From: [Chlorobium] sp. 445
GTDB taxonomy: Bacteria; Bacteroidota; Chlorobiia; Chlorobiales; Thermochlorobacteraceae
NCBI GenBank assembly: GCA_002763895.1
Contig: NSLH01000001.1
Span: forward strand, 124,001-188,000
Direction of reading: 5' to 3'
Length of the DNA stretch: 64,000 nt
How positions within the stretch are numbered: the first letter of the stretch is position 1; each line of letters begins with the position of its first letter. Both the position numbers and the translations under genes were made by a program. The notes beneath the pieces are model-generated. The model made no database searches. It saw only the letters and a program-made list of their open reading frames with translations, and was not told the DNA's origin. Positions 1 to 64,000 of this stretch are shown in pieces.

Positions 1-319
1 CAAGTGAAGGTTCACGCAGCACGGCAACGGCTTTCTTGCCCAAACGATTGAGCGCTTCGGTCAAGCCAATCGTGGTCGTGGTTTTACCTTCGCCAGCGGG
101 TGTGGGTGTAATGGCGGAGACTAAAATCAGTGTGCTTTTCTGTGCTTTTGCCAGGTCAATGAGAGAAAGCGGCAGTTTAGCTTTGTATTTGCCATAAAGT
201 TCAAGATGCTCGCCGTCGACACCGAGTTTTTCTGCGACTTCTACAATCGGGCGCAGTTTGGCTGCACGAGCAATTTCAAGATCAGTTTTCGGTGTGGAGG
301 AAAGCGAGGTCGTTGCCAT
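1..319 (-). CDS. fhs: Formate-tetrahydrofolate ligase, N-terminal part (cut by window edge)
   Basis: The reading frame running leftward from ATG at 319 gives about 106 residues typical of the N-terminus of formate-THF ligase. It includes the line [19 protein letters not shown], which holds the P-loop-like nucleotide site GEGKTTT at about residues 80-90. The enzyme makes 10-formyl-THF from formate, THF and ATP in the cytosol and feeds one-carbon metabolism. The gene runs out of the window at base 1, so about four fifths of the usual ~550 residues are not visible. It is divergent from the small gene at 507, and the 187 bp between them should hold both promoters. Family assignment is firm. Confidence 0.93.
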
Positions 320-506
320 AGTAATGAATAATTTTGTTATTAATTGGAAAAAAGTTGCTGAAGTTAAGCTCTTTGCTTATTTGTACAAAGTAGCGCCGAA
401 TCAGATGCATGCCCACCAAGTGTAGTGACCATCACACGGAAGTTTGAGGATTTGCAGCAAAGGCTCTATCTTGAACGGATTTTTGAAATTGACCAATCCA
501 ATCACT

Positions 507-865
507 ATGGCTTCAAAATACGCCGCGAGCGACGATGCCTCTTCGTTCAGCGATGTTGGACTTAAGTTAGACCCGCAAAAAGAGCAAGAGTTTCGCGAGA
601 TTGTGCAAAAAAATACAATGGTGATTTGCACGCTGCCCTGCGCCAAGCTATTGAGTATTTTCTCATCTATGAAAAATCGCGTAACCTCAAGCAGGTCTCA
701 GAGACGCTGCGCGAAATTCAAGGCAAAATTTCGCGCATTCGTGAAATGAGTTCGCAAATTTCCGATACGATGAAAGTAATCAATGAAACTAATGCACGCA
801 TTAAGGAAGCGCAAGAAGCAAGAGAAGCTAGAAACGGTGCTCCGCCTAAGTCGGCTAACACCTGA
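507..865 (+). CDS. Small coiled-coil protein of unknown function, frameshifted at an A7 run
   Basis: Two overlapping frames make one sensible protein if the A7 run at 607-613 is read as A8. The first half, from ATG 507, gives MASKYAASDDASSF... and LDPQKEQEFREIVQK. The second continues KYNGDLHAALRQAIEYFL and then a charged coiled coil (SETLREIQGKISRIREM...) ending at 865. Joined length is about 119 residues. The first 60 residues weakly resemble a ribbon-helix-helix fold (inference only). No signal peptide or membrane segment is seen. AAAAAAA is also a possible -1 slippage site, but the same kind of indel is common across this window, so a sequence error is the simpler reading. Function unknown. 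Confidence 0.6.
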
Positions 866-883
866 ATCTAGTCGATTCGCTCA

Positions 884-2408
884 TCAGAACTGGAAATAGA
901 TAAACGGCTGCATGTCGGCTGAGATGGCTTGATAGACCACAAACACGACCGCAGCAGTTGCTACGGCTTTAGCATATATCGGTGATTCCACAAACACAGC
1001 CTTGCCATATTCTTTCCAGGCAGCAGGCATCCACTGCCAGAAGAAGCCCAATGCCAAGATTGCAAACACACCAGCATATCCTGCAACAATGTTTGGAATG
1101 AGCGCAAGTTCAATGCCGCCAGAGAGTTTTTGAATCATTTCAAGAGCAAGGTCAAACGACTCTGCACGGAAAAAAATGCGCGTGAAGGTGATAAAAGAAA
1201 AAGTGATAAAGACAGAAGTCATCATAATCCACCAGCGTTGATCGTCTTTGAACGGGCTAACACGCCGCCAGTAGCGATAGAAGAGCAGAGCTAGACCGTT
1301 GAGCCCGCCCCAGATTACGAAATTCCAACTTGCCCCATGCCACAAGCCACCTAGGAGCATCGTTGCCATAATGTTGAAGTTGGTGCGCCACTCCCCATGG
1401 CGATTACCACCAAGTGGAATATAAAGATAATCGCGTAGCCAGTTGGAGAGCGAAATATGCCAGCGTCGCCAAAACTCAGCGACATTTTCGGCTTTGTGCG
1501 GTTCGTTAAAATTCGGTGCAAGCCTAAAGCCCATCATGAGCGAAAGTCCAATCGCAATATCGGTGTAGCCTGAAAAATCGCAATAGACTTGCAAGGAGTA
1601 GGCATAGCAAGCCATCAAGGCTTCAAAGCCAGTGTATGCGCTGGGATGCGCAAAAATGCGATCAACGAAATTGACGGAGATATAATCGGAAATCAGCATT
1701 TTTTTGAGCAGTCCTTTTAGCACAAGAAAAAGGGCGCTGCCAAACTCGGCTTCACTCAAACGATAGGGCTGATACATCTGCGGAATAAAAACTTGCGGCG
1801 CGCACAATAGGACCAGCAACAAGCTGCGGAAAGAACGTAACGAAGAAACCAAAATCCAAAAAGTTCTTAACAGGCTCAAGCTCTTTGCGATAAACATCAA
1901 TCACATAACTCAATTTCTGGAACGTGTAGAAAGAAATACCTATCGGCAAGATGATGGTATCAATATCGAAGTGTGTACCAACAAAGCCGTTTGACCAGTG
2001 CGCCAGAAAGTTGAGCGGTTTCAGGTTGGTTTGAAAGAGCGCATTATACGACTCTGTAAAGAAGTACGCATACTTGAAATAGCCAAGTACGCCCAGATTT
2101 AGCGCAATACTTGTCCAGAGCCATGTTGCACGCACTTTACCTGCTGTGCGATGCATGACAAGACCGATGGCGTAATCAGCAACGGTAGAAAAGAGCAGAA
2201 GCAAGAAGAAAAGTCCAGCAGTCTTGTAGTAGAAAAAAACGCTGACAAGAAAGAGATAAGCGTTGCGCCAATTTGATTTGTCATAGACAAGGGTGTAGCC
2301 AGCGAGGACAACGGCAAAGAACCACCAGAATGCGCCACGCGTGAATATCATGGGCATGTCAGGGTTATAGGCAAAGATGGCGTAAAGCCACTCAAGCATC
2401 TCGGTCAT
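884..2408 (-). CDS. MBOAT-family membrane O-acyltransferase (AlgI-like), frameshifted
   Basis: Two frames (218 and 338 residues) join into one ~490-residue MBOAT protein if the T5 run (A5 at 1787-1791 on the plus strand) is read as T4; the junction then reads VAGPIVRAASFIPQM, as expected for the family. It has many membrane helices, the motif FWRRWHISLS and the active-site histidine in GGLWHGASW. AlgI-type MBOATs move acyl (often acetyl) groups across the inner membrane onto a carrier or secreted polymer. Its ATG at 2408 overlaps the TGA of the upstream SGNH gene (ATGA overlap), so the two are probably translationally coupled. A partner SGNH protein usually completes acyl transfer. Substrate unknown. 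Confidence 0.88.
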
Positions 2409-3784
2409 TGCTTATTTGTCGCAAACTCTTCTTCGCGATACGTGTTGTAAGCCTCAATGAGTGCGTCAAAGAAAAGATCGCCAAGCAAGGTATAGCCACT
2501 GTGATTGAAATGCACTTTATCGCGCTTGGCAAGCTTGGCTTGTTGCCAATAGGCAAAAGATCTCAGTCCACCCATCACTTCGAACAAGTCCCAAACAGCA
2601 GCGTTATGCTTTTGAGCTAAGCGGAAAAGTACTTCGCGTGCGGCAAGTGTGTTAAGATTTGGCGCACGCGAGCGTCGGAGATTGTCGCTATTGGTAACAA
2701 AAAGAATCGCAGCGTTAGGTGCAACTGATTTGACCGTGCGCAAGAGATTTTCGTAATCCTCTTCGAATTTTTTAGCGTCAAAATATTTGCCACGTGTGTC
2801 ATTGACGCCGATTGAAAACACGATTAAATCAGGGTTCAAAAGCGCAAGTTCTTTGCTCAGCAATTCGCAGCGCAGGTAAGAGCGTACGGTTGCGCCGTTG
2901 ATACCGATAGCGCTGTAAGAAAATCCAGCGCCATTGCGCTCCAGAAGCAGACCGCGCAAGACAAACTCACTTTCAGCGGTGCCAACTTTGACAAACGAAA
3001 GTCGCACACTGCGTAAGGGGTGCTCAAACTCAAAAGCGGTATAGCCAGCGGCACGATTGATAAAGCATTGATGCGGCAGTGTCGTATCTGAAAGTCGTAC
3101 AAGGTAGCCCTCGTCTTCGATATTGTGGAATACTTTTACTTGTGTGAAGGTGTATTGTGGATAAGGGTAGTCGAGCCAGCCATCGCCTGTAAGAATAATT
3201 TCTAGCTCAGCCAGACTGTCGTGTGTGGTAGCTGCCACGCCTGCAACACCAATAGGCAGTTCATCTTTACGTTTGACATTGCGATGGGCGCGCCAATGTC
3301 CATGATAATTTACCCTAAAGTTAGGCGAACCGTTTGAATGTGCCAGTTTTTGTGGGAAAATGAAACCGCGTTCGCCCTCACACTCGGGCTGCCATTCACG
3401 CAGCCGGCGCCGCACTTGTCCTGTCCATACATCAGCTTGCACATGTGAGCCGCCAAAGTGCACGATGCGCACTTTGCCTGACGCATGGTGTTTTAGGCTA
3501 TCCATCTTCTCAAAAAATCTGCGAAAGGGCTCAGAGGTTTTGGCTTTGCCTAGAAAAGTCAGTTGATTGGCGCTGTATCGGATAAAGTCGTATCGTTTGC
3601 TCGCGGGCTTTCTTTTGAGCGCGGGTGTATAGTGCGTGCTGTTTACAGCTGGAACGCCGCTGAAAGTGAGAGCAGAGCGTAAAGCTAAGGCGTCGGCTCG
3701 CGCAGCAGGCAAGAGGAAAAGAAAGAAAAAAAGCACTAGCCAGAGCTTAGTTTTGCAAAAAGGCACGATCACCCGGTTTTGCAT
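2405..3784 (-). CDS. SGNH/GDSL-type esterase/acyltransferase, exported, first of a pair
   Basis: About 459 residues starting at ATG 3784, which places a good signal segment (KLWLVLFFFLFLLPAARA) at residues 10-30. SGNH blocks are visible: GGSH with the nucleophile serine near residue 113, the GVND block, and the C-terminal DKVHFNHSGY with the catalytic Asp/His pair. Such proteins sit in the periplasm and transfer or remove acyl groups on polysaccharides. An upstream GTG at 3826 would also be in frame but gives a poorer signal peptide. The gene overlaps the preceding SGNH gene by 38 bp and the following MBOAT gene by 4 bp, so all three form one operon. Confidence 0.85.
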   Translation of the reverse strand: MQNRVIVPFCKTKLWLVLFFFLFLLPAARADALALRSALTFSGVPAVNSTHYTPALKRKPASKRYDFIRYSANQLTFLGKAKTSEPFRRFFEKMDSLKHHASGKVRIVHFGGSHVQADVWTGQVRRRLREWQPECEGERGFIFPQKLAHSNGSPNFRVNYHGHWRAHRNVKRKDELPIGVAGVAATTHDSLAELEIILTGDGWLDYPYPQYTFTQVKVFHNIEDEGYLVRLSDTTLPHQCFINRAAGYTAFEFEHPLRSVRLSFVKVGTAESEFVLRGLLLERNGAGFSYSAIGINGATVRSYLRCELLSKELALLNPDLIVFSIGVNDTRGKYFDAKKFEEDYENLLRTVKSVAPNAAILFVTNSDNLRRSRAPNLNTLAAREVLFRLAQKHNAAVWDLFEVMGGLRSFAYWQQAKLAKRDKVHFNHSGYTLLGDLFFDALIEAYNTYREEEFATNKQ

Positions 3785-5174
3785 CGGCAGTGTAAGTTTT
3801 GCGTTGCATAACTTGCTGATACTCACTGTAATCTTTCAGAAAAGATTGGATAAACATTTGCGCAACTTTTTCTGCGCCGTTTCGGGTGAAGTGGGTATAA
3901 TCTTCAATTGCTAACTTTTGCTTAACCCATTTCGGCATGGAATTTTTTCCGCCCATCGCTGCATACATATCCCAATAGACGCCCTCAAAAGAGTGCGTCA
4001 AGCGAAGCATCATATCACGCAATTCAGGTAAATAAGCATAAGTTACAAATTTGTCTTTCCATTTCGTCGACATATCTGATGGACCAATCACAATCAAGTG
4101 CAGGCCAAGAGATTTGAAGAGACGAAATTGCTTTGTCAGATGTGTCTCATACCACTCGAGTTCTTTTTGACTTTTGATGTAAGGCACTGCGTTGCCGCCA
4201 AATTGAAAAATCACTGCCTTGACATTCATCGCCTTAATGTTTTCTGCAAAAAGTGCTGAATCCATCTTAACGAATTCAACGCCTGAGGAGCCACGAATAG
4301 GAATATTGTCCACGGCAACACCATTTTTGCCATCGAGCGCGATAGCATACACTTCTGGACTCTGACCAGTAAATCTCAATCGCAAGGGTTCTTCAGGTTG
4401 AGCAAGTGTCCATTCCAGTTTGGCAAGTCGTTTGCCTTTTTGGAGTGTTTTTTCGCCGTGTGATGTCGTGCCACTTAGACTAACCTTTGTACCTGCTTTG
4501 GCATTGCCGTATAGCATGCTGATACGCGTTGCTCCAAGCATGGGCGAAGCAGAAGTCTTTTTCTTGAAAGAAAGCAGGGCTTGTGTCTCTTGATAGTCGC
4601 AGTAAGCCGCCATAATGCCAAATCGGTTATGCTTGGGCTTTGAACTGTCTCCAAACACAGCGTAGCGCTGCCAATTCTCTGACCAACTGTGTGAAAGCGA
4701 TAGGGAATTAGTAAGTGGTTTCGGCGAGATAAGACCGACGCCTGAACCGCCGAAGCGGCTTTGTAGCACTTGCCGAATGGTGCTGGTCATGCGATCTTCT
4801 TCGATTTGAGAATCGCCGTAGTGCAAGATGCGTATGGGCTGCGAGGCTTGTGAGGATTTCTCAAGTTCAGCAAAGAGGGGATAGAGCACACTTTTGTCGT
4901 CGTTCGGGTAAATAAGGCGTGTGGAATCGTTAGGGTCAATATGATATTTGGCACGGTTTGTAAGGGCAGCTTTTGTGCTGGGCAGGGGTGCGGCAGATGC
5001 AGCAGCAAACTCTGGTGGCTCGAGCTCATCCATGCCGATAAGGGCACGCACGCTAAAGAATCGGAGCGAAAATTTTTCGGAAAGTGCGATGCCTTGTTCA
5101 GGAAAGAAGGCAGCCAGCACACCAAGCATCAAAAAAACGCTAAGGAGAAAAAAAAGAATTCGTGCTGGCTGCAT
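3747..5174 (-). CDS. SGNH/GDSL-type esterase/acyltransferase, membrane-anchored, second of a pair
   Basis: 475 residues with an N-terminal hydrophobic helix (RILFFLLSVFLMLGVLAAFF) and little sign of a cleavage site, so probably anchored. The SGNH blocks are HYGDSQIEED with serine near residue 122, FGGN for the Asn block, and DYTHFTRNG for the Asp/His pair. It is a distant paralogue of the next gene and first in the SGNH-SGNH-MBOAT operon. By analogy with alginate acetylation (AlgI with AlgJ/AlgX), one SGNH protein may load acyl groups and the other place them on the polymer; this division of labour is inference. Confidence 0.83.
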   Translation of the reverse strand: MQPARILFFLLSVFLMLGVLAAFFPEQGIALSEKFSLRFFSVRALIGMDELEPPEFAAASAAPLPSTKAALTNRAKYHIDPNDSTRLIYPNDDKSVLYPLFAELEKSSQASQPIRILHYGDSQIEEDRMTSTIRQVLQSRFGGSGVGLISPKPLTNSLSLSHSWSENWQRYAVFGDSSKPKHNRFGIMAAYCDYQETQALLSFKKKTSASPMLGATRISMLYGNAKAGTKVSLSGTTSHGEKTLQKGKRLAKLEWTLAQPEEPLRLRFTGQSPEVYAIALDGKNGVAVDNIPIRGSSGVEFVKMDSALFAENIKAMNVKAVIFQFGGNAVPYIKSQKELEWYETHLTKQFRLFKSLGLHLIVIGPSDMSTKWKDKFVTYAYLPELRDMMLRLTHSFEGVYWDMYAAMGGKNSMPKWVKQKLAIEDYTHFTRNGAEKVAQMFIQSFLKDYSEYQQVMQRKTYTADAKPGDRAFLQN

Positions 5175-5317
5175 AGATTCATTCTAGTTCGTTTCAGTAT
5201 CTACTGCAATTAACTCTGACGGCTTACTGTGCTAAGCAATCAATCAAAACAACCCTGAATAGAGACGAGCATATTGCTGCAGCTGGTTGTAGCAAGCTAT
5301 ACCGAAGGGTAGTAGTG

Positions 5318-5992
5318 CTACAACTCAAAGTTTTGCTCGGATGCACGTTTCTGAGTGTGCGTGCTGTGGGTTGCATGGCGTGCTGTGAACGTTGTGCCAA
5401 AGACATAATCCCAGAGCGGTGAGCTTACGCCATAACCTTGATTCGGTGATTGAAAGTGATGGCGCATATGATGCTCACGCAAGTAGCCCCAAATACCACC
5501 CTTAATCGGGAAATGGTGCACGGCATAGTGTCCAATATCATAGACAAGATAGCCGGCAACAAATCCTGCCATAAAGGCTGGCGTAAGAACTTTGCCAAGT
5601 GTAAAATAAAATAGTGCATAGAAGATGGCGGCAAGGGGCAAGCTGATTGGCAAAGGCATGACTAAACGCCATGCATCGCTGGGATAGTCGTGATGCACGC
5701 CATGCAAAATCCAATGCAAGCGCTGTGCCCAAGCACGCTTCGGTTGATAATGAAAAACAAAGCGGTGCAAGACATACTCAGCAAAGGTCCAGGCAAATGC
5801 ACCAGCTGCAAAGAGTCCTGCTGTCAGAGCAAGGCTAACTTCAAATTTTGCTATCGAGAGATAGAGCAGAAAAAGTACCATGGGCACATAAGCCCAAAGC
5901 GGTGAAGTCCAATGCCAACGTGAGCAGGCATCGACAAAGTCGTTTTCGAACATGCGAGGGGATTCATTCTTATTTGAGACATAGAGTTTCAT
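5318..5992 (-). CDS. Fatty-acid hydroxylase / sterol desaturase superfamily membrane enzyme
   Basis: 224 residues from ATG 5992 (an in-frame GTG lies 9 bp upstream). Four transmembrane stretches and the di-iron histidine clusters are visible: HRFVFHY, HGVHHDYP, HYAVHH and HHMRHHF. This pattern matches fatty acid 2-hydroxylase-like enzymes, which use O2 to hydroxylate acyl chains of membrane lipids. Use of O2 would suit an aerobic or microaerobic organism. The short C-terminal tail is polar. It follows the SGNH/MBOAT operon on the same strand but is separated by about 140 bp, so co-transcription is uncertain. The exact substrate cannot be told. Confidence 0.85.
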   Translation of the reverse strand: MKLYVSNKNESPRMFENDFVDACSRWHWTSPLWAYVPMVLFLLYLSIAKFEVSLALTAGLFAAGAFAWTFAEYVLHRFVFHYQPKRAWAQRLHWILHGVHHDYPSDAWRLVMPLPISLPLAAIFYALFYFTLGKVLTPAFMAGFVAGYLVYDIGHYAVHHFPIKGGIWGYLREHHMRHHFQSPNQGYGVSSPLWDYVFGTTFTARHATHSTHTQKRASEQNFEL

Positions 5993-6152
5993 TTTCTGCA
6001 CAAAATTTAGGTTGCTTTTCTAATTTGCTATGGCGCAAGCGCGTTAAGCCAAAACTCCCTTACGCCAAAAGAAAAACAAGGGTTTCGTGCACCGCAGTGA
6101 GGCAGTGCATAACGCAACTGCAAATATACGAAAACGCAACGCGGATTGTGTG

Positions 6153-7535
6153 CTAAATACCTAAAACGAGCTTAGCGACGGTAAAGTAGATCACAAGACC
6201 CGTGGCATCGACAAGTGTCGTGATAAGCGGTGCAGAAAGCACTGTGGGGTCGTAGCCCAAGCGTTCGGCGGTAATTGGGATAAGTGCCCCAATGATATTT
6301 GCCCATGTGCAGATGGCAATCACGCTGAGACCGACCGTGAGCGCAAGGTGCCAATCGCCGACGCGAAACAGGGCAAAGACACTTGCAATTATGCAAAGCA
6401 GTAAGCCTAAGGCAAGCCCAGTGGAAAGTTCTTTGAAGAGGACCTTAAACCAGTCATTTGGCTTGATTTCACCGATGGTCAAGCTACGAATGATGGTTGA
6501 GACGGTTTGCGACCCAGCGTTACCGCCAGTGCCAATCAGCAACGGAATAAAAATTGTCAGCACCACAACCTGTTCAATAGCATCTTTGAAGCCTTCGAGG
6601 ACATTGGCGGTGAGTGTGCCACCCACGAAGAGCAAAAGCAACCATATTAAGCGCTTGCGGACATTGGTCCATATCGGTGTTTCGAAGTAGGGCTTATCGG
6701 TTGCACTGGTTTGCACGCCACCGAGTTTGAGATAGTCGCGTGTTTCTTCTTGAACAATCACATCGACGATATCATCTACGGTAACGATGCCAAGCATGCG
6801 GTTGTCGTGCGTAACCACAGGCAGAGACAGCAAGTTATACTTTGAGACGAGAACTGTAGCTTCCCAGCGTTCTTCGGTAGGTAAAATGCTAATAGGGTCG
6901 CGCTGCATAATATCCTCGACACGGTCTTGGTCGTCGGCAAGTAGAAGGTCGCGCAGGCTAACCACGCCAACCAGGCGCTTCTCTCCATCGTCGCGCTCTA
7001 AGACATAGACATCATAGATTTCGCGCTTGCGTCCTAATTTCTGTTGGCGCAAGACCAGTTTCTTTGCCATCTCGACGGACATATCGGCATAGACAGCGGT
7101 GAATTCTGTGGTCATCATAGAGGCGATGCTGGTGAGCGGATAGCGCAGAAAATTCTGCAACTCCGTCTGCATATCCTCAGGCAGTTGTGAGAAAAGCTTT
7201 TGATTGAGTTGCTCGGCTTTCTCACCTTTTGCCAAGTGAAGTTGTCGGAAGAGATAGACACGCTCATCGGTGCGCAAATTGCGGATGATTTCAACGGCGC
7301 GGTCGTTGGGTAGCGCCAGAAAAAGGTCTTGCAAGTTGGGGAAAAGTCGTGTTGCAACTGTTTCTTGTGCAACCTCAATCGGTAACTGAGTCAGTACCTT
7401 CGCTGCCTTTTCTATCGGCAGTTCACTAAGATACTCTGCAATATCAACTGGCTGAAGTTCAGCAAGCTCCTCAATAGAGATTTCCTCGGGGAGCGTAGCT
7501 GTATCGAGACCATTATTGCTATTAAGTTCAGGCAT
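6153..7535 (-). CDS. mgtE: Magnesium transporter MgtE
   Basis: 460 residues with the complete MgtE layout: an N-terminal helical superhelix (about 20-130, with SELPIEKAAKVLTQLP-type repeats), two CBS domains (about 135-265, with MTTEFTAVYAD and MQRDPISIL), and five membrane helices (about 290-460) containing GTGGNAGSQ and the P-A-T-L-type pore segments. MgtE is a Mg2+-gated channel of the inner membrane. I looked for an M-box magnesium riboswitch in the upstream 419 bp and did not see its core, so regulation is probably by protein gating. Confidence 0.95.
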   Translation of the reverse strand: MPELNSNNGLDTATLPEEISIEELAELQPVDIAEYLSELPIEKAAKVLTQLPIEVAQETVATRLFPNLQDLFLALPNDRAVEIIRNLRTDERVYLFRQLHLAKGEKAEQLNQKLFSQLPEDMQTELQNFLRYPLTSIASMMTTEFTAVYADMSVEMAKKLVLRQQKLGRKREIYDVYVLERDDGEKRLVGVVSLRDLLLADDQDRVEDIMQRDPISILPTEERWEATVLVSKYNLLSLPVVTHDNRMLGIVTVDDIVDVIVQEETRDYLKLGGVQTSATDKPYFETPIWTNVRKRLIWLLLLFVGGTLTANVLEGFKDAIEQVVVLTIFIPLLIGTGGNAGSQTVSTIIRSLTIGEIKPNDWFKVLFKELSTGLALGLLLCIIASVFALFRVGDWHLALTVGLSVIAICTWANIIGALIPITAERLGYDPTVLSAPLITTLVDATGLVIYFTVAKLVLGI

Positions 7536-7954
7536 TGCCGTCGCTATGTTTTAGCAAAGAGTTACACGGTTCTGCATAAATCTGACATATGGTATGAGCG
7601 GCAAAAGCGGCACTTGCATGCAACTCTGCGGAATCCAACTAATTCAAGCAAACTGTGCCAATAGAGCGCTGCCTAAATGTGATAGGGAAACACACAAGTT
7701 TCTACCTTGGTTATGATGAACGGAGTAAGATTTAGTAAAGAACGCGCTAAGTGATTTGCGTTGCTCAAAAAGAGCGTCGGCGCAAATGGTAACGTCTTGT
7801 TGGATTAAAGATGCCCGCACCACGAGAAGTGCACAAACGGCCGCTACGTTTTGCTAATTAACACTCTCTCGGCTAAATTGGAAGTCTTGTTAGCAGTTTT
7901 TTGAGTTCCGTCGGCGGTTTTCTAAATTTGCAGCCCAAAATTCTAACGCAAATC
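7536..7954. other. Divergent intergenic region with one hairpin; no gene seen
   Basis: 419 bp between mgtE (minus) and the TPR membrane protein (plus). No ORF with family resemblance and no tRNA. One nested hairpin is clear: ATTTGCG (7754-7760) pairs with CGCAAAT (7781-7787), enclosing a small GCTC/GAGC stem. No U-tract follows. It could be part of an mRNA leader or a small RNA. I do not recognise RNase P RNA, tmRNA, SRP RNA or an M-box core here. Confidence 0.4.
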
Positions 7955-8677
7955 ATGGCAGAAGAGACGATTCAGAAGACAACCAAATCCGCAGCGTCTT
8001 CAAAGGCAGCATCAAAACAGAAAGGGTCAAACGACCTAGCGAATTTGGAGGTCTGGTATTATCAACTTGTCAGTTTCTATGAACGCAATCAAAAGGTGGT
8101 GATAGGCGCTGGGGTTGGTGTTGTTTTACTTGTTGCAGGCTTGCTGTTTTGGAATCAGCGCAGTGCCATGCTTGAGCTTGAAGCAAATGAAAAGTTGGCT
8201 CAAATACTGCGTGCCCACAAGGAGGGAGATTGGAGCGCAGCGATTGAGGCAGATAGCACGCACATGGGGTTAAAGATGTTTGTGCAGCGTTATGCGGGTA
8301 CAGCATCAGGTGAAATCGCCAAGTTTTACTTAGGCAATGCGCTCTATGAGCGTGGCGCAATTGATTCGGCGCTGGCGCTCTACAAGAGTGTCTCTACGAA
8401 ATCTCCGCTTCTGAAAGCAGCGGCAATGGCAGGTGAAGCAGCTTGCTATGAACAAAAGCAGCAGTATAAACAAGCTGGGGAACGCTATCGCAGTGCTGCG
8501 AACAGTGTGCAAAATCAAGCTTACGAAGCCTACTATCTCAGTGATGCTGGACGCGCCTTCGAACTTGCCGGTGAAAAAAAGCAAGCACTTGAAATTTTTG
8601 AGCAGGTCAAAAAGAAATTCCCGCTTACACTTCAAGGACGTGAAGCTGAAAAAGCAATTGCACGTCTAAAAATCTGA
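7955..8677 (+). CDS. TPR-containing single-pass membrane protein (YfgM-like)
   Basis: 240 residues from ATG 7955. The first 25 residues are Ser/Lys/Ala-rich; one membrane helix follows (VVIGAGVGVVLLVAGLLFW, about 48-66), then a helical domain with TPR-like repeats (SGEIAKFYLGNALYERGAIDSA, KAAAMAGEAACYEQ, YYLSDAGRAFELAGEKKQA). The layout matches the YfgM/tetratricopeptide family, cytoplasmic tail in and TPR domain out, thought to help at the Sec translocon. The neighbour downstream is a periplasmic cyclophilin lipoprotein 18 bp away, which supports a role in folding of exported proteins. Function otherwise inferred. Confidence 0.78.
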   Translation: MAEETIQKTTKSAASSKAASKQKGSNDLANLEVWYYQLVSFYERNQKVVIGAGVGVVLLVAGLLFWNQRSAMLELEANEKLAQILRAHKEGDWSAAIEADSTHMGLKMFVQRYAGTASGEIAKFYLGNALYERGAIDSALALYKSVSTKSPLLKAAAMAGEAACYEQKQQYKQAGERYRSAANSVQNQAYEAYYLSDAGRAFELAGEKKQALEIFEQVKKKFPLTLQGREAEKAIARLKI

Positions 8678-8695
8678 ACCTAATTTCCCCTGCTG

Positions 8696-9298
8696 ATGAT
8701 GCGGTGGATGGCTTACGCAATGCTTTTGCTCCCAACATGGCTCTTGCTAGGATGCGTCAAACAAAGCCTCTCCGATAAAGCACAGGAGGATACAAAAGGC
8801 ACATCAAATCGCGCAAAGTACCGTGTCGAGACCCCAAAAGGTGAATTTATCATTGAGCTTTTTGATGATACGCCGCTGCACAAGCGTAATTTCGAAAACT
8901 TGGTAGCACGCGGCTACTACAACGACCTTGCATTTCAGCGCATTGTGCCTGAACTGATTGTGCAAGCAGGAGACCCAAAATTTCGTTCAAAACCAAATCC
9001 TGAGTTGGATTCTCTGGGCAATCTGACGTTGCCTGCTGAAATCAAGCACTCGCATTTTCGTGGCACGCTGGCTGCAGCACGCAAAGACGACAAAGAAAAC
9101 CCACAGCGTGCATCTTCGGCGACACAGTTTTATATTAACCTCAATGACAATCGCTTCTACGATGGCAGTTACACGGTCTTCGGACGTGTAGTTGCAGGAA
9201 TGGAAACGATTGATAAAATTGCAAAAGTTGAGCGCGATGGCTACAATGTACCCTATGAGCGGATCTGGATAAAAATTTATCCGCTCGCCGAAAAATAG
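8696..9298 (+). CDS. Peptidyl-prolyl cis-trans isomerase, cyclophilin type, lipoprotein
   Basis: 200 residues. The N-terminus has a lipoprotein signal with lipobox LLLGC (Cys about residue 20), so it should be lipid-anchored in the periplasm. The cyclophilin fold follows: VETPKGEFIIELF, FQRIVPELIVQAGDP with the catalytic arginine, AAARKDD and SATQFYINL. The usual FHR is FQR here. A basic insert after AGDP (KFRSKPNPELDSL) is unusual in length. It is probably co-transcribed with the TPR protein upstream (18 bp gap) and the cytosolic cyclophilin 53 bp downstream. Confidence 0.9.
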   Translation: MMRWMAYAMLLLPTWLLLGCVKQSLSDKAQEDTKGTSNRAKYRVETPKGEFIIELFDDTPLHKRNFENLVARGYYNDLAFQRIVPELIVQAGDPKFRSKPNPELDSLGNLTLPAEIKHSHFRGTLAAARKDDKENPQRASSATQFYINLNDNRFYDGSYTVFGRVVAGMETIDKIAKVERDGYNVPYERIWIKIYPLAEK

Positions 9299-9351
9299 AA
9301 GTGTTGTGCCAGTTGCCGTAATCATATCATTCATACAAAACTATACTTTCT

Positions 9352-9855
9352 ATGCCACTCCAGTTTTTGATTGAAACCACGTTAGGCAACATCACCGTTG
9401 AGCTGTTCGATGATACTCCACTGCACCGCGATAATTTTGCCAAGCTTGTTGCTGAGAAGTATTATGATGGCGTGCGCTTTCACCGTGTTATCAAAGATTT
9501 TATGATTCAAGGCGGAGATCCGCTCTCACGCGATGAAAGCAAGCGAGCGATGCACGGCACAGGCGGTCCAAACTACCGCATTCCCGCTGAAATCAAACAT
9601 CCCAACAAACGCGGCACGCTTGCTGCTGCACGTGATGGCAATCCGCAAAAAGCCTCATCGGGTAGCCAGTTCTACATCAACGTTCGAGATAACCTATTCT
9701 TAGACGATCCTGTGCGCGCTGGCTATACCGTATTTGGAAAAGTCATCAGCGGAATGGACGTGGCAGATAAAATTTCAGTTGTACCAAAAGATGCGCGCGA
9801 TAACCCACTGACACCAATCACCATGACGATTCGCGCCATTCCACCGACTGCATAA
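9352..9855 (+). CDS. Peptidyl-prolyl cis-trans isomerase, cyclophilin type, cytosolic
   Basis: 167 residues with no signal peptide. All cyclophilin landmarks are present: FHRVIKDFMIQGGDP with catalytic Arg, GPNYRIPAEIKH, RGTLAAARD and GSQFYINV. It catalyses isomerisation of Xaa-Pro bonds during folding. It is a close paralogue of the lipoprotein cyclophilin just upstream, so this pair probably arose by duplication, one copy secreted and one cytosolic. Confidence 0.93.
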   Translation: MPLQFLIETTLGNITVELFDDTPLHRDNFAKLVAEKYYDGVRFHRVIKDFMIQGGDPLSRDESKRAMHGTGGPNYRIPAEIKHPNKRGTLAAARDGNPQKASSGSQFYINVRDNLFLDDPVRAGYTVFGKVISGMDVADKISVVPKDARDNPLTPITMTIRAIPPTA

Positions 9856-9901
9856 GTAAAACAGTTGACTTTAACCGCGAAACTCGAAAGGATTGTGCTG
9901 T

Positions 9902-11158
9902 ATGAATATCCTTGTGCTCAATTGCGGCAGTTCAAGTGTAAAGTTCCAAGTCTTCTGCACCGACTGGGAGATGATTAACCACAACACGGACTATCCTATA
10001 GCCTCTGGCGTGATTGAGCGCATCGGTTCAGAAGCCCTGCTTACGTTTCGCACCTACCAGCGTGGAAAACCCGACAAGCTTATTCGTGCCACTTCGCCGC
10101 TGCGCGACCACCAAGCGGCAATTTCAAAAATCATTCAGTGGCTTACCTCTGGTGAAAACCCGCTCGAAGGACTTCACTCTTTAGCCGATATTCATGCCGT
10201 GGGGCATCGCATTGTGCACGGCGGCGAAAAACTTACAGCCTCGACACTCATTGACGAGCAAGTAATCTCGAAAATTGAAGACTGCATTGAGCTTGCTCCG
10301 CTGCACAATCCACAAAATCTTAAAGGTATTTATGCTGCACGCCAGCTCTTTGGCAACGCCATTCCACAAGTGGCAGTCTTCGATACCGCATTTCACCACA
10401 CGATGCCAGATGTGGCATACCTTTACGCTATTCCATATCAATTCTATCGGCGACACAAAATTCGACGATATGGATTTCATGGCATTTCGCATCGCTATGT
10501 GAGTTTTCGCTATCGCACTTTGATGGGCATTGAGCGCAATAAGGTGCAGATTATTTCGTTGCATTTAGGCAATGGCAGTTCGGCTTGCGCAATTCGTGGC
10601 GGCTGTTCTGTTGATACCTCAATGGGGATGACGCCGCTGGAAGGTTTAGTCATGGGCACGCGCTCTGGTGATATTGATCCAGCAATTATCAACTACTTGG
10701 AACACAAAGAAAACTATTCGTCCGATGCCGTAGATGCATTACTCAATCGCCAATCAGGATTGCTGGGCATTTCGGGCTTAACGAACGATATGCGCGATTT
10801 AATTGAAGAAGCAAAAGAAAATGATGATCGACGCGCTAAACTGGCAATTGAAATCTACTGCTACCGTGTAAAGAAATACATCGGTGCTTATTTGGCAGCA
10901 TTAGGCGGGGCACAAGCCATTACATTTACAGGCGGGATTGGCGAAAATTCAGATTACATTCGCGCTAAAATCTGCTCACATCTGGAGTGGTTTGGCTTAG
11001 AATTAGATGAAGCGAAAAACAGCGAAATGGTAGGAGGCAAAGAGGGCATAATCTCTAAGCCTGAAAGTCGCCTTGCAGCATGGGTAATTCCAACCAATGA
11101 GGAACTCATTATTGCGCGTGATACTTACCGTGCTATCGTGCCTGAGCCTGTGGCGTAG
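9902..11158 (+). CDS. ackA: Acetate kinase
   Basis: 418 residues from ATG 9902, preceded by a purine-rich RBS (GAAAGGA). ASKHA-fold signatures are intact: NCGSSSVKF at the N-terminus, RYGFHGISHRYV, HLGNGSSACAI, MTPLEGLVMGTRSGDIDP and TFTGGIGENSD. The enzyme interconverts acetyl phosphate plus ADP with acetate plus ATP. No phosphotransacetylase gene is in the window. The 3' end overlaps the convergent outer-membrane gene by 26 bp. Confidence 0.96.
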   Translation: MNILVLNCGSSSVKFQVFCTDWEMINHNTDYPIASGVIERIGSEALLTFRTYQRGKPDKLIRATSPLRDHQAAISKIIQWLTSGENPLEGLHSLADIHAVGHRIVHGGEKLTASTLIDEQVISKIEDCIELAPLHNPQNLKGIYAARQLFGNAIPQVAVFDTAFHHTMPDVAYLYAIPYQFYRRHKIRRYGFHGISHRYVSFRYRTLMGIERNKVQIISLHLGNGSSACAIRGGCSVDTSMGMTPLEGLVMGTRSGDIDPAIINYLEHKENYSSDAVDALLNRQSGLLGISGLTNDMRDLIEEAKENDDRRAKLAIEIYCYRVKKYIGAYLAALGGAQAITFTGGIGENSDYIRAKICSHLEWFGLELDEAKNSEMVGGKEGIISKPESRLAAWVIPTNEELIIARDTYRAIVPEPVA

Positions 11159-12545
11159 CATCGTCCATGGTGCGTGTGGAGATAATGCTCAGCCGACCAT
11201 CTTTAGAAATCTCCACTTTGAAGACATCAAAGACAATTTCTCGGTTGCCAGGCGGGAATTTCCAACTGCGAATGGCTTCGGCGAACTGCTCTTCTGTAAA
11301 TTCTGAGTATGCATTTTCGTCGAGCGTGGAGACCAGCAAGCGCACTTTTTCCACATAGCCACGCGTACCGACAACAATTTCATAGTAGATTTTGCCGCTC
11401 AGCGTGGTGTCTTGCTTGCGTACTTCTTTAAGAATATCAATCAATTCCTGTGAGCGCTCATCTAAGACATCCATCACTCTACGATTGCGTACACGCTCGC
11501 TCTTGGAATAGGTGAGTGGATCGTACATACCCAGCGCTTCATCAATGATATAGGGAATGCGGAAGCGTCGACTAAGCTCAACTTTTGCCCCAGCTGTTAG
11601 ACGCCATGGCGCATAATTTAAGCCAACCAGCGATACAGGACGCGTGCCAAGGTTAGTCAGGTAATTCGTCTCATCATTACTGCCAAGAATGAGAAATTGA
11701 CCCATCGCTTCGACCCAAAGCCAGTCGAGCACTTGATACTTTGCACCAGCACCAACGTAGGCGAAATTTTCTCTTCCATAGACATACTCCGGCAGTGATG
11801 ATGAGGCATAAAATTCTCCTGAAAGTTCTGCAAAGGCAATCAGATTTTGACCACGAATTGACAGTGGGGTATCAAAGCCCAGTGCATATCGAAGTGTTAA
11901 GATATCATTACCAACTTTCACAAGGGGACTTACATTGCGCGTGATGATAGTGCCACTTGAAAGGTAATTGCGTAAGCCAAGATTGAGGTGAATCCCACCT
12001 GAAGTCTCAGGGAAAACATTGTCGAAGTAATATGAGCCAGCAAGGTGCAGACCGGCACTGATCTCGTTGGTAATAAAGGGCATGAGCGGTGGGTTAGGCT
12101 CACGTGAGAAAGGGACGTTGAAATCGAGCCAGCCGCCCAACTGAATACGATTGTTTGCAACATCAATAGAACCAACCTTCAGCGCAATACGCACGCCACT
12201 AAAAAGCAAAGTTCCAGTGGGGATAATATCCAAGCGGTTTTCAATGCGAAGCGTGTTAATTGTGGCAGCAATAGCAAGGTTGCGCGTCAAGACATAATCC
12301 ACATTGATGTCTGCATTGGTTTGAAGAATGTCGTCGGGTACGCCGCCACCAGCAATGTAATCGACTGGGCGGATGAAAAAAGAGCCGCTAAGTCCTGCAC
12401 TTAGCGTTCCAATTCGGGGAAGCAAGGCTTTCTGCGTATGGAAGATTCTTCCATCAGCTGTAATTGGCGCCTGTGCCAATGCAGACGAGGGAGAGGCAGC
12501 AAGTAATAGAAAGAAAAGAGTTACTGTAGCAAGGGTTACTTTCAT
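11133..12545 (-). CDS. Outer-membrane beta-barrel protein with C-terminal TonB-like/AgmX-like domain
   Basis: 470 residues from ATG 12545, which begins a clean signal peptide (MKVTLATVTLFFLLLAASPSSALAQA, given here by position 1-25). Residues 25-330 have the alternating pattern of a beta-barrel, with repeats such as GSFFIRPVDYI and AGLHLAGSYYF. The last ~90 residues (KIYYEIVVGTRGYVEKVRLL ... IRSWKFPPG) look like the TonB_C/AgmX-type alpha-beta domain usually seen in periplasmic transducers. Barrel plus this domain is unusual. The gene is convergent with ackA and overlaps it by 26 bp. Export and domain order are clear; function is unknown. Confidence 0.7.
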   Translation of the reverse strand: MKVTLATVTLFFLLLAASPSSALAQAPITADGRIFHTQKALLPRIGTLSAGLSGSFFIRPVDYIAGGGVPDDILQTNADINVDYVLTRNLAIAATINTLRIENRLDIIPTGTLLFSGVRIALKVGSIDVANNRIQLGGWLDFNVPFSREPNPPLMPFITNEISAGLHLAGSYYFDNVFPETSGGIHLNLGLRNYLSSGTIITRNVSPLVKVGNDILTLRYALGFDTPLSIRGQNLIAFAELSGEFYASSSLPEYVYGRENFAYVGAGAKYQVLDWLWVEAMGQFLILGSNDETNYLTNLGTRPVSLVGLNYAPWRLTAGAKVELSRRFRIPYIIDEALGMYDPLTYSKSERVRNRRVMDVLDERSQELIDILKEVRKQDTTLSGKIYYEIVVGTRGYVEKVRLLVSTLDENAYSEFTEEQFAEAIRSWKFPPGNREIVFDVFKVEISKDGRLSIISTRTMDDATPQAQAR

Positions 12546-12707
12546 CCGCTCACTGAATTTATGGTTACTTGTTTTTGCAGTTTTTGCAGGCATTGATTGC
12601 GGTGCAATATACAACGCGCACGAATTGCAAAAAAAACTATACACTTGTTAAGAAAATGATAAGTTTTTCCTGCAAACTGGTTTGCCCAATCAGCGAGGCG
12701 ACTTTAA

Positions 12708-13738
12708 CTAGGTGCTGCACATTTCTTTCAATCGTGAAAGACAACGCAGGTACTTCTTAGCATAAGCGGATTTGTAAAACTCTTTCGGAAAAAGTTCTTC
12801 AATTGGGACGGTTGCAGAGGCAAAGAGCTTGCTTTGATTGTCGTAGAGTTTATCTATGAAATACACGAAGCGTAGGGCGTCAAATTGGTCATGAAGTTGC
12901 GAAAGATGTTCAATGAAGACAGCGCCAAGTGTCTCAGCAAGTTCAAGGTAGTGCATAGGGTGAAAGGCACGCAGGGCATGCAAGAGCTCCTTAGCATCAA
13001 AGTAGGCTTTTTTGCGCCCATGCTCCACATGGTAATCCGAAAAAAACTTACGCAAGCCTGACAAATGCCAAGTGGAGTGAGAAGCGCTAGCACTTTCGAC
13101 ATGACGCTGACGATAGTCTCTGCCGTCGATGCGTAGGACATAAAACTGAGAGGACAGCGCAGAAATTTCACGCTGAAAATCTTGCACTGCAAAGCGTCCT
13201 TCCCCTAAGCGTGAGGGAGGCGTGTTCGAGGTTGTGATGACGGCAATGTTGCGAGCAAAGATGCGCTGCAAAAAGCCAATTGCCATGGTGGTATTGCCAG
13301 GGTCGTCGAGTTCAAATTCATCAATTGCGATAAGTTTTGCCGTGCTAAGTTCTGCTGCAGTGCGCTCAAGCCCGAGATAACCAATGAGATACATCAGTTC
13401 CGTGAAAGAAAGATAGTATTTTTGCCTTCGAAGGCGGAATGTACTGCAGCAAGCAGATGCGTTTTGCCCACGCCGAACGCACCATCAAGATAAATGCCCA
13501 AGATGGGCGAGGCACCAAAGGATTTAAGAAGTTTGCCCAAGCCATTGCGCTGTCGATTGAGTCGATGAACAAACTCTCGCAGATACTCTTTTGCAGCCTG
13601 TTGTGAAGGATGTGCATGGTCAGCAATGTAGCTTTCGAGTGTAGCTGTAGCAAAGCGCGGCGGTGGCACAAGTCTTTGGGAGAGAGAACTGACATGAATC
13701 TGCGGTTTGAAATCGTAAATAGAAAAAATCTCGTGCAT
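12708..13738 (-). CDS. zapE: AFG1-family ATPase, ZapE-like, frameshifted
   Basis: Two frames join when the A5 run (T5 at 13419-13423 on the plus strand) is read as A6, giving EGKKYYLSFTELMYLIGYLG. The ~343-residue protein carries Walker A GAFGVGKTHLLAA, Walker B KLIAIDEFELDDPG, sensor 1 AVITTSNTPP and the C-terminal arginine-rich region of AFG1/ZapE ATPases. ZapE-type proteins act on the divisome or on membrane protein turnover. ATG 13738 is preferred to the in-frame TTG at 13762. It is last in the Yip1-TPR-zapE operon, 24 bp after the TPR gene. Confidence 0.88.
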
Positions 13739-13762
13739 TAAAGTGCGACGATAGTTCAGCAA

Positions 13763-15076
13763 TTAACGAAGCGATTTCTGTTTTTCAGCAAGATATTCAT
13801 TGAGTCGTTTCAGAATCTGGCGTGCTTCAAGTAAGCGCGTGCGCATTTCAAGAGCTGAGAGAGGCATTTGTCGTGCAATGTCCATTTCACGCACAAGCGC
13901 TGTCAGTTGCAGCGCCGCATCTTTGACGACAGCATCATTAGTTTTCGCAGCTTGCTCACGCAACAGTTGAGCAATACACTGAATCGGGACCTGACTGGGG
14001 CGCCGTGTCTGAATCAAAACCCTGTTGCACTCGTTCGGCGACATCTCAATGCTGGCATTTGGCAAGACAACGGGCGCAAACCCTGCACTCAGTTGCTCTG
14101 AGGCAAACTCTGCGACGCTAATGCCACGCTGCGTAACGGAGCGTGTCTCTTTGACAAACTTCTCGAACTCGGGTGCATTTGCCTCAACGACAATTTCTCG
14201 CGTCCCGTAAATGCGCAGCGAATCTTCACGGCGTTTTTCTTCGCTCTCGCCGTAGAGTTTGAGATAGCGCTCAGCATCTTCGTAGCCTTGCGCACGAGCC
14301 ATAAGAAAATCCGAGAACGCTTCGGAGCGCATGCCGACATCACGCTTGGCTAAGCCACGAGCATAGTAAAACTTTGGCTCATCTTTCTTTAGTGCAATGG
14401 CATTATCAAAATCCAGCATCGCTTCAAGCGAACGATTCAAACGAAGGCGTGCCATGCCGCGCTCATAGTAATCATCTGGGTGTGGGCGCAATCTCAAGGC
14501 TTGTGTAAAATCGGAAATCGCCAGTGTATCATTGCCCAGCAAAACATTGCAAAGCCCACGTAGTGAATAAGCCTCAGCAAAAGTAGCGTTTTGCTCAAGA
14601 GCAAAAGTAGCGTCGCTTTTCGCTTCATTGAGTTCACGAAGTTGAACTTTGGCTAAGGCGCGATAGTAAAATGCCTCGGGGAATTGAGGTTTAAGAAAAA
14701 TCACGGCAGAAAAATCTGCAATAGCACGTGCATAGTCTTTCATCGCCAAATGAAGCATCGCACGATAGTAGTATGCGTCGAGGTAATTGCGGTTGCTTTT
14801 GATAACCGTGGAGTAATCTTGAAGCGCGCCTAGCGTATCGCCGAGACGCAAACGAGCAAACCCTCGCTTCACGAAAGCATCAGGCAGATTAAGTGAATCC
14901 TGTTCAATTGCACGACTGAACGCAAGAACTGCCGAAGCGTATTCTTCGCGCTCAAGATGCTTGAGCCCCTCGCTGAACCATGCCTCCGCACGCTGTGCCA
15001 GACTGCGTTGTGAGAAACATAGTACTGCAAGAATCCCTAACGCAAGAGCACGTGTGAGCTGAATCTGTCTGTGCAT
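13763..15076 (-). CDS. Exported TPR-repeat protein
   Basis: 437 residues. A signal peptide (about 1-27, ending RSLAQR) precedes seven or eight TPR units (for example DAFVKRGFARLRLGDTLGAL, EAFYYRALAKVQLRELNEA, PKFYYARGLAKRDVG) spanning about 28-260. The C-terminal 170 residues are helical with no domain I recognise. Probably periplasmic and a scaffold for protein-protein contacts. It lies 14 bp after the Yip1-family gene and 24 bp before zapE, which suggests a shared envelope or division role; this is inference. Confidence 0.8.
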   Translation of the reverse strand: MHRQIQLTRALALGILAVLCFSQRSLAQRAEAWFSEGLKHLEREEYASAVLAFSRAIEQDSLNLPDAFVKRGFARLRLGDTLGALQDYSTVIKSNRNYLDAYYYRAMLHLAMKDYARAIADFSAVIFLKPQFPEAFYYRALAKVQLRELNEAKSDATFALEQNATFAEAYSLRGLCNVLLGNDTLAISDFTQALRLRPHPDDYYERGMARLRLNRSLEAMLDFDNAIALKKDEPKFYYARGLAKRDVGMRSEAFSDFLMARAQGYEDAERYLKLYGESEEKRREDSLRIYGTREIVVEANAPEFEKFVKETRSVTQRGISVAEFASEQLSAGFAPVVLPNASIEMSPNECNRVLIQTRRPSQVPIQCIAQLLREQAAKTNDAVVKDAALQLTALVREMDIARQMPLSALEMRTRLLEARQILKRLNEYLAEKQKSLR

Positions 15077-15090
15077 CTTAACACTGAAAG

Positions 15091-15667
15091 TTATCTGTTG
15101 AGAAAGCGCTCTGCACCTGCGCTAAGCAGCCGAATGACACCAAACGTTAGAAATAGCATAATTGCAATGACGCTTGAAAACCCAGAGCGCTGTGCTGATG
15201 GCACATTCAGAACAGGCGCAAGACCTAAGCTGTAAAGATAAAGTGCATAAATCAAACCAGCGAGTTTGAGAACAAATGAAAAAAGTGCGCCAAAAGGCAA
15301 AAGCGAGGAGAGAATTGTTGCAATCCAAATGGGTGTAGAACCATAGACAGCCACCTTTGCAGCTTGATTGCGGTCATCGCTGGCTTGAAAGCGTGGAGCA
15401 AAACTCTGAATCAACGATGTGGTAATAGCAAGCAAAAGTGAAAGCAGCGCAAAATGAACAAGGGCTGTCCAAACGAGCTTCGTCTTGATGCCTGTTAAAA
15501 TACCGGAGACAATCACCTCAATGAGTGTAGCTGTAACAATCATAGGCATGGCATAGTCGCGAATAAGGTCCTGCGGGTCATAGATGGGTTCACTTGCAAT
15601 CGTGCGCCACTCCGATTCAGGTGATGCTAAAATGCCATAGACACGCTGAAAAAAAACGCTGAAACAT
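15091..15667 (-). CDS. Yip1-family membrane protein, frameshifted near the start
   Basis: The open frame seems to start at ATG 15549, but coding clearly continues upstream: WRTIASEPIYDPQDLIRDYA is a typical Yip1 N-terminus. Reading the T8 run (A8 at 15649-15656 on the plus strand) as T7 links it to ATG 15667, giving MFQRFFQRVYGILASPESEW. The ~191-residue protein has four or five membrane helices (for example FALLSLLLAITTSLI and IYALYLYSLGLAPV). Yip1-domain proteins are of unclear bacterial function. First gene of the Yip1-TPR-zapE operon. Confidence 0.8.
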
Positions 15668-15888
15668 TTTTTTAGAAACGTTAAAGTTTATTGGCGCAAA
15701 GGCGTAAAATAGATTAACTTTGTTCAAGTTATTGCACAGGCATGATAATGATACAAATGCCAATCGCTTCTTTCTGCCAGATGAACGCAAGAATGGGCAG
15801 TCAACCGAAATACATTAGACCTTTAGGTTAGAACATAGCAACAGGATAACGAACTTCAGTCATCCCGTTGTTACTCTGCAACTTACGA

Positions 15889-18771
15889 ATGAGTAAATCA
15901 CAGAAGCGGGTGAAAAAAATAACATCTCTCTCTCAAACGAAATTGTCGCGACAACTCAGCAGAAAAGCTGCAACTAAACAGCAACCTGACTCACCGAGTG
16001 CCTTAGCAAGAGCGAAAGGCAAACTACAACGCACGTTCACAGATTCAGCAAGTGCAAAGAAAGCAAATAAGAAGATTAATGTAAAGGAACTCTACAGTGG
16101 GCTTTTTGAGGATAGTCCTACACCGATGTGGATCTATGACGAAGAGACACTCAAGTTTTTGGCAGTAAATAAAGCGGCAATCAAACGCTATGGCTACTCA
16201 AGGCGAGAATTTCTCTCCATGACCATTGCTCAAATTCGCCCGCCTGAAACAGTGCCCGCTATGCTCAAAGCAGCTCAGCAGATTCGCAAGAAAAAGAAAG
16301 CCTACAATGGCTTATGGAAACATCAAACTAAAAAAGGTGAAGTATTCACTACAGAAATTCACTCACATCGCATCAAGTTTGGCGGAAAACCTGCGCGACT
16401 TGTAATCGCATTTGATGTTACTGAACGCGTGAGGCTTGAAGAGCAAATTCTCCAACGAGATGAACGGCTGCAACTTTTCTTCAATCAGGCGCTTGAAGGT
16501 TTCTACTTCATGATGCTCGATGAACCAATCGACTGGCATAATGCCCAAGACAAAGAAGCCGCACTGGATTACATCTTCACACATCAACGCATGACTGAGG
16601 CTAATGACGCCATGCTGGCACAATATGGTCTGAGTCGGGAAAAATTTCTCGGAAGAACACCTGCGGATTTCTATGCACATGATCTTGAATATGGACGAAG
16701 AATCTGGCGAGAAAATCTGGATCATGGCGCTCAAATCATCGTGACCAATGAGCGACGTGCCGACGGCACACCGATCTGGATTGAAGGACACTACACGCCG
16801 CTGTTCAATAGTGAGGGGAAATTCATTGGACACTTCGGCATACAACGCGATATCACCGAGCGAAAGAAAATTGAAGATGCCCTGCGCACCAGTGAAGAGC
16901 GCTACTACATTGCGGCAAAACACACTGGGCAACTTGTCTACGACCTTGATATCGCCTCTGGAAAAATTTCTTGGGTAGGGGCGATCGAAAAAGTAACAGG
17001 ATTTTCTGCAAAGGAGTTTGCCGATGTAGATTTAGAACGCTGGGCAGAGTATGTTCACCCTGACGAACGTGCTGAAGCAATAGCAAAACTAAACGAAGCG
17101 ATACATGCTGCAAAACCTTATGACGCAATCTATCGCTTTCGACGCAAAGACGGCAGTTACATTTACATTGAGGATAGCGGAGATTGCCTGGCAGATGCAA
17201 CAGGCAAGGCGTATCGTATGATTGGCACAATGAAAGACATCACGGAGCGCAAAAAAGCTGAAGCCTTACTTCAAGAACAAGCACTTCTCATTGACAGCGT
17301 ACACGACGCTATCATTGTCCGTAGCCTTGACGACTGCGCACTGTTCTGGAACAAAAGTGCAGAGAGAGTTTATGGATATAGTGCTCATGAAGTGATAGGC
17401 AAGCCTATTGCGGAATTGATTTGGGAGCAAAACGGCGCGTCGGTAAGGCAACTTATTCAAATGGTCCTCAAAGAAGGCTATTGGAGTGGTGAGCTGCACA
17501 AGCGTCACAAGAACGGCTCAAAAGTAATTGTAGAAGCTCGCTGGACGCTCACTTACGATGAACAGGGAAAACCAAAAGCGATTGTGTCGGTCGAGACCGA
17601 CATTACCGAGCAACGCCGATTGCAGTTGCAGTTCTTGCAGTCGCAGCGCTTAGATAGTCTTGGGCGGCTGGCAAGTGGTATTGCCCATGACCTCAACAAT
17701 ATCCTAACCCCAATGTCGCTCTCGGTAGAATTGCTGAGCTCAAAACTCACTGACGAAAAAAGCCAAAGTTGGCTGGAAGCGCTGCAGCGTAACTTAGACC
17801 GCGGGGCTGACCTTGTGCGACAAGTCTTACTTTTTGCGCGTGGCTCTGAAGCTCGAATGCGTCCGATTAGCCTAGCAGAAGTGCTGGACGACGTGAAACT
17901 TTTCATTCAGAATACTTTCCCAAAAAACATCGTGTTTGAGACCTATGTCGCACCAGACTTGCCAAGGGTTATGGCAGATGCCACACAGATATACCAAGTG
18001 CTATTAAACTTAGCCATCAATGCACGCGATGCGATGCCGAAAGGCGGCACACTGTCCTTGAGGCTTGAGCGATTTTTCATCAGAGAAAATGACACGCTGA
18101 TTCACATTGATGCAAAGGTAGGCGAGTATGTCTTGATGACAATCAGCGACACAGGTATAGGAATGTCACCGGAAGTTTTGGACAAAATTTTTGAGCCCTT
18201 CTTTACCACAAAAGAAATGGGAAAAGGTACGGGGCTGGGACTATCGACGGTGTTTTCGATTGTAAAAAATCATCGTGGGTTTATTACGGTGTATAGCGAA
18301 CTGGGCAAAGGCACGGTGTTCAAGGTCTATTTGCCAGCACTTGCAGAGAAAGAAGCAAAAAGCCCCACTACGACTGCACCAACAGGGCAACAAAGTGGGC
18401 AAGGTAAAGGTGTGCTTATTATTGATGATGAAGAAGCAATATGCGAGAGCGCGAAAATGGTACTAACAGCCCATGGCTACACTGTTCTGACGACACAGAC
18501 AGGTCAAGCAGGTCTTGAACTGTTCAAGTCTCATCAAGATCGTGTGGCGGTAGCTATCGTGGATATGACGATGCCGGGTATCGATGGTGTAACGACTGTA
18601 CAAGCCTTGCGGGCACTAAAGCCGAATCTTAAAATTATTGCGGCAAGCGGACTGATAGAAAGTGAGCGACTGACGGCACTCAAACGCGAAAACGTCGAGG
18701 CGTTTCTCTACAAGCCTTTTGAAGCTGCTAAACTGTTGCAATTGCTGTCCGAGATTTTGCCCGTAGTGTAA
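15889..18771 (+). CDS. Hybrid sensor histidine kinase: four PAS domains, kinase, receiver
   Basis: 960 residues from ATG 15889 (a TTG 21 bp upstream is in frame). The N-terminus is a basic, low-complexity stretch of ~60 residues. Four PAS/PAC units follow (each ending in a DVTERV, DITERK or DITEQR line), then HisKA with the phospho-acceptor in ASGIAHDLNNILTPM (His about 600), HATPase with NARDAMPKGG, DTGIGM and GTGLGLSTV, and a C-terminal receiver with VDMTMPG (Asp about 892) and the KPF lysine. No membrane helices, so it is a cytosolic sensor. It is upstream of crtP by 75 bp, which may or may not mean shared control. Ligand unknown. Confidence 0.92.
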   Translation: MSKSQKRVKKITSLSQTKLSRQLSRKAATKQQPDSPSALARAKGKLQRTFTDSASAKKANKKINVKELYSGLFEDSPTPMWIYDEETLKFLAVNKAAIKRYGYSRREFLSMTIAQIRPPETVPAMLKAAQQIRKKKKAYNGLWKHQTKKGEVFTTEIHSHRIKFGGKPARLVIAFDVTERVRLEEQILQRDERLQLFFNQALEGFYFMMLDEPIDWHNAQDKEAALDYIFTHQRMTEANDAMLAQYGLSREKFLGRTPADFYAHDLEYGRRIWRENLDHGAQIIVTNERRADGTPIWIEGHYTPLFNSEGKFIGHFGIQRDITERKKIEDALRTSEERYYIAAKHTGQLVYDLDIASGKISWVGAIEKVTGFSAKEFADVDLERWAEYVHPDERAEAIAKLNEAIHAAKPYDAIYRFRRKDGSYIYIEDSGDCLADATGKAYRMIGTMKDITERKKAEALLQEQALLIDSVHDAIIVRSLDDCALFWNKSAERVYGYSAHEVIGKPIAELIWEQNGASVRQLIQMVLKEGYWSGELHKRHKNGSKVIVEARWTLTYDEQGKPKAIVSVETDITEQRRLQLQFLQSQRLDSLGRLASGIAHDLNNILTPMSLSVELLSSKLTDEKSQSWLEALQRNLDRGADLVRQVLLFARGSEARMRPISLAEVLDDVKLFIQNTFPKNIVFETYVAPDLPRVMADATQIYQVLLNLAINARDAMPKGGTLSLRLERFFIRENDTLIHIDAKVGEYVLMTISDTGIGMSPEVLDKIFEPFFTTKEMGKGTGLGLSTVFSIVKNHRGFITVYSELGKGTVFKVYLPALAEKEAKSPTTTAPTGQQSGQGKGVLIIDDEEAICESAKMVLTAHGYTVLTTQTGQAGLELFKSHQDRVAVAIVDMTMPGIDGVTTVQALRALKPNLKIIAASGLIESERLTALKRENVEAFLYKPFEAAKLLQLLSEILPVV

Positions 18772-18846
18772 GAAAAACGTCCTACCCAAGAATTGAGTTT
18801 GGCAATGTAGTTCTCATAACTAATCTGAAAGGATTTCAAAGACAAT

Positions 18847-20262
18847 ATGACAGAAGAACTGATTGCGTCGCCACGTGTTCAGACGGGCGGAAATCGCGTC
18901 CTCATTCTAGGTGGCGGACTGGCTGGTCTGGCTGCCGCTAAGCGTTTAGTCGATAAAGGCTTTCAAGTTGAACTGCTTGAAAAACGCAACATTTTGGGCG
19001 GTAAAGTCTCCTCGTGGAAAGATGCCGAAGGCGATTGGATTGAGACGGGGCTGCACTGTTTCTTCGGCGCATATAAAGAAATCTACGAGTTGATGAAAGA
19101 ACTTGGCACCTACCAGCATATTCTCTGGAAAAAACATGAACTGACCTACACGCTCTCTAAAGGTGAGCGATTTGTATTTCGAACATGGAAATTGCCCAGC
19201 CCCTTCCACTTAATTCCCGCTGTAACGAGCAATCATTACTTCACACTCGGTGAGATGATCACCTTTACCAAAATGCTAATGCCTATTCTCTTCGGCACTG
19301 AAAAATATTATGCGGAACAAGACAAGATGACATATGAGCAATGGCATCAAAAGCAAGGCGTCAGCAAAAGGCTCCTAAAGAAAATGTTTGTGCCAATGTC
19401 GCTTGCACTAAAATTCTTGCCGCCCGAAGATATTTCCGCCAAAATCGTCATTGATGTCGCCGGCGAATTTTTGCGCGTCCCTAAAGCCTCAATGATGGGC
19501 TTTCTAAAAGGCTCACCAGAAGAGTATCTGATTGCGCCGCTGGCTGATTACATCCGCAAGAAAGGCGGCAAAATTCATACAGATGCGAAGGTGGTGTCGT
19601 TACGCTATGACGGTGAAAAAATTTCAGGTGTGCAGATGGCAACAGGTGAAACGCTCCAAGCGGATTATTACCTCACCGCCTTGCCCGTGCATAACCTCAA
19701 AAAGGTCTTGCCTGAAGCGCTCAAAGCAAAATATCAATTCTTCCGCAACATTGATGAGTTTCAAGGCGTGCCGGTCATTACCGTGCAAATCTGGTACGAT
19801 AAGCAAATTAGCTACATCGATAACATCATGTTCTCTCCCGATGGTGTCATTCCCTTCTACGCCGATATGGGCAACACCACGCCTGACTACGCCACACTGC
19901 GCGGCTTGACACATCAAGGCAAATCGCGCTTTGAGTTTGGGGTAGCGCCAGCCAAGCATTTTATGCATCTGTCTGACGAAGAAATTATCGCTAAGGTCGA
20001 TGAAAGTGTGCGTGATATTTTCCCCGAGACCTCAAAAGGCGCAAAGATTCTCAAGCATACCATCGTGCGCATTCCGCAGTCTGTCTATGCCGCTGTCCCC
20101 GGTATGGATGCCAAGCGACCGACACAAAAAACACCCGTAAGAAATCTTTTCCTCTCAGGCGGATACACGCGTAACCGTTTCTATGATTCCATGGAGGGCG
20201 CTGTGGAAACCGGAAATAAAGCCGCACGCGAAATTATGGTGGCACACGGCATTCCTGTCTAA
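18847..20262 (+). CDS. crtP: 15-cis-phytoene desaturase, plant/cyanobacterial type
   Basis: 471 residues. FAD-binding site GGGLAGLAAAKRL near residue 20, then the family lines ETGLHCFFGAY, LPPEDISAKIV, QGVPVITVQIWYD, FYADMGNT and the C-terminal SGGYTRNRFYDSMEGAVETG. These match CrtP-type phytoene desaturase, which introduces trans double bonds into phytoene on the way to zeta-carotene. CrtQ (zeta-carotene desaturase) is a close homologue and cannot be fully excluded, but the QGVPVI and YADMGNT lines fit CrtP better. This poly-cis pathway is known in plants, cyanobacteria and Chlorobi. RBS GAAAGGA lies about 12 bp upstream. Confidence 0.85.
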   Translation: MTEELIASPRVQTGGNRVLILGGGLAGLAAAKRLVDKGFQVELLEKRNILGGKVSSWKDAEGDWIETGLHCFFGAYKEIYELMKELGTYQHILWKKHELTYTLSKGERFVFRTWKLPSPFHLIPAVTSNHYFTLGEMITFTKMLMPILFGTEKYYAEQDKMTYEQWHQKQGVSKRLLKKMFVPMSLALKFLPPEDISAKIVIDVAGEFLRVPKASMMGFLKGSPEEYLIAPLADYIRKKGGKIHTDAKVVSLRYDGEKISGVQMATGETLQADYYLTALPVHNLKKVLPEALKAKYQFFRNIDEFQGVPVITVQIWYDKQISYIDNIMFSPDGVIPFYADMGNTTPDYATLRGLTHQGKSRFEFGVAPAKHFMHLSDEEIIAKVDESVRDIFPETSKGAKILKHTIVRIPQSVYAAVPGMDAKRPTQKTPVRNLFLSGGYTRNRFYDSMEGAVETGNKAAREIMVAHGIPV

Positions 20263-20284
20263 GTCTGCTAAACCTAAGAGCAAC

Positions 20285-20310
20285 AAGCCCTCTTCAGCAA
20301 GAGGGCTTTT
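20285..20310. terminator. Bidirectional intrinsic terminator between crtP and the TerC gene
   Basis: Perfect 10-bp stem AAGCCCTCTT/AAGAGGGCTT with a CAGC loop, followed by TTTT-type tails on both strands. It lies between convergent genes ending at 20262 and 20366 and should serve both. Confidence 0.9.
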
Positions 20311-20365
20311 GTATTTGAAGACGCTCTGTCGGAAAGCAAGGGCTGGGAAAGGTGGAAACAAGGGC

Positions 20366-21349
20366 TTAGCTTTTATTAACAGGCATAATGTCCTGAGAAT
20401 GTTCATCAATTATTTCTGATTCTGGAGGGGCTTCTGGCTTAGGCGCAGGTTTGATAAGCAGCGACGCTGTAACTGAAAGTGCTAAGATGCTGGCTACCAC
20501 CGCAAGCGAAATCGGCGACGGAATCTTCCAAGCGTCGTTGATACCCACGGCAACCATCTTCACCCCAACAAACATCAGAATGAACGCTAAACCATATTTG
20601 AGATAAGTAAACCGATCAATAATATCAGCCAAGAGAAAATACATGGAGCGCAAACCCATGATAGCAAAAATGTTGGAGGTGAAAACGATAAAAGGATCGG
20701 GACTGACCGCAAGCACCGCAGGAATAGAATCTACAGCAAAAATAAGGTCTGTAATTTCAATCACGACAAGCACTAAAAACATAGGAGTCGCCATGCGCTG
20801 ACCATTTTCAATGGTGAAAAACTTCTGACCATCGTAGTTGCGCGAAATTGAGAAAAAGCGCTTGACAAGGCGCACCCCTAAGTTCTCAGCAAAATCTGCT
20901 TCTTCTTGTTCATTCTCAAAGAAAAATTTGAGCCCAGTGTAAATCAGAAATCCACCGAAGACGTAGGTAATCCAGTGGAATTTGTTGATAAGCGCAACGC
21001 CTGCAAAGATAAAAATTGCCCGCATCACAATCGCGCCGAGAACACCCCAAAAGAGCACCCGATGCTGATACTTATCTTCTACCTTGAAGAAGCGGAAGAC
21101 CAAGACAAAAACAAAAAGATTATCGACCGAAAGTGATTGCTCAATAAGATACGCTGTAATAAAATCTGTGCCTTTGGTAGCGCCGTAGATATACCAGACG
21201 GCACCAGCGAAGCCAAAAGCTAACGATACCCAGAGGCAGACCCAGCCAAGTGCAGCGCGGGGCGTAACACGGTGTGCTGTGCGGTTAAGCACCCCTAAGT
21301 CAAGTGCAAGAACAGCGGTAACGACTGCAAAAAAGCGATCCACATCCAA
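20366..21349 (-). CDS. TerC/Alx-family membrane protein
   Basis: 327 residues with about eight membrane helices. Signature lines are LIEQSLSVDNLFVFVLVFRFF, VLFWGVLGAIVMRAIFI and EITDLIFAVDSIPAVLA. The acidic residues in SVDN and FAVDSIPA line the presumed ion path. TerC/Alx proteins are linked to manganese homeostasis and metallation of exported proteins, and to tellurite resistance. The C-terminus is Pro/Glu-rich. Only 54 bp separate it from... the fabL stop lies at 21404 upstream on the same strand; no yybP-ykoY riboswitch fits there. Family is firm, substrate is inference. Confidence 0.9.
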   Translation of the reverse strand: MDVDRFFAVVTAVLALDLGVLNRTAHRVTPRAALGWVCLWVSLAFGFAGAVWYIYGATKGTDFITAYLIEQSLSVDNLFVFVLVFRFFKVEDKYQHRVLFWGVLGAIVMRAIFIFAGVALINKFHWITYVFGGFLIYTGLKFFFENEQEEADFAENLGVRLVKRFFSISRNYDGQKFFTIENGQRMATPMFLVLVVIEITDLIFAVDSIPAVLAVSPDPFIVFTSNIFAIMGLRSMYFLLADIIDRFTYLKYGLAFILMFVGVKMVAVGINDAWKIPSPISLAVVASILALSVTASLLIKPAPKPEAPPESEIIDEHSQDIMPVNKS

Positions 21350-21403
21350 GGCGATTCTTCAAAAAACATCAGGAAAAAGAATTTTAGATTGTAATGATGA
21401 AAA

Positions 21404-22159
21404 TTACTCTGTTAGTGTATAGCCGCCATCGGCGAGAATGGTTTGTCCATGTATCCAGCGTGAGTCATCCGTACAAAGAAACGCAATGATGTCAGCAATG
21501 TCCTTCGCTGTGCCAAGCCGACCAAGCGGTGTACGCGCAACCCATTGGGCACGTCGCACTTCAGCATTCTTAAAATCATCCAGTGCGTCCGTGTCAATCG
21601 GACCGCCAGAGACAGCATTAACACGAATGTTTTTCGGACCAAGTTCGACAGCAAGATAGCGAATCAATGTCTCAATTCCTGCTTTAGCTGTGCCAATTGC
21701 AGCATAGCCCTCTAAGCAACGAAAATTGCCGATGCTAGAGACTGCAACAATCACACCACCCTTATCACCAAAAAGTTTAGCTGCTTCTTGTGCACCTAGG
21801 AGCAGGGCTTTGGGACCCGTAGCCATCGACAAATCAAACCCGTTTGGACCAATGCGTGTAACAGGACCGAACACACCTTTTGCAGCATTGCTGACAAAAA
21901 TGTTCAAACGCTGGAAATGGGCTTGTGTCTCAGCAAAAAGTCGTTTGAGCTCGTCGTGGCGCGAAGTGTCAGCTTGCACAGCAATCGCATCTTGTCCCAT
22001 GGCGTTGATTTCAGCCACAGTGCGTTCGGCTTCTGCACGATTCTTTAAGTAACCGACAACAATATGGCTGCCCAGCTCAGCTAGCCTGAGTGCTGTAGCT
22101 TTACCAATGCCACGCGAAGCCCCTGTAATCAGAGCAACGTGATTCTCTAAAGGTTTCAT
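21404..22159 (-). CDS. fabL: Enoyl-ACP reductase III (FabL-type short-chain dehydrogenase)
   Basis: 251 residues, a classical SDR with cofactor motif TGASRGIG near residue 12-20. The catalytic tyrosine-lysine pair is Y152...K159 (YAAIGTAK), the wider YX6K spacing of enoyl reductases rather than the YX3K of ordinary SDRs. VNAVSGGPIDTDAL and RYLAVELGPKNIRVN closely resemble Bacillus FabL, which reduces enoyl-ACP with NADPH in fatty acid synthesis. It is probably co-transcribed with the TerC gene downstream (54 bp). Confidence 0.85.
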   Translation of the reverse strand: MKPLENHVALITGASRGIGKATALRLAELGSHIVVGYLKNRAEAERTVAEINAMGQDAIAVQADTSRHDELKRLFAETQAHFQRLNIFVSNAAKGVFGPVTRIGPNGFDLSMATGPKALLLGAQEAAKLFGDKGGVIVAVSSIGNFRCLEGYAAIGTAKAGIETLIRYLAVELGPKNIRVNAVSGGPIDTDALDDFKNAEVRRAQWVARTPLGRLGTAKDIADIIAFLCTDDSRWIHGQTILADGGYTLTE

Positions 22160-22237
22160 TTAGACTTTAGACTAACATGAAGCAAACTATAAAGTTATCT
22201 TGAAAAACGTATGCAAAGCAAGCAATAAAATCAGCAG

Positions 22238-24963
22238 CTACTTCGACTCTAAGAACTCAAAAACGCGTCGCAGTAACTCATCGGTATCATAGGGTTTCAT
22301 AATCACATCTTTGACGCCTTGACTGCGCAATCTCTGCAATACTTCATCTTCTGCATAGCCTGTCAGAATAATCACAGGGGGAAAATTGGGATACTTCGAG
22401 AGCGCTTCATAGACATGCTCACCACTCATGTTCGGCATGTTCATGTCGAGCAGCACAATATCAATGTGAGGATAGTGCTTTTGAAATTTGGCAAGACCAT
22501 CTTCACCATCAATTGCACTGATGACATTGAAGTTCGACTCCATGAAAAGATCTCCAAGCAAATTGCGCAGTAGGTCCTCATCTTCAATAATGAGAACAGT
22601 GTATTTTTTATTCATCAAGGTCGTTAATGGTTGAATATCTGTACTGGTCTGGTCAAGGGTTTCAAGGTTAGTGTCTGGTGGAAAGTAGAGGTGAAATGTC
22701 GTGCCTTTGTCAGCTGAAGTTTCAAATTCTACAGCGCCATGATGACTTTTGACGGCACCAAAAACCATGGCAAGTCCTAAGCCTGTGCCTTTACTGACTG
22801 CTTTTGTTGTAAAGAAAGGTTCAAAAATACGCGAGTGAATCTCAGGTGGAATACCTGTGCCATTATCTGAAACTGAAACGCGCACGTAGGTCTGATTGGG
22901 GGCAAGTTCAAGCGCTTTGAGCTTCTCTTCAGGTAGCGATATATGCTCTGCTCGAATACTAATCACGCCTTTGTGTCCCTCTTTTAATTTTGGAGCGATA
23001 GCGTCAGCGGCATTGACCAAGAGGTTAAGAAAAACCTGCTCAATCTGGTTAGGGTCACCGACAATGCGCGGTAGCTGTGGCGCAATGTTCAAATTAAGAC
23101 GAATGCGTCGGTCAATCGATTGTGAGAAAATATCCAGCACCGTGCGAATCGCTGCGCTAACATCAAAAGCGATAGATTGATATTTGCCCTTGCGTGCAAA
23201 GCCTAAAAGTTGCTGCACCAGTTTTGCTGCGCGATTGACAGAAGTTGCGATGCGTTGAAGCGGCACTGTAATTTGCTCATCACTGCCTTGCAGTCGCCGT
23301 TGCAGCAACTTGACATTACCCAAGATAGCAGCTAAGATGTTATTGAAGTCGTGTGCAACGCCGCTTGCCAGCACGCCTATGGCTTCCATTTTTTGTGACT
23401 GCCGCAAAGCTGCTTCTGTCTCTTGGAGTTTTTCTGCTGCACGCTTGCGTTCTGTAATATCTTCGACAGTGGTAACCTTAAAACGCTTGCCATCTTTGCG
23501 TACTAATCGTCCAGCAGTGACATAAATATCAAGGAGTCGACCGTCCTTGCGCTTCAATCGCCACTCGCCTGAAGAATTCGGATCACCAGCAATAAAGGCT
23601 GAATGTGTTTTGCTGGCTTTGAGCTGATCTTCATTTGGAATGACCATGCTAAAGTGCTGACCCAGAAGTTCCTCTTTACTGTAACCGTAGGTATTGCAAT
23701 ACGCAGGGTTGACCATCACATAGCGCCCTTCCTCATCGGTTACGCAAATACCAATCGCCGCAGTGTTGATAACTGATTCAAGAAGATCCTTGTGCTCTTG
23801 AAGGGAGTCTTCAAGACTTTTCATTGCGGTGATATCTTGAACGGTTACAATTTCGTAAAGTAATTGCCCTGCGTTATCGTAAATAGGCATTGAAGAAACT
23901 TTAATCCACAATGGACTCCCATCTTTGCGTCGACAACGCAAAGCTAAGTCATGAGCACGACGCTCGTCGGAGCGTATTTCATGCATCACAGGTTGACCAA
24001 GATCGGTATCTTCAGGCTTTACGATGTCTTTGAAGCTAAGTTCAGCAAGGTCGGCTGTGCTGTATCCAAAAAGACGTGCAAAAGCGGTATTGACCTGCAG
24101 CAAAGTGCCTTGCGGTGAGAGAATGGCAATTCCAACAGGTGCATGTTCTATGAGCGAACGAAACCGCGCCTCACTTTCTTGTAAAGCACGTTCAGCGGCT
24201 TTGAGGTCGGTAATATCTCTGACAAAACCAAAAAGTTTATACACTTTACCGTTGCTATCGCGCAAGGCGTAACTAATGCAGCTATGGATAGCTGTCTGGT
24301 TGCCAAGTTGTACGACCAGTTCGTGCTGGTAGCTTTTGCCCGTTTTAAGAGCTTCTGAGACTGAAGCCTGAAGTGCAGCGGCACTTTCTGGAGTGTAGAA
24401 GGAAAGAAGTGTCTCGTAGTCAGGTTCGGTAGCATTTGGCGGCAAATTGTATAGCTTAAATAACCCAGGCGACCATGAAATCTTGCCAGTATCAACATCA
24501 TACTCCCATGTTTCTACTTGAGAAAATCGTTGCATTTCAGCCATGGGGGAGACATGTAGCCATGGAAAAGTAGATGCAGATTCTGGAAGAACTTCAAAAA
24601 CTTTTAGCGTGTAGAGTTTCCAGCGCTCTTGAGGGAGCTTAGTTTGACTTTTACAAGGCAGCGCGTACCAGATTTTGTCAAGAAAGCGACTTGAAACTCC
24701 AAGGGTGTAGTGTTCAAATTATGAAGAGAGAGATGACGCGCTGCTGGATTTTCCCAGAGAGACAGTTCAAAGGCGGTTTTGCCTAAGAGTTCTTCTTGAG
24801 AATACTCTGAAAATTTCAGAAAAGCTTCATTTGCGGCAAGAATTTCACCTGTCTTGAAGTCACAGATGAGCATTGGCACAGGGCTGGCTTGAAAGACAGC
24901 GTTGAGCAAGCTCTGAATGTGTGTTTTTGAGGTAGCGTGCTCTTTACTTCTATGAAAGGTCAT
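22238..24963 (-). CDS. Hybrid sensor histidine kinase with four PAS domains, frameshifted
   Basis: The main open frame (22238-24544, 768 residues) has three PAS/PAC units, HisKA with ASGVAHDFNNILAAI, HATPase (NAADAI, DNGTGIP, GTGLGLAMV) and a C-terminal receiver with LLDMNMPNMSG and KPYD. A separate frame just upstream (ATG 24963) encodes a PAS start (FQASPVPMLICDFKTGEI, NEAFLKFSEYSQEEL). Reading the A4 run (T4 at 24649-24652 on the plus strand) as A5 joins them through QERWKLYTLKVFEV into a kinase of ~908 residues with four PAS domains. If the shift is real, translation could restart at ATG 24544. No membrane helices. Confidence 0.85.
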
Positions 24964-25189
24964 AGGTGACTTCTTGAGATTAATTGTGTTTTGATAATTT
25001 GATGTTAAGCAAAATGTCAAGCAAAAAAGTTGATAAGGTGAAAGCTAAAATGAACAAGATGACAAGCAGGAATGCTGCAAATATTGAAAGACAAAAGTTA
25101 CGTGTCAAATACAGTTTATTAATTTCTGTAATTTGTGATGTGCATCACAAGCGAAAACGCAGTAAGGTCTGAGCTCAAACGGTATCGAT

Positions 25190-26641
25190 ATGGCGGCTTT
25201 AAATCGCTTTCCGCTTATCTATGAAGTAAATACACGCGTGTGGTTAAGGGAACTTTCGCTCAAAGCAGGTCGGGCGCTAACGCTTGCCGATATTCCTGAA
25301 GCAGAGTTTTGTAAGTGGAGAGAGTTAAAAGTGGATATTGTGTGGTTAATGGGGGTCTGGGAAGAGAGTGCAGCGGCGCGCCAGATTGCACAGACGCACC
25401 AAGGGCTATGGCAAGAGTATCAGCGTGCGCTGCCCGATGTGGAACTGAGCGATGTAGGGGCGTCACCATTTGCGGTAAAAAGTTACAGCGTGGCACAAGC
25501 CTTAGGAGGTGAGTCAGCGCTTTTTAAGTTTCGGCACAGGCTCAATGAAAAAGGCATGCGTTTGCTCCTTGACTTTGTGCCGAACCACATGGCGCGCGAT
25601 TGCAAGTGGCTAAATGTGCATCCCGATTATTTTGTAGCTGTGCCGCCACATATGGTAAAGCATCTGTCTGATGGCGTTGTGCAACACAATGGCACCTATT
25701 TTGCGTGTGGCAAAGACCCCTATTTCCCAGCGTGGACTGATACGGTGCAACTCAACTACGCAAACTCTGCACTGCATGTTGCCATGCAAGAGACGCTGCG
25801 GCAAATTGCAAAGCTTTGTGATGGGGTGCGCTGCGATATGGCAATGCTCATTTTGAAGGATGTCTTCAATCGTACATGGGGAGAGTTTGGTCTGGAGATG
25901 AAAGAAGAATTTTGGAAGAAAACGATTGATGACCTCAAAAGTCAGTTCCCGAACTTTCTCTTTATCGCAGAAGCGTATTGGGACTTAGAGTGGACGCTGC
26001 AGCAGCAAGGGTTTAACTTTGTCTATGACAAGCGCCTCTATGATCGCCTCAGAGATCAAGATGTTTCGGGTGTCAAGGCGCATTTGTATGGCGATGTGCT
26101 CTATCAACAAAAGTTGATTCGGTTTATTGAAAATCATGATGAAGCGCGAGCGGCGGCGACATTTGGGGCAAATCATCGTGTGGCGGCGCTGATTACACAC
26201 ACGGCAATTGGTGCGCATCTATTGCATGAAGGCGAGCATGAAGGGCGACGCCTGAAAGTGCCTGTTCAATTGTTGCGACGAGCAGCAGAGGAGCCAGATA
26301 CTGAACTTGCAGATTTTTATCATCGTCTCTCACATGTCTGGAATAATGCCGCAGTAACGAATGGTGACTTCCGAATGCTTGAAGGCTACAGTAGCCACAA
26401 TATCATTGCCTTCGAGCGCCAGAGTGGTGGGCATACGGGACACATTTTAGTCTTTGCAAATCTCACGGCGTACCCACAAGAAAGTTATTATCCTTCACTG
26501 GCACTAAGTCATGTGCAGGATTATGAGCATATCGAGGTATTTGTAACTGACGCGCGCAAAAGTCCGCAGTTCGAGCTGTGGCTGGGCGGTTTCTCGGTAC
26601 GCTTGCGCCCGCATGAAGGCTTGGTGTTTGTAGTGCGCTAA
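25190..26641 (+). CDS. GH13-family alpha-amylase-like glycoside hydrolase
   Basis: 483 residues. All four GH13 regions are visible: DFVPNH (about 128-133), GVRCDMAML with nucleophile Asp 216, IAEAYW with acid/base Glu 261, and ENHDE with Asp 317. No signal peptide, so likely intracellular action on maltodextrins, glycogen or a related glucan. The N-terminus (FPLIYEVNTRVWLRELS) is characteristic of the GH13 alpha-amylase group. Exact specificity, hydrolysis or transfer, cannot be told from sequence alone. It stands alone and is divergent from the kinase gene. Confidence 0.88.
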   Translation: MAALNRFPLIYEVNTRVWLRELSLKAGRALTLADIPEAEFCKWRELKVDIVWLMGVWEESAAARQIAQTHQGLWQEYQRALPDVELSDVGASPFAVKSYSVAQALGGESALFKFRHRLNEKGMRLLLDFVPNHMARDCKWLNVHPDYFVAVPPHMVKHLSDGVVQHNGTYFACGKDPYFPAWTDTVQLNYANSALHVAMQETLRQIAKLCDGVRCDMAMLILKDVFNRTWGEFGLEMKEEFWKKTIDDLKSQFPNFLFIAEAYWDLEWTLQQQGFNFVYDKRLYDRLRDQDVSGVKAHLYGDVLYQQKLIRFIENHDEARAAATFGANHRVAALITHTAIGAHLLHEGEHEGRRLKVPVQLLRRAAEEPDTELADFYHRLSHVWNNAAVTNGDFRMLEGYSSHNIIAFERQSGGHTGHILVFANLTAYPQESYYPSLALSHVQDYEHIEVFVTDARKSPQFELWLGGFSVRLRPHEGLVFVVR

Positions 26642-26884
26642 ACGCTGAGCACGGTTGAGCACTGAGAGCTGGAGGGCAACTGCTGCATGGGCTGCATGGA
26701 TAGTACTAAAAGCCAAATGAACGCTTTGGACGCTTTGTATGCTAACGCTTTGAAAGCAAAGGACTTGCAGGTCTCTAATTTTTCGGCGCAATCGGCTGCG
26801 GATAAGAGAGAGATATGCTGCAAATTGCGCAGATTTGAAGAGCAAGAAATTGAACCTTTAGAAAACAGAGAAAGGAACAGCAGT

Positions 26885-28195
26885 ATGCTCACCAGAGACT
26901 TGCAAGCGCAACTTGGCAATGTCAAAATTCCTCGCGTCATCATTTATTCAGGTAAAGGAGGCACAGGTAAAACCACCGTTTCCTCAGCAACAGCAAGTGC
27001 GCTGGCGCGTCAAGGCAAGCGCGTCTTGATTATGTCAAGTGATCCTGCACACTCTATTTCTGATGTCTTCAATTTCAAAATCGGACGCTTTGAGCCTTGC
27101 GAAATTGAGCGCAATCTCTATGGCTTGGAAATTGATACGATTTATGAGCTCAAGAAAAATATGTCGGGCTTTCAAAAGTTTGTCTCCTCATCTTATCAAA
27201 GTCGTGGTGTAGATTCAGGTGTAGCATCCGAGCTAACCACGCAGCCCGGCTTAGACGAAATTTTTTCTCTGGCGCGCCTGCTCGATGAAGCGCTCTCGGG
27301 CAAGTGGGATGTGATTATTCTGGATACTTCACCGACCGGTAACACGCTTCGGCTGCTGGCTTACCCTGAAATTATTATTGGTGGCAACATGGGTAAGCAA
27401 TTCTTCAAACTCTACAAAAATATGGCGTCGCTGCAACGCTCGCTGGGCGCAACCAATCAGCCTGACCCTGAATTTTTCGAAGAGGTCAATATGCTCATGA
27501 AGCAGATGGATGACATCAACAAGTTCATTCTGCGCCCTGAAGTTACTTTCCGCCTCGTGCTCAATCCCGAAAAACTCTCGATTCTGGAAACCAAGCGCGC
27601 CTATACCTTCGTGCATCTCTACGGCATCAACATCGATGCAATTGTTGTCAACAAAGTTCTGCCCACTGTTAAAACGGTCGGTGAGTATTTTGAATTTTGG
27701 TCTGATTTACACCGCAAGTATCTTCTGGAAATAGATAACTCATTTTATCCGACGCCAATTTTCCGCTGCGAAATGCAACGCACAGAGCCAATTGGCTGCG
27801 ATATGCTAAACGACTTGAGTAAGCTTATTTTTGGCGAAAGATCGCCTGATGAGGTCTTCTACAGCGGCAAAAATTTCTGGATTGAAAGCAAAAAAGATGC
27901 GGTGCCAAACCTCAATCGTGAAATTCTGGCGATTCGCATTCCTTTCCTGAAAGATGCTGAAGAAGTCAAAGTCGTGCGAATGGGCACTGATTTAAGCGTA
28001 ACCATTGATCGCAATCACCGCGTGATTACACTGCCGCGTGTGCTCTATACGCTCGAGATGGAAAGCTTCGTGCGCGAAGGCGATGTGCTCAAAGTGCTCT
28101 TCAAAGAGCAGCCACCCGAAAAAGAGCCGATAGAGCTTAATGTCGATAAAGGCGTACTATCAAAACTTCGGGCGACACGCAAAATCGCTTCATAG
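26885..28195 (+). CDS. ArsA/Get3-family ATPase
   Basis: 436 residues from ATG 26885, which has RBS AAAGGA eight bases upstream; an in-frame start at 26687 adds a poor N-terminus. The deviant Walker A GKGGTGKTTVS (about 20-30), the line MSSDPAHSISDVF, switch DTSPTGNTLRLL and a C-terminal alpha-crystallin-like stretch (IRIPFLKDAEEVKVVRM) identify the anion-transporting ATPase family. In Chlorobi such ArsA homologues are multiple and are not linked to arsenite; no arsB or arsR is near. The C-terminal small-heat-shock-like beta domain suggests a chaperone or targeting role (inference). Confidence 0.88.
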   Translation: MLTRDLQAQLGNVKIPRVIIYSGKGGTGKTTVSSATASALARQGKRVLIMSSDPAHSISDVFNFKIGRFEPCEIERNLYGLEIDTIYELKKNMSGFQKFVSSSYQSRGVDSGVASELTTQPGLDEIFSLARLLDEALSGKWDVIILDTSPTGNTLRLLAYPEIIIGGNMGKQFFKLYKNMASLQRSLGATNQPDPEFFEEVNMLMKQMDDINKFILRPEVTFRLVLNPEKLSILETKRAYTFVHLYGINIDAIVVNKVLPTVKTVGEYFEFWSDLHRKYLLEIDNSFYPTPIFRCEMQRTEPIGCDMLNDLSKLIFGERSPDEVFYSGKNFWIESKKDAVPNLNREILAIRIPFLKDAEEVKVVRMGTDLSVTIDRNHRVITLPRVLYTLEMESFVREGDVLKVLFKEQPPEKEPIELNVDKGVLSKLRATRKIAS

Positions 28196-28273
28196 GCAAA
28201 ACGCACATGGCTAAAGACGCAACGGTCTGAGGACCGAAATCAAAAAGACAGAAAAGAAAGGAAGTCATAAAGC

Positions 28274-28903
28274 ATGAACGCTGTGGGTTCAACATCTTCG
28301 GTCGAGAAAATTGCAAAGGATTTGCAAAATAAAAATGGTCTGAACACGCATCATCGAACGCATCGGAAAATTGTCTATAAGCGGCTCGTGGTGCAAGCGA
28401 CATTTATTTTGATTCATGTGGCGCTAATCAAATTTGCGATTCCAAATGTGCTGTGGGCGGTGATTGGGCTTGCCTTTTGGGGCAGTCTGGTGTATGCTGC
28501 TTCGCGCAGCGGGCGTTGGATTTGCTCGACATTTTGCTGGTTAGGCGGCATTCAAGACCTGATGTTCCCTTTCGCTAAAAAGCGCGTGAGTTTTAATCCC
28601 AAAATCTCGCAATATGCCATGCTTGTTCTGCTCGTCATCTGGGTCCCGCTAGCGTGGCTCTTTCACAGCCAAGCCATGTGGGACATGAGCGAAAACCCAC
28701 TGCACAATCCTTTCAACAGCGATGAAAATCTGCTGGTACAAGGCGGGCACTTTCTCATTCTCACGATGGTCGGTCTCGGCGTAACTATCTTCGGCGCACG
28801 CGGCATGTGCCATTACTTCTGCCCCTTCGGCATTGTGGTACAATTCTTCAAAAACCGTAGACTCAAACGTCTCAACGCAGAGCGCATAAGCACTGCGCTA
28901 TAA
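28274..28903 (+). CDS. Small polytopic membrane protein with two CxxxC motifs (NapH/polyferredoxin-like core)
   Basis: 209 residues with four or five membrane helices. Two cysteine pairs, GRWICSTFCW and GMCHYFCPFG, match the membrane core of NapH/NosR/CcoG-like proteins, but the soluble ferredoxin domain with CxxCxxCxxxCP is absent. It may pass electrons at the membrane with an unknown partner. RBS AAAGGAAG is visible upstream. It follows the ArsA-like gene by 78 bp. Function unknown beyond the family resemblance. Confidence 0.7.
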   Translation: MNAVGSTSSVEKIAKDLQNKNGLNTHHRTHRKIVYKRLVVQATFILIHVALIKFAIPNVLWAVIGLAFWGSLVYAASRSGRWICSTFCWLGGIQDLMFPFAKKRVSFNPKISQYAMLVLLVIWVPLAWLFHSQAMWDMSENPLHNPFNSDENLLVQGGHFLILTMVGLGVTIFGARGMCHYFCPFGIVVQFFKNRRLKRLNAERISTAL

Positions 28904-29020
28904 AACCACGCACCAACATAGCCTAAGTGCAAAAGAGCCTGCACTAAGCGCCGTGAAGGTTCGCACATCTTTGCGTATTTTGCAGCGCAATCAATCAAGA
29001 CTATCAACTTAGCACAAACA

Positions 29021-29757
29021 ATGTCGAAACTCTGGCTCGTGCTGCGCTCACTCTATATTTGGGTGACCGTGCTGACCATGATTGTCATTCTCAGCACCAT
29101 TTCTATCATATTCTCAATTTTTGATCGTACAGGTACGGTGTATCTTTTCCTTGCGCGTCTCTGGTGTAGACTGTGGCTCTTTTTTTCGGGCGTTAAACTT
29201 CATGTCATTGGCAAAGAACATGTACAGCCAGATGCGACTTATGTCGTTGTGAGTAATCACGCAAGTTATTTCGATATTCCAGCGTTGCTGTTGGGTCTGC
29301 CTATCAAGAAAGTGCGCATCGTAGCCAAAGAGTCGCTGGGCAAAATTCCATTTTTGGTTGGTCAATGGCGATGGGCGATTTTATTCTCATCAAGCGTGGG
29401 GCAAACCGCGATGCGCTCAAAAGTCTCATGAAAGCCATTGAAAAACTGCGACAAGGCAAATCTGTGATTCTCTTTGCTGATGGAACGCGCTCGTTAGATG
29501 GACGCATTCAGCCCTTCAAGCGCGGTGCATTTGTGGTCGCAGAAAAAGCCGGTGTGCCGATTTTGCCTGTAACCATCTTGGGCAGCTACAAAATTATGCG
29601 GCGCGACACTGTGCTCATTTCACCGGGCGATATCACGCTCGTGATTGATAAGCCTATTCCAACAGAAGCCAAGTCCGCCGATGAACTGCTCAAAGCATCG
29701 TACGAAGTGATTTTGAACAACCATCAAAAGTTTGTAAATGAAGGCATAGCCGCATAA
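29021..29757 (+). CDS. plsC: 1-acyl-sn-glycerol-3-phosphate acyltransferase, frameshifted
   Basis: Two frames join if the T5 run at 29351-29355 is read as T6, giving KIPFFGWSMAMGDFILIKRG. The ~245-residue protein has an N-terminal membrane helix, acyltransferase block NHASYFD with the catalytic His-Asp pair, block III FADGTRSLDGRI, and block IV GVPILPVTI. PlsC adds the second acyl chain to lysophosphatidate in phospholipid synthesis. A real break between the His-Asp motif and block III would destroy an essential enzyme, so a sequence error is likely. Start ATG 29021. Confidence 0.88.
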
Positions 29758-29842
29758 TCGTGCATCAAGCACGCGCCATGAAGCGCAGGCAAGTTCAATG
29801 CTAACACCAAAAGTCTGAACATTTCAATTTAATCTGCCAAGA

Positions 29843-31062
29843 ATGATTCGTTATCTAACCGCCGGCGAATCGCATGGACCTGCCTTATCTGCAATTATCG
29901 AGGGGGTGCCTGCTGGGCTTTCACTGACGCCAGAGCACATCAACTTTCAACTCCGCCGGCGTCAACAAGGCTATGGGCGTGGCAACCGAATGAAAATTGA
30001 GACAGATACAGTCGAGATTCTCTCTGGTGTGCGCTTTGGCAAAACCATTGGCTCACCGATTACCTTACTCATTCGCAATGCAGATTGGAAAAATTGGACT
30101 GAAAAAATGAGTCAATTTGATGTGCCTGAACGCCCAATAAAAACAGTAGATGTGCCACGCCCGGACATGCTGATTTTGCAGGCGCACTCAAATATGGCTT
30201 TGAGGACATTCGCCCCGTCATTGAGCGTGCCTCAGCAAGAGAGACCGCCGCAAGAGTAGCAGCTTGCAGCGTTGCGCGAGAGTTGTTAGCGGCGTGCGGC
30301 ATCCACATTGGAAGTTACCTTTCGGCGATTGGGCAGGCAATTGAGCAAACCCCACCAGCAGAGCTGTCGACGCTGCTTGCACAAAATGCCGAAGCACTTA
30401 GCAAAAAAGCTGATGAATCACCTGTCCGCATGTTGGATAAAGCGTTGGAAGCACAAGCTATTGCACTCATTGATGGAGCAAAACAACGTGGCGATACGCT
30501 CGGCGGAATTATCGAGGTCTTTGTAACCGGCTTGCCGATTGGCTTAGGCAGCTACGCTCAATTTGACCGCAAACTCGATGGTGAGCTGGGCAAAGCCATT
30601 CTTTCTATTCAAGCCGTTAAAGGCGTCGAGATTGGTACAGCATTTCGCAATGCGGTGAGCTTTGGCTCTGAAGTGCACGATGAAATTTTCTTGGATGACA
30701 ATCGCTATCCAATGCGCAAGAGCAATCGTGCGGGCGGCTTAGAAGGTGGGATGACCAATGGTGAGCCTTTGCACCTGCGCGTGGCGATGAAACCCATTTC
30801 TACACTGATGAACCCGCTGCACTCGATTAACTTAGCGAGCATGCAAGAGACACTCTCGCACATTGAGCGCTCCGATGTCTGTGCAGCGCCCGCTTGTGCA
30901 GTGATTGCTGAAGCTGTCATTGCACCTGTGCTCGCTAATGCCCTGCTTGAAAAATTTGGTGGCGACAGTATAGACGAGTTGCAAGAGCGACTGACTGCTT
31001 ATCGCCAAAAACTCATGGCGGAGTTCAAACGCAGAGCAAAGGCACAATCCGAGCAAGCCTAA
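29843..31062 (+). CDS. aroC: Chorismate synthase, frameshifted
   Basis: N-terminal 110 residues ([38 protein letters not shown]) run in one frame and the rest in another. Reading GG at 30163-30164 as GGG gives [22 protein letters not shown], the expected sequence with the PGHADxxG motif. The C-terminal part has [21 protein letters not shown] and the RSDVCAAPA line. The joined length of ~407 residues is normal for the long (Bacillus-type) form. The enzyme makes chorismate from EPSP with reduced flavin. The single G lost is the only GC-run indel among these cases besides 61930. Confidence 0.92.
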
Positions 31063-31113
31063 TGCAAGTTGACCTGACTCATGCGCTAGCTCTGCATTGA
31101 AAAATAATCTATG

Positions 31114-31881
31114 TTAGGCGTCGCTGCCCAAGAGACTGCCGATGCCAAGCCCGCCTTCTTCTCTACCACCGTATGAAGCGCGCATAATCCGGTCAGCAAG
31201 ACGTGAGAAAGGAAGACTTTGTAGATAAACAAGACCCGGACCAGTGAGTTTGGCAAAAAACAAGCCTTCACCACCGAACAGTGCATTTTTGAAGCCACCG
31301 ACGAACTGAATGTCATAATCAACAGTAGGCGCAAATGCCACCAAGCAGCCTGTATCGACGCGCAGTGACTCACCAGCTGCCAGCGAGCGCTGAATGATGG
31401 TGCCGCCAGCATGAATAAAAGCTAATCCATCGCCTTTGAGGCGTTGCAAAATAAAGCCTTCACCGCCAAATAATCCTGTACCAATTTTTTTGGTAAAGGC
31501 AACATCGATATCCACACCTTTTGCGGCACAAAGAAATCCATCTTTTTGGCAAAGAAATTCACCGCCTAAGGCTTTCAAATCCAGCGGCACGATCTTTCCC
31601 GGATAAGGCGCTGCAAAAGCAACATGCTGCTTGCCTTGACCTGTATTGATATAAGAAGTAATGAAAAAGCTCTCACCAGTTACAATGCGTTTCAAACCAG
31701 CAAAGAGTTTGCTGCCAAAACTGCCGCCTTCTTGTCCCATAGAAGTTTGCATCTGAATGCCGTCTTCCATGTAGAGCATAGCACCGACTTCGGCGCGCAC
31801 AGTTTCACCGGGGTCAAGTTCAATTTCTACGGCTTGCATATCATCACCGAAGATTTTGTAGTCTATGATATCGGCAGGCAT
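31114..31881 (-). CDS. AIM24-family protein (TIGR00266 type)
   Basis: 255 residues of glycine-rich beta structure with the family lines GETVRAEVGAMLYMEDGI, GSFGSKLFAGLKRIVTGESFF, FGGEGFILQRL and FGGEGLFFAKLTGPG. The last two are internal repeats of the pseudo-symmetric fold. No signal peptide. Biochemical role is not known for the bacterial members. It is convergent with aroC, 51 bp apart, with no obvious terminator between. Confidence 0.88.
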   Translation of the reverse strand: MPADIIDYKIFGDDMQAVEIELDPGETVRAEVGAMLYMEDGIQMQTSMGQEGGSFGSKLFAGLKRIVTGESFFITSYINTGQGKQHVAFAAPYPGKIVPLDLKALGGEFLCQKDGFLCAAKGVDIDVAFTKKIGTGLFGGEGFILQRLKGDGLAFIHAGGTIIQRSLAAGESLRVDTGCLVAFAPTVDYDIQFVGGFKNALFGGEGLFFAKLTGPGLVYLQSLPFSRLADRIMRASYGGREEGGLGIGSLLGSDA

Positions 31882-32280
31882 AAAGAGATACGAGGTTTTA
31901 GCTTTATGAAACTTTGTGTAAAGCTGGACAGAAAAATAGCATTTCTTTCTGAATTTGGCTAAAAACAGCCGATCATAGGAGAATTTTCCACAAAAGCGCT
32001 TTGCGCATGCCTAAATTGTTAGCAAAGCAAGGGAGATAATCTTTCATTCAACTTCGCGCCAGCACATCTTTGCCCAGATGTGCTGGCGCATGCAGTTGCA
32101 AAAGACAAGGGCGCAAGCTAATTTTCAGCCCTAGGTTAAGCTGCTGCGCCTCTCATCATCACGGTTGCTGCATCTCCTCATCCGCTTTAGCGACGCTAAT
32201 GCGAAGTGAAATCAAAACTTGGCACATGCTTTGGTAGATGAAATGCACAGACTTTGTAGAGAAGTCTGGCGAAGTTCTAA
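31882..32280. other. Hairpin-rich intergenic region; no gene seen
   Basis: About 400 bp upstream of the small CxxC gene. Visible structures: GGCT/AGCC hairpin near 31957-31970; GCGCTTTGCGC near 31995-32005; a perfect 14-bp hairpin at 32056-32089; an imperfect hairpin GGCGCA...TGCGCC near 32109-32149; and the dyad TTAGCG-A-CGCTAA (32187-32199). None has a U-tract. This density suggests a structured leader or a small RNA, or an operator region for the gene at 32294. I recognise no known RNA class. Confidence 0.4.
32056..32089. repeat. Perfect 14-bp inverted repeat
   Basis: GCGCCAGCACATCT and its exact complement flank a TTGCCC loop. No T-tract on either side within 15 bp, so not a normal intrinsic terminator. 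It could be a processing or protein-binding hairpin, or the remains of a small mobile repeat; no second copy was noticed in the window. Confidence 0.8.
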
Positions 32281-32288
32281 AAGGAGGT
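32281..32288 (+). promoter_or_regulatory. Strong ribosome-binding site
   Basis: AAGGAGGT is a full match to the anti-Shine-Dalgarno and lies 5 bp before ATG 32294. Most genes in this window have only weak sites, so it fixes the start of the small CxxC gene and suggests high expression. Confidence 0.85.
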
Positions 32289-32293
32289 GGCTG

Positions 32294-32599
32294 ATGAGTA
32301 GCTCGTTTCATTCTAATGATATATCGTGTCCCTACGATCTCCCCGCGCATAAATGCCATGAGTTTGGCTGCACCAAGCATGCTGATGCGGCGGAGTCGCT
32401 GTGCATGATTCAACTGAGCATGGCACCTGAAATGCCCGCAGATCATCCTAACGGGAGTTATTTCGTGCAAATCTGCGCTTGGTGTGGCAAGGTGTTGCAT
32501 GTGCGAGCGCTCTCTCAACCGGCGCCGCAAATGTATTCTCACGGTATCTGTGAAGGTTGCCGTGATAAGATTCTCAAAGAGCGGCAAAAGCCAAATTGA
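32294..32599 (+). CDS. Small protein with paired CxxC motifs
   Basis: 101 residues; the start is fixed by a perfect RBS. The first half is polar with two Cys and several His (CPYDLPAHKCHEFGCTKH). The second half carries QICAWCGKVLHVRAL and SHGICEGCRDKIL, the zinc-ribbon-like tail often found at the C-terminus of PAS or receiver proteins, here as a stand-alone protein. Metal binding is likely. It sits 54 bp before the solute-binding lipoprotein gene. A small redox or metal-sensing adaptor is possible, but that is inference. Confidence 0.65.
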   Translation: MSSSFHSNDISCPYDLPAHKCHEFGCTKHADAAESLCMIQLSMAPEMPADHPNGSYFVQICAWCGKVLHVRALSQPAPQMYSHGICEGCRDKILKERQKPN

Positions 32600-32652
32600 A
32601 CGAACGGCTAGGCATTGGCGTTAAGCAGTGCGTTCAAAAAGCCGTTGTGCCA

Positions 32653-33674
32653 ATGCGACCTATCTCAACCCTATCGCTGGTTTTACTGCTCTTCAGCGGG
32701 CTGATAAGTTGTCAGAGCAATTCAAAAGGGAAAGTTGTCATTTACTCGCCCCACGGTAAAGAAATGCTTTCACATTTCGAAAAAAGTTTGAAGAGGCTTA
32801 CCCACAGGTGGATGTTGTCTGGCTTGATATGGGATCACAGAGTGTATTCGACCGTATCCGCACTGAAAAAGACAATCCGCAAGCGGATGTGTGGTGGGGT
32901 GGACCGAAAGAACTCTTCGTGCAAGCTGAGGCTTTAGACCTGCTTTTACCTTACCAACCGTCATGGGCAAGTGCACTTTCCACAGAGTTCAAATCGCCAA
33001 CACATCGGTGGTATGCGACGCACCGCACGCCCGAAGGCATTATGTATAACAAAGATTTACTTTCGCCAGAGCAAGCGCCCAAGGATTGGGACGACTTGCT
33101 CAGTGAAGCATGGCGTGGCAAGATTGTCATCAGAGACCCACTGCAATCGGGCACCATGCAAACCATCTTTGCAGCAATGATTGCCAAGGAAGAGGCGCGT
33201 ACGCAGTCATTGGACTCTGGATTTTACTGGCTGGAACGGCTGCATGCCAACACAAAAAGTTATGCAGCCGACCCGACGCAACTTTTTCTCAAACTTGCAC
33301 GCGGTGAAGGTGTCGTAACACTATGGAATTTCAACGATGCGCTGCTGCAAGCAAGACTGAATCAGTTCCCCTTTGGCTTTAGCATGCCTGAAAGTGGCAC
33401 TGTGTTCGCTGTGGAAGGCATTGCTATTGTGAAAGGCGCAAAGCATCTGGAGCACGCAAAACGCTTCTATGAGTTTGTAACCTCACCAGAGAGCCTTAAA
33501 GAACAAGCCGAACTATTCTATCGCATTCCAGCGCGAGATGACCTTGTGCTGGAGCTTCCATGGCTCAAGAGCGTCTCACTCAAGCCACTGGACGTAGATT
33601 TGGAAAAGATAGAGCGCAACCAAAGAGCATGGATGAAGTATTGGCAAGAGCACATTCGCCCCAGAACGCCATAG
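32653..33674 (+). CDS. ABC-type extracellular solute-binding lipoprotein, frameshifted
   Basis: Reading A6 at 32780-32785 as A7 joins two frames: VVIYSPHGKEMLSHFEKKFE, then EAYPQVDVVWLDMGSQ. The ~340-residue protein has a lipoprotein signal (ATG 32653, lipobox LISC), and the fold of iron/polyamine-type binding proteins with ADVWWGGP, APKDWDDLL and GEGVVTLWNFND. It should capture a small solute for an ABC importer, but no permease or ATPase gene is nearby. The ligand may be Fe3+ or a phosphonate-like compound; this cannot be decided here. Confidence 0.82.
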
Positions 33675-33737
33675 CTAAATTCGAAAAAATCTCAGTAATA
33701 ATCTCGATCTCGGCGATTTTACGCTCAAGCAACACCA

Positions 33738-34865
33738 ATGTCAAAATACCCGAAGTCTGAAACGTTCGATGGCTGCTTCATTTTCTTCGGCGATGTGCGT
33801 TTTGATTCGCGCTTGCAGAACATTTTGCGCTCACTTTCCAAAAAGTACTCCCGCTTGCTGCTCTTGCAAATATCGGAGCAAGATGAGACCTTTGAGTTTG
33901 AACGCTGTCAGGTGCGGTCTTTTGCTATCTCTTCGAAGGTGCGCGGCACGGTAAAGTTTCTGAAGTTTTATCGATTACTGCTGCCGGAAGTATTCAAGGT
34001 AAGAGCAAAGTTTTTCTGCGCTGAAGATGTCTTTTCACTGCCCTTAGCCTATCAAGCGGCGCGCCGTCGAAAAGCTCGGCTTTACTACGATTCGCGAGAA
34101 CTTTTCTTCGCACTTGCCCAACTTGCTAAAAAACGAATCAAACAGCGCTTCTGGGCAGGTGTGGAAGCACATTGTATCCGGCGCGCAAAAGTCTTTACCT
34201 CAGGCACGCGTGATGCCGATGCATTGGTAGCGCGTTACCGCATCAAACGACCAGAAGTCATTTTTAATTACCCACGCTACCATGCTTACAGACGCAGTCG
34301 CACACTGCACCAAAGGCTGCAACTTCCCGACGATACGGTGATCTTACTCTATCAAGGCATCATTACAGAAGGACGTGGCATCTGGAAATTGCTTAACATG
34401 CTCACTTGGCTAGAAAATCACTTTGTCGCTGTCTTTATTGGCGATGGCGATAAGCTCACAGACCTCAGGCAGGCAATTGCCGCACAAAATTATCAGCAGC
34501 GTGCATTTGCTATAGGACGCGTACCGCATGCGGAGTTGCTGCGCCTGACCGCGTCGGCTGACATCGGATTTGCGTTGATTGAACCGCTCTCTGAGAGTTA
34601 CAACTTAGCCTTACCGAACAAACTTTTTGAGTATGTCATGGCAGGCGTGCCTGTCGTGGCAAGTGATTTGCCGGCAATGAAAGACGTGATAGAAGCGTAT
34701 CGTGTGGGCACAGTCGTTTCAGCACATGAGGAAGAAAAACGCATCGCAGAGTGTGTGCTTGGACTATATGAAAATTTGGAAAAGTATCGCAGTTACTGCC
34801 GCAAAGCGCGGGAGGTCTTCAACTGGGAAGCACAAGAAGAGCAGTTGTTGCGTTTTTTTAGCTAA
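33738..34865 (+). CDS. Glycosyltransferase, GT4-like (GT-B fold)
   Basis: 375 residues. The C-terminal Rossmann half holds YQGIITEGRGIWKLLNML, FIGDGDKLTDL, ADIGFALIEPLSESYNLALPNKLFEYVMAGVPVVASD. The glutamates of E-x7-E type lie in this region. No membrane helix. It should transfer a sugar from a nucleotide donor to a cell-surface glycan or glycolipid, but acceptor and donor are unknown. It ends 15 bp before the convergent regulator gene. Confidence 0.85.
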   Translation: MSKYPKSETFDGCFIFFGDVRFDSRLQNILRSLSKKYSRLLLLQISEQDETFEFERCQVRSFAISSKVRGTVKFLKFYRLLLPEVFKVRAKFFCAEDVFSLPLAYQAARRRKARLYYDSRELFFALAQLAKKRIKQRFWAGVEAHCIRRAKVFTSGTRDADALVARYRIKRPEVIFNYPRYHAYRRSRTLHQRLQLPDDTVILLYQGIITEGRGIWKLLNMLTWLENHFVAVFIGDGDKLTDLRQAIAAQNYQQRAFAIGRVPHAELLRLTASADIGFALIEPLSESYNLALPNKLFEYVMAGVPVVASDLPAMKDVIEAYRVGTVVSAHEEEKRIAECVLGLYENLEKYRSYCRKAREVFNWEAQEEQLLRFFS

Positions 34866-34880
34866 TGCTAAGACATTTGG

Positions 34881-37035
34881 CTACTCTAAGCCAGACATTA
34901 AGGTTTGTAAGTGTTTCGGTGGCAATGTTCCAAGTTCCTTTTCAAAGGCTTCTTTGCACTGCGCGTAAATGCGGCGTGCTTCGGCATGGTCGCCGTGTTG
35001 TAAGTGAACTCGCAAGAGAATATCATAGCCTTTATCGTGTGTGCGATCGGTTTCAATGATTTGGCGACCGTGCAAAATGGCTTCTTGTTTTTCACCTTGC
35101 TTGAGCGCATGCTCAGCCAAGTACGAAAGCGTGCTAAGGTAAGTATCTTTGAGTGATTCACGCTCGAAGATTGCCCAATCTGCATACAAATCTTCTTTGA
35201 GAAAATCGCCGGTGTAGAGCGCAACTGCTTTTTTGTAGAGCGCAATACGGTCAGAGTGTTTGGCTGCCTGTGCGATGAGCGACTTAAACTCCAAGAAATC
35301 AATAAAAGCGCTTTCTCCAAGATTCAAGATGTAGGCTTTACCTTCATTGCGCAAAAATGCAGAAGGTGCTCTTGCGTCTAAGTTCGGCTCAATTGCCTTG
35401 CGAATAAATGAGATGCTATTTTTGATGACCTGTTCAACGTGGCGCTCGACTTCTCCGTTCCAGAGCAGCTCAATGAGCTCATCGGTTGTAACCGCTTTCT
35501 GGTGATTGATGAGCAAGATTTTGAAGATGTCGCGTGCTTTTTTGCGCTTCCAATCGCTTTTGGTGAGTGTGTGTGCACCAATTGTAACCACGAACTCACC
35601 AAAGGTTTTAACAAATACAGAAATAGGTTTGCTATCTGAGGCAGAGCCTGTAGTTGCATCAGAGCGGTAGCGAAGCGAGAGGCTGGAATACTTTTGCTCA
35701 ATGGCTTTGCGTGCGAATTCTATGGCAGCATGGTGGTCCGACTGACTACCCAAGGCGGGATGTTTCAGAAGGCGCTGTGTCTCAAACTCAATAAGCAGGT
35801 GATGGACTGCACCATGCGCAGAGACCTCAGCGTAGAGCTGTTGTGAGACTTTGGCATGCCTTGCGCTGTGCGTGATGTCACCAAGCGATTTGTAGAGCAC
35901 TGCAAGTGTGTCGTGGTATTGCTGTTGCATGACCTTTGAAGAAGCACGCTCTGAAGCTGAGAGTCCGTCTTGAAGCAAGGCCTGTGCGGCGCTGTGTTCG
36001 CCTTGTGCGATGAAAAGTTTAGCTAGCTCGAGCGAGGCTTGTGCATCCAAAGATTCATATCCATATTTTTGAGCAAGCACTCTGGCTTGAGTGAAATAGT
36101 CTTCAGCGCGCTCGCGCTCGCCAAGCGCTCGTTGGGCTTCACCTAATTTGGCAAGTGCCGTGATTTTTATCAAAATTGCGCCAAGTTGCTCACCAATACT
36201 AAGCGCTTCGCTGAAGGCAGCAATTGCAGCCAGATAATCGCCCATGCGCAAATAAATGGTGCCTAAGCGCAATTTTTGCTAGCAATTTCCTTTTGTTGCC
36301 CAGTTGTTCAGCAATAACAAGTGCTTTGATACAGAAATTGAGTGCGGTGGTGTAATCGCCGTAGTCTATGTAGACATCAGCGAGACTTTCGAGCGAGACA
36401 ATTTGCATGAAGGAAAAGCCATCTGCCTCAGCAAGCTCCAAACTTTGGGTCAAGTAGCGTACGGCGTCATCGTGCTTGCCGAGGTGATAGGAAGCGTACC
36501 CCAGACCATTGAGCAATCTTGGCATCAATTCGCGCGAGATATGCTCGCGTAATGCCAGCGCGCGCAAATACCACTCGAGACTGACTTCAAATTGACCCTT
36601 GATGGCATAGATATTTCCAATGTTATGCAGAAATGACGCAATGCTGCGCTTCTGACCTATTTTCTCTTGAAGTGAAAGTGCAGCCTGAAAATGCTCCAAT
36701 GCTATATCCAAGTTGCCAATGTCGTGATGACCAATGCCAAGAAGGTTATGGGCGCTGCTTTCATACTGGTTGGCGTCATAATAGCGCGCTTTCTCGAGCA
36801 AAAGTTCTGCCCACGCAATCGTTTGCGCATAATTATTTAGAACATGTGAGCAAATTGCAAGTTCTTTGAGAGTGTCAAGCAATGTGTGTGTATCGCCTTG
36901 AGCTTCAACTTGATGAAGTGCAAGTTCAAGGTCGGTGTATGCTGTGCGAGTGTCCGTGTATCGGAGGGTTTTGGCTCGCTCTAAAAGGTCGCGCGCAGAA
37001 TTCGGACAAGCATGATGCACTCTTTTCTTAGCCAT
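34881..37035 (-). CDS. TPR/SARP-type (BTAD) transcriptional regulator, frameshifted
   Basis: Two frames join if T5 at 36273-36277 (A5 on the coding strand) is read as four, giving KRKLLAKLRLGTIYLRMGDY in a TPR repeat. The ~718-residue protein has about ten TPR units in the first ~430 residues, then a winged-helix of OmpR/SARP kind (KSDWKRKKARDIFKILLINH, VTTDELIELLWNG) and a C-terminal BTAD-like helical domain ending GTLPPKHLQTLMSGLE. Most SARPs have the DNA-binding domain at the N-terminus, so the order here is reversed. Target genes unknown. Confidence 0.8.
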
Positions 37036-37146
37036 AAGAGCAAGCCCCTTTAGGCAAATGGCAAGTAAGACTCAATAATAAAGTTCAGTAATAGCTTCTA
37101 AAAATCAGCATCGGCTCAAAGATGGGCGGAAAAATGCACAAGTGTG

Positions 37147-37219
37147 TGGAGCTAAGGAGATTCGAACTCCTGACCTCTGCAGTGCGATTGCAGCGCTCTA
37201 CCAACTGAGCTATAGCCCC
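37147..37219 (-). tRNA. tRNA-Ala, anticodon CGC
   Basis: 73-nt cloverleaf on the minus strand: acceptor GGGGCTA/TAGCTCC with the alanine identity pair G3-U70, D-arm GCTC...GAGC, anticodon stem CTGCA/TGCAG with loop ATCGCAC (anticodon CGC), and T-arm AGGAG-TTCGAAT-CTCCT. CCA is not encoded. It reads GCG codons. Confidence 0.95.
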
Positions 37220-37460
37220 AAGTAGTCTAAGAAATATAAGGATATAAAGATACAGGTTCAAAGATAGGTTTGCAAATCGCAAAGATAAGGGGACAAACAG
37301 GTTCTAATGTTTGTTCATGTCTCATGTTCGAGCAATAAATCCTTGCTGCAGCGCTTGCATAAGAACGCTTAGCAATACGGCAATCGCTGATTTTTTTATT
37401 ACTTTGTGCAAAAATGTGGCAAGCCTTGCTTGCAAAAAAATTCATCTTGTCAATTTTACT

Positions 37461-38223
37461 ATGACATCGGAATCCCAAAAAGACGTGCAGAAGAAGGAGA
37501 GAAAAATCCTGGTTGTGGATGACGACCCGGGTGTGCTGCAAGTTATTAGTCGCCAACTTCAAGCTAATGGATATGAAACAGTGCTTGCAAATAGTGCAGA
37601 TGAAGCGGAAGCGATTTTGAACAAGTACGATTTGCCGATTGTCATCTGTGACAAGACGATGCCACACCGAAGCGGCTTGGATTTATGTCGCAGTCTGCGG
37701 CAGAATCCTAAAACGAAGGGAGTTTATTTCATCATGATTACGGCATGGGGAACACAAGATGAAAAAGTGCGTGCACTCAGCGAAGGCGTCGATGACTACC
37801 TATCCAAATCACTCAAGCCGTCTGAACTCTTAGCGCGCGTTCAAGTTGGGTTTCGCATTTTAGAGTTGCAAGAGCAGATTGTCAATCTTGAGCGTGCAGC
37901 GGCAGCAATGGCGGTGGTAGCCACGCTGGCGCATGAAATCAATAATCCGCTCACAGGACTGCTGGGGTTCTTAGAACTTGCGTTACAAAAACTAAATCGG
38001 GAATCGCTGCGGGAAGATGATGTGGAAAAAGTTAAAAAAAATGCTCGAGCGCGTGCACGAACAAGGCAAGCGAATTGAAGATGTAGTTAAAAGGTTGATG
38101 AGCTTACGCCAATACTCCACAAAAACTTATCTGGATGGTATCGAGATGGTAGACCTTACTAAAGAGACAACACCAGAGAGTGAAACGAAACCGAACGAAC
38201 ATCGTCCTAAATTGAACATTTGA
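37461..38223 (+). CDS. Receiver plus histidine-dimerisation protein without an ATPase domain, frameshifted
   Basis: Reading A8 at 38034-38041 as A7 joins the frames into VEKVKKMLERVHEQGKRIED. The ~254-residue protein has an N-terminal receiver (VVDDDP, ICDKTMPHRSG with the phospho-Asp, SKSLKP) and a HisKA/DHp helix pair with ATLAHEINNPLTGLLGF, the H-box. There is no HATPase domain; the chain ends soon after DHp. It may act in a phosphorelay or be phosphorylated in trans. ATG 37461 is chosen as the first Met before the receiver. It is 4 bp before the UbiA gene. Confidence 0.8.
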
Positions 38224-38227
38224 GCAA

Positions 38228-39094
38228 ATGCCAACCGTAGCATTTCATACAAGTAAAATTCTTGCGTTTGGTACTATTGTGCGTCCCTCCAACGTCGTCC
38301 TGTTTTTTCTTGCAATTCTGCTTGGTGCGTTTGTTACATCGGGCATAAGTGCATTTGAAGAACCAAAAGTATGGCTCGCTGCAATTTCAGGTACACTGGT
38401 CGGGGCAGCGGCAAATGTCATTAATGACGTGATGGATATGGAAATTGACCGTATCAACAAACCAAAACGTCCGCTCATCAGCGGTGCACTCACTGCGCAG
38501 GAAGCACGTTGGTATTGGCTTGCGCTAAGTGCATTAGGTATCTTGACGGCAGCTGGGATTTCTCTGCTGCATCTGATGATTGCCATAAGCTCAACTGCTG
38601 TGCTATACGCTTACAGTGCAGTGCTCAAACACATCGCCTTGTTAGGCAATATCGTGGTGTCAGCAGTTGTAAGTTTGGGACTAATTTATGCAGCATTAGC
38701 AATCGGTGACTTAAGTGCGCTGTGGTTCCCAGTTACATTTTGCTTTTTCTTCAATTTAGGACGTGAAATTCTCAAAGATCTCGAGGATACAGAAGGTGAT
38801 AGAGCTGGCGGCGCAAACACACTTCCACTTAAAATTGGTACAGTAAAGACGCTTTATGTGATTTCAATCATCTACCTCTCTGTTGTCATGCTCTCACTTG
38901 TGCCTTATTTTCAGGGGCTCTATGGCAAATGGTACCTGCTGAGCGTAGTGCTCACGACCGATGCCATAATGCTTTACGTGATTGTGCGGGCATGGCGAAC
39001 TCAAACAAAAGAAAATTTTTATAGACTCAATTCGCTGCTCAAATGGGCAATGCTGACTGGCATTGTAGCCATTGCACTGGGACAATTGGAGTAA
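38228..39094 (+). CDS. UbiA-family prenyltransferase
   Basis: 288 residues, eight or nine membrane helices. Both aspartate-rich motifs are present: NDVMDMEID (about 66-74) and DLEDTEGD (about 180-187). KPKRPLISGALT after the first is typical of the geranylgeranylglycerol-phosphate geranylgeranyltransferase-like and related groups. UbiA enzymes attach prenyl chains to quinone, chlorophyll or lipid head groups. In a phototroph it might serve bacteriochlorophyll or quinone synthesis, but the NxxxDxxxD lines differ from BchG/BchK as I know them. Co-transcribed with the receiver protein and trpA. Confidence 0.85.
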   Translation: MPTVAFHTSKILAFGTIVRPSNVVLFFLAILLGAFVTSGISAFEEPKVWLAAISGTLVGAAANVINDVMDMEIDRINKPKRPLISGALTAQEARWYWLALSALGILTAAGISLLHLMIAISSTAVLYAYSAVLKHIALLGNIVVSAVVSLGLIYAALAIGDLSALWFPVTFCFFFNLGREILKDLEDTEGDRAGGANTLPLKIGTVKTLYVISIIYLSVVMLSLVPYFQGLYGKWYLLSVVLTTDAIMLYVIVRAWRTQTKENFYRLNSLLKWAMLTGIVAIALGQLE

Positions 39095-39101
39095 AACACT
39101 C

Positions 39102-39939
39102 ATGACACCCTTAGAACAAGCGATGCAGACTCGCCTTGACGCACTGCTTGCAACACGCTCAAAGCTCTGGATACCGTATCTAATGCCTGAATTTCCTGTG
39201 CCGGGTACGACCGTCCCGACGCTGCTGGCTTTGCAGCAAAGCGGTGCAGACCTCATTGAACTTGGCTTTCCACATAGCGATCCCCTGGCAGATGGACGCA
39301 TGATTCGAGAGGCGGCTCAGCGCGCCATTCAAAATGGAGCAACACTGAAAAAATTTTTCACTTGGTTTGTGCAGCACGTACGGCGCAGTTGCCACTTACC
39401 GTGCCGCTCATCATGATGGGCTACATTAACCCAATTTTGCAGTACGGTCTCACGCATTTTTTTAGATGACGCCAAAGAGGCTGGTGTAGATGGCTTTATC
39501 GTGCCAGATTTGCCACCTGAAGAAGCCGAAGACTTTCGACAAGGCTGCTTAGAGCGCAATCTGGCGCTTGTGTTTCTGATTTCACCCACAACACCAGAAG
39601 CGCGAATCCAAAAAATCGATCACTTGGCAACGCACTTTCTCTATGCGCTCTCGGTAAATGCGACCACAGGCACAAAAAAAACTCCGTGAGCAACAAAGTG
39701 CACAACTTGAGGATTATCTCACACGTGTTCGGCGCAATGCAAAGAAGCCGTTTGTTGTGGGCTTTGGGATTGAGACGGCAGCGCAAGCTGCAAAGATTTT
39801 TAAGATAGCCGATGGTATCGTGGTAGGCTCAGCGCTGCTGCGTTACATTGCAGACGCCACATCACCTGAGGAGACGGCTGAACGTGCTGCAGCATTCTGG
39901 CAAAACTTGCGCCAAGGTGCCTATCAACCTGCTCACTGA
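39102..39939 (+). CDS. trpA: Tryptophan synthase alpha chain, with three frameshifts
   Basis: Starts at ATG 39102, 8 bp after the UbiA gene. Three homopolymer shifts restore the whole ~278-residue protein: A6 at 39348-39353 should be A7; T7 at 39457-39463 should be T6; A8 at 39674-39681 should be A7. The restored chain shows LIELGFPHSDPLADG with the catalytic Glu and Asp, VPLIMMGYINPILQYG, DGFIVPDLPPEEAEDF, LSVNATTGTKKLREQ and VVGFGIETAAQA. The enzyme splits indole-glycerol phosphate to indole. No trpB is in the window. Confidence 0.9.
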
Positions 39940-39970
39940 ACTTTTGCCAAGAAAGTCAATATCGACCTGC

Positions 39971-42046
39971 CTACTGAACTCTCACAGAAAGAATTTTGTC
40001 GCCAATCTCGATTTTATCGATCGTCTCAAACCCGTTCTTGACAAGACCAAAAGCCGTGTAGCGACCATCTAAATGTGGGTGATGCGAATGCATGATGAAA
40101 AACTGTGAGCCTTCCGTGTCCTTGCCAGCAGATGCCATACCAATAATGCCACGCTCAAAACGGCGACGGGTAAATTCAGAGCGGATTGAATACGGCGGAC
40201 CGCCTGAGCCATCGCCCTTCGGATCGCCACCTTGAATAACAAAGTTGGAGACGACACGGTGAAAAGTGAGACCATCAAAAAAGTGCTGCTCAGCGAGTTT
40301 GACAAAATTCTGAACGGTGAAAGGGGCTTCTTGAATAAAAAGCTCAACCGTGATGCGCCCTTTGCTGGTTTCAATTATGGCTATTGGGTTTTTAGAGAAT
40401 CGCTGAAAGAATGTCCAGTCAGGCAAGACATCTGATAGCGTGGAGATAATCGGCAGGTGCTGACCGGTCAGGCGTGCATGAAGTTCGGCAGCTTTTTTAC
40501 GCACAGAAAGTTGGCTATCTGTAAGGTACTGCGCTATGGTCGGAGCTGCATCTTTGCCTTGCAGTTTAGCAAGTGCTTCCAGAAGAGCCATGACAGTTTC
40601 TGCATCGCTGTCGGAAGAAAGTTGTGTTAAGGCAGCGTGCAGTGGCGCGAAAAATCTTGGAGAGGCAAGAAGCGAATCTGAAAAAATTGCAGCTAGCGTT
40701 TGAATGGCAGAGGTGTTCTGCGGTTTTGATTGAGCATGATGTGCCAGCGCAGAAATGAGTGTGGATTCAATTGAGCGACTCAGTGCAGTGTCGGAGTGAA
40801 AATTTTTCCAAATCGTGCCCAAGGCGCCAATAGCAGCCGTAGCACGGAGCGGTTGCGAATCAACAGCATAGGTTTGCAAGGTACTTAAAAAATTGAGACG
40901 CGGACGCTGTTCGATGGTCGCTAAAATACCAATTGCATCCAGTGCCGCAGGTGTCAGCGTTTGTTGCGATAGCATTTCGTCAAGACGCAAAGAGGCTTTT
41001 TCAGGAGCAATCTGTGCCAGTGTGCGCAAGGCTTCAGTGCAGAGATCAGGCGAAGGTGAATCAAGCAAAGACTCAATAGTGGCGATGAGAGTCTCACGCT
41101 GCTCAGCAGCGTCGCGCAGCATGTTGCGTCGTGCCAGCATCTGGAGCGTTTCTTTTTGCAAGTGATAATTTGGCGAGCGCAGCAGTGCAAGTGCAGCATC
41201 ATAAATCTGGCGAGCATCATCTGGGAAAAAACGACTCAAGGCGCGAATCGCATTCGTGGCAACACGCCAATCGCGATCTTGTGTAGCATTAAGGAGTGCC
41301 GTAAGCGCTTCTGGAGTGGGCAAAAACGATGCAGCAACCACAGCATAAGCACGCGTTTCTGGATTCGGGGCACGACAGGCTTCGAAAATGATAGATTGAT
41401 GTGGCGTGAGCAAGTTTGTATCAGCAATGCGTGCTAAGGCATAGATAGAAAAGTTAAACATCGGCGCGCGCTTGGTCTCGTTGTAAAGTTTGGCGACTGC
41501 GGCAGTGAGTTTTGCAGAACGTACTCGGCGAATAGCAGCACGTGCAATGGCTTCAGCAACAGCATCTTTCAAGACTCGATCGTTCAGGTTCAAGTCCACG
41601 AGCTTCTCTATCGCATCAAGGCTGCCAAAATGACCCAGTGCAATGATGAGTTCATAACGCACGGCACGACTGCGCTCACGTGCAATGAAGGCAAGTACAG
41701 AATCGGCGTAATGAGCAGAATTAGAAGAGAGTCGCAAGGTCTGACCAAGTGCAAGCGCAGCATATTCGCGCACGCGAGAGGAGGGCGATGAGAGTTTGCG
41801 CAAGATCACAGGCAAGGCGCTATCGGATTGCACGCTAACGAGTGCATAAAGTGCAAAGGCATCCAGCGCATCAGATTTGTCAAAATACGACAAAAGGGCA
41901 GCAACATTGCGCCGGTCGGCAGCAGCCTTAATGGCGCGCATATCAGAGTTCTGCCAGAAAGGCTGTGCGAAGACAGTAGCAAGCTGTGCAGAAAAAAGAA
42001 GAAAGAAAAAGAGCAAAAAAAAAGAAAAACGAGTGGCACAAATCAT
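39971..42046 (-). CDS. Exported HEAT-repeat protein fused to a C-terminal cyclophilin domain
   Basis: 691 residues from ATG 42046. An earlier ATG at 42076 lies inside a terminator hairpin, so the later one is chosen; it begins a signal peptide (about 1-28). Residues ~35-520 are HEAT-like helical repeats (VREYAALALGQTL, AVRYELIIALGHFG, RVATNAIRALSRFF and others). The last ~150 are cyclophilin: IAIIETSKGRITVELF, FHRVVSNFVIQGGDPKGDG, GSQFFIMH and LDGRYTAFGLV. Catalytic Arg, Phe and Gln are in place. Probably a periplasmic foldase with a binding scaffold. The third cyclophilin in the window. Confidence 0.88.
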   Translation of the reverse strand: MICATRFSFFLLFFFLLFSAQLATVFAQPFWQNSDMRAIKAAADRRNVAALLSYFDKSDALDAFALYALVSVQSDSALPVILRKLSSPSSRVREYAALALGQTLRLSSNSAHYADSVLAFIARERSRAVRYELIIALGHFGSLDAIEKLVDLNLNDRVLKDAVAEAIARAAIRRVRSAKLTAAVAKLYNETKRAPMFNFSIYALARIADTNLLTPHQSIIFEACRAPNPETRAYAVVAASFLPTPEALTALLNATQDRDWRVATNAIRALSRFFPDDARQIYDAALALLRSPNYHLQKETLQMLARRNMLRDAAEQRETLIATIESLLDSPSPDLCTEALRTLAQIAPEKASLRLDEMLSQQTLTPAALDAIGILATIEQRPRLNFLSTLQTYAVDSQPLRATAAIGALGTIWKNFHSDTALSRSIESTLISALAHHAQSKPQNTSAIQTLAAIFSDSLLASPRFFAPLHAALTQLSSDSDAETVMALLEALAKLQGKDAAPTIAQYLTDSQLSVRKKAAELHARLTGQHLPIISTLSDVLPDWTFFQRFSKNPIAIIETSKGRITVELFIQEAPFTVQNFVKLAEQHFFDGLTFHRVVSNFVIQGGDPKGDGSGGPPYSIRSEFTRRRFERGIIGMASAGKDTEGSQFFIMHSHHPHLDGRYTAFGLVKNGFETIDKIEIGDKILSVRVQ

Positions 42047-42054
42047 AGTGGTTA

Positions 42055-42090
42055 GAAAAAAAGAAAGCCCTGACATTTGCGCAGGGCTTT
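42055..42090 (-). terminator. Intrinsic terminator after the TPR gene
   Basis: Minus-strand stem AAAGCCCTG/CAGGGCTTT (42064-42072 with 42082-42090) followed by C and seven Ts (42056-42062). It ends the transcript of the TPR gene at 42104 and separates it from the HEAT-cyclophilin gene. Confidence 0.88.
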
Positions 42091-42103
42091 GGAAGAGAAA
42101 GAA

Positions 42104-43288
42104 TTAACTATCTTCTTTAGCAGAATTGACGCGGTTAAGTGCATCTTTGGATTCGGCATTTTTGCCGAGCAGTGCATAGAGTTTCGCCATCAAGCGCCAG
42201 TACTGCTTGGTATTTTCGCGCTCAGCAGCAGGGCGCAGAATTGCAATAGCTTGTTCATAGTAAGATGTGCCGCCTGTATATTCAGGAGTTTTGGCTTTCT
42301 TCCCTTTTTTTCTTGTCGCTCTAATACTATCCTCGTAAGCTTTGCGAAGTTTATCTACATGCTGAATGCTGTAGACGGCATAGTTGTAAGCCGCATCGGA
42401 GACAGTCGGATCTAACTGCAAAGCACGCTCTGTCTGACGCATTGCCGCTTCATATTTGCCACTGTCGGCAAGCACCTGCGCAAGGTAGCGCAAGAGCGGT
42501 ACAGCAGTTTTCTTCGTGTCGGGAGTAGGATTCTCTAAGACTTTTTCCAGAACTCTCTCAGCATCGTTGATGCGATTGCCTTTGATGTAAGCTACCATCA
42601 GGCGGTTGTAAGTGTCAGGTGTTGCTTTGCCGCGCTGGACCAGGGTTTCCAATACCTCAATAGCTTCAGAAAATTTTTCCTGCTTTTCCAAGGCATAATC
42701 CAGAAGGGTATAAGCATCAACTTCATCGGGGTACTTAGCAAGGTAGCTGCGCAAAACTGGTTCAGCATTAGCATATTGACCCTCAACAATGTAGCCACGT
42801 GCCAGTGGCAGATAAACCTGCATGCTATCGGGAGCAATTTCAATGGCAAGCTGAAACTTAGCAATAGCCGTATCCATGCGCATTTTGCGTGTGTTGGCAT
42901 CTTTATCTTGAACCGATTCATTGAAAGCATTGACACCATCATTGAACACAATTGCCCACATGGTGCGAATCGTGTTCTCTGATTGCAGTTGGAAGATGGC
43001 GGCTTGCTTATCGTTGGATTTCATGGTAAGTACCTTGCGGTAATTTTCAGTAGCACGGCGGTAGTCTTCAGCACGCTTGTCGTTTTGTGCCTTCTCGTAA
43101 TAAACGTTGCCAAGCACATAGAAGGCTTCTATGTTATTCGGATTTTCTTTGCTCAACCGTTCAAGTTCAGCGATAGCGCGGTCATACTCCTTGCGCTGAA
43201 TCATGGATTTCACAGAATTTGGCACTTGTGCCAAAGCTGTACTAACAAAGATCGCTAAAAGAGTAAGAGCGAAAGACAGTGTTCTCAT
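42104..43288 (-). CDS. Exported TPR-repeat protein
   Basis: 394 residues with a signal peptide (about 1-20, ending TALAQ) and TPR units such as EAFYVLGNVYYEKAQND, DSMQVYLPLARGYIVEGQYA, DAYTLLDYALEKQEKFSEA and QYWRLMAKLYALLGKNAES. The Lys-rich piece RKKGKKAKTP near 325 interrupts the repeats. Likely periplasmic scaffold; no catalytic domain seen. It is divergent from pyrB by 121 bp. Confidence 0.82.
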   Translation of the reverse strand: MRTLSFALTLLAIFVSTALAQVPNSVKSMIQRKEYDRAIAELERLSKENPNNIEAFYVLGNVYYEKAQNDKRAEDYRRATENYRKVLTMKSNDKQAAIFQLQSENTIRTMWAIVFNDGVNAFNESVQDKDANTRKMRMDTAIAKFQLAIEIAPDSMQVYLPLARGYIVEGQYANAEPVLRSYLAKYPDEVDAYTLLDYALEKQEKFSEAIEVLETLVQRGKATPDTYNRLMVAYIKGNRINDAERVLEKVLENPTPDTKKTAVPLLRYLAQVLADSGKYEAAMRQTERALQLDPTVSDAAYNYAVYSIQHVDKLRKAYEDSIRATRKKGKKAKTPEYTGGTSYYEQAIAILRPAAERENTKQYWRLMAKLYALLGKNAESKDALNRVNSAKEDS

Positions 43289-43409
43289 GCTTTACAGGTT
43301 TAAGTTTGAAGTTATATGGCGGCTATATGCGCTGCAACACTTAGAGATTGAAACTAATAGGTAATTGAGATTTTTCAAATATCTTTGCTTGAAATTTCGA
43401 TACAGAGCG

Positions 43410-44342
43410 ATGCAACACCTGCTCGGACTATACCGTGCCTCTGAGCGCGATATTGCACTGATTTTGCAAGAAGCAGCGGTGCTCAAGCCAGCACTTCTGA
43501 GTTCCCCGCCGCAATCGTTTTCTTTTCTGAATGGCAAAACCGTGGTCTTAGCATTCTTTGAAAACTCAACGCGCACGCGTACATCGTTTGAGCTCGCTGT
43601 GCGTCGTTTAGGCGGCAGCATACTCAATTTTTCGGCAGCCACGAGTAGCCTGCAAAAAGGCGAAACGCTTCTGGATACCATTGCCAATATTGAGGCAATG
43701 CAAGTCGATGCATTCGTCATTCGTCATGGTGAATCGGGTGCAGCTGAAATCGTTGCCAAGCATACTCGGAAAGTCGTGATTAACGCCGGCGATGGGATGC
43801 ATGAACATCCTACACAAGCCTTGCTTGATATGTTCACACTGCACGAGACGTTTGGACGCTTGTCTGGTCTACACATCCTAATTTTAGGCGACATTCTGCA
43901 TAGCCGCGTTGCACGCTCCAATATCTTCGGATTGCGAAAGATGCGTGCAAGCGTCTCGGTGTGCGCACCGCCAACACTGTTACCTGTTGGCATTGAGCAT
44001 TTCGGCGTAAAAGTCTTTGCTGACATCAGTCAGGCACTAGAGCAATGCGATGCAGCTATCGTGCTGCGCTTGCAACTCGAGCGTGAAGCCGCAGGCTTTA
44101 TTCCAACCTTGCGCGAATACAACACCTTTTTTGCGCTCACCGATGAAGCCCTCTCAAAAGTATCACACAAGATTTTTGTCTTGCACCCCGGACCTGTCAA
44201 TCGCGAAATTGAACTTTCCAGCGTCGTAACCGATCGTGATGACACCTCTGGAAAGTCTGAAAGCCTAATTCTGAGACAAGTAACAAATGGCGTGGCTGTG
44301 AGAATGGCTGTCTTGAAAGTGCTGCTCTATGATAGAGCTTAA
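43410..44342 (+). CDS. pyrB: Aspartate carbamoyltransferase catalytic subunit
   Basis: 310 residues from ATG 43410 (MQHLLGLYRAS is the normal start of the family). Carbamoyl-phosphate site FENSTRTRTSFE, second signature HEHPTQALLDMFTLHE, and aspartate-binding VLRLQLERE and HPGPVNREIE are present. It makes carbamoyl-aspartate, the first committed step of pyrimidine synthesis. No pyrI or pyrC is adjacent. Confidence 0.96.
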   Translation: MQHLLGLYRASERDIALILQEAAVLKPALLSSPPQSFSFLNGKTVVLAFFENSTRTRTSFELAVRRLGGSILNFSAATSSLQKGETLLDTIANIEAMQVDAFVIRHGESGAAEIVAKHTRKVVINAGDGMHEHPTQALLDMFTLHETFGRLSGLHILILGDILHSRVARSNIFGLRKMRASVSVCAPPTLLPVGIEHFGVKVFADISQALEQCDAAIVLRLQLEREAAGFIPTLREYNTFFALTDEALSKVSHKIFVLHPGPVNREIELSSVVTDRDDTSGKSESLILRQVTNGVAVRMAVLKVLLYDRA

Positions 44343-44383
44343 ATATCATCTCAGGCATAGCGCAAACAAGATGTTTGCAAAAC

Positions 44384-47104
44384 TCATTTTGCGTGTCTGC
44401 CGTAGCGCCAGTATTTCAAAAGACCAATCACGATGTAAATCACAAGTCCGGGCACAAGTGAGATACCCCAATCTTCGAGTGTCAGTGGTGCGCTTTGAAA
44501 AGCGGTATTCATAAAAGGCACATAGGTATAAAGCAACTGCAGCAGCAACATACCTGCAACACCAGCCCAGATTAACGGATTGGAAAAGAGCCCGATTTTG
44601 AACATGGAATAGCGCAGAGAGCGGCAATTGAAGAGATAGAGCAGCTCGCCTAACACGAAAACATTAACTGCAATTGTACGTGCCTCAGCGTCAGTACGTC
44701 CTGACTGTAAGGCAAGTTCAAAAAAGAACAGTGCACCAGCACAAAGAAGTACGCCAACGATAATAATTCTCACAACGAGAGAAGTCGTTAAAATCGGTTC
44801 GTTGGCTTCACGGGGTGGACGGTTCATAATGCCCGGCTCTTTTGGCTCAAATGCAAGCATCAAGCCGAGCAAGATGGCGGTTGTCATATTAATCCAAAGC
44901 AATTGCACAGGCAAAATCGGAAGTGTTAAGCCTGCAACAACCGATGCTAGAATCACCAATCCTTCACCGAAGTTTGTGGGCAGCGTCCAAGTAATAAATT
45001 TGACAAGATTATCATAAACATTGCGCCCTTCTTCAACAGCCGCTTCAATCGTGGCGAAATTGTCATCTGTGAGAATCATATCGGCGGTTTCTTTGGCAAC
45101 GTCTGTACCAGTGATGCCCATTGCAATGCCGATATTTGCTTGTCGAAGCGATGGCGCATCATTGACCCCGTCGCCTGTCATAGCCACGACCGCCCCATTT
45201 TGCTGCAATGCCTTGACCAGACGCAGTTTATCTTCTGGTGCAACCCGCGCAAAGACTGAGACACGTTTGACAAGTTCGGGCAGGCGCTCTTCAGCTAAAG
45301 CCGAGAGCGATTTCCCATTAACGACAGCATCATCCGTTGCATCCTTTGGGGCAATACCTAAGCGTTTTGCAATTGCAAGTGCAGTAAGTTCATGGTCTCC
45401 TGTAATCATCTTGACTTGCACACCTGCGCTTTGACAAGTTGCGACAGCGTCAATGGCTTCAGGACGTGGCGGGTCAATCATGGCTTGCAGACCTAAGAAA
45501 ACGAGTCCCTCTGAAATGTCATCGTGTGAAAGTGAAGTCTTTGAACGATCAAAAGTTTTGTAAGCAAAGGCAAGTACACGCAGCCCCTCCGCCGCTATCG
45601 CTTCGGACTGCGAGAGCACTTGCGCTTTATCTAACACAATAATTTCGCCTCGCTCGGAGAGCATGCCAGAGGCACGTTCCAACAGCCGTTCTAGCGAACC
45701 TTTGACATAAGCGATAGACTGTTCTGTGTCCTTGCGCTGGTGCAGCGTAGCCATATATTGATAAGCTGATTCAAAGGGAATGGTGTCGATGCGCGGTAGG
45801 CTTTGAAGCAAGGTTTTGCGTGAAAGACCAGCTTTCTGTGCAGAAACCACCAAAGCGCCTTCTGTCGGGTCTCCTTCTACTTTATGTTGTCCATCGACCG
45901 TAACGATATTTGAGTCGTTGCAGAGCAGTCCGCAGGTCAGGGTCTCTTGCAGGGCAAGGTTAGATGAGATCGAGACAGTGCGTTCGCCTTGCAAAAATTC
46001 ACCTTTGGAATCGTAGCCCACACCTGTAACATTGTAGAGCACGCCCCCTGCATAGACTTTCTGCACGGTCATTTGATTTTGCGTCAGTGTGCCGGTTTTG
46101 TCGGAGCAGATGACCGAAGCACTGCCGAGTGTTTCGACAGCGGGCAGCTTACGGATGATGGCATTGCGTTTTGCCATTCTCGCAACACCAATTGCCAAGG
46201 TAATTGTAACTGCAGCGGGCAAGCCTTCGGGAATAGCGCCAACTGCCAGGGCCACAGCTGCCATAAACATATCAACCCACTTTTCACCGCGCAGCAGACC
46301 AACCACAAAGGTAATTGCCGCTAAGCCCAAAATCACATAGAGCAGCACTTTGCTAAACTTTGCGATAGATTGCGTGAGCGGCGTCTCCAACACATCGGCT
46401 TCGGCAATCATCTGGTTAATTTTGCCGATTTCAGTTGCGCTGCCAATTGCAACAACAATACCAGTGCCAGTGCCATAGGTAACAAGCGTTGAAGAATACG
46501 CCATATTAGTACGGTCAGCAAGCACAGTGTCAGAGTCCAGTGCGGCAACTTGTTTGACGACAGGAACGGATTCGCCTGTCAGTGCCGATTCATCAATTTG
46601 AAGCTCGCGCGTCTGCACCAGACGCAAGTCGGCAGGTACTTTATCACCCGATTGTAACAAGACCACATCGCCAATCGTGAGCTCTGATGATGGTATGCGC
46701 TGCTTTTCACCATTGCGTATCACAGTAGCTTCGCTGGCAACGGCTTTGGCTAATGCTTCAATGGCTTTTAAGGCTTTAGACTCTTGAATAAAGCCAATAA
46801 CCGCATTGACAAACACAACGCCGAAGATGACTGTTGCATCAACCCACTCCTGTAAGAGCATCGTGATAACAGTCGCAACAAGCAAAATCACAACGAGCGG
46901 CTGCGTGAATTGCTGCAAAAAAAGCTCTAAGGGTGTTTTTTGCTTTTTCTTAGGAATGATGTTCAGCCCGTATTTTGCTTGCCGTTGTCGCACTTCTTCC
47001 GAACTCAATCCCTGCGACAGCGACACACTGGCTTGCTCCAATGCTTGTTCAGCATCCAGAGTAAACCAAGCCAAAGATCGCTCAAGGTCTTTTTCTACTA
47101 CCAT
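44384..47104 (-). CDS. P2-type cation-transporting ATPase (Ca2+-ATPase-like)
   Basis: 906 residues with the complete P-type layout: N-terminal cation-ATPase region (WFTLDAEQALEQASVSLSQG), actuator TGES (DESALTGESVPVVKQ), M4 with AIPEGLPAAVTI, phosphorylation CSDKTGTLTQ (Asp about 335), nucleotide site KGSLERLLE, hinge MTGDGVNDAPSLRQA and six C-terminal helices. The PEGLP M4 and M5/M6 residues NFGEG and WINMTTA fit Ca2+ or Mn2+ pumping of the PMR1/SERCA type. It is divergent from metH, and the two share the 363-bp gap. Confidence 0.9.
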   Translation of the reverse strand: MVVEKDLERSLAWFTLDAEQALEQASVSLSQGLSSEEVRQRQAKYGLNIIPKKKQKTPLELFLQQFTQPLVVILLVATVITMLLQEWVDATVIFGVVFVNAVIGFIQESKALKAIEALAKAVASEATVIRNGEKQRIPSSELTIGDVVLLQSGDKVPADLRLVQTRELQIDESALTGESVPVVKQVAALDSDTVLADRTNMAYSSTLVTYGTGTGIVVAIGSATEIGKINQMIAEADVLETPLTQSIAKFSKVLLYVILGLAAITFVVGLLRGEKWVDMFMAAVALAVGAIPEGLPAAVTITLAIGVARMAKRNAIIRKLPAVETLGSASVICSDKTGTLTQNQMTVQKVYAGGVLYNVTGVGYDSKGEFLQGERTVSISSNLALQETLTCGLLCNDSNIVTVDGQHKVEGDPTEGALVVSAQKAGLSRKTLLQSLPRIDTIPFESAYQYMATLHQRKDTEQSIAYVKGSLERLLERASGMLSERGEIIVLDKAQVLSQSEAIAAEGLRVLAFAYKTFDRSKTSLSHDDISEGLVFLGLQAMIDPPRPEAIDAVATCQSAGVQVKMITGDHELTALAIAKRLGIAPKDATDDAVVNGKSLSALAEERLPELVKRVSVFARVAPEDKLRLVKALQQNGAVVAMTGDGVNDAPSLRQANIGIAMGITGTDVAKETADMILTDDNFATIEAAVEEGRNVYDNLVKFITWTLPTNFGEGLVILASVVAGLTLPILPVQLLWINMTTAILLGLMLAFEPKEPGIMNRPPREANEPILTTSLVVRIIIVGVLLCAGALFFFELALQSGRTDAEARTIAVNVFVLGELLYLFNCRSLRYSMFKIGLFSNPLIWAGVAGMLLLQLLYTYVPFMNTAFQSAPLTLEDWGISLVPGLVIYIVIGLLKYWRYGRHAK

Positions 47105-47238
47105 AACTTTTGCAAAGGTTGGCTTGAGAAAGTCGCTACGTACGATGGATGTACACTTATAGCGTTAAGTTATGTAAAACATCTTACGCATTAAAGCAAA
47201 AGATGGTTGTGGGTAAACCCCTGTCCGCATGAAAATAC

Positions 47239-47267
47239 TTTTCACTTTCAAAAATCTGCTGTATATT
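47239..47267 (+). promoter_or_regulatory. Candidate sigma-70-like promoter for metH
   Basis: TTTTCA (47239-47244), a 17-bp spacer and TATATT (47262-47267). Transcription would start about 47274, just ahead of the folded leader at 47297. Fit is fair, not strong. Confidence 0.5.
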
Positions 47268-47296
47268 GCACACGAACTTTAACGCACCATTAGGTA

Positions 47297-47363
47297 TGGA
47301 CACGGCGTTAAAGGCTTTCGGCGGCGAGCGCCCGAAAGTTGCTCCGAAATGGAGTCGTGTCCA
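47297..47363 (+). promoter_or_regulatory. Candidate riboswitch aptamer: three-way junction in the metH leader
   Basis: P1: TGGACACG (47297-47304) with CGTGTCCA (47356-47363), 8 bp. P2: GGCTTTCGG (47313-47321) with CCGAAAGTT (47332-47340), 9 bp including two G-U. P3: GCTCC (47341-47345) with GGAGT (47351-47355), loop GAAAT. P2 and P3 abut with no linker; the only joining segment is GCGTTAAA (47305-47312). The fold lies directly upstream of an intrinsic terminator and metH. I do not recognise the cores of SAM-I, SAM-II, SAH, cobalamin, THF or TPP riboswitches. The described SAM-Chlorobi motif is one possible relative, but I cannot check its consensus. Confidence 0.6.
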
Positions 47364-47382
47364 GCATCACCATCGCACGGCT

Positions 47383-47416
47383 GCCTTTCCAGTTCGGAGA
47401 GGCTTTTCTGTTTTTT
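47383..47416 (+). terminator. Intrinsic terminator in the metH leader, with overlapping antiterminator
   Basis: Stem GCCTTTCC (47383-47390) with GGAGAGGC (47396-47403), 8 bp with one G-U, loop AGTTC, then TTTTCTGTTTTTT. It stands 52 bp before the metH ATG, so termination here would stop expression. TTCGGAG (47393-47399) in this hairpin is fully complementary to CTCCGAA (47342-47348) in P3 of the upstream junction, so the two folds exclude each other. Confidence 0.7.
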
Positions 47417-47467
47417 GCCCTCGCTTGCCGAAACACCGATTTCGCAGTCCAATTTTAACCTAACGAT

Positions 47468-50400
47468 ATGTCACGGCCGACAATCTACGAGCTACTCAAA
47501 GAGCGCGTGCTTGTACTCGATGGCGCGATGGGGACGATGATTCAGCGCTACAAACTTACCGAAGAAGATTATCGAGGCGAGCGATTCAAAAACTTCAGTC
47601 CGGTCCAGCCACACAACCCTATCGCAGAAGCGATGGAGCGCAAGCTCGATGAAGTCCTTCATAGAGCACATGCGCAGTCGGGGACGGGCATTGAGCGCAA
47701 TGGGCACAGCTGCGCTAACCCTGCTCATGCGTATGGTGCTGCGCCCACCAAAGGCACACTCAAAGGTAATAACGAACTGCTGTCGCTCACACAACCGCAG
47801 ATCATTAAAGAAATTCACCTGCAATACCTCGAAGCCGGCGCGGATATTATTGAAACCAACACATTCAGCGCAAATCGCATCTCGCAAGCAGATTATGCTA
47901 TGGAGCATCTGGTCTATGAGATGAACTTCAAATCGGCAAAGCTGGCTAAAGAAGCGGTGCGAGAAATAATGCAGAAGACGCCCGACAAACCACGCTTCGT
48001 AGCAGGGGCTATCGGACCGACAACGAAACTGGCTTCAATGTCGCCTGATGTCAATGATCCCGGCTTTCGCGCTATTACCTACGACCAACTCTTTGAGGCA
48101 TACTACGAGCAAATCTGCGGTCTCATTGATGGCGGGGTAGATCTCTTGCTTATCGAAACCATTACCGATACACTCAATACCAAAGCAGCACTCTCAGCGA
48201 TTCGCAAGTACTTCGACACGGTTGGACGGCGAGTGCCGGTCATGATTTCAGGCACGATTGTCGACCAGAGCGGTAGAACGCTGTCAGGACAGACGACCGA
48301 AGCCTTCTGGATTTCAATTTCACATGCGCCAAATTTGCTGAGTGTTGGCTTGAACTGCGCCTTAGGTTCAGCACAGATGCGCCCGTTTATTGAAACGCTG
48401 GCGCGTCATGCGACGTGTTATACCAGTCTCTATCCGAACGCAGGTTTGCCCAACACCTTCGGCGAGTATGATGAGACGCCGGAGTATATGGCGGCGCAGT
48501 TTGAAGACTTTTTGCGTAATGAATTTGTCAACATTATCGGCGGTTGTTGCGGCACAACACCGGAGCATATCAAAGCCTTTGCTGAGGTTGCTGCGCGCTT
48601 TAAGCCACGCAAGCCCAAGGCACGCATGAGCAACATGCAACTTGCTGGACTTGAGCCCCTTGTGATAACACCCGAGACGGGCTTCATCAACATCGGTGAG
48701 CGCACAAATGTGACAGGCTCGCCGAAGTTTGCAAAACTTATCAAAGAGCAGAAATACGAAGAAGCGCTTGCAATTGCGCGTCAGCAAGTTGAAAACGGCG
48801 CACAGATTATCGATGTCAATATGGATGAGGGCATGCTCGACTCTGAAGCGGCAATGGTGAAGTTCCTGAACCTAATTGCAGCTGAACCAGACATTGCGCG
48901 CGTGCCAATTATGATTGATTCCTCCAAGTGGTCAGTCATTGAAGCTGGTCTCAAATGCGTACAAGGTAAAGCCATTGTAAACTCTATTTCACTCAAAGAA
49001 GGTGAAGAGAAGTTCAAAGAGCAGGCAAAGAAGATTATGGAATATGGCGCTGCTACGGTTGTCATGGCATTTGATGAACGCGGACAAGCCGATACCTTCG
49101 AGCGCAAAATAGAAATCTGCAAGCGCGCTTACGATATTCTCACCAAAGAAGTCGGCTTCCCACCACAGGATATCATCTTTGACCCGAATATTCTCACGGT
49201 GGCTACTGGCATTGAAGAACATAACAACTATGCCGTAGACTTCATCAGAGCAACCAAGTGGATTAAAGAAAACTTGCCATATGCCAAAGTCTCGGGCGGT
49301 ATCTCAAACATTTCATTCTCGTTCAGGGGCAATAATCCTGTGCGCGAAGCGATGCACTCGGCATTTTTGTATCATGCAATTCGAGCCGGGCTCGATATGG
49401 GCATTGTCAATGCCGGCATGATTGAGGTCTATGAAGAAATTGATAAAGAACTTTTGGAGCGCGTCGAAGATGTCCTGCTCAATCGACGCCCTGATGCAAC
49501 CGAGCGTTTGGTGGAATTTGCTGAAGAATTAAAGAAACGCTCTGAGGTGAAAACAACCGAAGTGCAAGAAGAAGAATGGCGCAAGGGCACGGTCGAAGAA
49601 CGCTTGAAGCATGCTCTGATTAAAGGCATTGATACTTACATCGTAGAAGATACCGAAGAAGCGCGCCTGAAATATCCAACCCCACTTGCCGTCATTGAAG
49701 GTCCGCTGATGGATGGCATGAACGTGGTCGGCGATCTTTTCGGAGCAGGCAAAATGTTCTTGCCGCAAGTCGTGAAGTCTGCGCGCGTGATGAAAAAATC
49801 CGTCGCCCATCTTGTGCCCTTCATTGAAGCTGAAAAAGCCAAGAACGCGAATGCTAAAGCAGCTGCAAAAGTGTTGATGGCAACAGTCAAAGGCGATGTG
49901 CACGACATTGGCAAAAACATTGTGGGCGTGGTGCTTGCATGCAACAACTTTGAAGTCATTGACCTTGGTGTAATGGTGCCTGCTGAAAAAATCTTGGAGA
50001 CTGCAAAGAAAGAACAAGTCGATATCATTGGGCTCTCGGGACTAATTACGCCCTCGCTTGACGAAATGGTTCATGTTGCCAAAGAAATGGAGAGACTGGG
50101 TTTCAAAATCCCGTTACTTATTGGTGGCGCAACAACTTCAAAGATTCACACCGCCGTGAAGATTGCACCGCACTATTCAGGTGCGGTGGTGCATGTGCTC
50201 GATGCCTCGCGCAGTGTACCTGTGGTGCAAAGTCTCGTCACACCTGAAGAAAAAGAAAGGTTTGTGTCTCAAGTCAAAGCCGAGTATGATGAGCTGCGCG
50301 AGGCGTATCTCAAAAAGCGTGTAACACGCAAATATGTGTCGCTGGCTGAAGCGCGTGAGAATCGAACGCCAATTATTTGGCGTGCTGAAGACATCTACAA

Positions 50401-51343
50401 ACCCAAAAAGCTGGGCATCACCACACTGGAGCAAGTCTCACTGTCTGAACTGTGCGAGTATATTGACTGGACACCCTTCTTTCAGACTTGGCAACTTGCG
50501 GGGCGCTACCCTAACATCTTGCACGATGAAGTGGTCGGTGAAGAAGCACAAAAGCTTTTCCGTGATGCTAATCAACTCTTGGAGCGCATTGTTGCAGAGA
50601 ACTTACTGACAGCAAAAGCCGTGTTTGGGCTTTTCCCCGCAAATGCTATCGGCGATGACATTGAAGTCTATGCCGATGAATCACGTGCAACGGTGCTTAC
50701 GGTGTTTCACACACTGCGTCAGCAAAATGAAAAAGGTGCAGAACGCGCCAACCGCGCCCTTGCTGACTACATTGCCCCAAAATCCACAGGGCTCATTGAC
50801 TACATCGGTGGCTTTGCTGTAACAGCAGGTCATGGGTTAGAGACGCTCGTCAAAGCCTTTGAGGATGCAAAAGATGACTATAACAGCATCATGGCGAAAG
50901 GCCTTGCTGATAGGCTCGCAGAAGCCTTCGCAGAAATGCTGCACAAGAAAATTCGTACAGACTACTGGGGCTATGCACCCAATGAACACACAACGAACGA
51001 CGATTTGATTGAAGAAAAATATCAAGGTATTCGTCCTGCGCCTGGTTACCCAGCTTGCCCTGACCACACAGAAAAACGCTTGCTCTTCGATCTCTTAGAG
51101 GTTGAAAAACGTGTAGGTATTTTCCTGACAGAAAACTTTGCAATGTATCCTGCCGCGTCGGTGTCAGGACTTTACTTTGCGCATCCAGAAGCGGTCTACT
51201 TCGGTGTTGGCAAAATTGGAAAAGACCAGGTAGAAGATTATGCAAAGCGCAAAGGCATGTCAATTGAAGAAGTGGAGCGCTGGCTTGCACAAAACTTGAA
51301 CTACGAGCCCAGTGTAGCAGACGCTGAAGTTACAGCAGCATAA
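47468..51343 (+). CDS. metH: Cobalamin-dependent methionine synthase
   Basis: 1291 residues, all four modules present. The homocysteine domain starts [14 protein letters not shown] and has zinc ligands in NCALG and [10 protein letters not shown]. The pterin domain has [14 protein letters not shown] and DVNMDEGM. The cobalamin domain has the DVHDIGKN ligand histidine near residue 812, [11 protein letters not shown] and [10 protein letters not shown]. The AdoMet activation domain ends with [15 protein letters not shown]. It transfers a methyl group from methyl-THF to homocysteine through B12. Slightly longer than the E. coli enzyme (1227). It needs an external or endogenous B12 supply. The leader probably regulates it (see 47297-47416). 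Confidence 0.97.
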
Positions 51344-51553
51344 ATTTTAGGCAGTAGAAAAGGCAGTGCTTCAAACTATTGCAAAAGAAGTAGCTCGTTC
51401 AGGGCTGCAGTTGCAAGTCTAGCAACCACCCAGCCTAAAGGTGCCACAACGATAGGGGATGAAACTAGGGACTTTCAGCACAGGCAAAAATGTTATATTC
51501 ATGCGTCTTTTCTATACACCTACTTTTGCTTGTTTAACTTAAAATACATCGTT

Positions 51554-52189
51554 ATGAAAATCTCATCTGTCCCAAAAGTAGTACTTGCACTCTTTGCACT
51601 GGCTGCATTTGGCTACGCTTTTTCGTTCAAGATAAGTGCAGTTGAAATTGGTAAACCTGCACCTGACTTCAAGCTCATGGACTATCAAGGCAAAATGCAT
51701 CAGCTCTCTGACTTTAAGGGAAAGATTGTGGTCTTGGAGTGGTATAATCCTGAATGTCCGTTCGTGGTTGGGCACTATAAGACAGGCAACATGCAGAAAT
51801 TGCAGCAAACTTATACTGAAAAAGGTGTAAGCTGGCTACTTATCAACTCCTCGGCGCAAGGCAAGCAAGGGCATCTGACCAAAGAAACCGCACCCGGCGT
51901 GCTCAAAGAAAATCAAGTGAAGGCAACGAACTTACTCTTTGACCACGATGGTACGGTTGGCAGACTCTACGAAGCCAAAACAACCCCGCACATGTACATC
52001 ATCGACAAGAACGGCATTTTAGTCTATAATGGCGCAATCGATGATGACAACAGCACCAAAGGTGGTGCAAATGCAAAGGTCAACTATGTTGCCAAAGCGC
52101 TCGATGAACTGCTTGCTGGCAAGCCTATCTCAACATCTACTACAAAGCCATATGGCTGTTCTGTTAAGTATGCTGACAAGGCACAATAA
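51554..52189 (+). CDS. Exported redoxin / peroxiredoxin-like protein
   Basis: 211 residues from ATG 51554 with a signal sequence (KVVLALFALAAFGYAFSF). AhpC/TSA-type thioredoxin fold: GKPAPDFKLMDYQGK, VVLEWYNPECPFVVGHY, and TTPHMYIIDKNGILVYNG. Only one cysteine sits in the active-site line (NPECPF), not CxxC; a second is in the conserved tail YGCSVKY. The pair may form a disulfide in the mature periplasmic protein. It is 210 bp after metH and followed by a good terminator. Role in thiol or peroxide handling is inference. Confidence 0.82.
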   Translation: MKISSVPKVVLALFALAAFGYAFSFKISAVEIGKPAPDFKLMDYQGKMHQLSDFKGKIVVLEWYNPECPFVVGHYKTGNMQKLQQTYTEKGVSWLLINSSAQGKQGHLTKETAPGVLKENQVKATNLLFDHDGTVGRLYEAKTTPHMYIIDKNGILVYNGAIDDDNSTKGGANAKVNYVAKALDELLAGKPISTSTTKPYGCSVKYADKAQ

Positions 52190-52214
52190 ATCCGGAGAAA
52201 TCTTGTAACAAAGC

Positions 52215-52242
52215 AAAGCCGCAATTTGTGATTGCGGCTTTT
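52215..52242. terminator. Intrinsic terminator between the redoxin gene and gatB
   Basis: Ten-bp stem AAAGCCGCAA/TTGCGGCTTT (52215-52224 with 52232-52241), loop TTTGTGA. It lies between convergent genes and probably serves the plus-strand redoxin gene; the minus strand also carries a short T run. Confidence 0.85.
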
Positions 52243-52304
52243 GTATTTGTGTATCGTAACAGGAAACTGATTGTGGATGAGGATGACTGACAAGAGCGCC
52301 ATGC

Positions 52305-53744
52305 TCAGACCTGCTCTAACTTGCGTTTCAGGATATCATTGATAATCTGCGGATTGGCTTTGCCTTTCATGCGCTTCATCGTCTCGCCAACAAAGTAGCC
52401 GAAGAGTTTAGTTTTGCCAGAGCGATAGTCAGCAAGTTGCGAAGGACTTGCAGCTAAGACGGCAAGCACTTCTTGTTCAATGACAGACGTATCGGAGACT
52501 TGCGCTAAGCCATCGCGTTCAACAATTGCCATGGGCGAGAGCGGTGTCTCAAGCATTTGTGTGAAGACTTTTTCTTTTGCTGTATTGTTGTTGATAATGC
52601 CTTTCTGCACGAGCTGAATGAGTTCGCCGAGACGTTCGGGTTGGATAGGAAATTCGCGCATTTCAATGGCTTTTTCTTTGAGTGTGCGCAAGACTTCGCC
52701 CATAACCCAATTCGAGGCGATTTTGGCATCACCGCAGACACGGACTACGGCTTCGTAGTAGTCGGCAATATCACGATCAGCAGTGAGCACACCTGCATCA
52801 TAAGCAGGGATTTTATATTGGGCTTCGAGGCGAGCACGACGCTGCTCGGGCAGTTCGGGCAACTCAGCGCGAATGTGCGCAAGCATCTCTGGCGTAACCT
52901 CAATAGGCACAAGGTCAGGTTCAGGGAAGTAGCGGTAGTCATGTGCTTCTTCTTTAGAGCGCATCGAACGCGTCTCTTGCCGCTCGCTATCCCAAAGACG
53001 GGTTTCTTGCACAATGGTGCCGCCCGATTCCAAAATGGCTTGTTGGCGTGCCGCCTCAAACTCAATAGCTTTCTCGACGTTCTTAAATGAATTGATGTTT
53101 TTAATTTCTGTGCGTGTACCAAATTTGTCCGAGCCTTTCGGGCGAATGGAGACATTGGCGTCGCAGCGCAGCGAGCCTTCTTCCATATTGCCGTCAGAGA
53201 TGCCAATCCAACGCACAATCTGCCGTAGTTTTTGCAAATACGCAGAAGCTTCTTTTGTAGAGCGAATGTCAGGATAAGAGACAATTTCTAAGAGGGGCAC
53301 ACCGCAGCGATTGGCATCAATGTAAGTCTCAGAGCCAATATCGTGAATGGATTTGCCAGCATCTTCTTCAATATGAATGCGGATGAGGCGAACACTTTTT
53401 TGCACGCCATCAAGCTCGTAGTCTACTCTGCCATCGTAGCAAATCGGCTCATCATACTGCGAAATTTGGTAGCCTTTAGGTAAATCAGGATAGAAATAAT
53501 TTTTGCGTGCAAAAATCGAGCGCGGACGAATCTGGCAATTGGTGGTTAGCCCAAGCCGAACAGCGTACTCCAAGACTTTTCTATTGAGCACAGGCAAACT
53601 GCCAGGCAAAGCTAAGCAGACAGGGCAAACATTTGTATTGGCAGGTGCGCCGAATGCAGTTGAGCAGCCGCAAAAGGCTTTTGTCTTCGTGTTGAGTTGG
53701 CAATGGACTTCAAGTCCTACAATCAGTTCGTATTCCATCGGCAT
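52305..53744 (-). CDS. gatB: Asp-tRNA(Asn)/Glu-tRNA(Gln) amidotransferase subunit B
   Basis: 479 residues. GatB lines are all there: [38 protein letters not shown] (zinc cysteines), [42 protein letters not shown] and the C-terminal YqeY-like tail ending [17 protein letters not shown]. The GatCAB complex turns misacylated Glu-tRNA(Gln) or Asp-tRNA(Asn) into the amide form. gatA and gatC are not in the window. Confidence 0.97.
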
Positions 53745-53924
53745 AAGAGGTTAAACGGTAACTTTCTGAAAATATATCAAAATGCTTACGCGATGTAAAG
53801 TTTTGTATGTCGTAGTTTTGGCTACATCTAAGAAGGCAAGTGCTGCAAATGCAGCGCATCGGGCAGTACAGATGTGATTTTTCGTTAATTTTGCGCAATT
53901 AATTCATATACAACCAACATCTCA

Positions 53925-56077
53925 ATGCAACAGCTGGTTCAGAACTCACGGTCGGGTGCAATCAAAATTAAAGCTGTGCCGCCACCTGCGCTCAAAAGAG
54001 GAATGGTGCTGGTGCGCAATCGCTTCAGCCTAATTAGTGCGGGCACAGAGCGCACCAAGGTAGAACTTGGCAAAAATCCCTTTTGGGAAAAGCAATGGCA
54101 CGCCCCGACCTTGTCAAACTGGTATTGAAACAAGTCAAAGAGCAAGGACTTTTGGAGACTGCACAGCGCGTATTCAATAAGCTGGGCGCAGATGCTGCAA
54201 TGGGCTATTCGTCAGCGGGCGTGGTCGTTGAAGTCGCAGATGATATTTCAGAATTTCGTGTGGGCGACAGGGTAGCTTGCGCAGGCGGCGGATATGCCTC
54301 GCATGCGGAGCTGGTGGTCGTGCCAAAAAATTTGGTTGCCAAAGTGCCAGATAATGTATCGCTAAGCGATGCGGCTTACACGACGCTCGGTGCGATTGCG
54401 CTGCAAGGAGTGCGTCAAGCTGCACCAACGCTCGGTGAGAGCATCATGGTGATTGGCTTAGGACTGCTTGGGCAGTTGCTGATTCAACTTCTCAAAGCCA
54501 ATGGCTGCCGCGTCATCGGCGTCGATATCAATCCCGATGCGATTGCTTTGGCAAAGACACACGGCTGCGACCTTGCACTTTCGCGTAGTGAAGACAGTCT
54601 CAAAGAGCAAGTGATGGCCTTCACCAATGGCTATGGTGCAGATGCCGTCATTATCACGGCTTCAACCTCGTCTAATGACCCCGTAGAATTTGCTGCCAAT
54701 ATCATGCGCGATAGAGGACGCGTGGTGATGGTCGGAGTTACAGGCATGAACTTGCCACGCACGCCCTACTACATGAAGGAATTAGAGTTCAAACTCTCTC
54801 GCTCCTATGGTGCAGGTCGATACGACACGCACTACGAAGAAAAAGGCATCGACTACCCTATTGGCTACGTGCGATGGACAGAAAACCGCAACATGCAAGC
54901 TTTTTTGCAATTGCTTGCAGAAAAGAAAATTTCACTCTCAAATATCACTACGCATATCTTCCCAATTGAGCAAGGTGAAGAAGCCTACAAGCTCATTACA
55001 GGTGAGCGCAAAGAACGCTACATTGGCATTCTCTTGGATTATGGTGAATTTCAAGAGAAATCTGTGCACACTGAACGTCTTGCGCCGCAGCGAAATGGTG
55101 TGCCAGCACACGCAAAAGCCAATCCCAAACGCATTGGGTTCATTGGTGCAGGCAGTTTTGCCACAGGTTACTTGATTCCAAATTTGAAGAACATTGATGG
55201 TGTGGAACTTGTAACGGTCTGCAATGCAACGGGCATTACGGCAGAGAGTGTAAAGCAGACTTTTGGATTCAAACGAGCAACTTCAAACGTTGAGGATGTG
55301 CTGAGCGATGAAACGATTGGCACCGTATTCATTGCAACGCGACACAATACACATGCGGAATTGGTGCTCAAAGCCTTGCAAGCTGAAAAGCATGTCTTTG
55401 TCGAAAAGCCGCTTGCAATTGATGAAGGAAGTCTGATGCGCATTGTGGAAGAAGCGCAAAAGCGACCGCACTTGAAAGTCATGACAGGTTTCAATCGCCG
55501 GTTTAGTCAGCCTGTGGTAACGATGAGGTCATATTTCAAGGCACTACTTGAGCCCATTTCAGTGCAGTACCGTGTGAATGCAGGACCGTTGCCACCCGAT
55601 CATTGGACGCAAGATCCAGAGGAAGGTGGTGGACGGCTGATTGGTGAAGTGTGTCATTTTATTGACACCATTCAGTATCTTACAGGGTCTGAACCGGTGC
55701 GTGTCTATGCAGAAATGTTGCCAACCAAAGTGCGTGAGAATTTGCTCATCACGATTCGCTTAGCAAACGGTAGTGTCGGTACAATTCAGTATCTTTGCAA
55801 TGGCGACAAGTTGTATCCGAAAGAGCGTATTGAGATTTTTGGTGGCAATCGAATTGCGATTATGGAGAACTTTAAGACGGTAACGCTCTCGGAACAGGGT
55901 GCAACGCGCGTGCGTGAGTTTAATGGCGGCAAAGGACATCGTGAAGAAGTTGAAGCCTTTATCGCATCACTTGAAAGTGAGGTTGCACCGATTGCGCTGT
56001 ATAGTCAAGTACTAACTACCCTATCTACCTTCCGCATCAACCAAAGCATAAACACAGGATTGCCTGAAGACCTATAA
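53925..56077 (+). CDS. Bi-domain oxidoreductase: alcohol dehydrogenase-like plus Gfo/Idh/MocA, frameshifted
   Basis: Reading A5 at 54072-54076 as A6 joins the frames through VELGKKSLLGKAMARPDLV. The ~717-residue protein has an N-terminal MDR/zinc-ADH half (AGTERTKVELG, GYSSAGVVVEVAD, VIGLGLLGQLLIQL) and a C-terminal Gfo/Idh/MocA half (RIGFIGAGSFATGYL, HVFVEKPLAID, GGGRLIGEVCHFIDT). The cysteine-rich zinc loop of classical ADH is not seen. Such fusions are usual in surface-polysaccharide gene clusters as sugar-nucleotide dehydrogenases; here the gene stands alone except for the NtrC-type regulator 18 bp downstream. Confidence 0.85.
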
Positions 56078-56095
56078 TGACAAGCGACATGCGGA

Positions 56096-57521
56096 ATGCG
56101 TCCATTGATCTATATCGTCGACGATGACCCAAATTTTCGTCTTTTGCTGGAGCGTGTGCTCTCACGCGATTTTACTGTGAAGATGTTTGCTCGAGCGGAA
56201 GATTGTCTAAATGCGCTCGAGCATGAGCAGCCCGCAGTGGTGCTGACTGACTACACCATGCCAAATATCAACGGTGTTGAACTGACAAGCCTGATTCGGC
56301 AAAAAAGCCCGTCGGTTCCTGTGATTGTGCTAACGGGCTATGGCAGCATTGAGTCGGCAGTGGAAGCGCTCAAAGCTGGAGCGTTTCACTATGTTGAAAA
56401 AACAACGTCGGGGGCAAGTGTAACCGCAAACTTCACGGTACTGCGCACGCTGATTTCGCGTGCAATTGAAAGTGCGTCGCTCAAAGAAGAAACTGCGCGC
56501 TACAAATCTGAAGTTGAGCAGCTCAAGAAAAAAGTCCGACAAGCCGATACCCTCGAGTTGATTGGCAATAGCCCTGCCATCCAAGCCGTACGAGCCACGA
56601 TTCAACAAGTGGCTTGCACAGATTCCACTGTGTTAATACGTGGTGAGACAGGCACAGGCAAAACCGTTGTGGCGCGTCTCATTCATCGGCTCTCCCCAAG
56701 AGAGGCAAAAGGTGAATTCGTGGAAATTAATTGCGCCGCTATCCCCGATAACCTGCTCGAAGCTGAACTCTTTGGCTATGAGCCTGGAGCATTTACTGAT
56801 GCACGCACAACGAAAAAAAGGTCTCTTCGAAGTCGCCCACAACGGCACGATTTTCCTCGATGAAATTGATGCCACATCGCTCGTGGTGCAGTCAAAATTG
56901 CTCTCGGTCTTAGAGACACGCACCTTTCGAAGGCTCGGGGGCAATCAACCGATTTACTCGAATGTGCGCGTCATTGCGGCAACCAACGCAAAAATTGAAG
57001 AGAAAGTAGCCAGTCAAAAGTTCCGAGAAGATTTATTCTTCCGAATCAATGTCGTTTCAATTCACATGCCGCCGCTACGCGAATTAGGTGACGACATCAT
57101 TCTGATTGCTGAAAAGTTTGTTGCACAGTTTTCACGCGAAATGAATAAGCCGATTGCAGGTATTTCAGAAGAAGCAAAAGCCATGCTGCGCGCACACGAA
57201 TGGAAAGGTAATGTACGCGAACTGCGAAATGTGATAGAACGCGCTGTTATCTTTACGCCAGCTGGAGAATGCATCGATGTGTCCCAGATTACCCTGCCTT
57301 CTATTCCATACCACATGCCAACGGAGGAAAATAGACGCACATTCAGTATTCCGATAGGTAAGTCGCTCGAAGAAGTCAGGTTAGCTTACATTCAGGCGGT
57401 ACTCAAAGAAAGTAAAAGTTTTAGTGAAGCGTCAAGAATTTTAGGTATCTCTTCCAAAGCCCTATGGGAGATCCGCAAGCGCTACAGTATTGATCTGTCA
57501 AATGATCCGCTGGCAAAATAA
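56096..57521 (+). CDS. Sigma-54-dependent NtrC-family response regulator, frameshifted
   Basis: Reading A7 at 56813-56819 as A6 joins the frames. The ~474-residue protein has a receiver ([22 protein letters not shown]), an AAA+ domain with [18 protein letters not shown] and [14 protein letters not shown], and a Fis-type HTH ([23 protein letters not shown]). The sigma-54 contact loop reads GAFTDA instead of GAFTGA. It activates sigma-54 promoters on phosphorylation. It is 18 bp after the bi-domain oxidoreductase and opposite the tandem-receiver genes; its cognate kinase may be the 59074 gene. Confidence 0.9.
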
Positions 57522-57675
57522 ACAATCAGTGCTCTCAACTACATGCTCAAAGGATGCACGACTGAAGTTTGGCGAAATCCCCAGGCCTGTACTTGCACAT
57601 CAAGAGCATTTCACTCATAGAGAGAGAAGTGCATTAGACGGTCGAAAAATTGCACGCTCATGTTCTGAGAATATC

Positions 57676-58947
57676 TTAGAATGAATACCGACTGACAGTC
57701 TCACGGTGAACTTTGAGACCCCTTTCCACATTTTGGCGGCAAACTTCAACTGCTTCTTGCAACGAGGCAGAGAGTTTGCTGACATCCCATGGCTTCTCAA
57801 TGTGCCGAAAGAGCAGCCCTTGATTGATAAGCGACGAGATATGCTCCACATCAGAGAATGCTGTCATCAAGATTTTGGGCACAATTGGTGCGAGCGATTG
57901 GGATTCGCTGAGAAAATCGCAGCCCGATTTATGCGGCATGCGCATGTCCGTAAGGATACAGGCAACAAACGCACTGTGTTCCAAAATGTCAAGCGCAGCA
58001 TCAGCAGAGGTGCAGGTGAGCACATCGTAGTCGCTGCTCAGCAGCTCGGAAAGTGCACTCAAGACGCGTACTTCATCATCTACAATGAGAATTTTAGGTT
58101 TACCACTGCGTCCATAGAAAACTTTATTGAAAATCTCTGACGGCGGTAACTCAAGAGCATCAGGCTGTCTGGGCGACTTGAGCGTTGACTCTAATTGTGC
58201 TAAGCGCAAATTAAGACGAGCAAAAAACTCTTCTTCAAAGCTCTCAAATTTTTTGAGTTCCGAGATCGCTTGCTCGCGAAAGGACGCAAAAAACTCTTCT
58301 TCAAAGCTCTCGAAGACACGCTCAACTTGTGGCAGCTTAAGAAACTGATCTGGAGCTTGATGAGCTAAAAATTCTTCCTCGAAACTTGAAGATGCCTGAT
58401 CGGTTGCCCGACGTTGAGGCAGTGGATCTGGAATCGGCGGCAGAACTTGGTTAGGCGGTAATACAAAACCGGGATCTGTTCGGCGCCGCTGTGGCACAGG
58501 CTGTGACTGTTTGAGCGGAGACTGCAGGACAGCACCATTCTGTTTATTGCGATTCTCTTTCTGACAGCGCAACATATAACTTGCCATGGCTAAGGCGACA
58601 ATAGACTTGAGCGTCTCGGCGACCCAAGGCTTGCGGACATACCGAAAGACCTCGCCTACATTAACCGAATCTAACACCGCTTCCAAGTCAGCGTAGCCTG
58701 TAAGCAAAATTCGCATGGTATTGGGGGCAAGTTGCTTGACATGTTTGAGTAGCTCGACACCACTCATGCCGGGCATACGCTGATCGCTGATGACAATAGC
58801 AACTTCAGGATGATGTTGCAACAGTGAAAGCGCCATTTGCCCATCAGACGCGGTGAGCACATGAAACTCAAAATCAAAAAGTTGGCAGAGTGACTCGAGC
58901 ACATTTGGCTCGTCGTCGACAATAAGCATTTTAGGTTTTGAGTGCAT
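57676..58947 (-). CDS. Tandem-receiver protein with FEEEF repeats in the linker
   Basis: 423 residues: receiver 1 at about 5-120 (LIVDDEPNV, VISDQRMPGMSG, VFRYVRKPW), a ~170-residue Pro/Gln/Glu-rich linker, then receiver 2 at about 290-405 (LIVDDEVRV, ILTDMRMPHKSG, FRHIEKPWD). Both phospho-Asp and the K-P lysines are intact. No output domain. The linker holds three copies of a SFEEEF(F/L)A motif and two ELKKFE-like stretches, which look like short helical binding sites. It is paralogous to the 61649 gene, and the two flank the kinase gene. Likely a phosphorelay hub. Confidence 0.85.
   Translation of the reverse strand: MHSKPKMLIVDDEPNVLESLCQLFDFEFHVLTASDGQMALSLLQHHPEVAIVISDQRMPGMSGVELLKHVKQLAPNTMRILLTGYADLEAVLDSVNVGEVFRYVRKPWVAETLKSIVALAMASYMLRCQKENRNKQNGAVLQSPLKQSQPVPQRRRTDPGFVLPPNQVLPPIPDPLPQRRATDQASSSFEEEFLAHQAPDQFLKLPQVERVFESFEEEFFASFREQAISELKKFESFEEEFFARLNLRLAQLESTLKSPRQPDALELPPSEIFNKVFYGRSGKPKILIVDDEVRVLSALSELLSSDYDVLTCTSADAALDILEHSAFVACILTDMRMPHKSGCDFLSESQSLAPIVPKILMTAFSDVEHISSLINQGLLFRHIEKPWDVSKLSASLQEAVEVCRQNVERGLKVHRETVSRYSF
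58221..58311. repeat. Two exact 25-bp direct repeats inside the tandem-receiver gene
   Basis: The copies at 58221-58245 and 58287-58311 are identical and 66 bp apart (22 codons). They encode the repeated ESFEEEFFA motif. A third, degenerate copy at about 58365-58390 encodes SSFEEEFLA. The repeat keeps the frame and suggests recent duplication within the linker. Confidence 0.85.
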
Positions 58948-59073
58948 ATTGTAGCAATCCTTTGTTGCTTAAAATTCTTTATACAAGCACCTGTAAGCCA
59001 AGCAGCAAACCGCATCAGGCTTGCTGCTCTGTTGGCTTAGAGGATAGAGATAACCACCTTAAAAAGGTATAGC

Positions 59074-61629
59074 TTAACTTTGTGTGTCCAAAAAATCTAC
59101 TGCAGGAATTTTCACGAAGAAAGTGGTGCCAACGCCTTCTTCAGTCTCAAAGTAAAGTTCGCCTTTGTGCTTTTGCACAATGTTGTAGCAAATCGAAAGA
59201 CCTAGTCCTGTGCCCTTGCCTACAGGCTTCGTAGTGAAGAAGGGGTCAAAGATTTTGCTCTGCACATGTTTCGGAATGCCCTTGCCGTTGTCTGTAACGC
59301 GCACAATGATATAGTCCTGCTCGAGCGAGCTTGTAACGCGGATTTGTCCATTCGGTCTCTCCTCAGCGGCATGAATAGCATTATCAATGAGATTAAGAAA
59401 TACCTGATTGAGTTGTGCAGGATAGCAATCCACCATTGGAAGATCACCATACTCCGTGATAAGCTCAACGTTTTTGTCCTTGAGTTTATGCCCAATCATC
59501 AAAAGACAATTGCGCAAGCCTTCATTGATATCTGCCTTTTTCATCTCAGCTTCATCAAGGCGAGAGAAATTGCGCATGCTCTTGACAAGATTTGACATTT
59601 GCTCAAAGCCCGACGAGATGCCCGCAAAAAGTCGATCTGTGCGACGAATAGTTTCATCAAGTTCGGCAAGCGTCCCATTCGGAGAGTTAGACACCTCTTG
59701 CATCTTGACAAAGGCTTGTTCCAACTGATTGTTGTAAATGCACTCCTGTGCTTCGATAGCCTTGCGCAGCAAGGAAGAGATGTTCTTGAAACGATCGCGA
59801 ATGATGGAGACATTGTTTGAGGCATAACCAATCGGCGTGTTAAGCTCATGCGCAACGCCAGCCACCATCTGCCCAAGTGCAGACATCTTCTCCGTCTGAA
59901 TCAGATACTTTTGTGTATCCTGAATTTCTTTCAGACGAGCGTGCAACTCCGCTTCAAGCTCTTTGAGCTGAGTGATGTCAACACAAACTCCATACCAGAC
60001 AATTGCGCCGTCTTCACGTAAACTGGGCTTGGCATTGTAGCGCGTCCAAATCTGCTTGCCTGATGGTAAATTATGACGCACTTCATAAGTAAAGGGTAAG
60101 AGATTTGCCGCTGATTCTGAAATAGCAACTTGTGTGGCTGCAACATCTTCGGGATGAACAGTTCCAAAAAATGTCATAGGATCATTCATGATAGCTTCAG
60201 GCTCAAGACCAAAAATAGTGCGGCTACCGTAGCTCACATAGGGCATTTGAAATGTGCCATCAGGCATAGATACAAGTTGATAAATCATGCCTGGTACAGC
60301 ATTGACAGTTCTGCGGAAAGTCTCTTCGCTTTGACGCAGGGCTTCTTCAGCTTGTTTTTGGTCGGTGATGTCTTGAATTGGACCGAAAAGCTGAACAGGA
60401 ATCCCCTCTGCATTGCGGATGATGTTGTAGATCACCTTGAGGTAGCGAATGCTGCCGTCATCTGCACGACGAATGCGATATGTGATCTCACCACGCATGA
60501 GGTCTTTACTAGATAAGACCATCTCTAAGTGCTTGACCATTTCAGACACATCTTCGGCGAGGACAAAGCGACCGAGGTAATCTTGCAGACTGATTTCGTA
60601 AGAGCCTTCCTTTTCAAGGCTGGTGCCCAGTAGCATAAAGACTTGAGCATTGAAAATGAGTGTCTGGCGGCTTACATCACCTTCCCAGAAGGCGAGTTTG
60701 GCAAGGTCGGCAGCGGCATTCATTTGCTGCTGTTGCAGACGCAGTTTTGCCTCAGTTTCTTTTTGTGCCGTAATGTCTGTACGCACGCCGTAGAAACGCA
60801 AGTAGCCTCCAGGCTCTAATTGAGGGGTGGATTGAATGTGAAGCCACTTGATTTGACCATCAGGAAGGATAATGCGACAATCCATATTGAAGGGCTTCAA
60901 GGTGCGTCGACACTCTTCGACACGACGCATGTATTCATCAACGTCGTCAGGGTGCCACATCTTGGTGATGACCGAGCTATCCTGCATAATTACTTCAGGT
61001 GCAATCCCGTAGATTGCGCGGCTACCTTCACTTACAAACGGATAAGTTATTTTGCCATCAGGATGAAAGAGAATTTGGTAGATCATGCCGGGCAATGTGT
61101 TAGCCGTTTTGCGGAAGGTCTCTTCACTCCAATGCAAAGCTTCTTCAGTTTGCTTTCTTAGCGTGATGTCGCGTCCGATACCAAATAGCCCTATTGGTGT
61201 GCCATGCTCATTGCGTCGAACCACTTTGGTGGTCAAAATCCAACGCTTTTCACCAGATGTGTTATTGAAATTTGGCTCCTCAAAATGTACGGCATCTTGA
61301 TTGCTGCTAAGCAATGCAAGTTCATCTTGACGATATTTCTCAGCAAGCTCGCGGTCATAGAAATCAAAATCTGTTTTGCCAATAACTTCACTGGCATCTG
61401 ATTTGCCTAACAGCTCCGTGTTTTTTCGATTTGAAATCAAAAATCGTCCTGAAGCATCTTTGGCATAAATGCTATCGGGCAGGTTATCGATAAGTTGAAG
61501 CAAGAGGTCACGCTCTTGCAAGACGCGTAGATACTCTTCTTTTGTAACAAAGGCAGGTTCGGTGTGATAGCTATTCCCATTTCCATTTGAGGCACTGGGA
61601 CGATTGGGTTGAGCATCTGTGGTTAGCAT
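59074..61629 (-). CDS. Cytosolic sensor histidine kinase with four PAS domains
   Basis: 851 residues. After a polar 30-residue start come four PAS/PAC units (LIDNLPDSIYAKDASG, TANTLPGMIYQILFHPDG, a third at about 330-430, TVNAVPGMIYQLVSMPDG), then a coiled-coil linker, the H-box VAGVAHELNTPIGYA, HATPase (NLIDNAIHAAEERPNG, DNGKGIP, GTGLGLSICYNIV). No receiver, no membrane helices. Two PAS units share TxNxxPGMIYQ, suggesting internal duplication. It lies between two tandem-receiver genes on the same strand (19 bp and 126 bp away) and is the obvious phosphodonor for them. Confidence 0.92.
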   Translation of the reverse strand: MLTTDAQPNRPSASNGNGNSYHTEPAFVTKEEYLRVLQERDLLLQLIDNLPDSIYAKDASGRFLISNRKNTELLGKSDASEVIGKTDFDFYDRELAEKYRQDELALLSSNQDAVHFEEPNFNNTSGEKRWILTTKVVRRNEHGTPIGLFGIGRDITLRKQTEEALHWSEETFRKTANTLPGMIYQILFHPDGKITYPFVSEGSRAIYGIAPEVIMQDSSVITKMWHPDDVDEYMRRVEECRRTLKPFNMDCRIILPDGQIKWLHIQSTPQLEPGGYLRFYGVRTDITAQKETEAKLRLQQQQMNAAADLAKLAFWEGDVSRQTLIFNAQVFMLLGTSLEKEGSYEISLQDYLGRFVLAEDVSEMVKHLEMVLSSKDLMRGEITYRIRRADDGSIRYLKVIYNIIRNAEGIPVQLFGPIQDITDQKQAEEALRQSEETFRRTVNAVPGMIYQLVSMPDGTFQMPYVSYGSRTIFGLEPEAIMNDPMTFFGTVHPEDVAATQVAISESAANLLPFTYEVRHNLPSGKQIWTRYNAKPSLREDGAIVWYGVCVDITQLKELEAELHARLKEIQDTQKYLIQTEKMSALGQMVAGVAHELNTPIGYASNNVSIIRDRFKNISSLLRKAIEAQECIYNNQLEQAFVKMQEVSNSPNGTLAELDETIRRTDRLFAGISSGFEQMSNLVKSMRNFSRLDEAEMKKADINEGLRNCLLMIGHKLKDKNVELITEYGDLPMVDCYPAQLNQVFLNLIDNAIHAAEERPNGQIRVTSSLEQDYIIVRVTDNGKGIPKHVQSKIFDPFFTTKPVGKGTGLGLSICYNIVQKHKGELYFETEEGVGTTFFVKIPAVDFLDTQS

Positions 61630-61648
61630 AGTGTCGTTCTCCTGAGGT

Positions 61649-62748
61649 TTAGGTTGATGATTTTTCCTTAGCCATTTTGCTTAGTGCTGCAAGTGCACTG
61701 AGCGTTTGGTTGGTGGTGGTGTGTTGTGCATTGCTTTTGTCATGATCATGCTCAGCCGTAGATGCAGCATTACCGTCTTCGCCAAGTTTGGCTTTAACTT
61801 GGTGAAGGTAAAGTTCAACGGCTTCAGAAATGAGCTCTCGCAGTTTTTCAGGATCCCATGGCTTTTGCACATAGCGATAAATTTGACCTTCATTGATGAG
61901 GCGAATGATATCCTCAACATCGGTGTAAGCGTGATGAGAATCTTGGGTACCATAGGCGCAAGCTCACGTGACTCAATGAGAAAATCTGTGCCTGTTTTCT
62001 TCGGCATTCTTTGGTCAGTCAGCAGCAGTGTCATGAAGGAATCTTGCTTGAGCAGTGCGAGTGCTTCATCAGCGGATTTTGCAGTGAGTACTTCATAAGA
62101 GTCAGAGAGCAGTTGAGACAGCGCAGTCAGCACACCTTGCTCGTCATCGACGACTAAAATTTTTGGTTTACCGCTCGCACTATGGAAAGCCCGCTCAATC
62201 TGATTGCCAGAAGATTGTGCAAGTTTATTGAGAAACTGTGCCTCGATAGACTGCTGCTTTTTCAGTTCAGAGAGTGCAGCCTGCTGGAGCGAGAAACTTT
62301 CAGGTACAGGCGGCGGGGTGCTGGCTAGTGCAGCAGCTTTAGCAGCTCTGGCTCTCTTGCGCTCAAGGTGGGTCGTAGCCGCAAGCGACATGAGTGCTAC
62401 CAATTCTTCAGGATTCCACGGCTTTTTGACATAGCGGAAGACTTCACCGACATTAACTGAGTCAAGTATCGCATCAGCGTCAGCAAAACCTGTGAGCAAC
62501 ATGCGAATTGTATCAGGCGAGATCTCCTTAATGGCTTTTAGCACATCAATCCCTTTGAGCCCTGGCATGCGTTGGTCACTGACTACGATGGCAATCTCTG
62601 GATGCTCACGCACATATTCAATAGCATCATGTCCATTAGAAAACGTCTGTACGTCATACATTGTGTCGAAAAGTTGTGATAAACCCTCAAGAATCATGGG
62701 CTCGTCATCGACAAAGACGATTTTAAGTCTAGCAGGTCGCTGTGTCAT
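61649..62748 (-). CDS. Tandem-receiver protein, frameshifted in receiver 2
   Basis: Receiver 1 (VFVDDEPMI, VVSDQRMPGLKG, VFRYVKKPWNP) and receiver 2 (LVVDDEQGV, LLTDQRMPKKTG) are joined by an Ala/Gln-rich linker with ALSELKKQQSIEAQF. Reading frame breaks after VPKILIT; adding one G beside 61930 (C on the plus strand) restores TAYTDVEDI and leads into YRYVQKPWDPEKLREL. The ~365-residue protein ends in a His/Thr-rich tail. Paralogue of the 57676 gene. It starts the operon, 19 bp before the kinase. No output domain. Confidence 0.85.
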
Positions 62749-62974
62749 AGCGTCAAATGCAGTTTAGATTGAAGAAGTTAGGCGAGTACTACACGCTGAA
62801 GATGCTGCAAAAATGCACTTGAGACCTTCGAGCGCAATAAGAAATCGATAAGAAATCGATAATTCGAGCGGCTGTCTACGCTTTAAGTGCTTTTAGAAAA
62901 AGGAGTTACGAAGAAAAAAATTTTCTTGCTAAATCAAAAAAAACTTGCGGGAGCACAAAAAACTGAAGAAATAG
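62749..62974. other. Intergenic region upstream of the tandem-receiver operon
   Basis: 226 bp with no gene. It should hold the promoter of the kinase operon reading leftward. The only structure is the short repeat cluster at 62827-62870. Confidence 0.4.
62827..62870. repeat. 11-bp tandem repeat framed by TTCGAGCG
   Basis: ATAAGAAATCG occurs twice in tandem (62837-62847, 62848-62858). The block is flanked by identical TTCGAGCG words (62827-62834 and 62863-62870). It stands ~80-120 bp upstream of the operon start, so a regulator-binding site is possible. Confidence 0.6.
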
Positions 62975-63005
62975 AAAAAGGCTCAACAGTGCGCTGAGCC
63001 TTTTT
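62975..63005. terminator. Intrinsic terminator after the PepSY-like gene
   Basis: Eleven-bp stem AAAAAGGCTCA/TGAGCCTTTTT with a nine-base loop, T-runs on both strands. It lies 21 bp past the end of the minus-strand gene at 63026. Confidence 0.88.
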
Positions 63006-63025
63006 GAGGCAGAATGTATAGAACT

Positions 63026-64000
63026 TTACCACCAAAACCAGCGTGGCCGCCAGATGCGCACAAGAGGGGGTACCCAAGCAAGAGAAGGCGCATAGTAGCG
63101 ACGAATAATAATTGTGCGCTTTTCTTTCTTTTCTGAATCAACTTTTGCTTTTTCGGGTAAAGGTGCCGCGATGACTGTGGAATCGATGCTCAATTCTGGC
63201 AATTTTACTCGAATAGGGGTCGTAGCGCCAACTTTGGAGGCGGCAGCAAGAGAGGCTTCGGTCTCTGAGGTGTGTTCAGCAAGGTTGGGCTGTGCATTCT
63301 CAGCATCACTGTGAAGATCTAGCAACATGCCTGAAGCATCTAGTGCAAGTTCAGATGTGCCAAGACTGTCTGCAATGTCTACATGATATTCAATGCTGGT
63401 TGTACGCTTGACACGCTCAATAGTTGACCCCGTGAAATTATCTGCTAAAGTTTCTTTGATAGCTTCAGGTAAGTCGAGCGGTGAGAGGCTTTCCGTGATT
63501 TTAATTGCGCTACCAGTCTCGGCATAAATCACTTCTCGGAAAACTTTGCCATCTTTGCTTTCTACAACCCAACGCGCAAACCCATCACGCTCATACTTTC
63601 TGAACGCTAAGATTTCTGCATTTGGATAGGTCGTGCGAAAGGCTTGCTGCACGGCACTTGGAAGCGTGTCGACTTTGCGCACCACATTGCCTTTTGTGTC
63701 GTAGACCGTTGTCTCTTGCTCTTCGCCAACCTTCAGCGTGACTTCATAGAGTGTTGGTGCAGCACTCACAATTCTGCGTGCAGACACAATCGAGGCGTTA
63801 GGATGCTCCTCACGGAGTACGACTTTGATTGCTTCAGGAAGCTCAAGTGCAGAGATGCTCTCGATAAACTCCAACAATGCTCCATCGGCGGCATAAAGCA
63901 ACTCACGGCTCTTGGAGCCATCTAGGGTAGAGAGTTTGAAGAACGCTGCGCCATCTCTAACAAAACTCGCGCTGTTCAGGAGTGTGGCATTAGGATAGGC
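63026..64000 (-). CDS. PepSY-like repeat protein, N-terminus outside the window
   Basis: The frame stays open to base 64000, upstream of the ATG at 63901, so the gene is cut by the window edge. At least four repeats of ~70 residues are visible, marked by LPEAIKVVLREEHPNASIV, LPSAVQQAFRTTYPNAEIL, LPEAIKETLADNFTGSTI and a partial AYPNATLLNSASF. They fit the PepSY-like (DUF2874) beta-lactamase-inhibitor-like fold of periplasmic proteins. The last 30 residues are rich in Arg and Trp (IRRYYAPSLAWVPPLV, RPRWFWW), which might bind membrane or polymer. Function unknown. Confidence 0.75.
   Translation of the reverse strand, partial: AYPNATLLNSASFVRDGAAFFKLSTLDGSKSRELLYAADGALLEFIESISALELPEAIKVVLREEHPNASIVSARRIVSAAPTLYEVTLKVGEEQETTVYDTKGNVVRKVDTLPSAVQQAFRTTYPNAEILAFRKYERDGFARWVVESKDGKVFREVIYAETGSAIKITESLSPLDLPEAIKETLADNFTGSTIERVKRTTSIEYHVDIADSLGTSELALDASGMLLDLHSDAENAQPNLAEHTSETEASLAAASKVGATTPIRVKLPELSIDSTVIAAPLPEKAKVDSEKKEKRTIIIRRYYAPSLAWVPPLVRIWRPRWFWW

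Follow-up and report, generated by a model that had tools for sequence, protein, structure and literature searches.

SAM-II and SAM-V riboswitches are small H-type pseudoknots found at methionine-metabolism genes. In the SAM-I (S-box) terminator riboswitches, a ligand-stabilised aptamer frees a terminator. The described RNA closest to the locus analysed here is SAM-Chlorobi (RF01724; PMC2864571), in which helix 1 closes a loop with CCAUUANNUAUGGACACG and a mini-hairpin, followed by an inserted P2 hairpin and a 3' CGUGUCC. It lies just downstream of a Chlorobi-type promoter box, with a methionine/SAM-cycle gene as target. Since 2010 it has been an unproven riboswitch candidate known before metK/ahcY only, where it is described for these genes or listed merely as a predicted SAM riboswitch (PMC2864571 and others). 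Weinberg and colleagues probed several SAM-Chlorobi constructs in-line, in work called preliminary, and detected no SAM or SAH binding (PMC2864571).

The window is a stretch of 64,000 nucleotides from [Chlorobium] sp. 445 (contig NSLH01000001.1, positions 124,001 to 188,000). In it, the leader of metH has each of these parts, and it also lies in a member of the Chlorobi, close to a strong promoter and before a gene of the methionine/SAM cycle. A preliminary description had called this leader riboswitch-like, with transcription attenuation and an OFF-switch layout, which we judge right. The 8-bp P1 strands, 9-bp P2, 5-bp P3 and terminator that it listed are all present at the places given. The features, as we now read them, are the following.

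47262-47267, forward strand: TATATT, located 16 nt upstream of helix 1; a -7 promoter box of the TAnnTT type of Bacteroidota/Chlorobi
47278-47285, forward strand: TTTAACGC, helix 1, 5' strand (partner 47305-47312); 7/7 counted pairs changed on both sides among 24 sequences
47287-47299, forward strand: CCAT-TAGGT-ATGG, loop-1 mini-hairpin; 100% paired in 24 sequences, with compensatory CCGA/TCGG and CCAA/TTGG
47297-47304, forward strand: TGGACACG, pseudoknot 5' strand (partner 47356-47363, 8 bp), the 5' half of the earlier P1
47305-47312, forward strand: GCGTTAAA, helix 1, 3' strand, the earlier "joining strand"; perfect complement of TTTAACGC, covarying
47313-47340, forward strand: P2 hairpin in the third pseudoknot loop, predicted at -13.2 kcal/mol; stem sequence variable in relatives
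47313-47321 and 47332-47340, forward strand: P2 strands GGCTTTCGG and CCGAAAGTT, 9 bp including two G-U
47341-47355, forward strand: GCTCC-GAAAT-GGAGT, P3 hairpin, conserved in G000-G003 only; source of the antiterminator strands CTCCGAA and TGGAG
47356-47363, forward strand: CGTGTCCA, pseudoknot 3' strand and proposed switch strand; alternative pairing of GTCGTG (47354-47359) with CACGGC (47376-47381)
47376-47381, forward strand: CACGGC, candidate antiterminator partner of the pseudoknot 3' strand; CACGGC/CACGAC in G000-G003, GACAC or GGACGC in the G004, G006, G007 and G008 metH leaders
47383-47416, forward strand: GCCTTTCC-AGTTC-GGAGAGGC, intrinsic terminator with an 8-bp stem (47383-47390/47396-47403), loop AGTTC and T tract (47404-47416)
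47393-47399, forward strand: TTCGGAG, exact complement of CTCCGAA (47342-47348)
47468-51343, forward strand: metH, cobalamin-dependent methionine synthase, 1291 aa (TIGR02082, 1774.5 bits; cut-off 1010.85)

The T tract ends 51 nt before the metH ATG (47468). All 20 metH and metK leaders inspected have a TAnnTT box upstream of helix 1, at a distance of 9-18 nt (mostly 13-17), so the metH transcript is expected to start within a few bases of helix 1, probably a few nucleotides before it.

In terms of family assignment, Rfam at the gathering threshold gave tRNA as the sole match in the whole window. At permissive thresholds there is a single match in the leader, at 47280-47364, to the full length (1-87) of SAM-Chlorobi, with 32.2 bits and E=2.2e-4. 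This is 2.8 bits below the RF01724 gathering cut-off of 35 bits, which is a score threshold and no biological feature. The metK copy of the same genome scores 43.6 bits. A relation to SAM-Chlorobi, to be checked by an Rfam search, had been suggested beforehand, and the full-length match bears this out. No match to SAM-II, SAM-V, SAM-I, SAH or cobalamin riboswitches was found in the leader segment (Rfam, E up to 10). The leader resembles SAM-II and SAM-V in architecture, and we do not claim membership; with the S-box it shares the working principle, on an unrelated fold.

A model built from 17 metK leaders and zero metH sequences (R2) finds the window metH leader with 51.4 bits (E=1.7e-11). It recovers every one of the nine metH leaders in f1, the family to which the window belongs, with E from 9e-12 to 2e-4, the weakest being that of G007 (25.2 bits, E=1.8e-4). 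No match was obtained at metH in the other families that were searched. Since the held-out, metK-only model recovers every f1 metH leader, we consider homology-based membership firm despite the missed Rfam cut-off, with the metH leader a diverged SAM-Chlorobi RNA. The class, given as not recognised in the preliminary description, is thus SAM-Chlorobi.

As for the fold, the strand GCGTTAAA, previously drawn as the unpaired joining strand of a three-way junction, pairs with TTTAACGC, and the former P1 (GGACACG/CGTGTCC) is a pseudoknot. The loop of helix 1 contains the pseudoknot 5' strand, which makes the structure an H-type pseudoknot with an inserted hairpin and no three-way junction. Helix 1 is followed by a 12-nt loop and by the pseudoknot 5' strand, which abuts the helix 1 3' strand; a third loop with the P2 and P3 hairpins then leads to the pseudoknot 3' strand. 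Helix 1 and the loop-1 mini-hairpin of the Rfam consensus are both present in the window leader, as is the conserved 3' CGUGUCC complementary to the loop GGACACG. The P2/P3 segment differs from known SAM-Chlorobi, P3 being a hairpin of G000-G003.

The covariation score of a 24-sequence alignment is 0.335; shuffles give 0.183 +/- 0.013, and sliding the partner strands gives no more than 0.094. P2, too variable in length to align, was left out of this formal count. In the same alignment the pseudoknot is 96% paired and two of its pairs vary on both strands; it is not scored by the Rfam covariance model. Furthermore, every one of the 50 leaders allows 6-7 bp between GGACAC(G) and the 3' strand, and the G007 metH leader carries a compensatory double change (GGACGC/GCGTCC). 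The mini-hairpin, CCAU/AUGG in the window, is paired in every one of the 24 sequences, as CCGA/UCGG in G005 metH and CCAA/UUGG in G012 metK. Two G belong to both the mini-hairpin and the pseudoknot, which makes the mini-hairpin mutually exclusive with the first two pseudoknot pairs; only one of the two elements can be complete at a time. The mini-hairpin may be a folding intermediate or a part of the switch. By this comparison, helix 1, the mini-hairpin and the pseudoknot with its inserted hairpin form a conserved fold.

These results weigh on two other explanations. An unrelated riboswitch class with a three-way junction would agree with the lack of any Rfam family reaching its gathering score at the leader. 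It is refuted as stated by the full-length SAM-Chlorobi alignment, the held-out detection and the covariation of helix 1 and pseudoknot, and we regard it as very improbable. The other alternative, that an ordinary terminator-bearing leader folds in this way by chance, draws on the folding energy of the whole leader, which is only modestly unusual against shuffles (z=-2.1). The structure is conserved and covaries in nine genomes, which refutes chance folding and leaves it a negligible probability. The conservation in related genomes asked for in the preliminary description was found in all nine f1 metH leaders. As for the covariation it proposed to look for, the P1 strands do covary, as a pseudoknot; P3 is conserved in G000-G003 only.

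Across genomes, the RF01724 model gives a strong site in most of 61 relatives searched; in every one of the nine f1 genomes it also gives a weak site immediately upstream of metH. Model R1 finds a site in 88 of 98 genomes of the window's class. The nine f1 genomes have exactly two strong copies each, one before metK(-ahcY) and one before metH, and nearly all other class genomes with a site have one copy, of the metK type. The exceptions are G063, with two metK-type sites, one of them at a contig end, and G084, with a weak second match within coding sequence. By this distribution the metH copy is confined to f1, which is probably the Thermochlorobacter group. The literature separates this group from Chlorobiaceae (PMC9318685), to which we infer that family f4 corresponds. 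In the genome of the window, the stronger site lies beyond the window (C1:214320-214399), with metK and then ahcY downstream (TIGR01034, TIGR00936).

A search of 395 genomes of the phylum gave only two weak matches outside the class (G273, G152). Neither has a good pseudoknot (in G273, GGACAAG versus CGTATCTA), both fall within or next to unrelated coding sequence, and they were rejected as chance. Ten weak second RF01724 matches in Chlorobiaceae-type genomes (L074-L083) were likewise set aside as chance, since they fall within or next to coding sequence that has no relation to methionine genes. Two f4 genomes, G037 and G052 (99% and 96% complete), have no SAM-Chlorobi match with either RF01724 or R1; these are apparent losses.

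The target itself has some particularities. No metE was found in the genome of the window, so metH appears to be its only methionine synthase; in the congener G001, metE is also present. The MetH encoded in the window has a segment of some 50 residues (47600-47755, MetH residues about 45-96), flanked by ERFKNFS and LKGNN, that aligns with f1 relatives throughout; matches to MetH of the order's other families skip it, covering about 3-44 and then 97 onward. G002 has a second metH in adjacent matches (C75, C64) that resembles those of other families. This genome is listed as 13% contaminated, so the second metH may be on foreign contigs.

Concerning the expression platform, a clean intrinsic terminator follows the aptamer in 8 of the 9 metH leaders; in G002 the stem is kept and the T tract is poor. 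In most metH leaders the pseudoknot 3' strand has an alternative partner just before this terminator. In G000-G003, GTCGTG from the 3' strand region pairs with the conserved CACGGC/CACGAC; GTGTC pairs with GACAC in the G004, G006 and G008 metH leaders, and GCGTCC with GGACGC in that of G007. Thus in G007 (GGACGC / GCGTCC / GGACGC) the pseudoknot partner and the antiterminator partner have both changed along with the 3' strand. Shuffling the linkers gives weaker pairing (z=-5.4 for the real leaders, 0/1000 shuffles), in a test of seven non-redundant metH leaders that represent only about three lineages.

The metK leaders show no such enrichment (z=0.1). There, the terminator 5' arm finds its partner in a purine-rich strand that directly precedes the pseudoknot (z=-3.5), for example AUAGAAAAG with CUUUUCUAU in G007. 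Among all leaders with a terminator, no convincing antiterminator was found in metH of G005 and metK of G012. A simple terminator hairpin, present in the metK leaders of most other f1-f3 genomes, is missing from three of them (L061, L062 and L063, from G000, G001 and G002); a different platform is suggested by long-range pairs, for instance GCCAAG/CTTGGC in G000. By eye, the printed stretches of the f4 metK leaders (L031-L060) have no obvious terminator after the aptamer, and GGAA..TTCC before CGTGTCC is strongly conserved in them. The f4 leaders may instead control translation or work in some other way.

The antiterminator proposed in the preliminary description was the perfect 7-base match of CTCCGAA with TTCGGAG. 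This match is confirmed in the sequence. The most consistent element of the metH leaders is, instead, the pseudoknot 3' strand with CACGGC. CTCCGAA/TTCGGAG is found in 4 of the 9 genomes, G000-G003 (7, 6, 7 and 6 bp), and is a lineage-specific extension of the antiterminator; in G002 an A-T pair has become G-C by a double change. In minimum-energy, pseudoknot-free snapshots of the growing RNA, the antiterminator is present at 47390, where the terminator 5' arm has just emerged, and at 47403, and the terminator at 47416. As the antiterminator folds first in these snapshots, pseudoknot formation up to that stage would decide between the two.

Taken together, the SAM-Chlorobi RNA at the 5' end of the metH transcript is probably an OFF switch of transcription, in which stabilisation of the pseudoknot by a ligand would let the terminator form. 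With the cognate metabolite (most likely SAM) plentiful, the pseudoknot would be stabilised and the strand CGTGTCC locked in it, so that the terminator forms and metH is off. With the metabolite scarce, CGTGTCC and the neighbouring P3 segment would pair with CACGGC and both terminator arms; this antiterminator would disrupt the terminator, and metH would be transcribed. Against the model count the negative SAM and SAH probing (PMC2864571), the lack of a convincing antiterminator in metH of G005, the apparent use of a neighbouring strand in the metK leaders, the poor T tract of G002 and the small number of lineages among the metH leaders.

The dependence of the metH leader on a ligand is inferred. 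A structured attenuator that responds to a protein, to translation or to RNA polymerase speed, with no small molecule, would be in line with the fact that no ligand has been shown for the SAM-Chlorobi family. We consider it unlikely given the near-invariant loop and pseudoknot sequence of the leaders, set in a compact pseudoknot, and the same RNA on both metK and metH; nor was a conserved leader peptide seen by inspection of the printed leaders.

As for the ligand of the proposed OFF switch, metK-ahcY and metH have SAM as their joint end product, which makes it the most sensible candidate; we give it about an even chance. The same RNA and terminator mechanism could instead respond to methionine, homocysteine, SAH, adenosine, methyl-folate or another metabolite of the methionine cycle, a reading we hold possible and somewhat less probable. 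It would fit the unseen SAM/SAH binding in published probing (PMC2864571), negative results that were themselves termed preliminary, and metK, ahcY and metH all belong to one cycle. Nevertheless, the joint end product best suits an OFF switch on metK and metH; methionine would shut off its own consumer enzyme, and SAH would shut off ahcY, its own remover. With a similar, slightly lower probability, SAM-Chlorobi may be a genuine riboswitch class for a ligand that is neither SAM nor SAH, which the metH version with its complete terminator platform would reveal.

The RNA family itself is known; what is new is metH as a target, a platform with a terminator and a prediction for the direction of control. 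We found no report of any of these for SAM-Chlorobi, in a search that had most subscription journals and supplementary files outside its reach. The metH branch was missed by the Rfam cut-off. A metH target in a sister family, a pseudoknot backed by compensatory changes and terminators linked to the 3' half of the aptamer lead to the predicted OFF direction, and the metH terminators make ready-made single-round transcription assays for ligand identification. Lastly, with the same RNA before metK-ahcY, methionine synthesis and its conversion to SAM would answer one signal.
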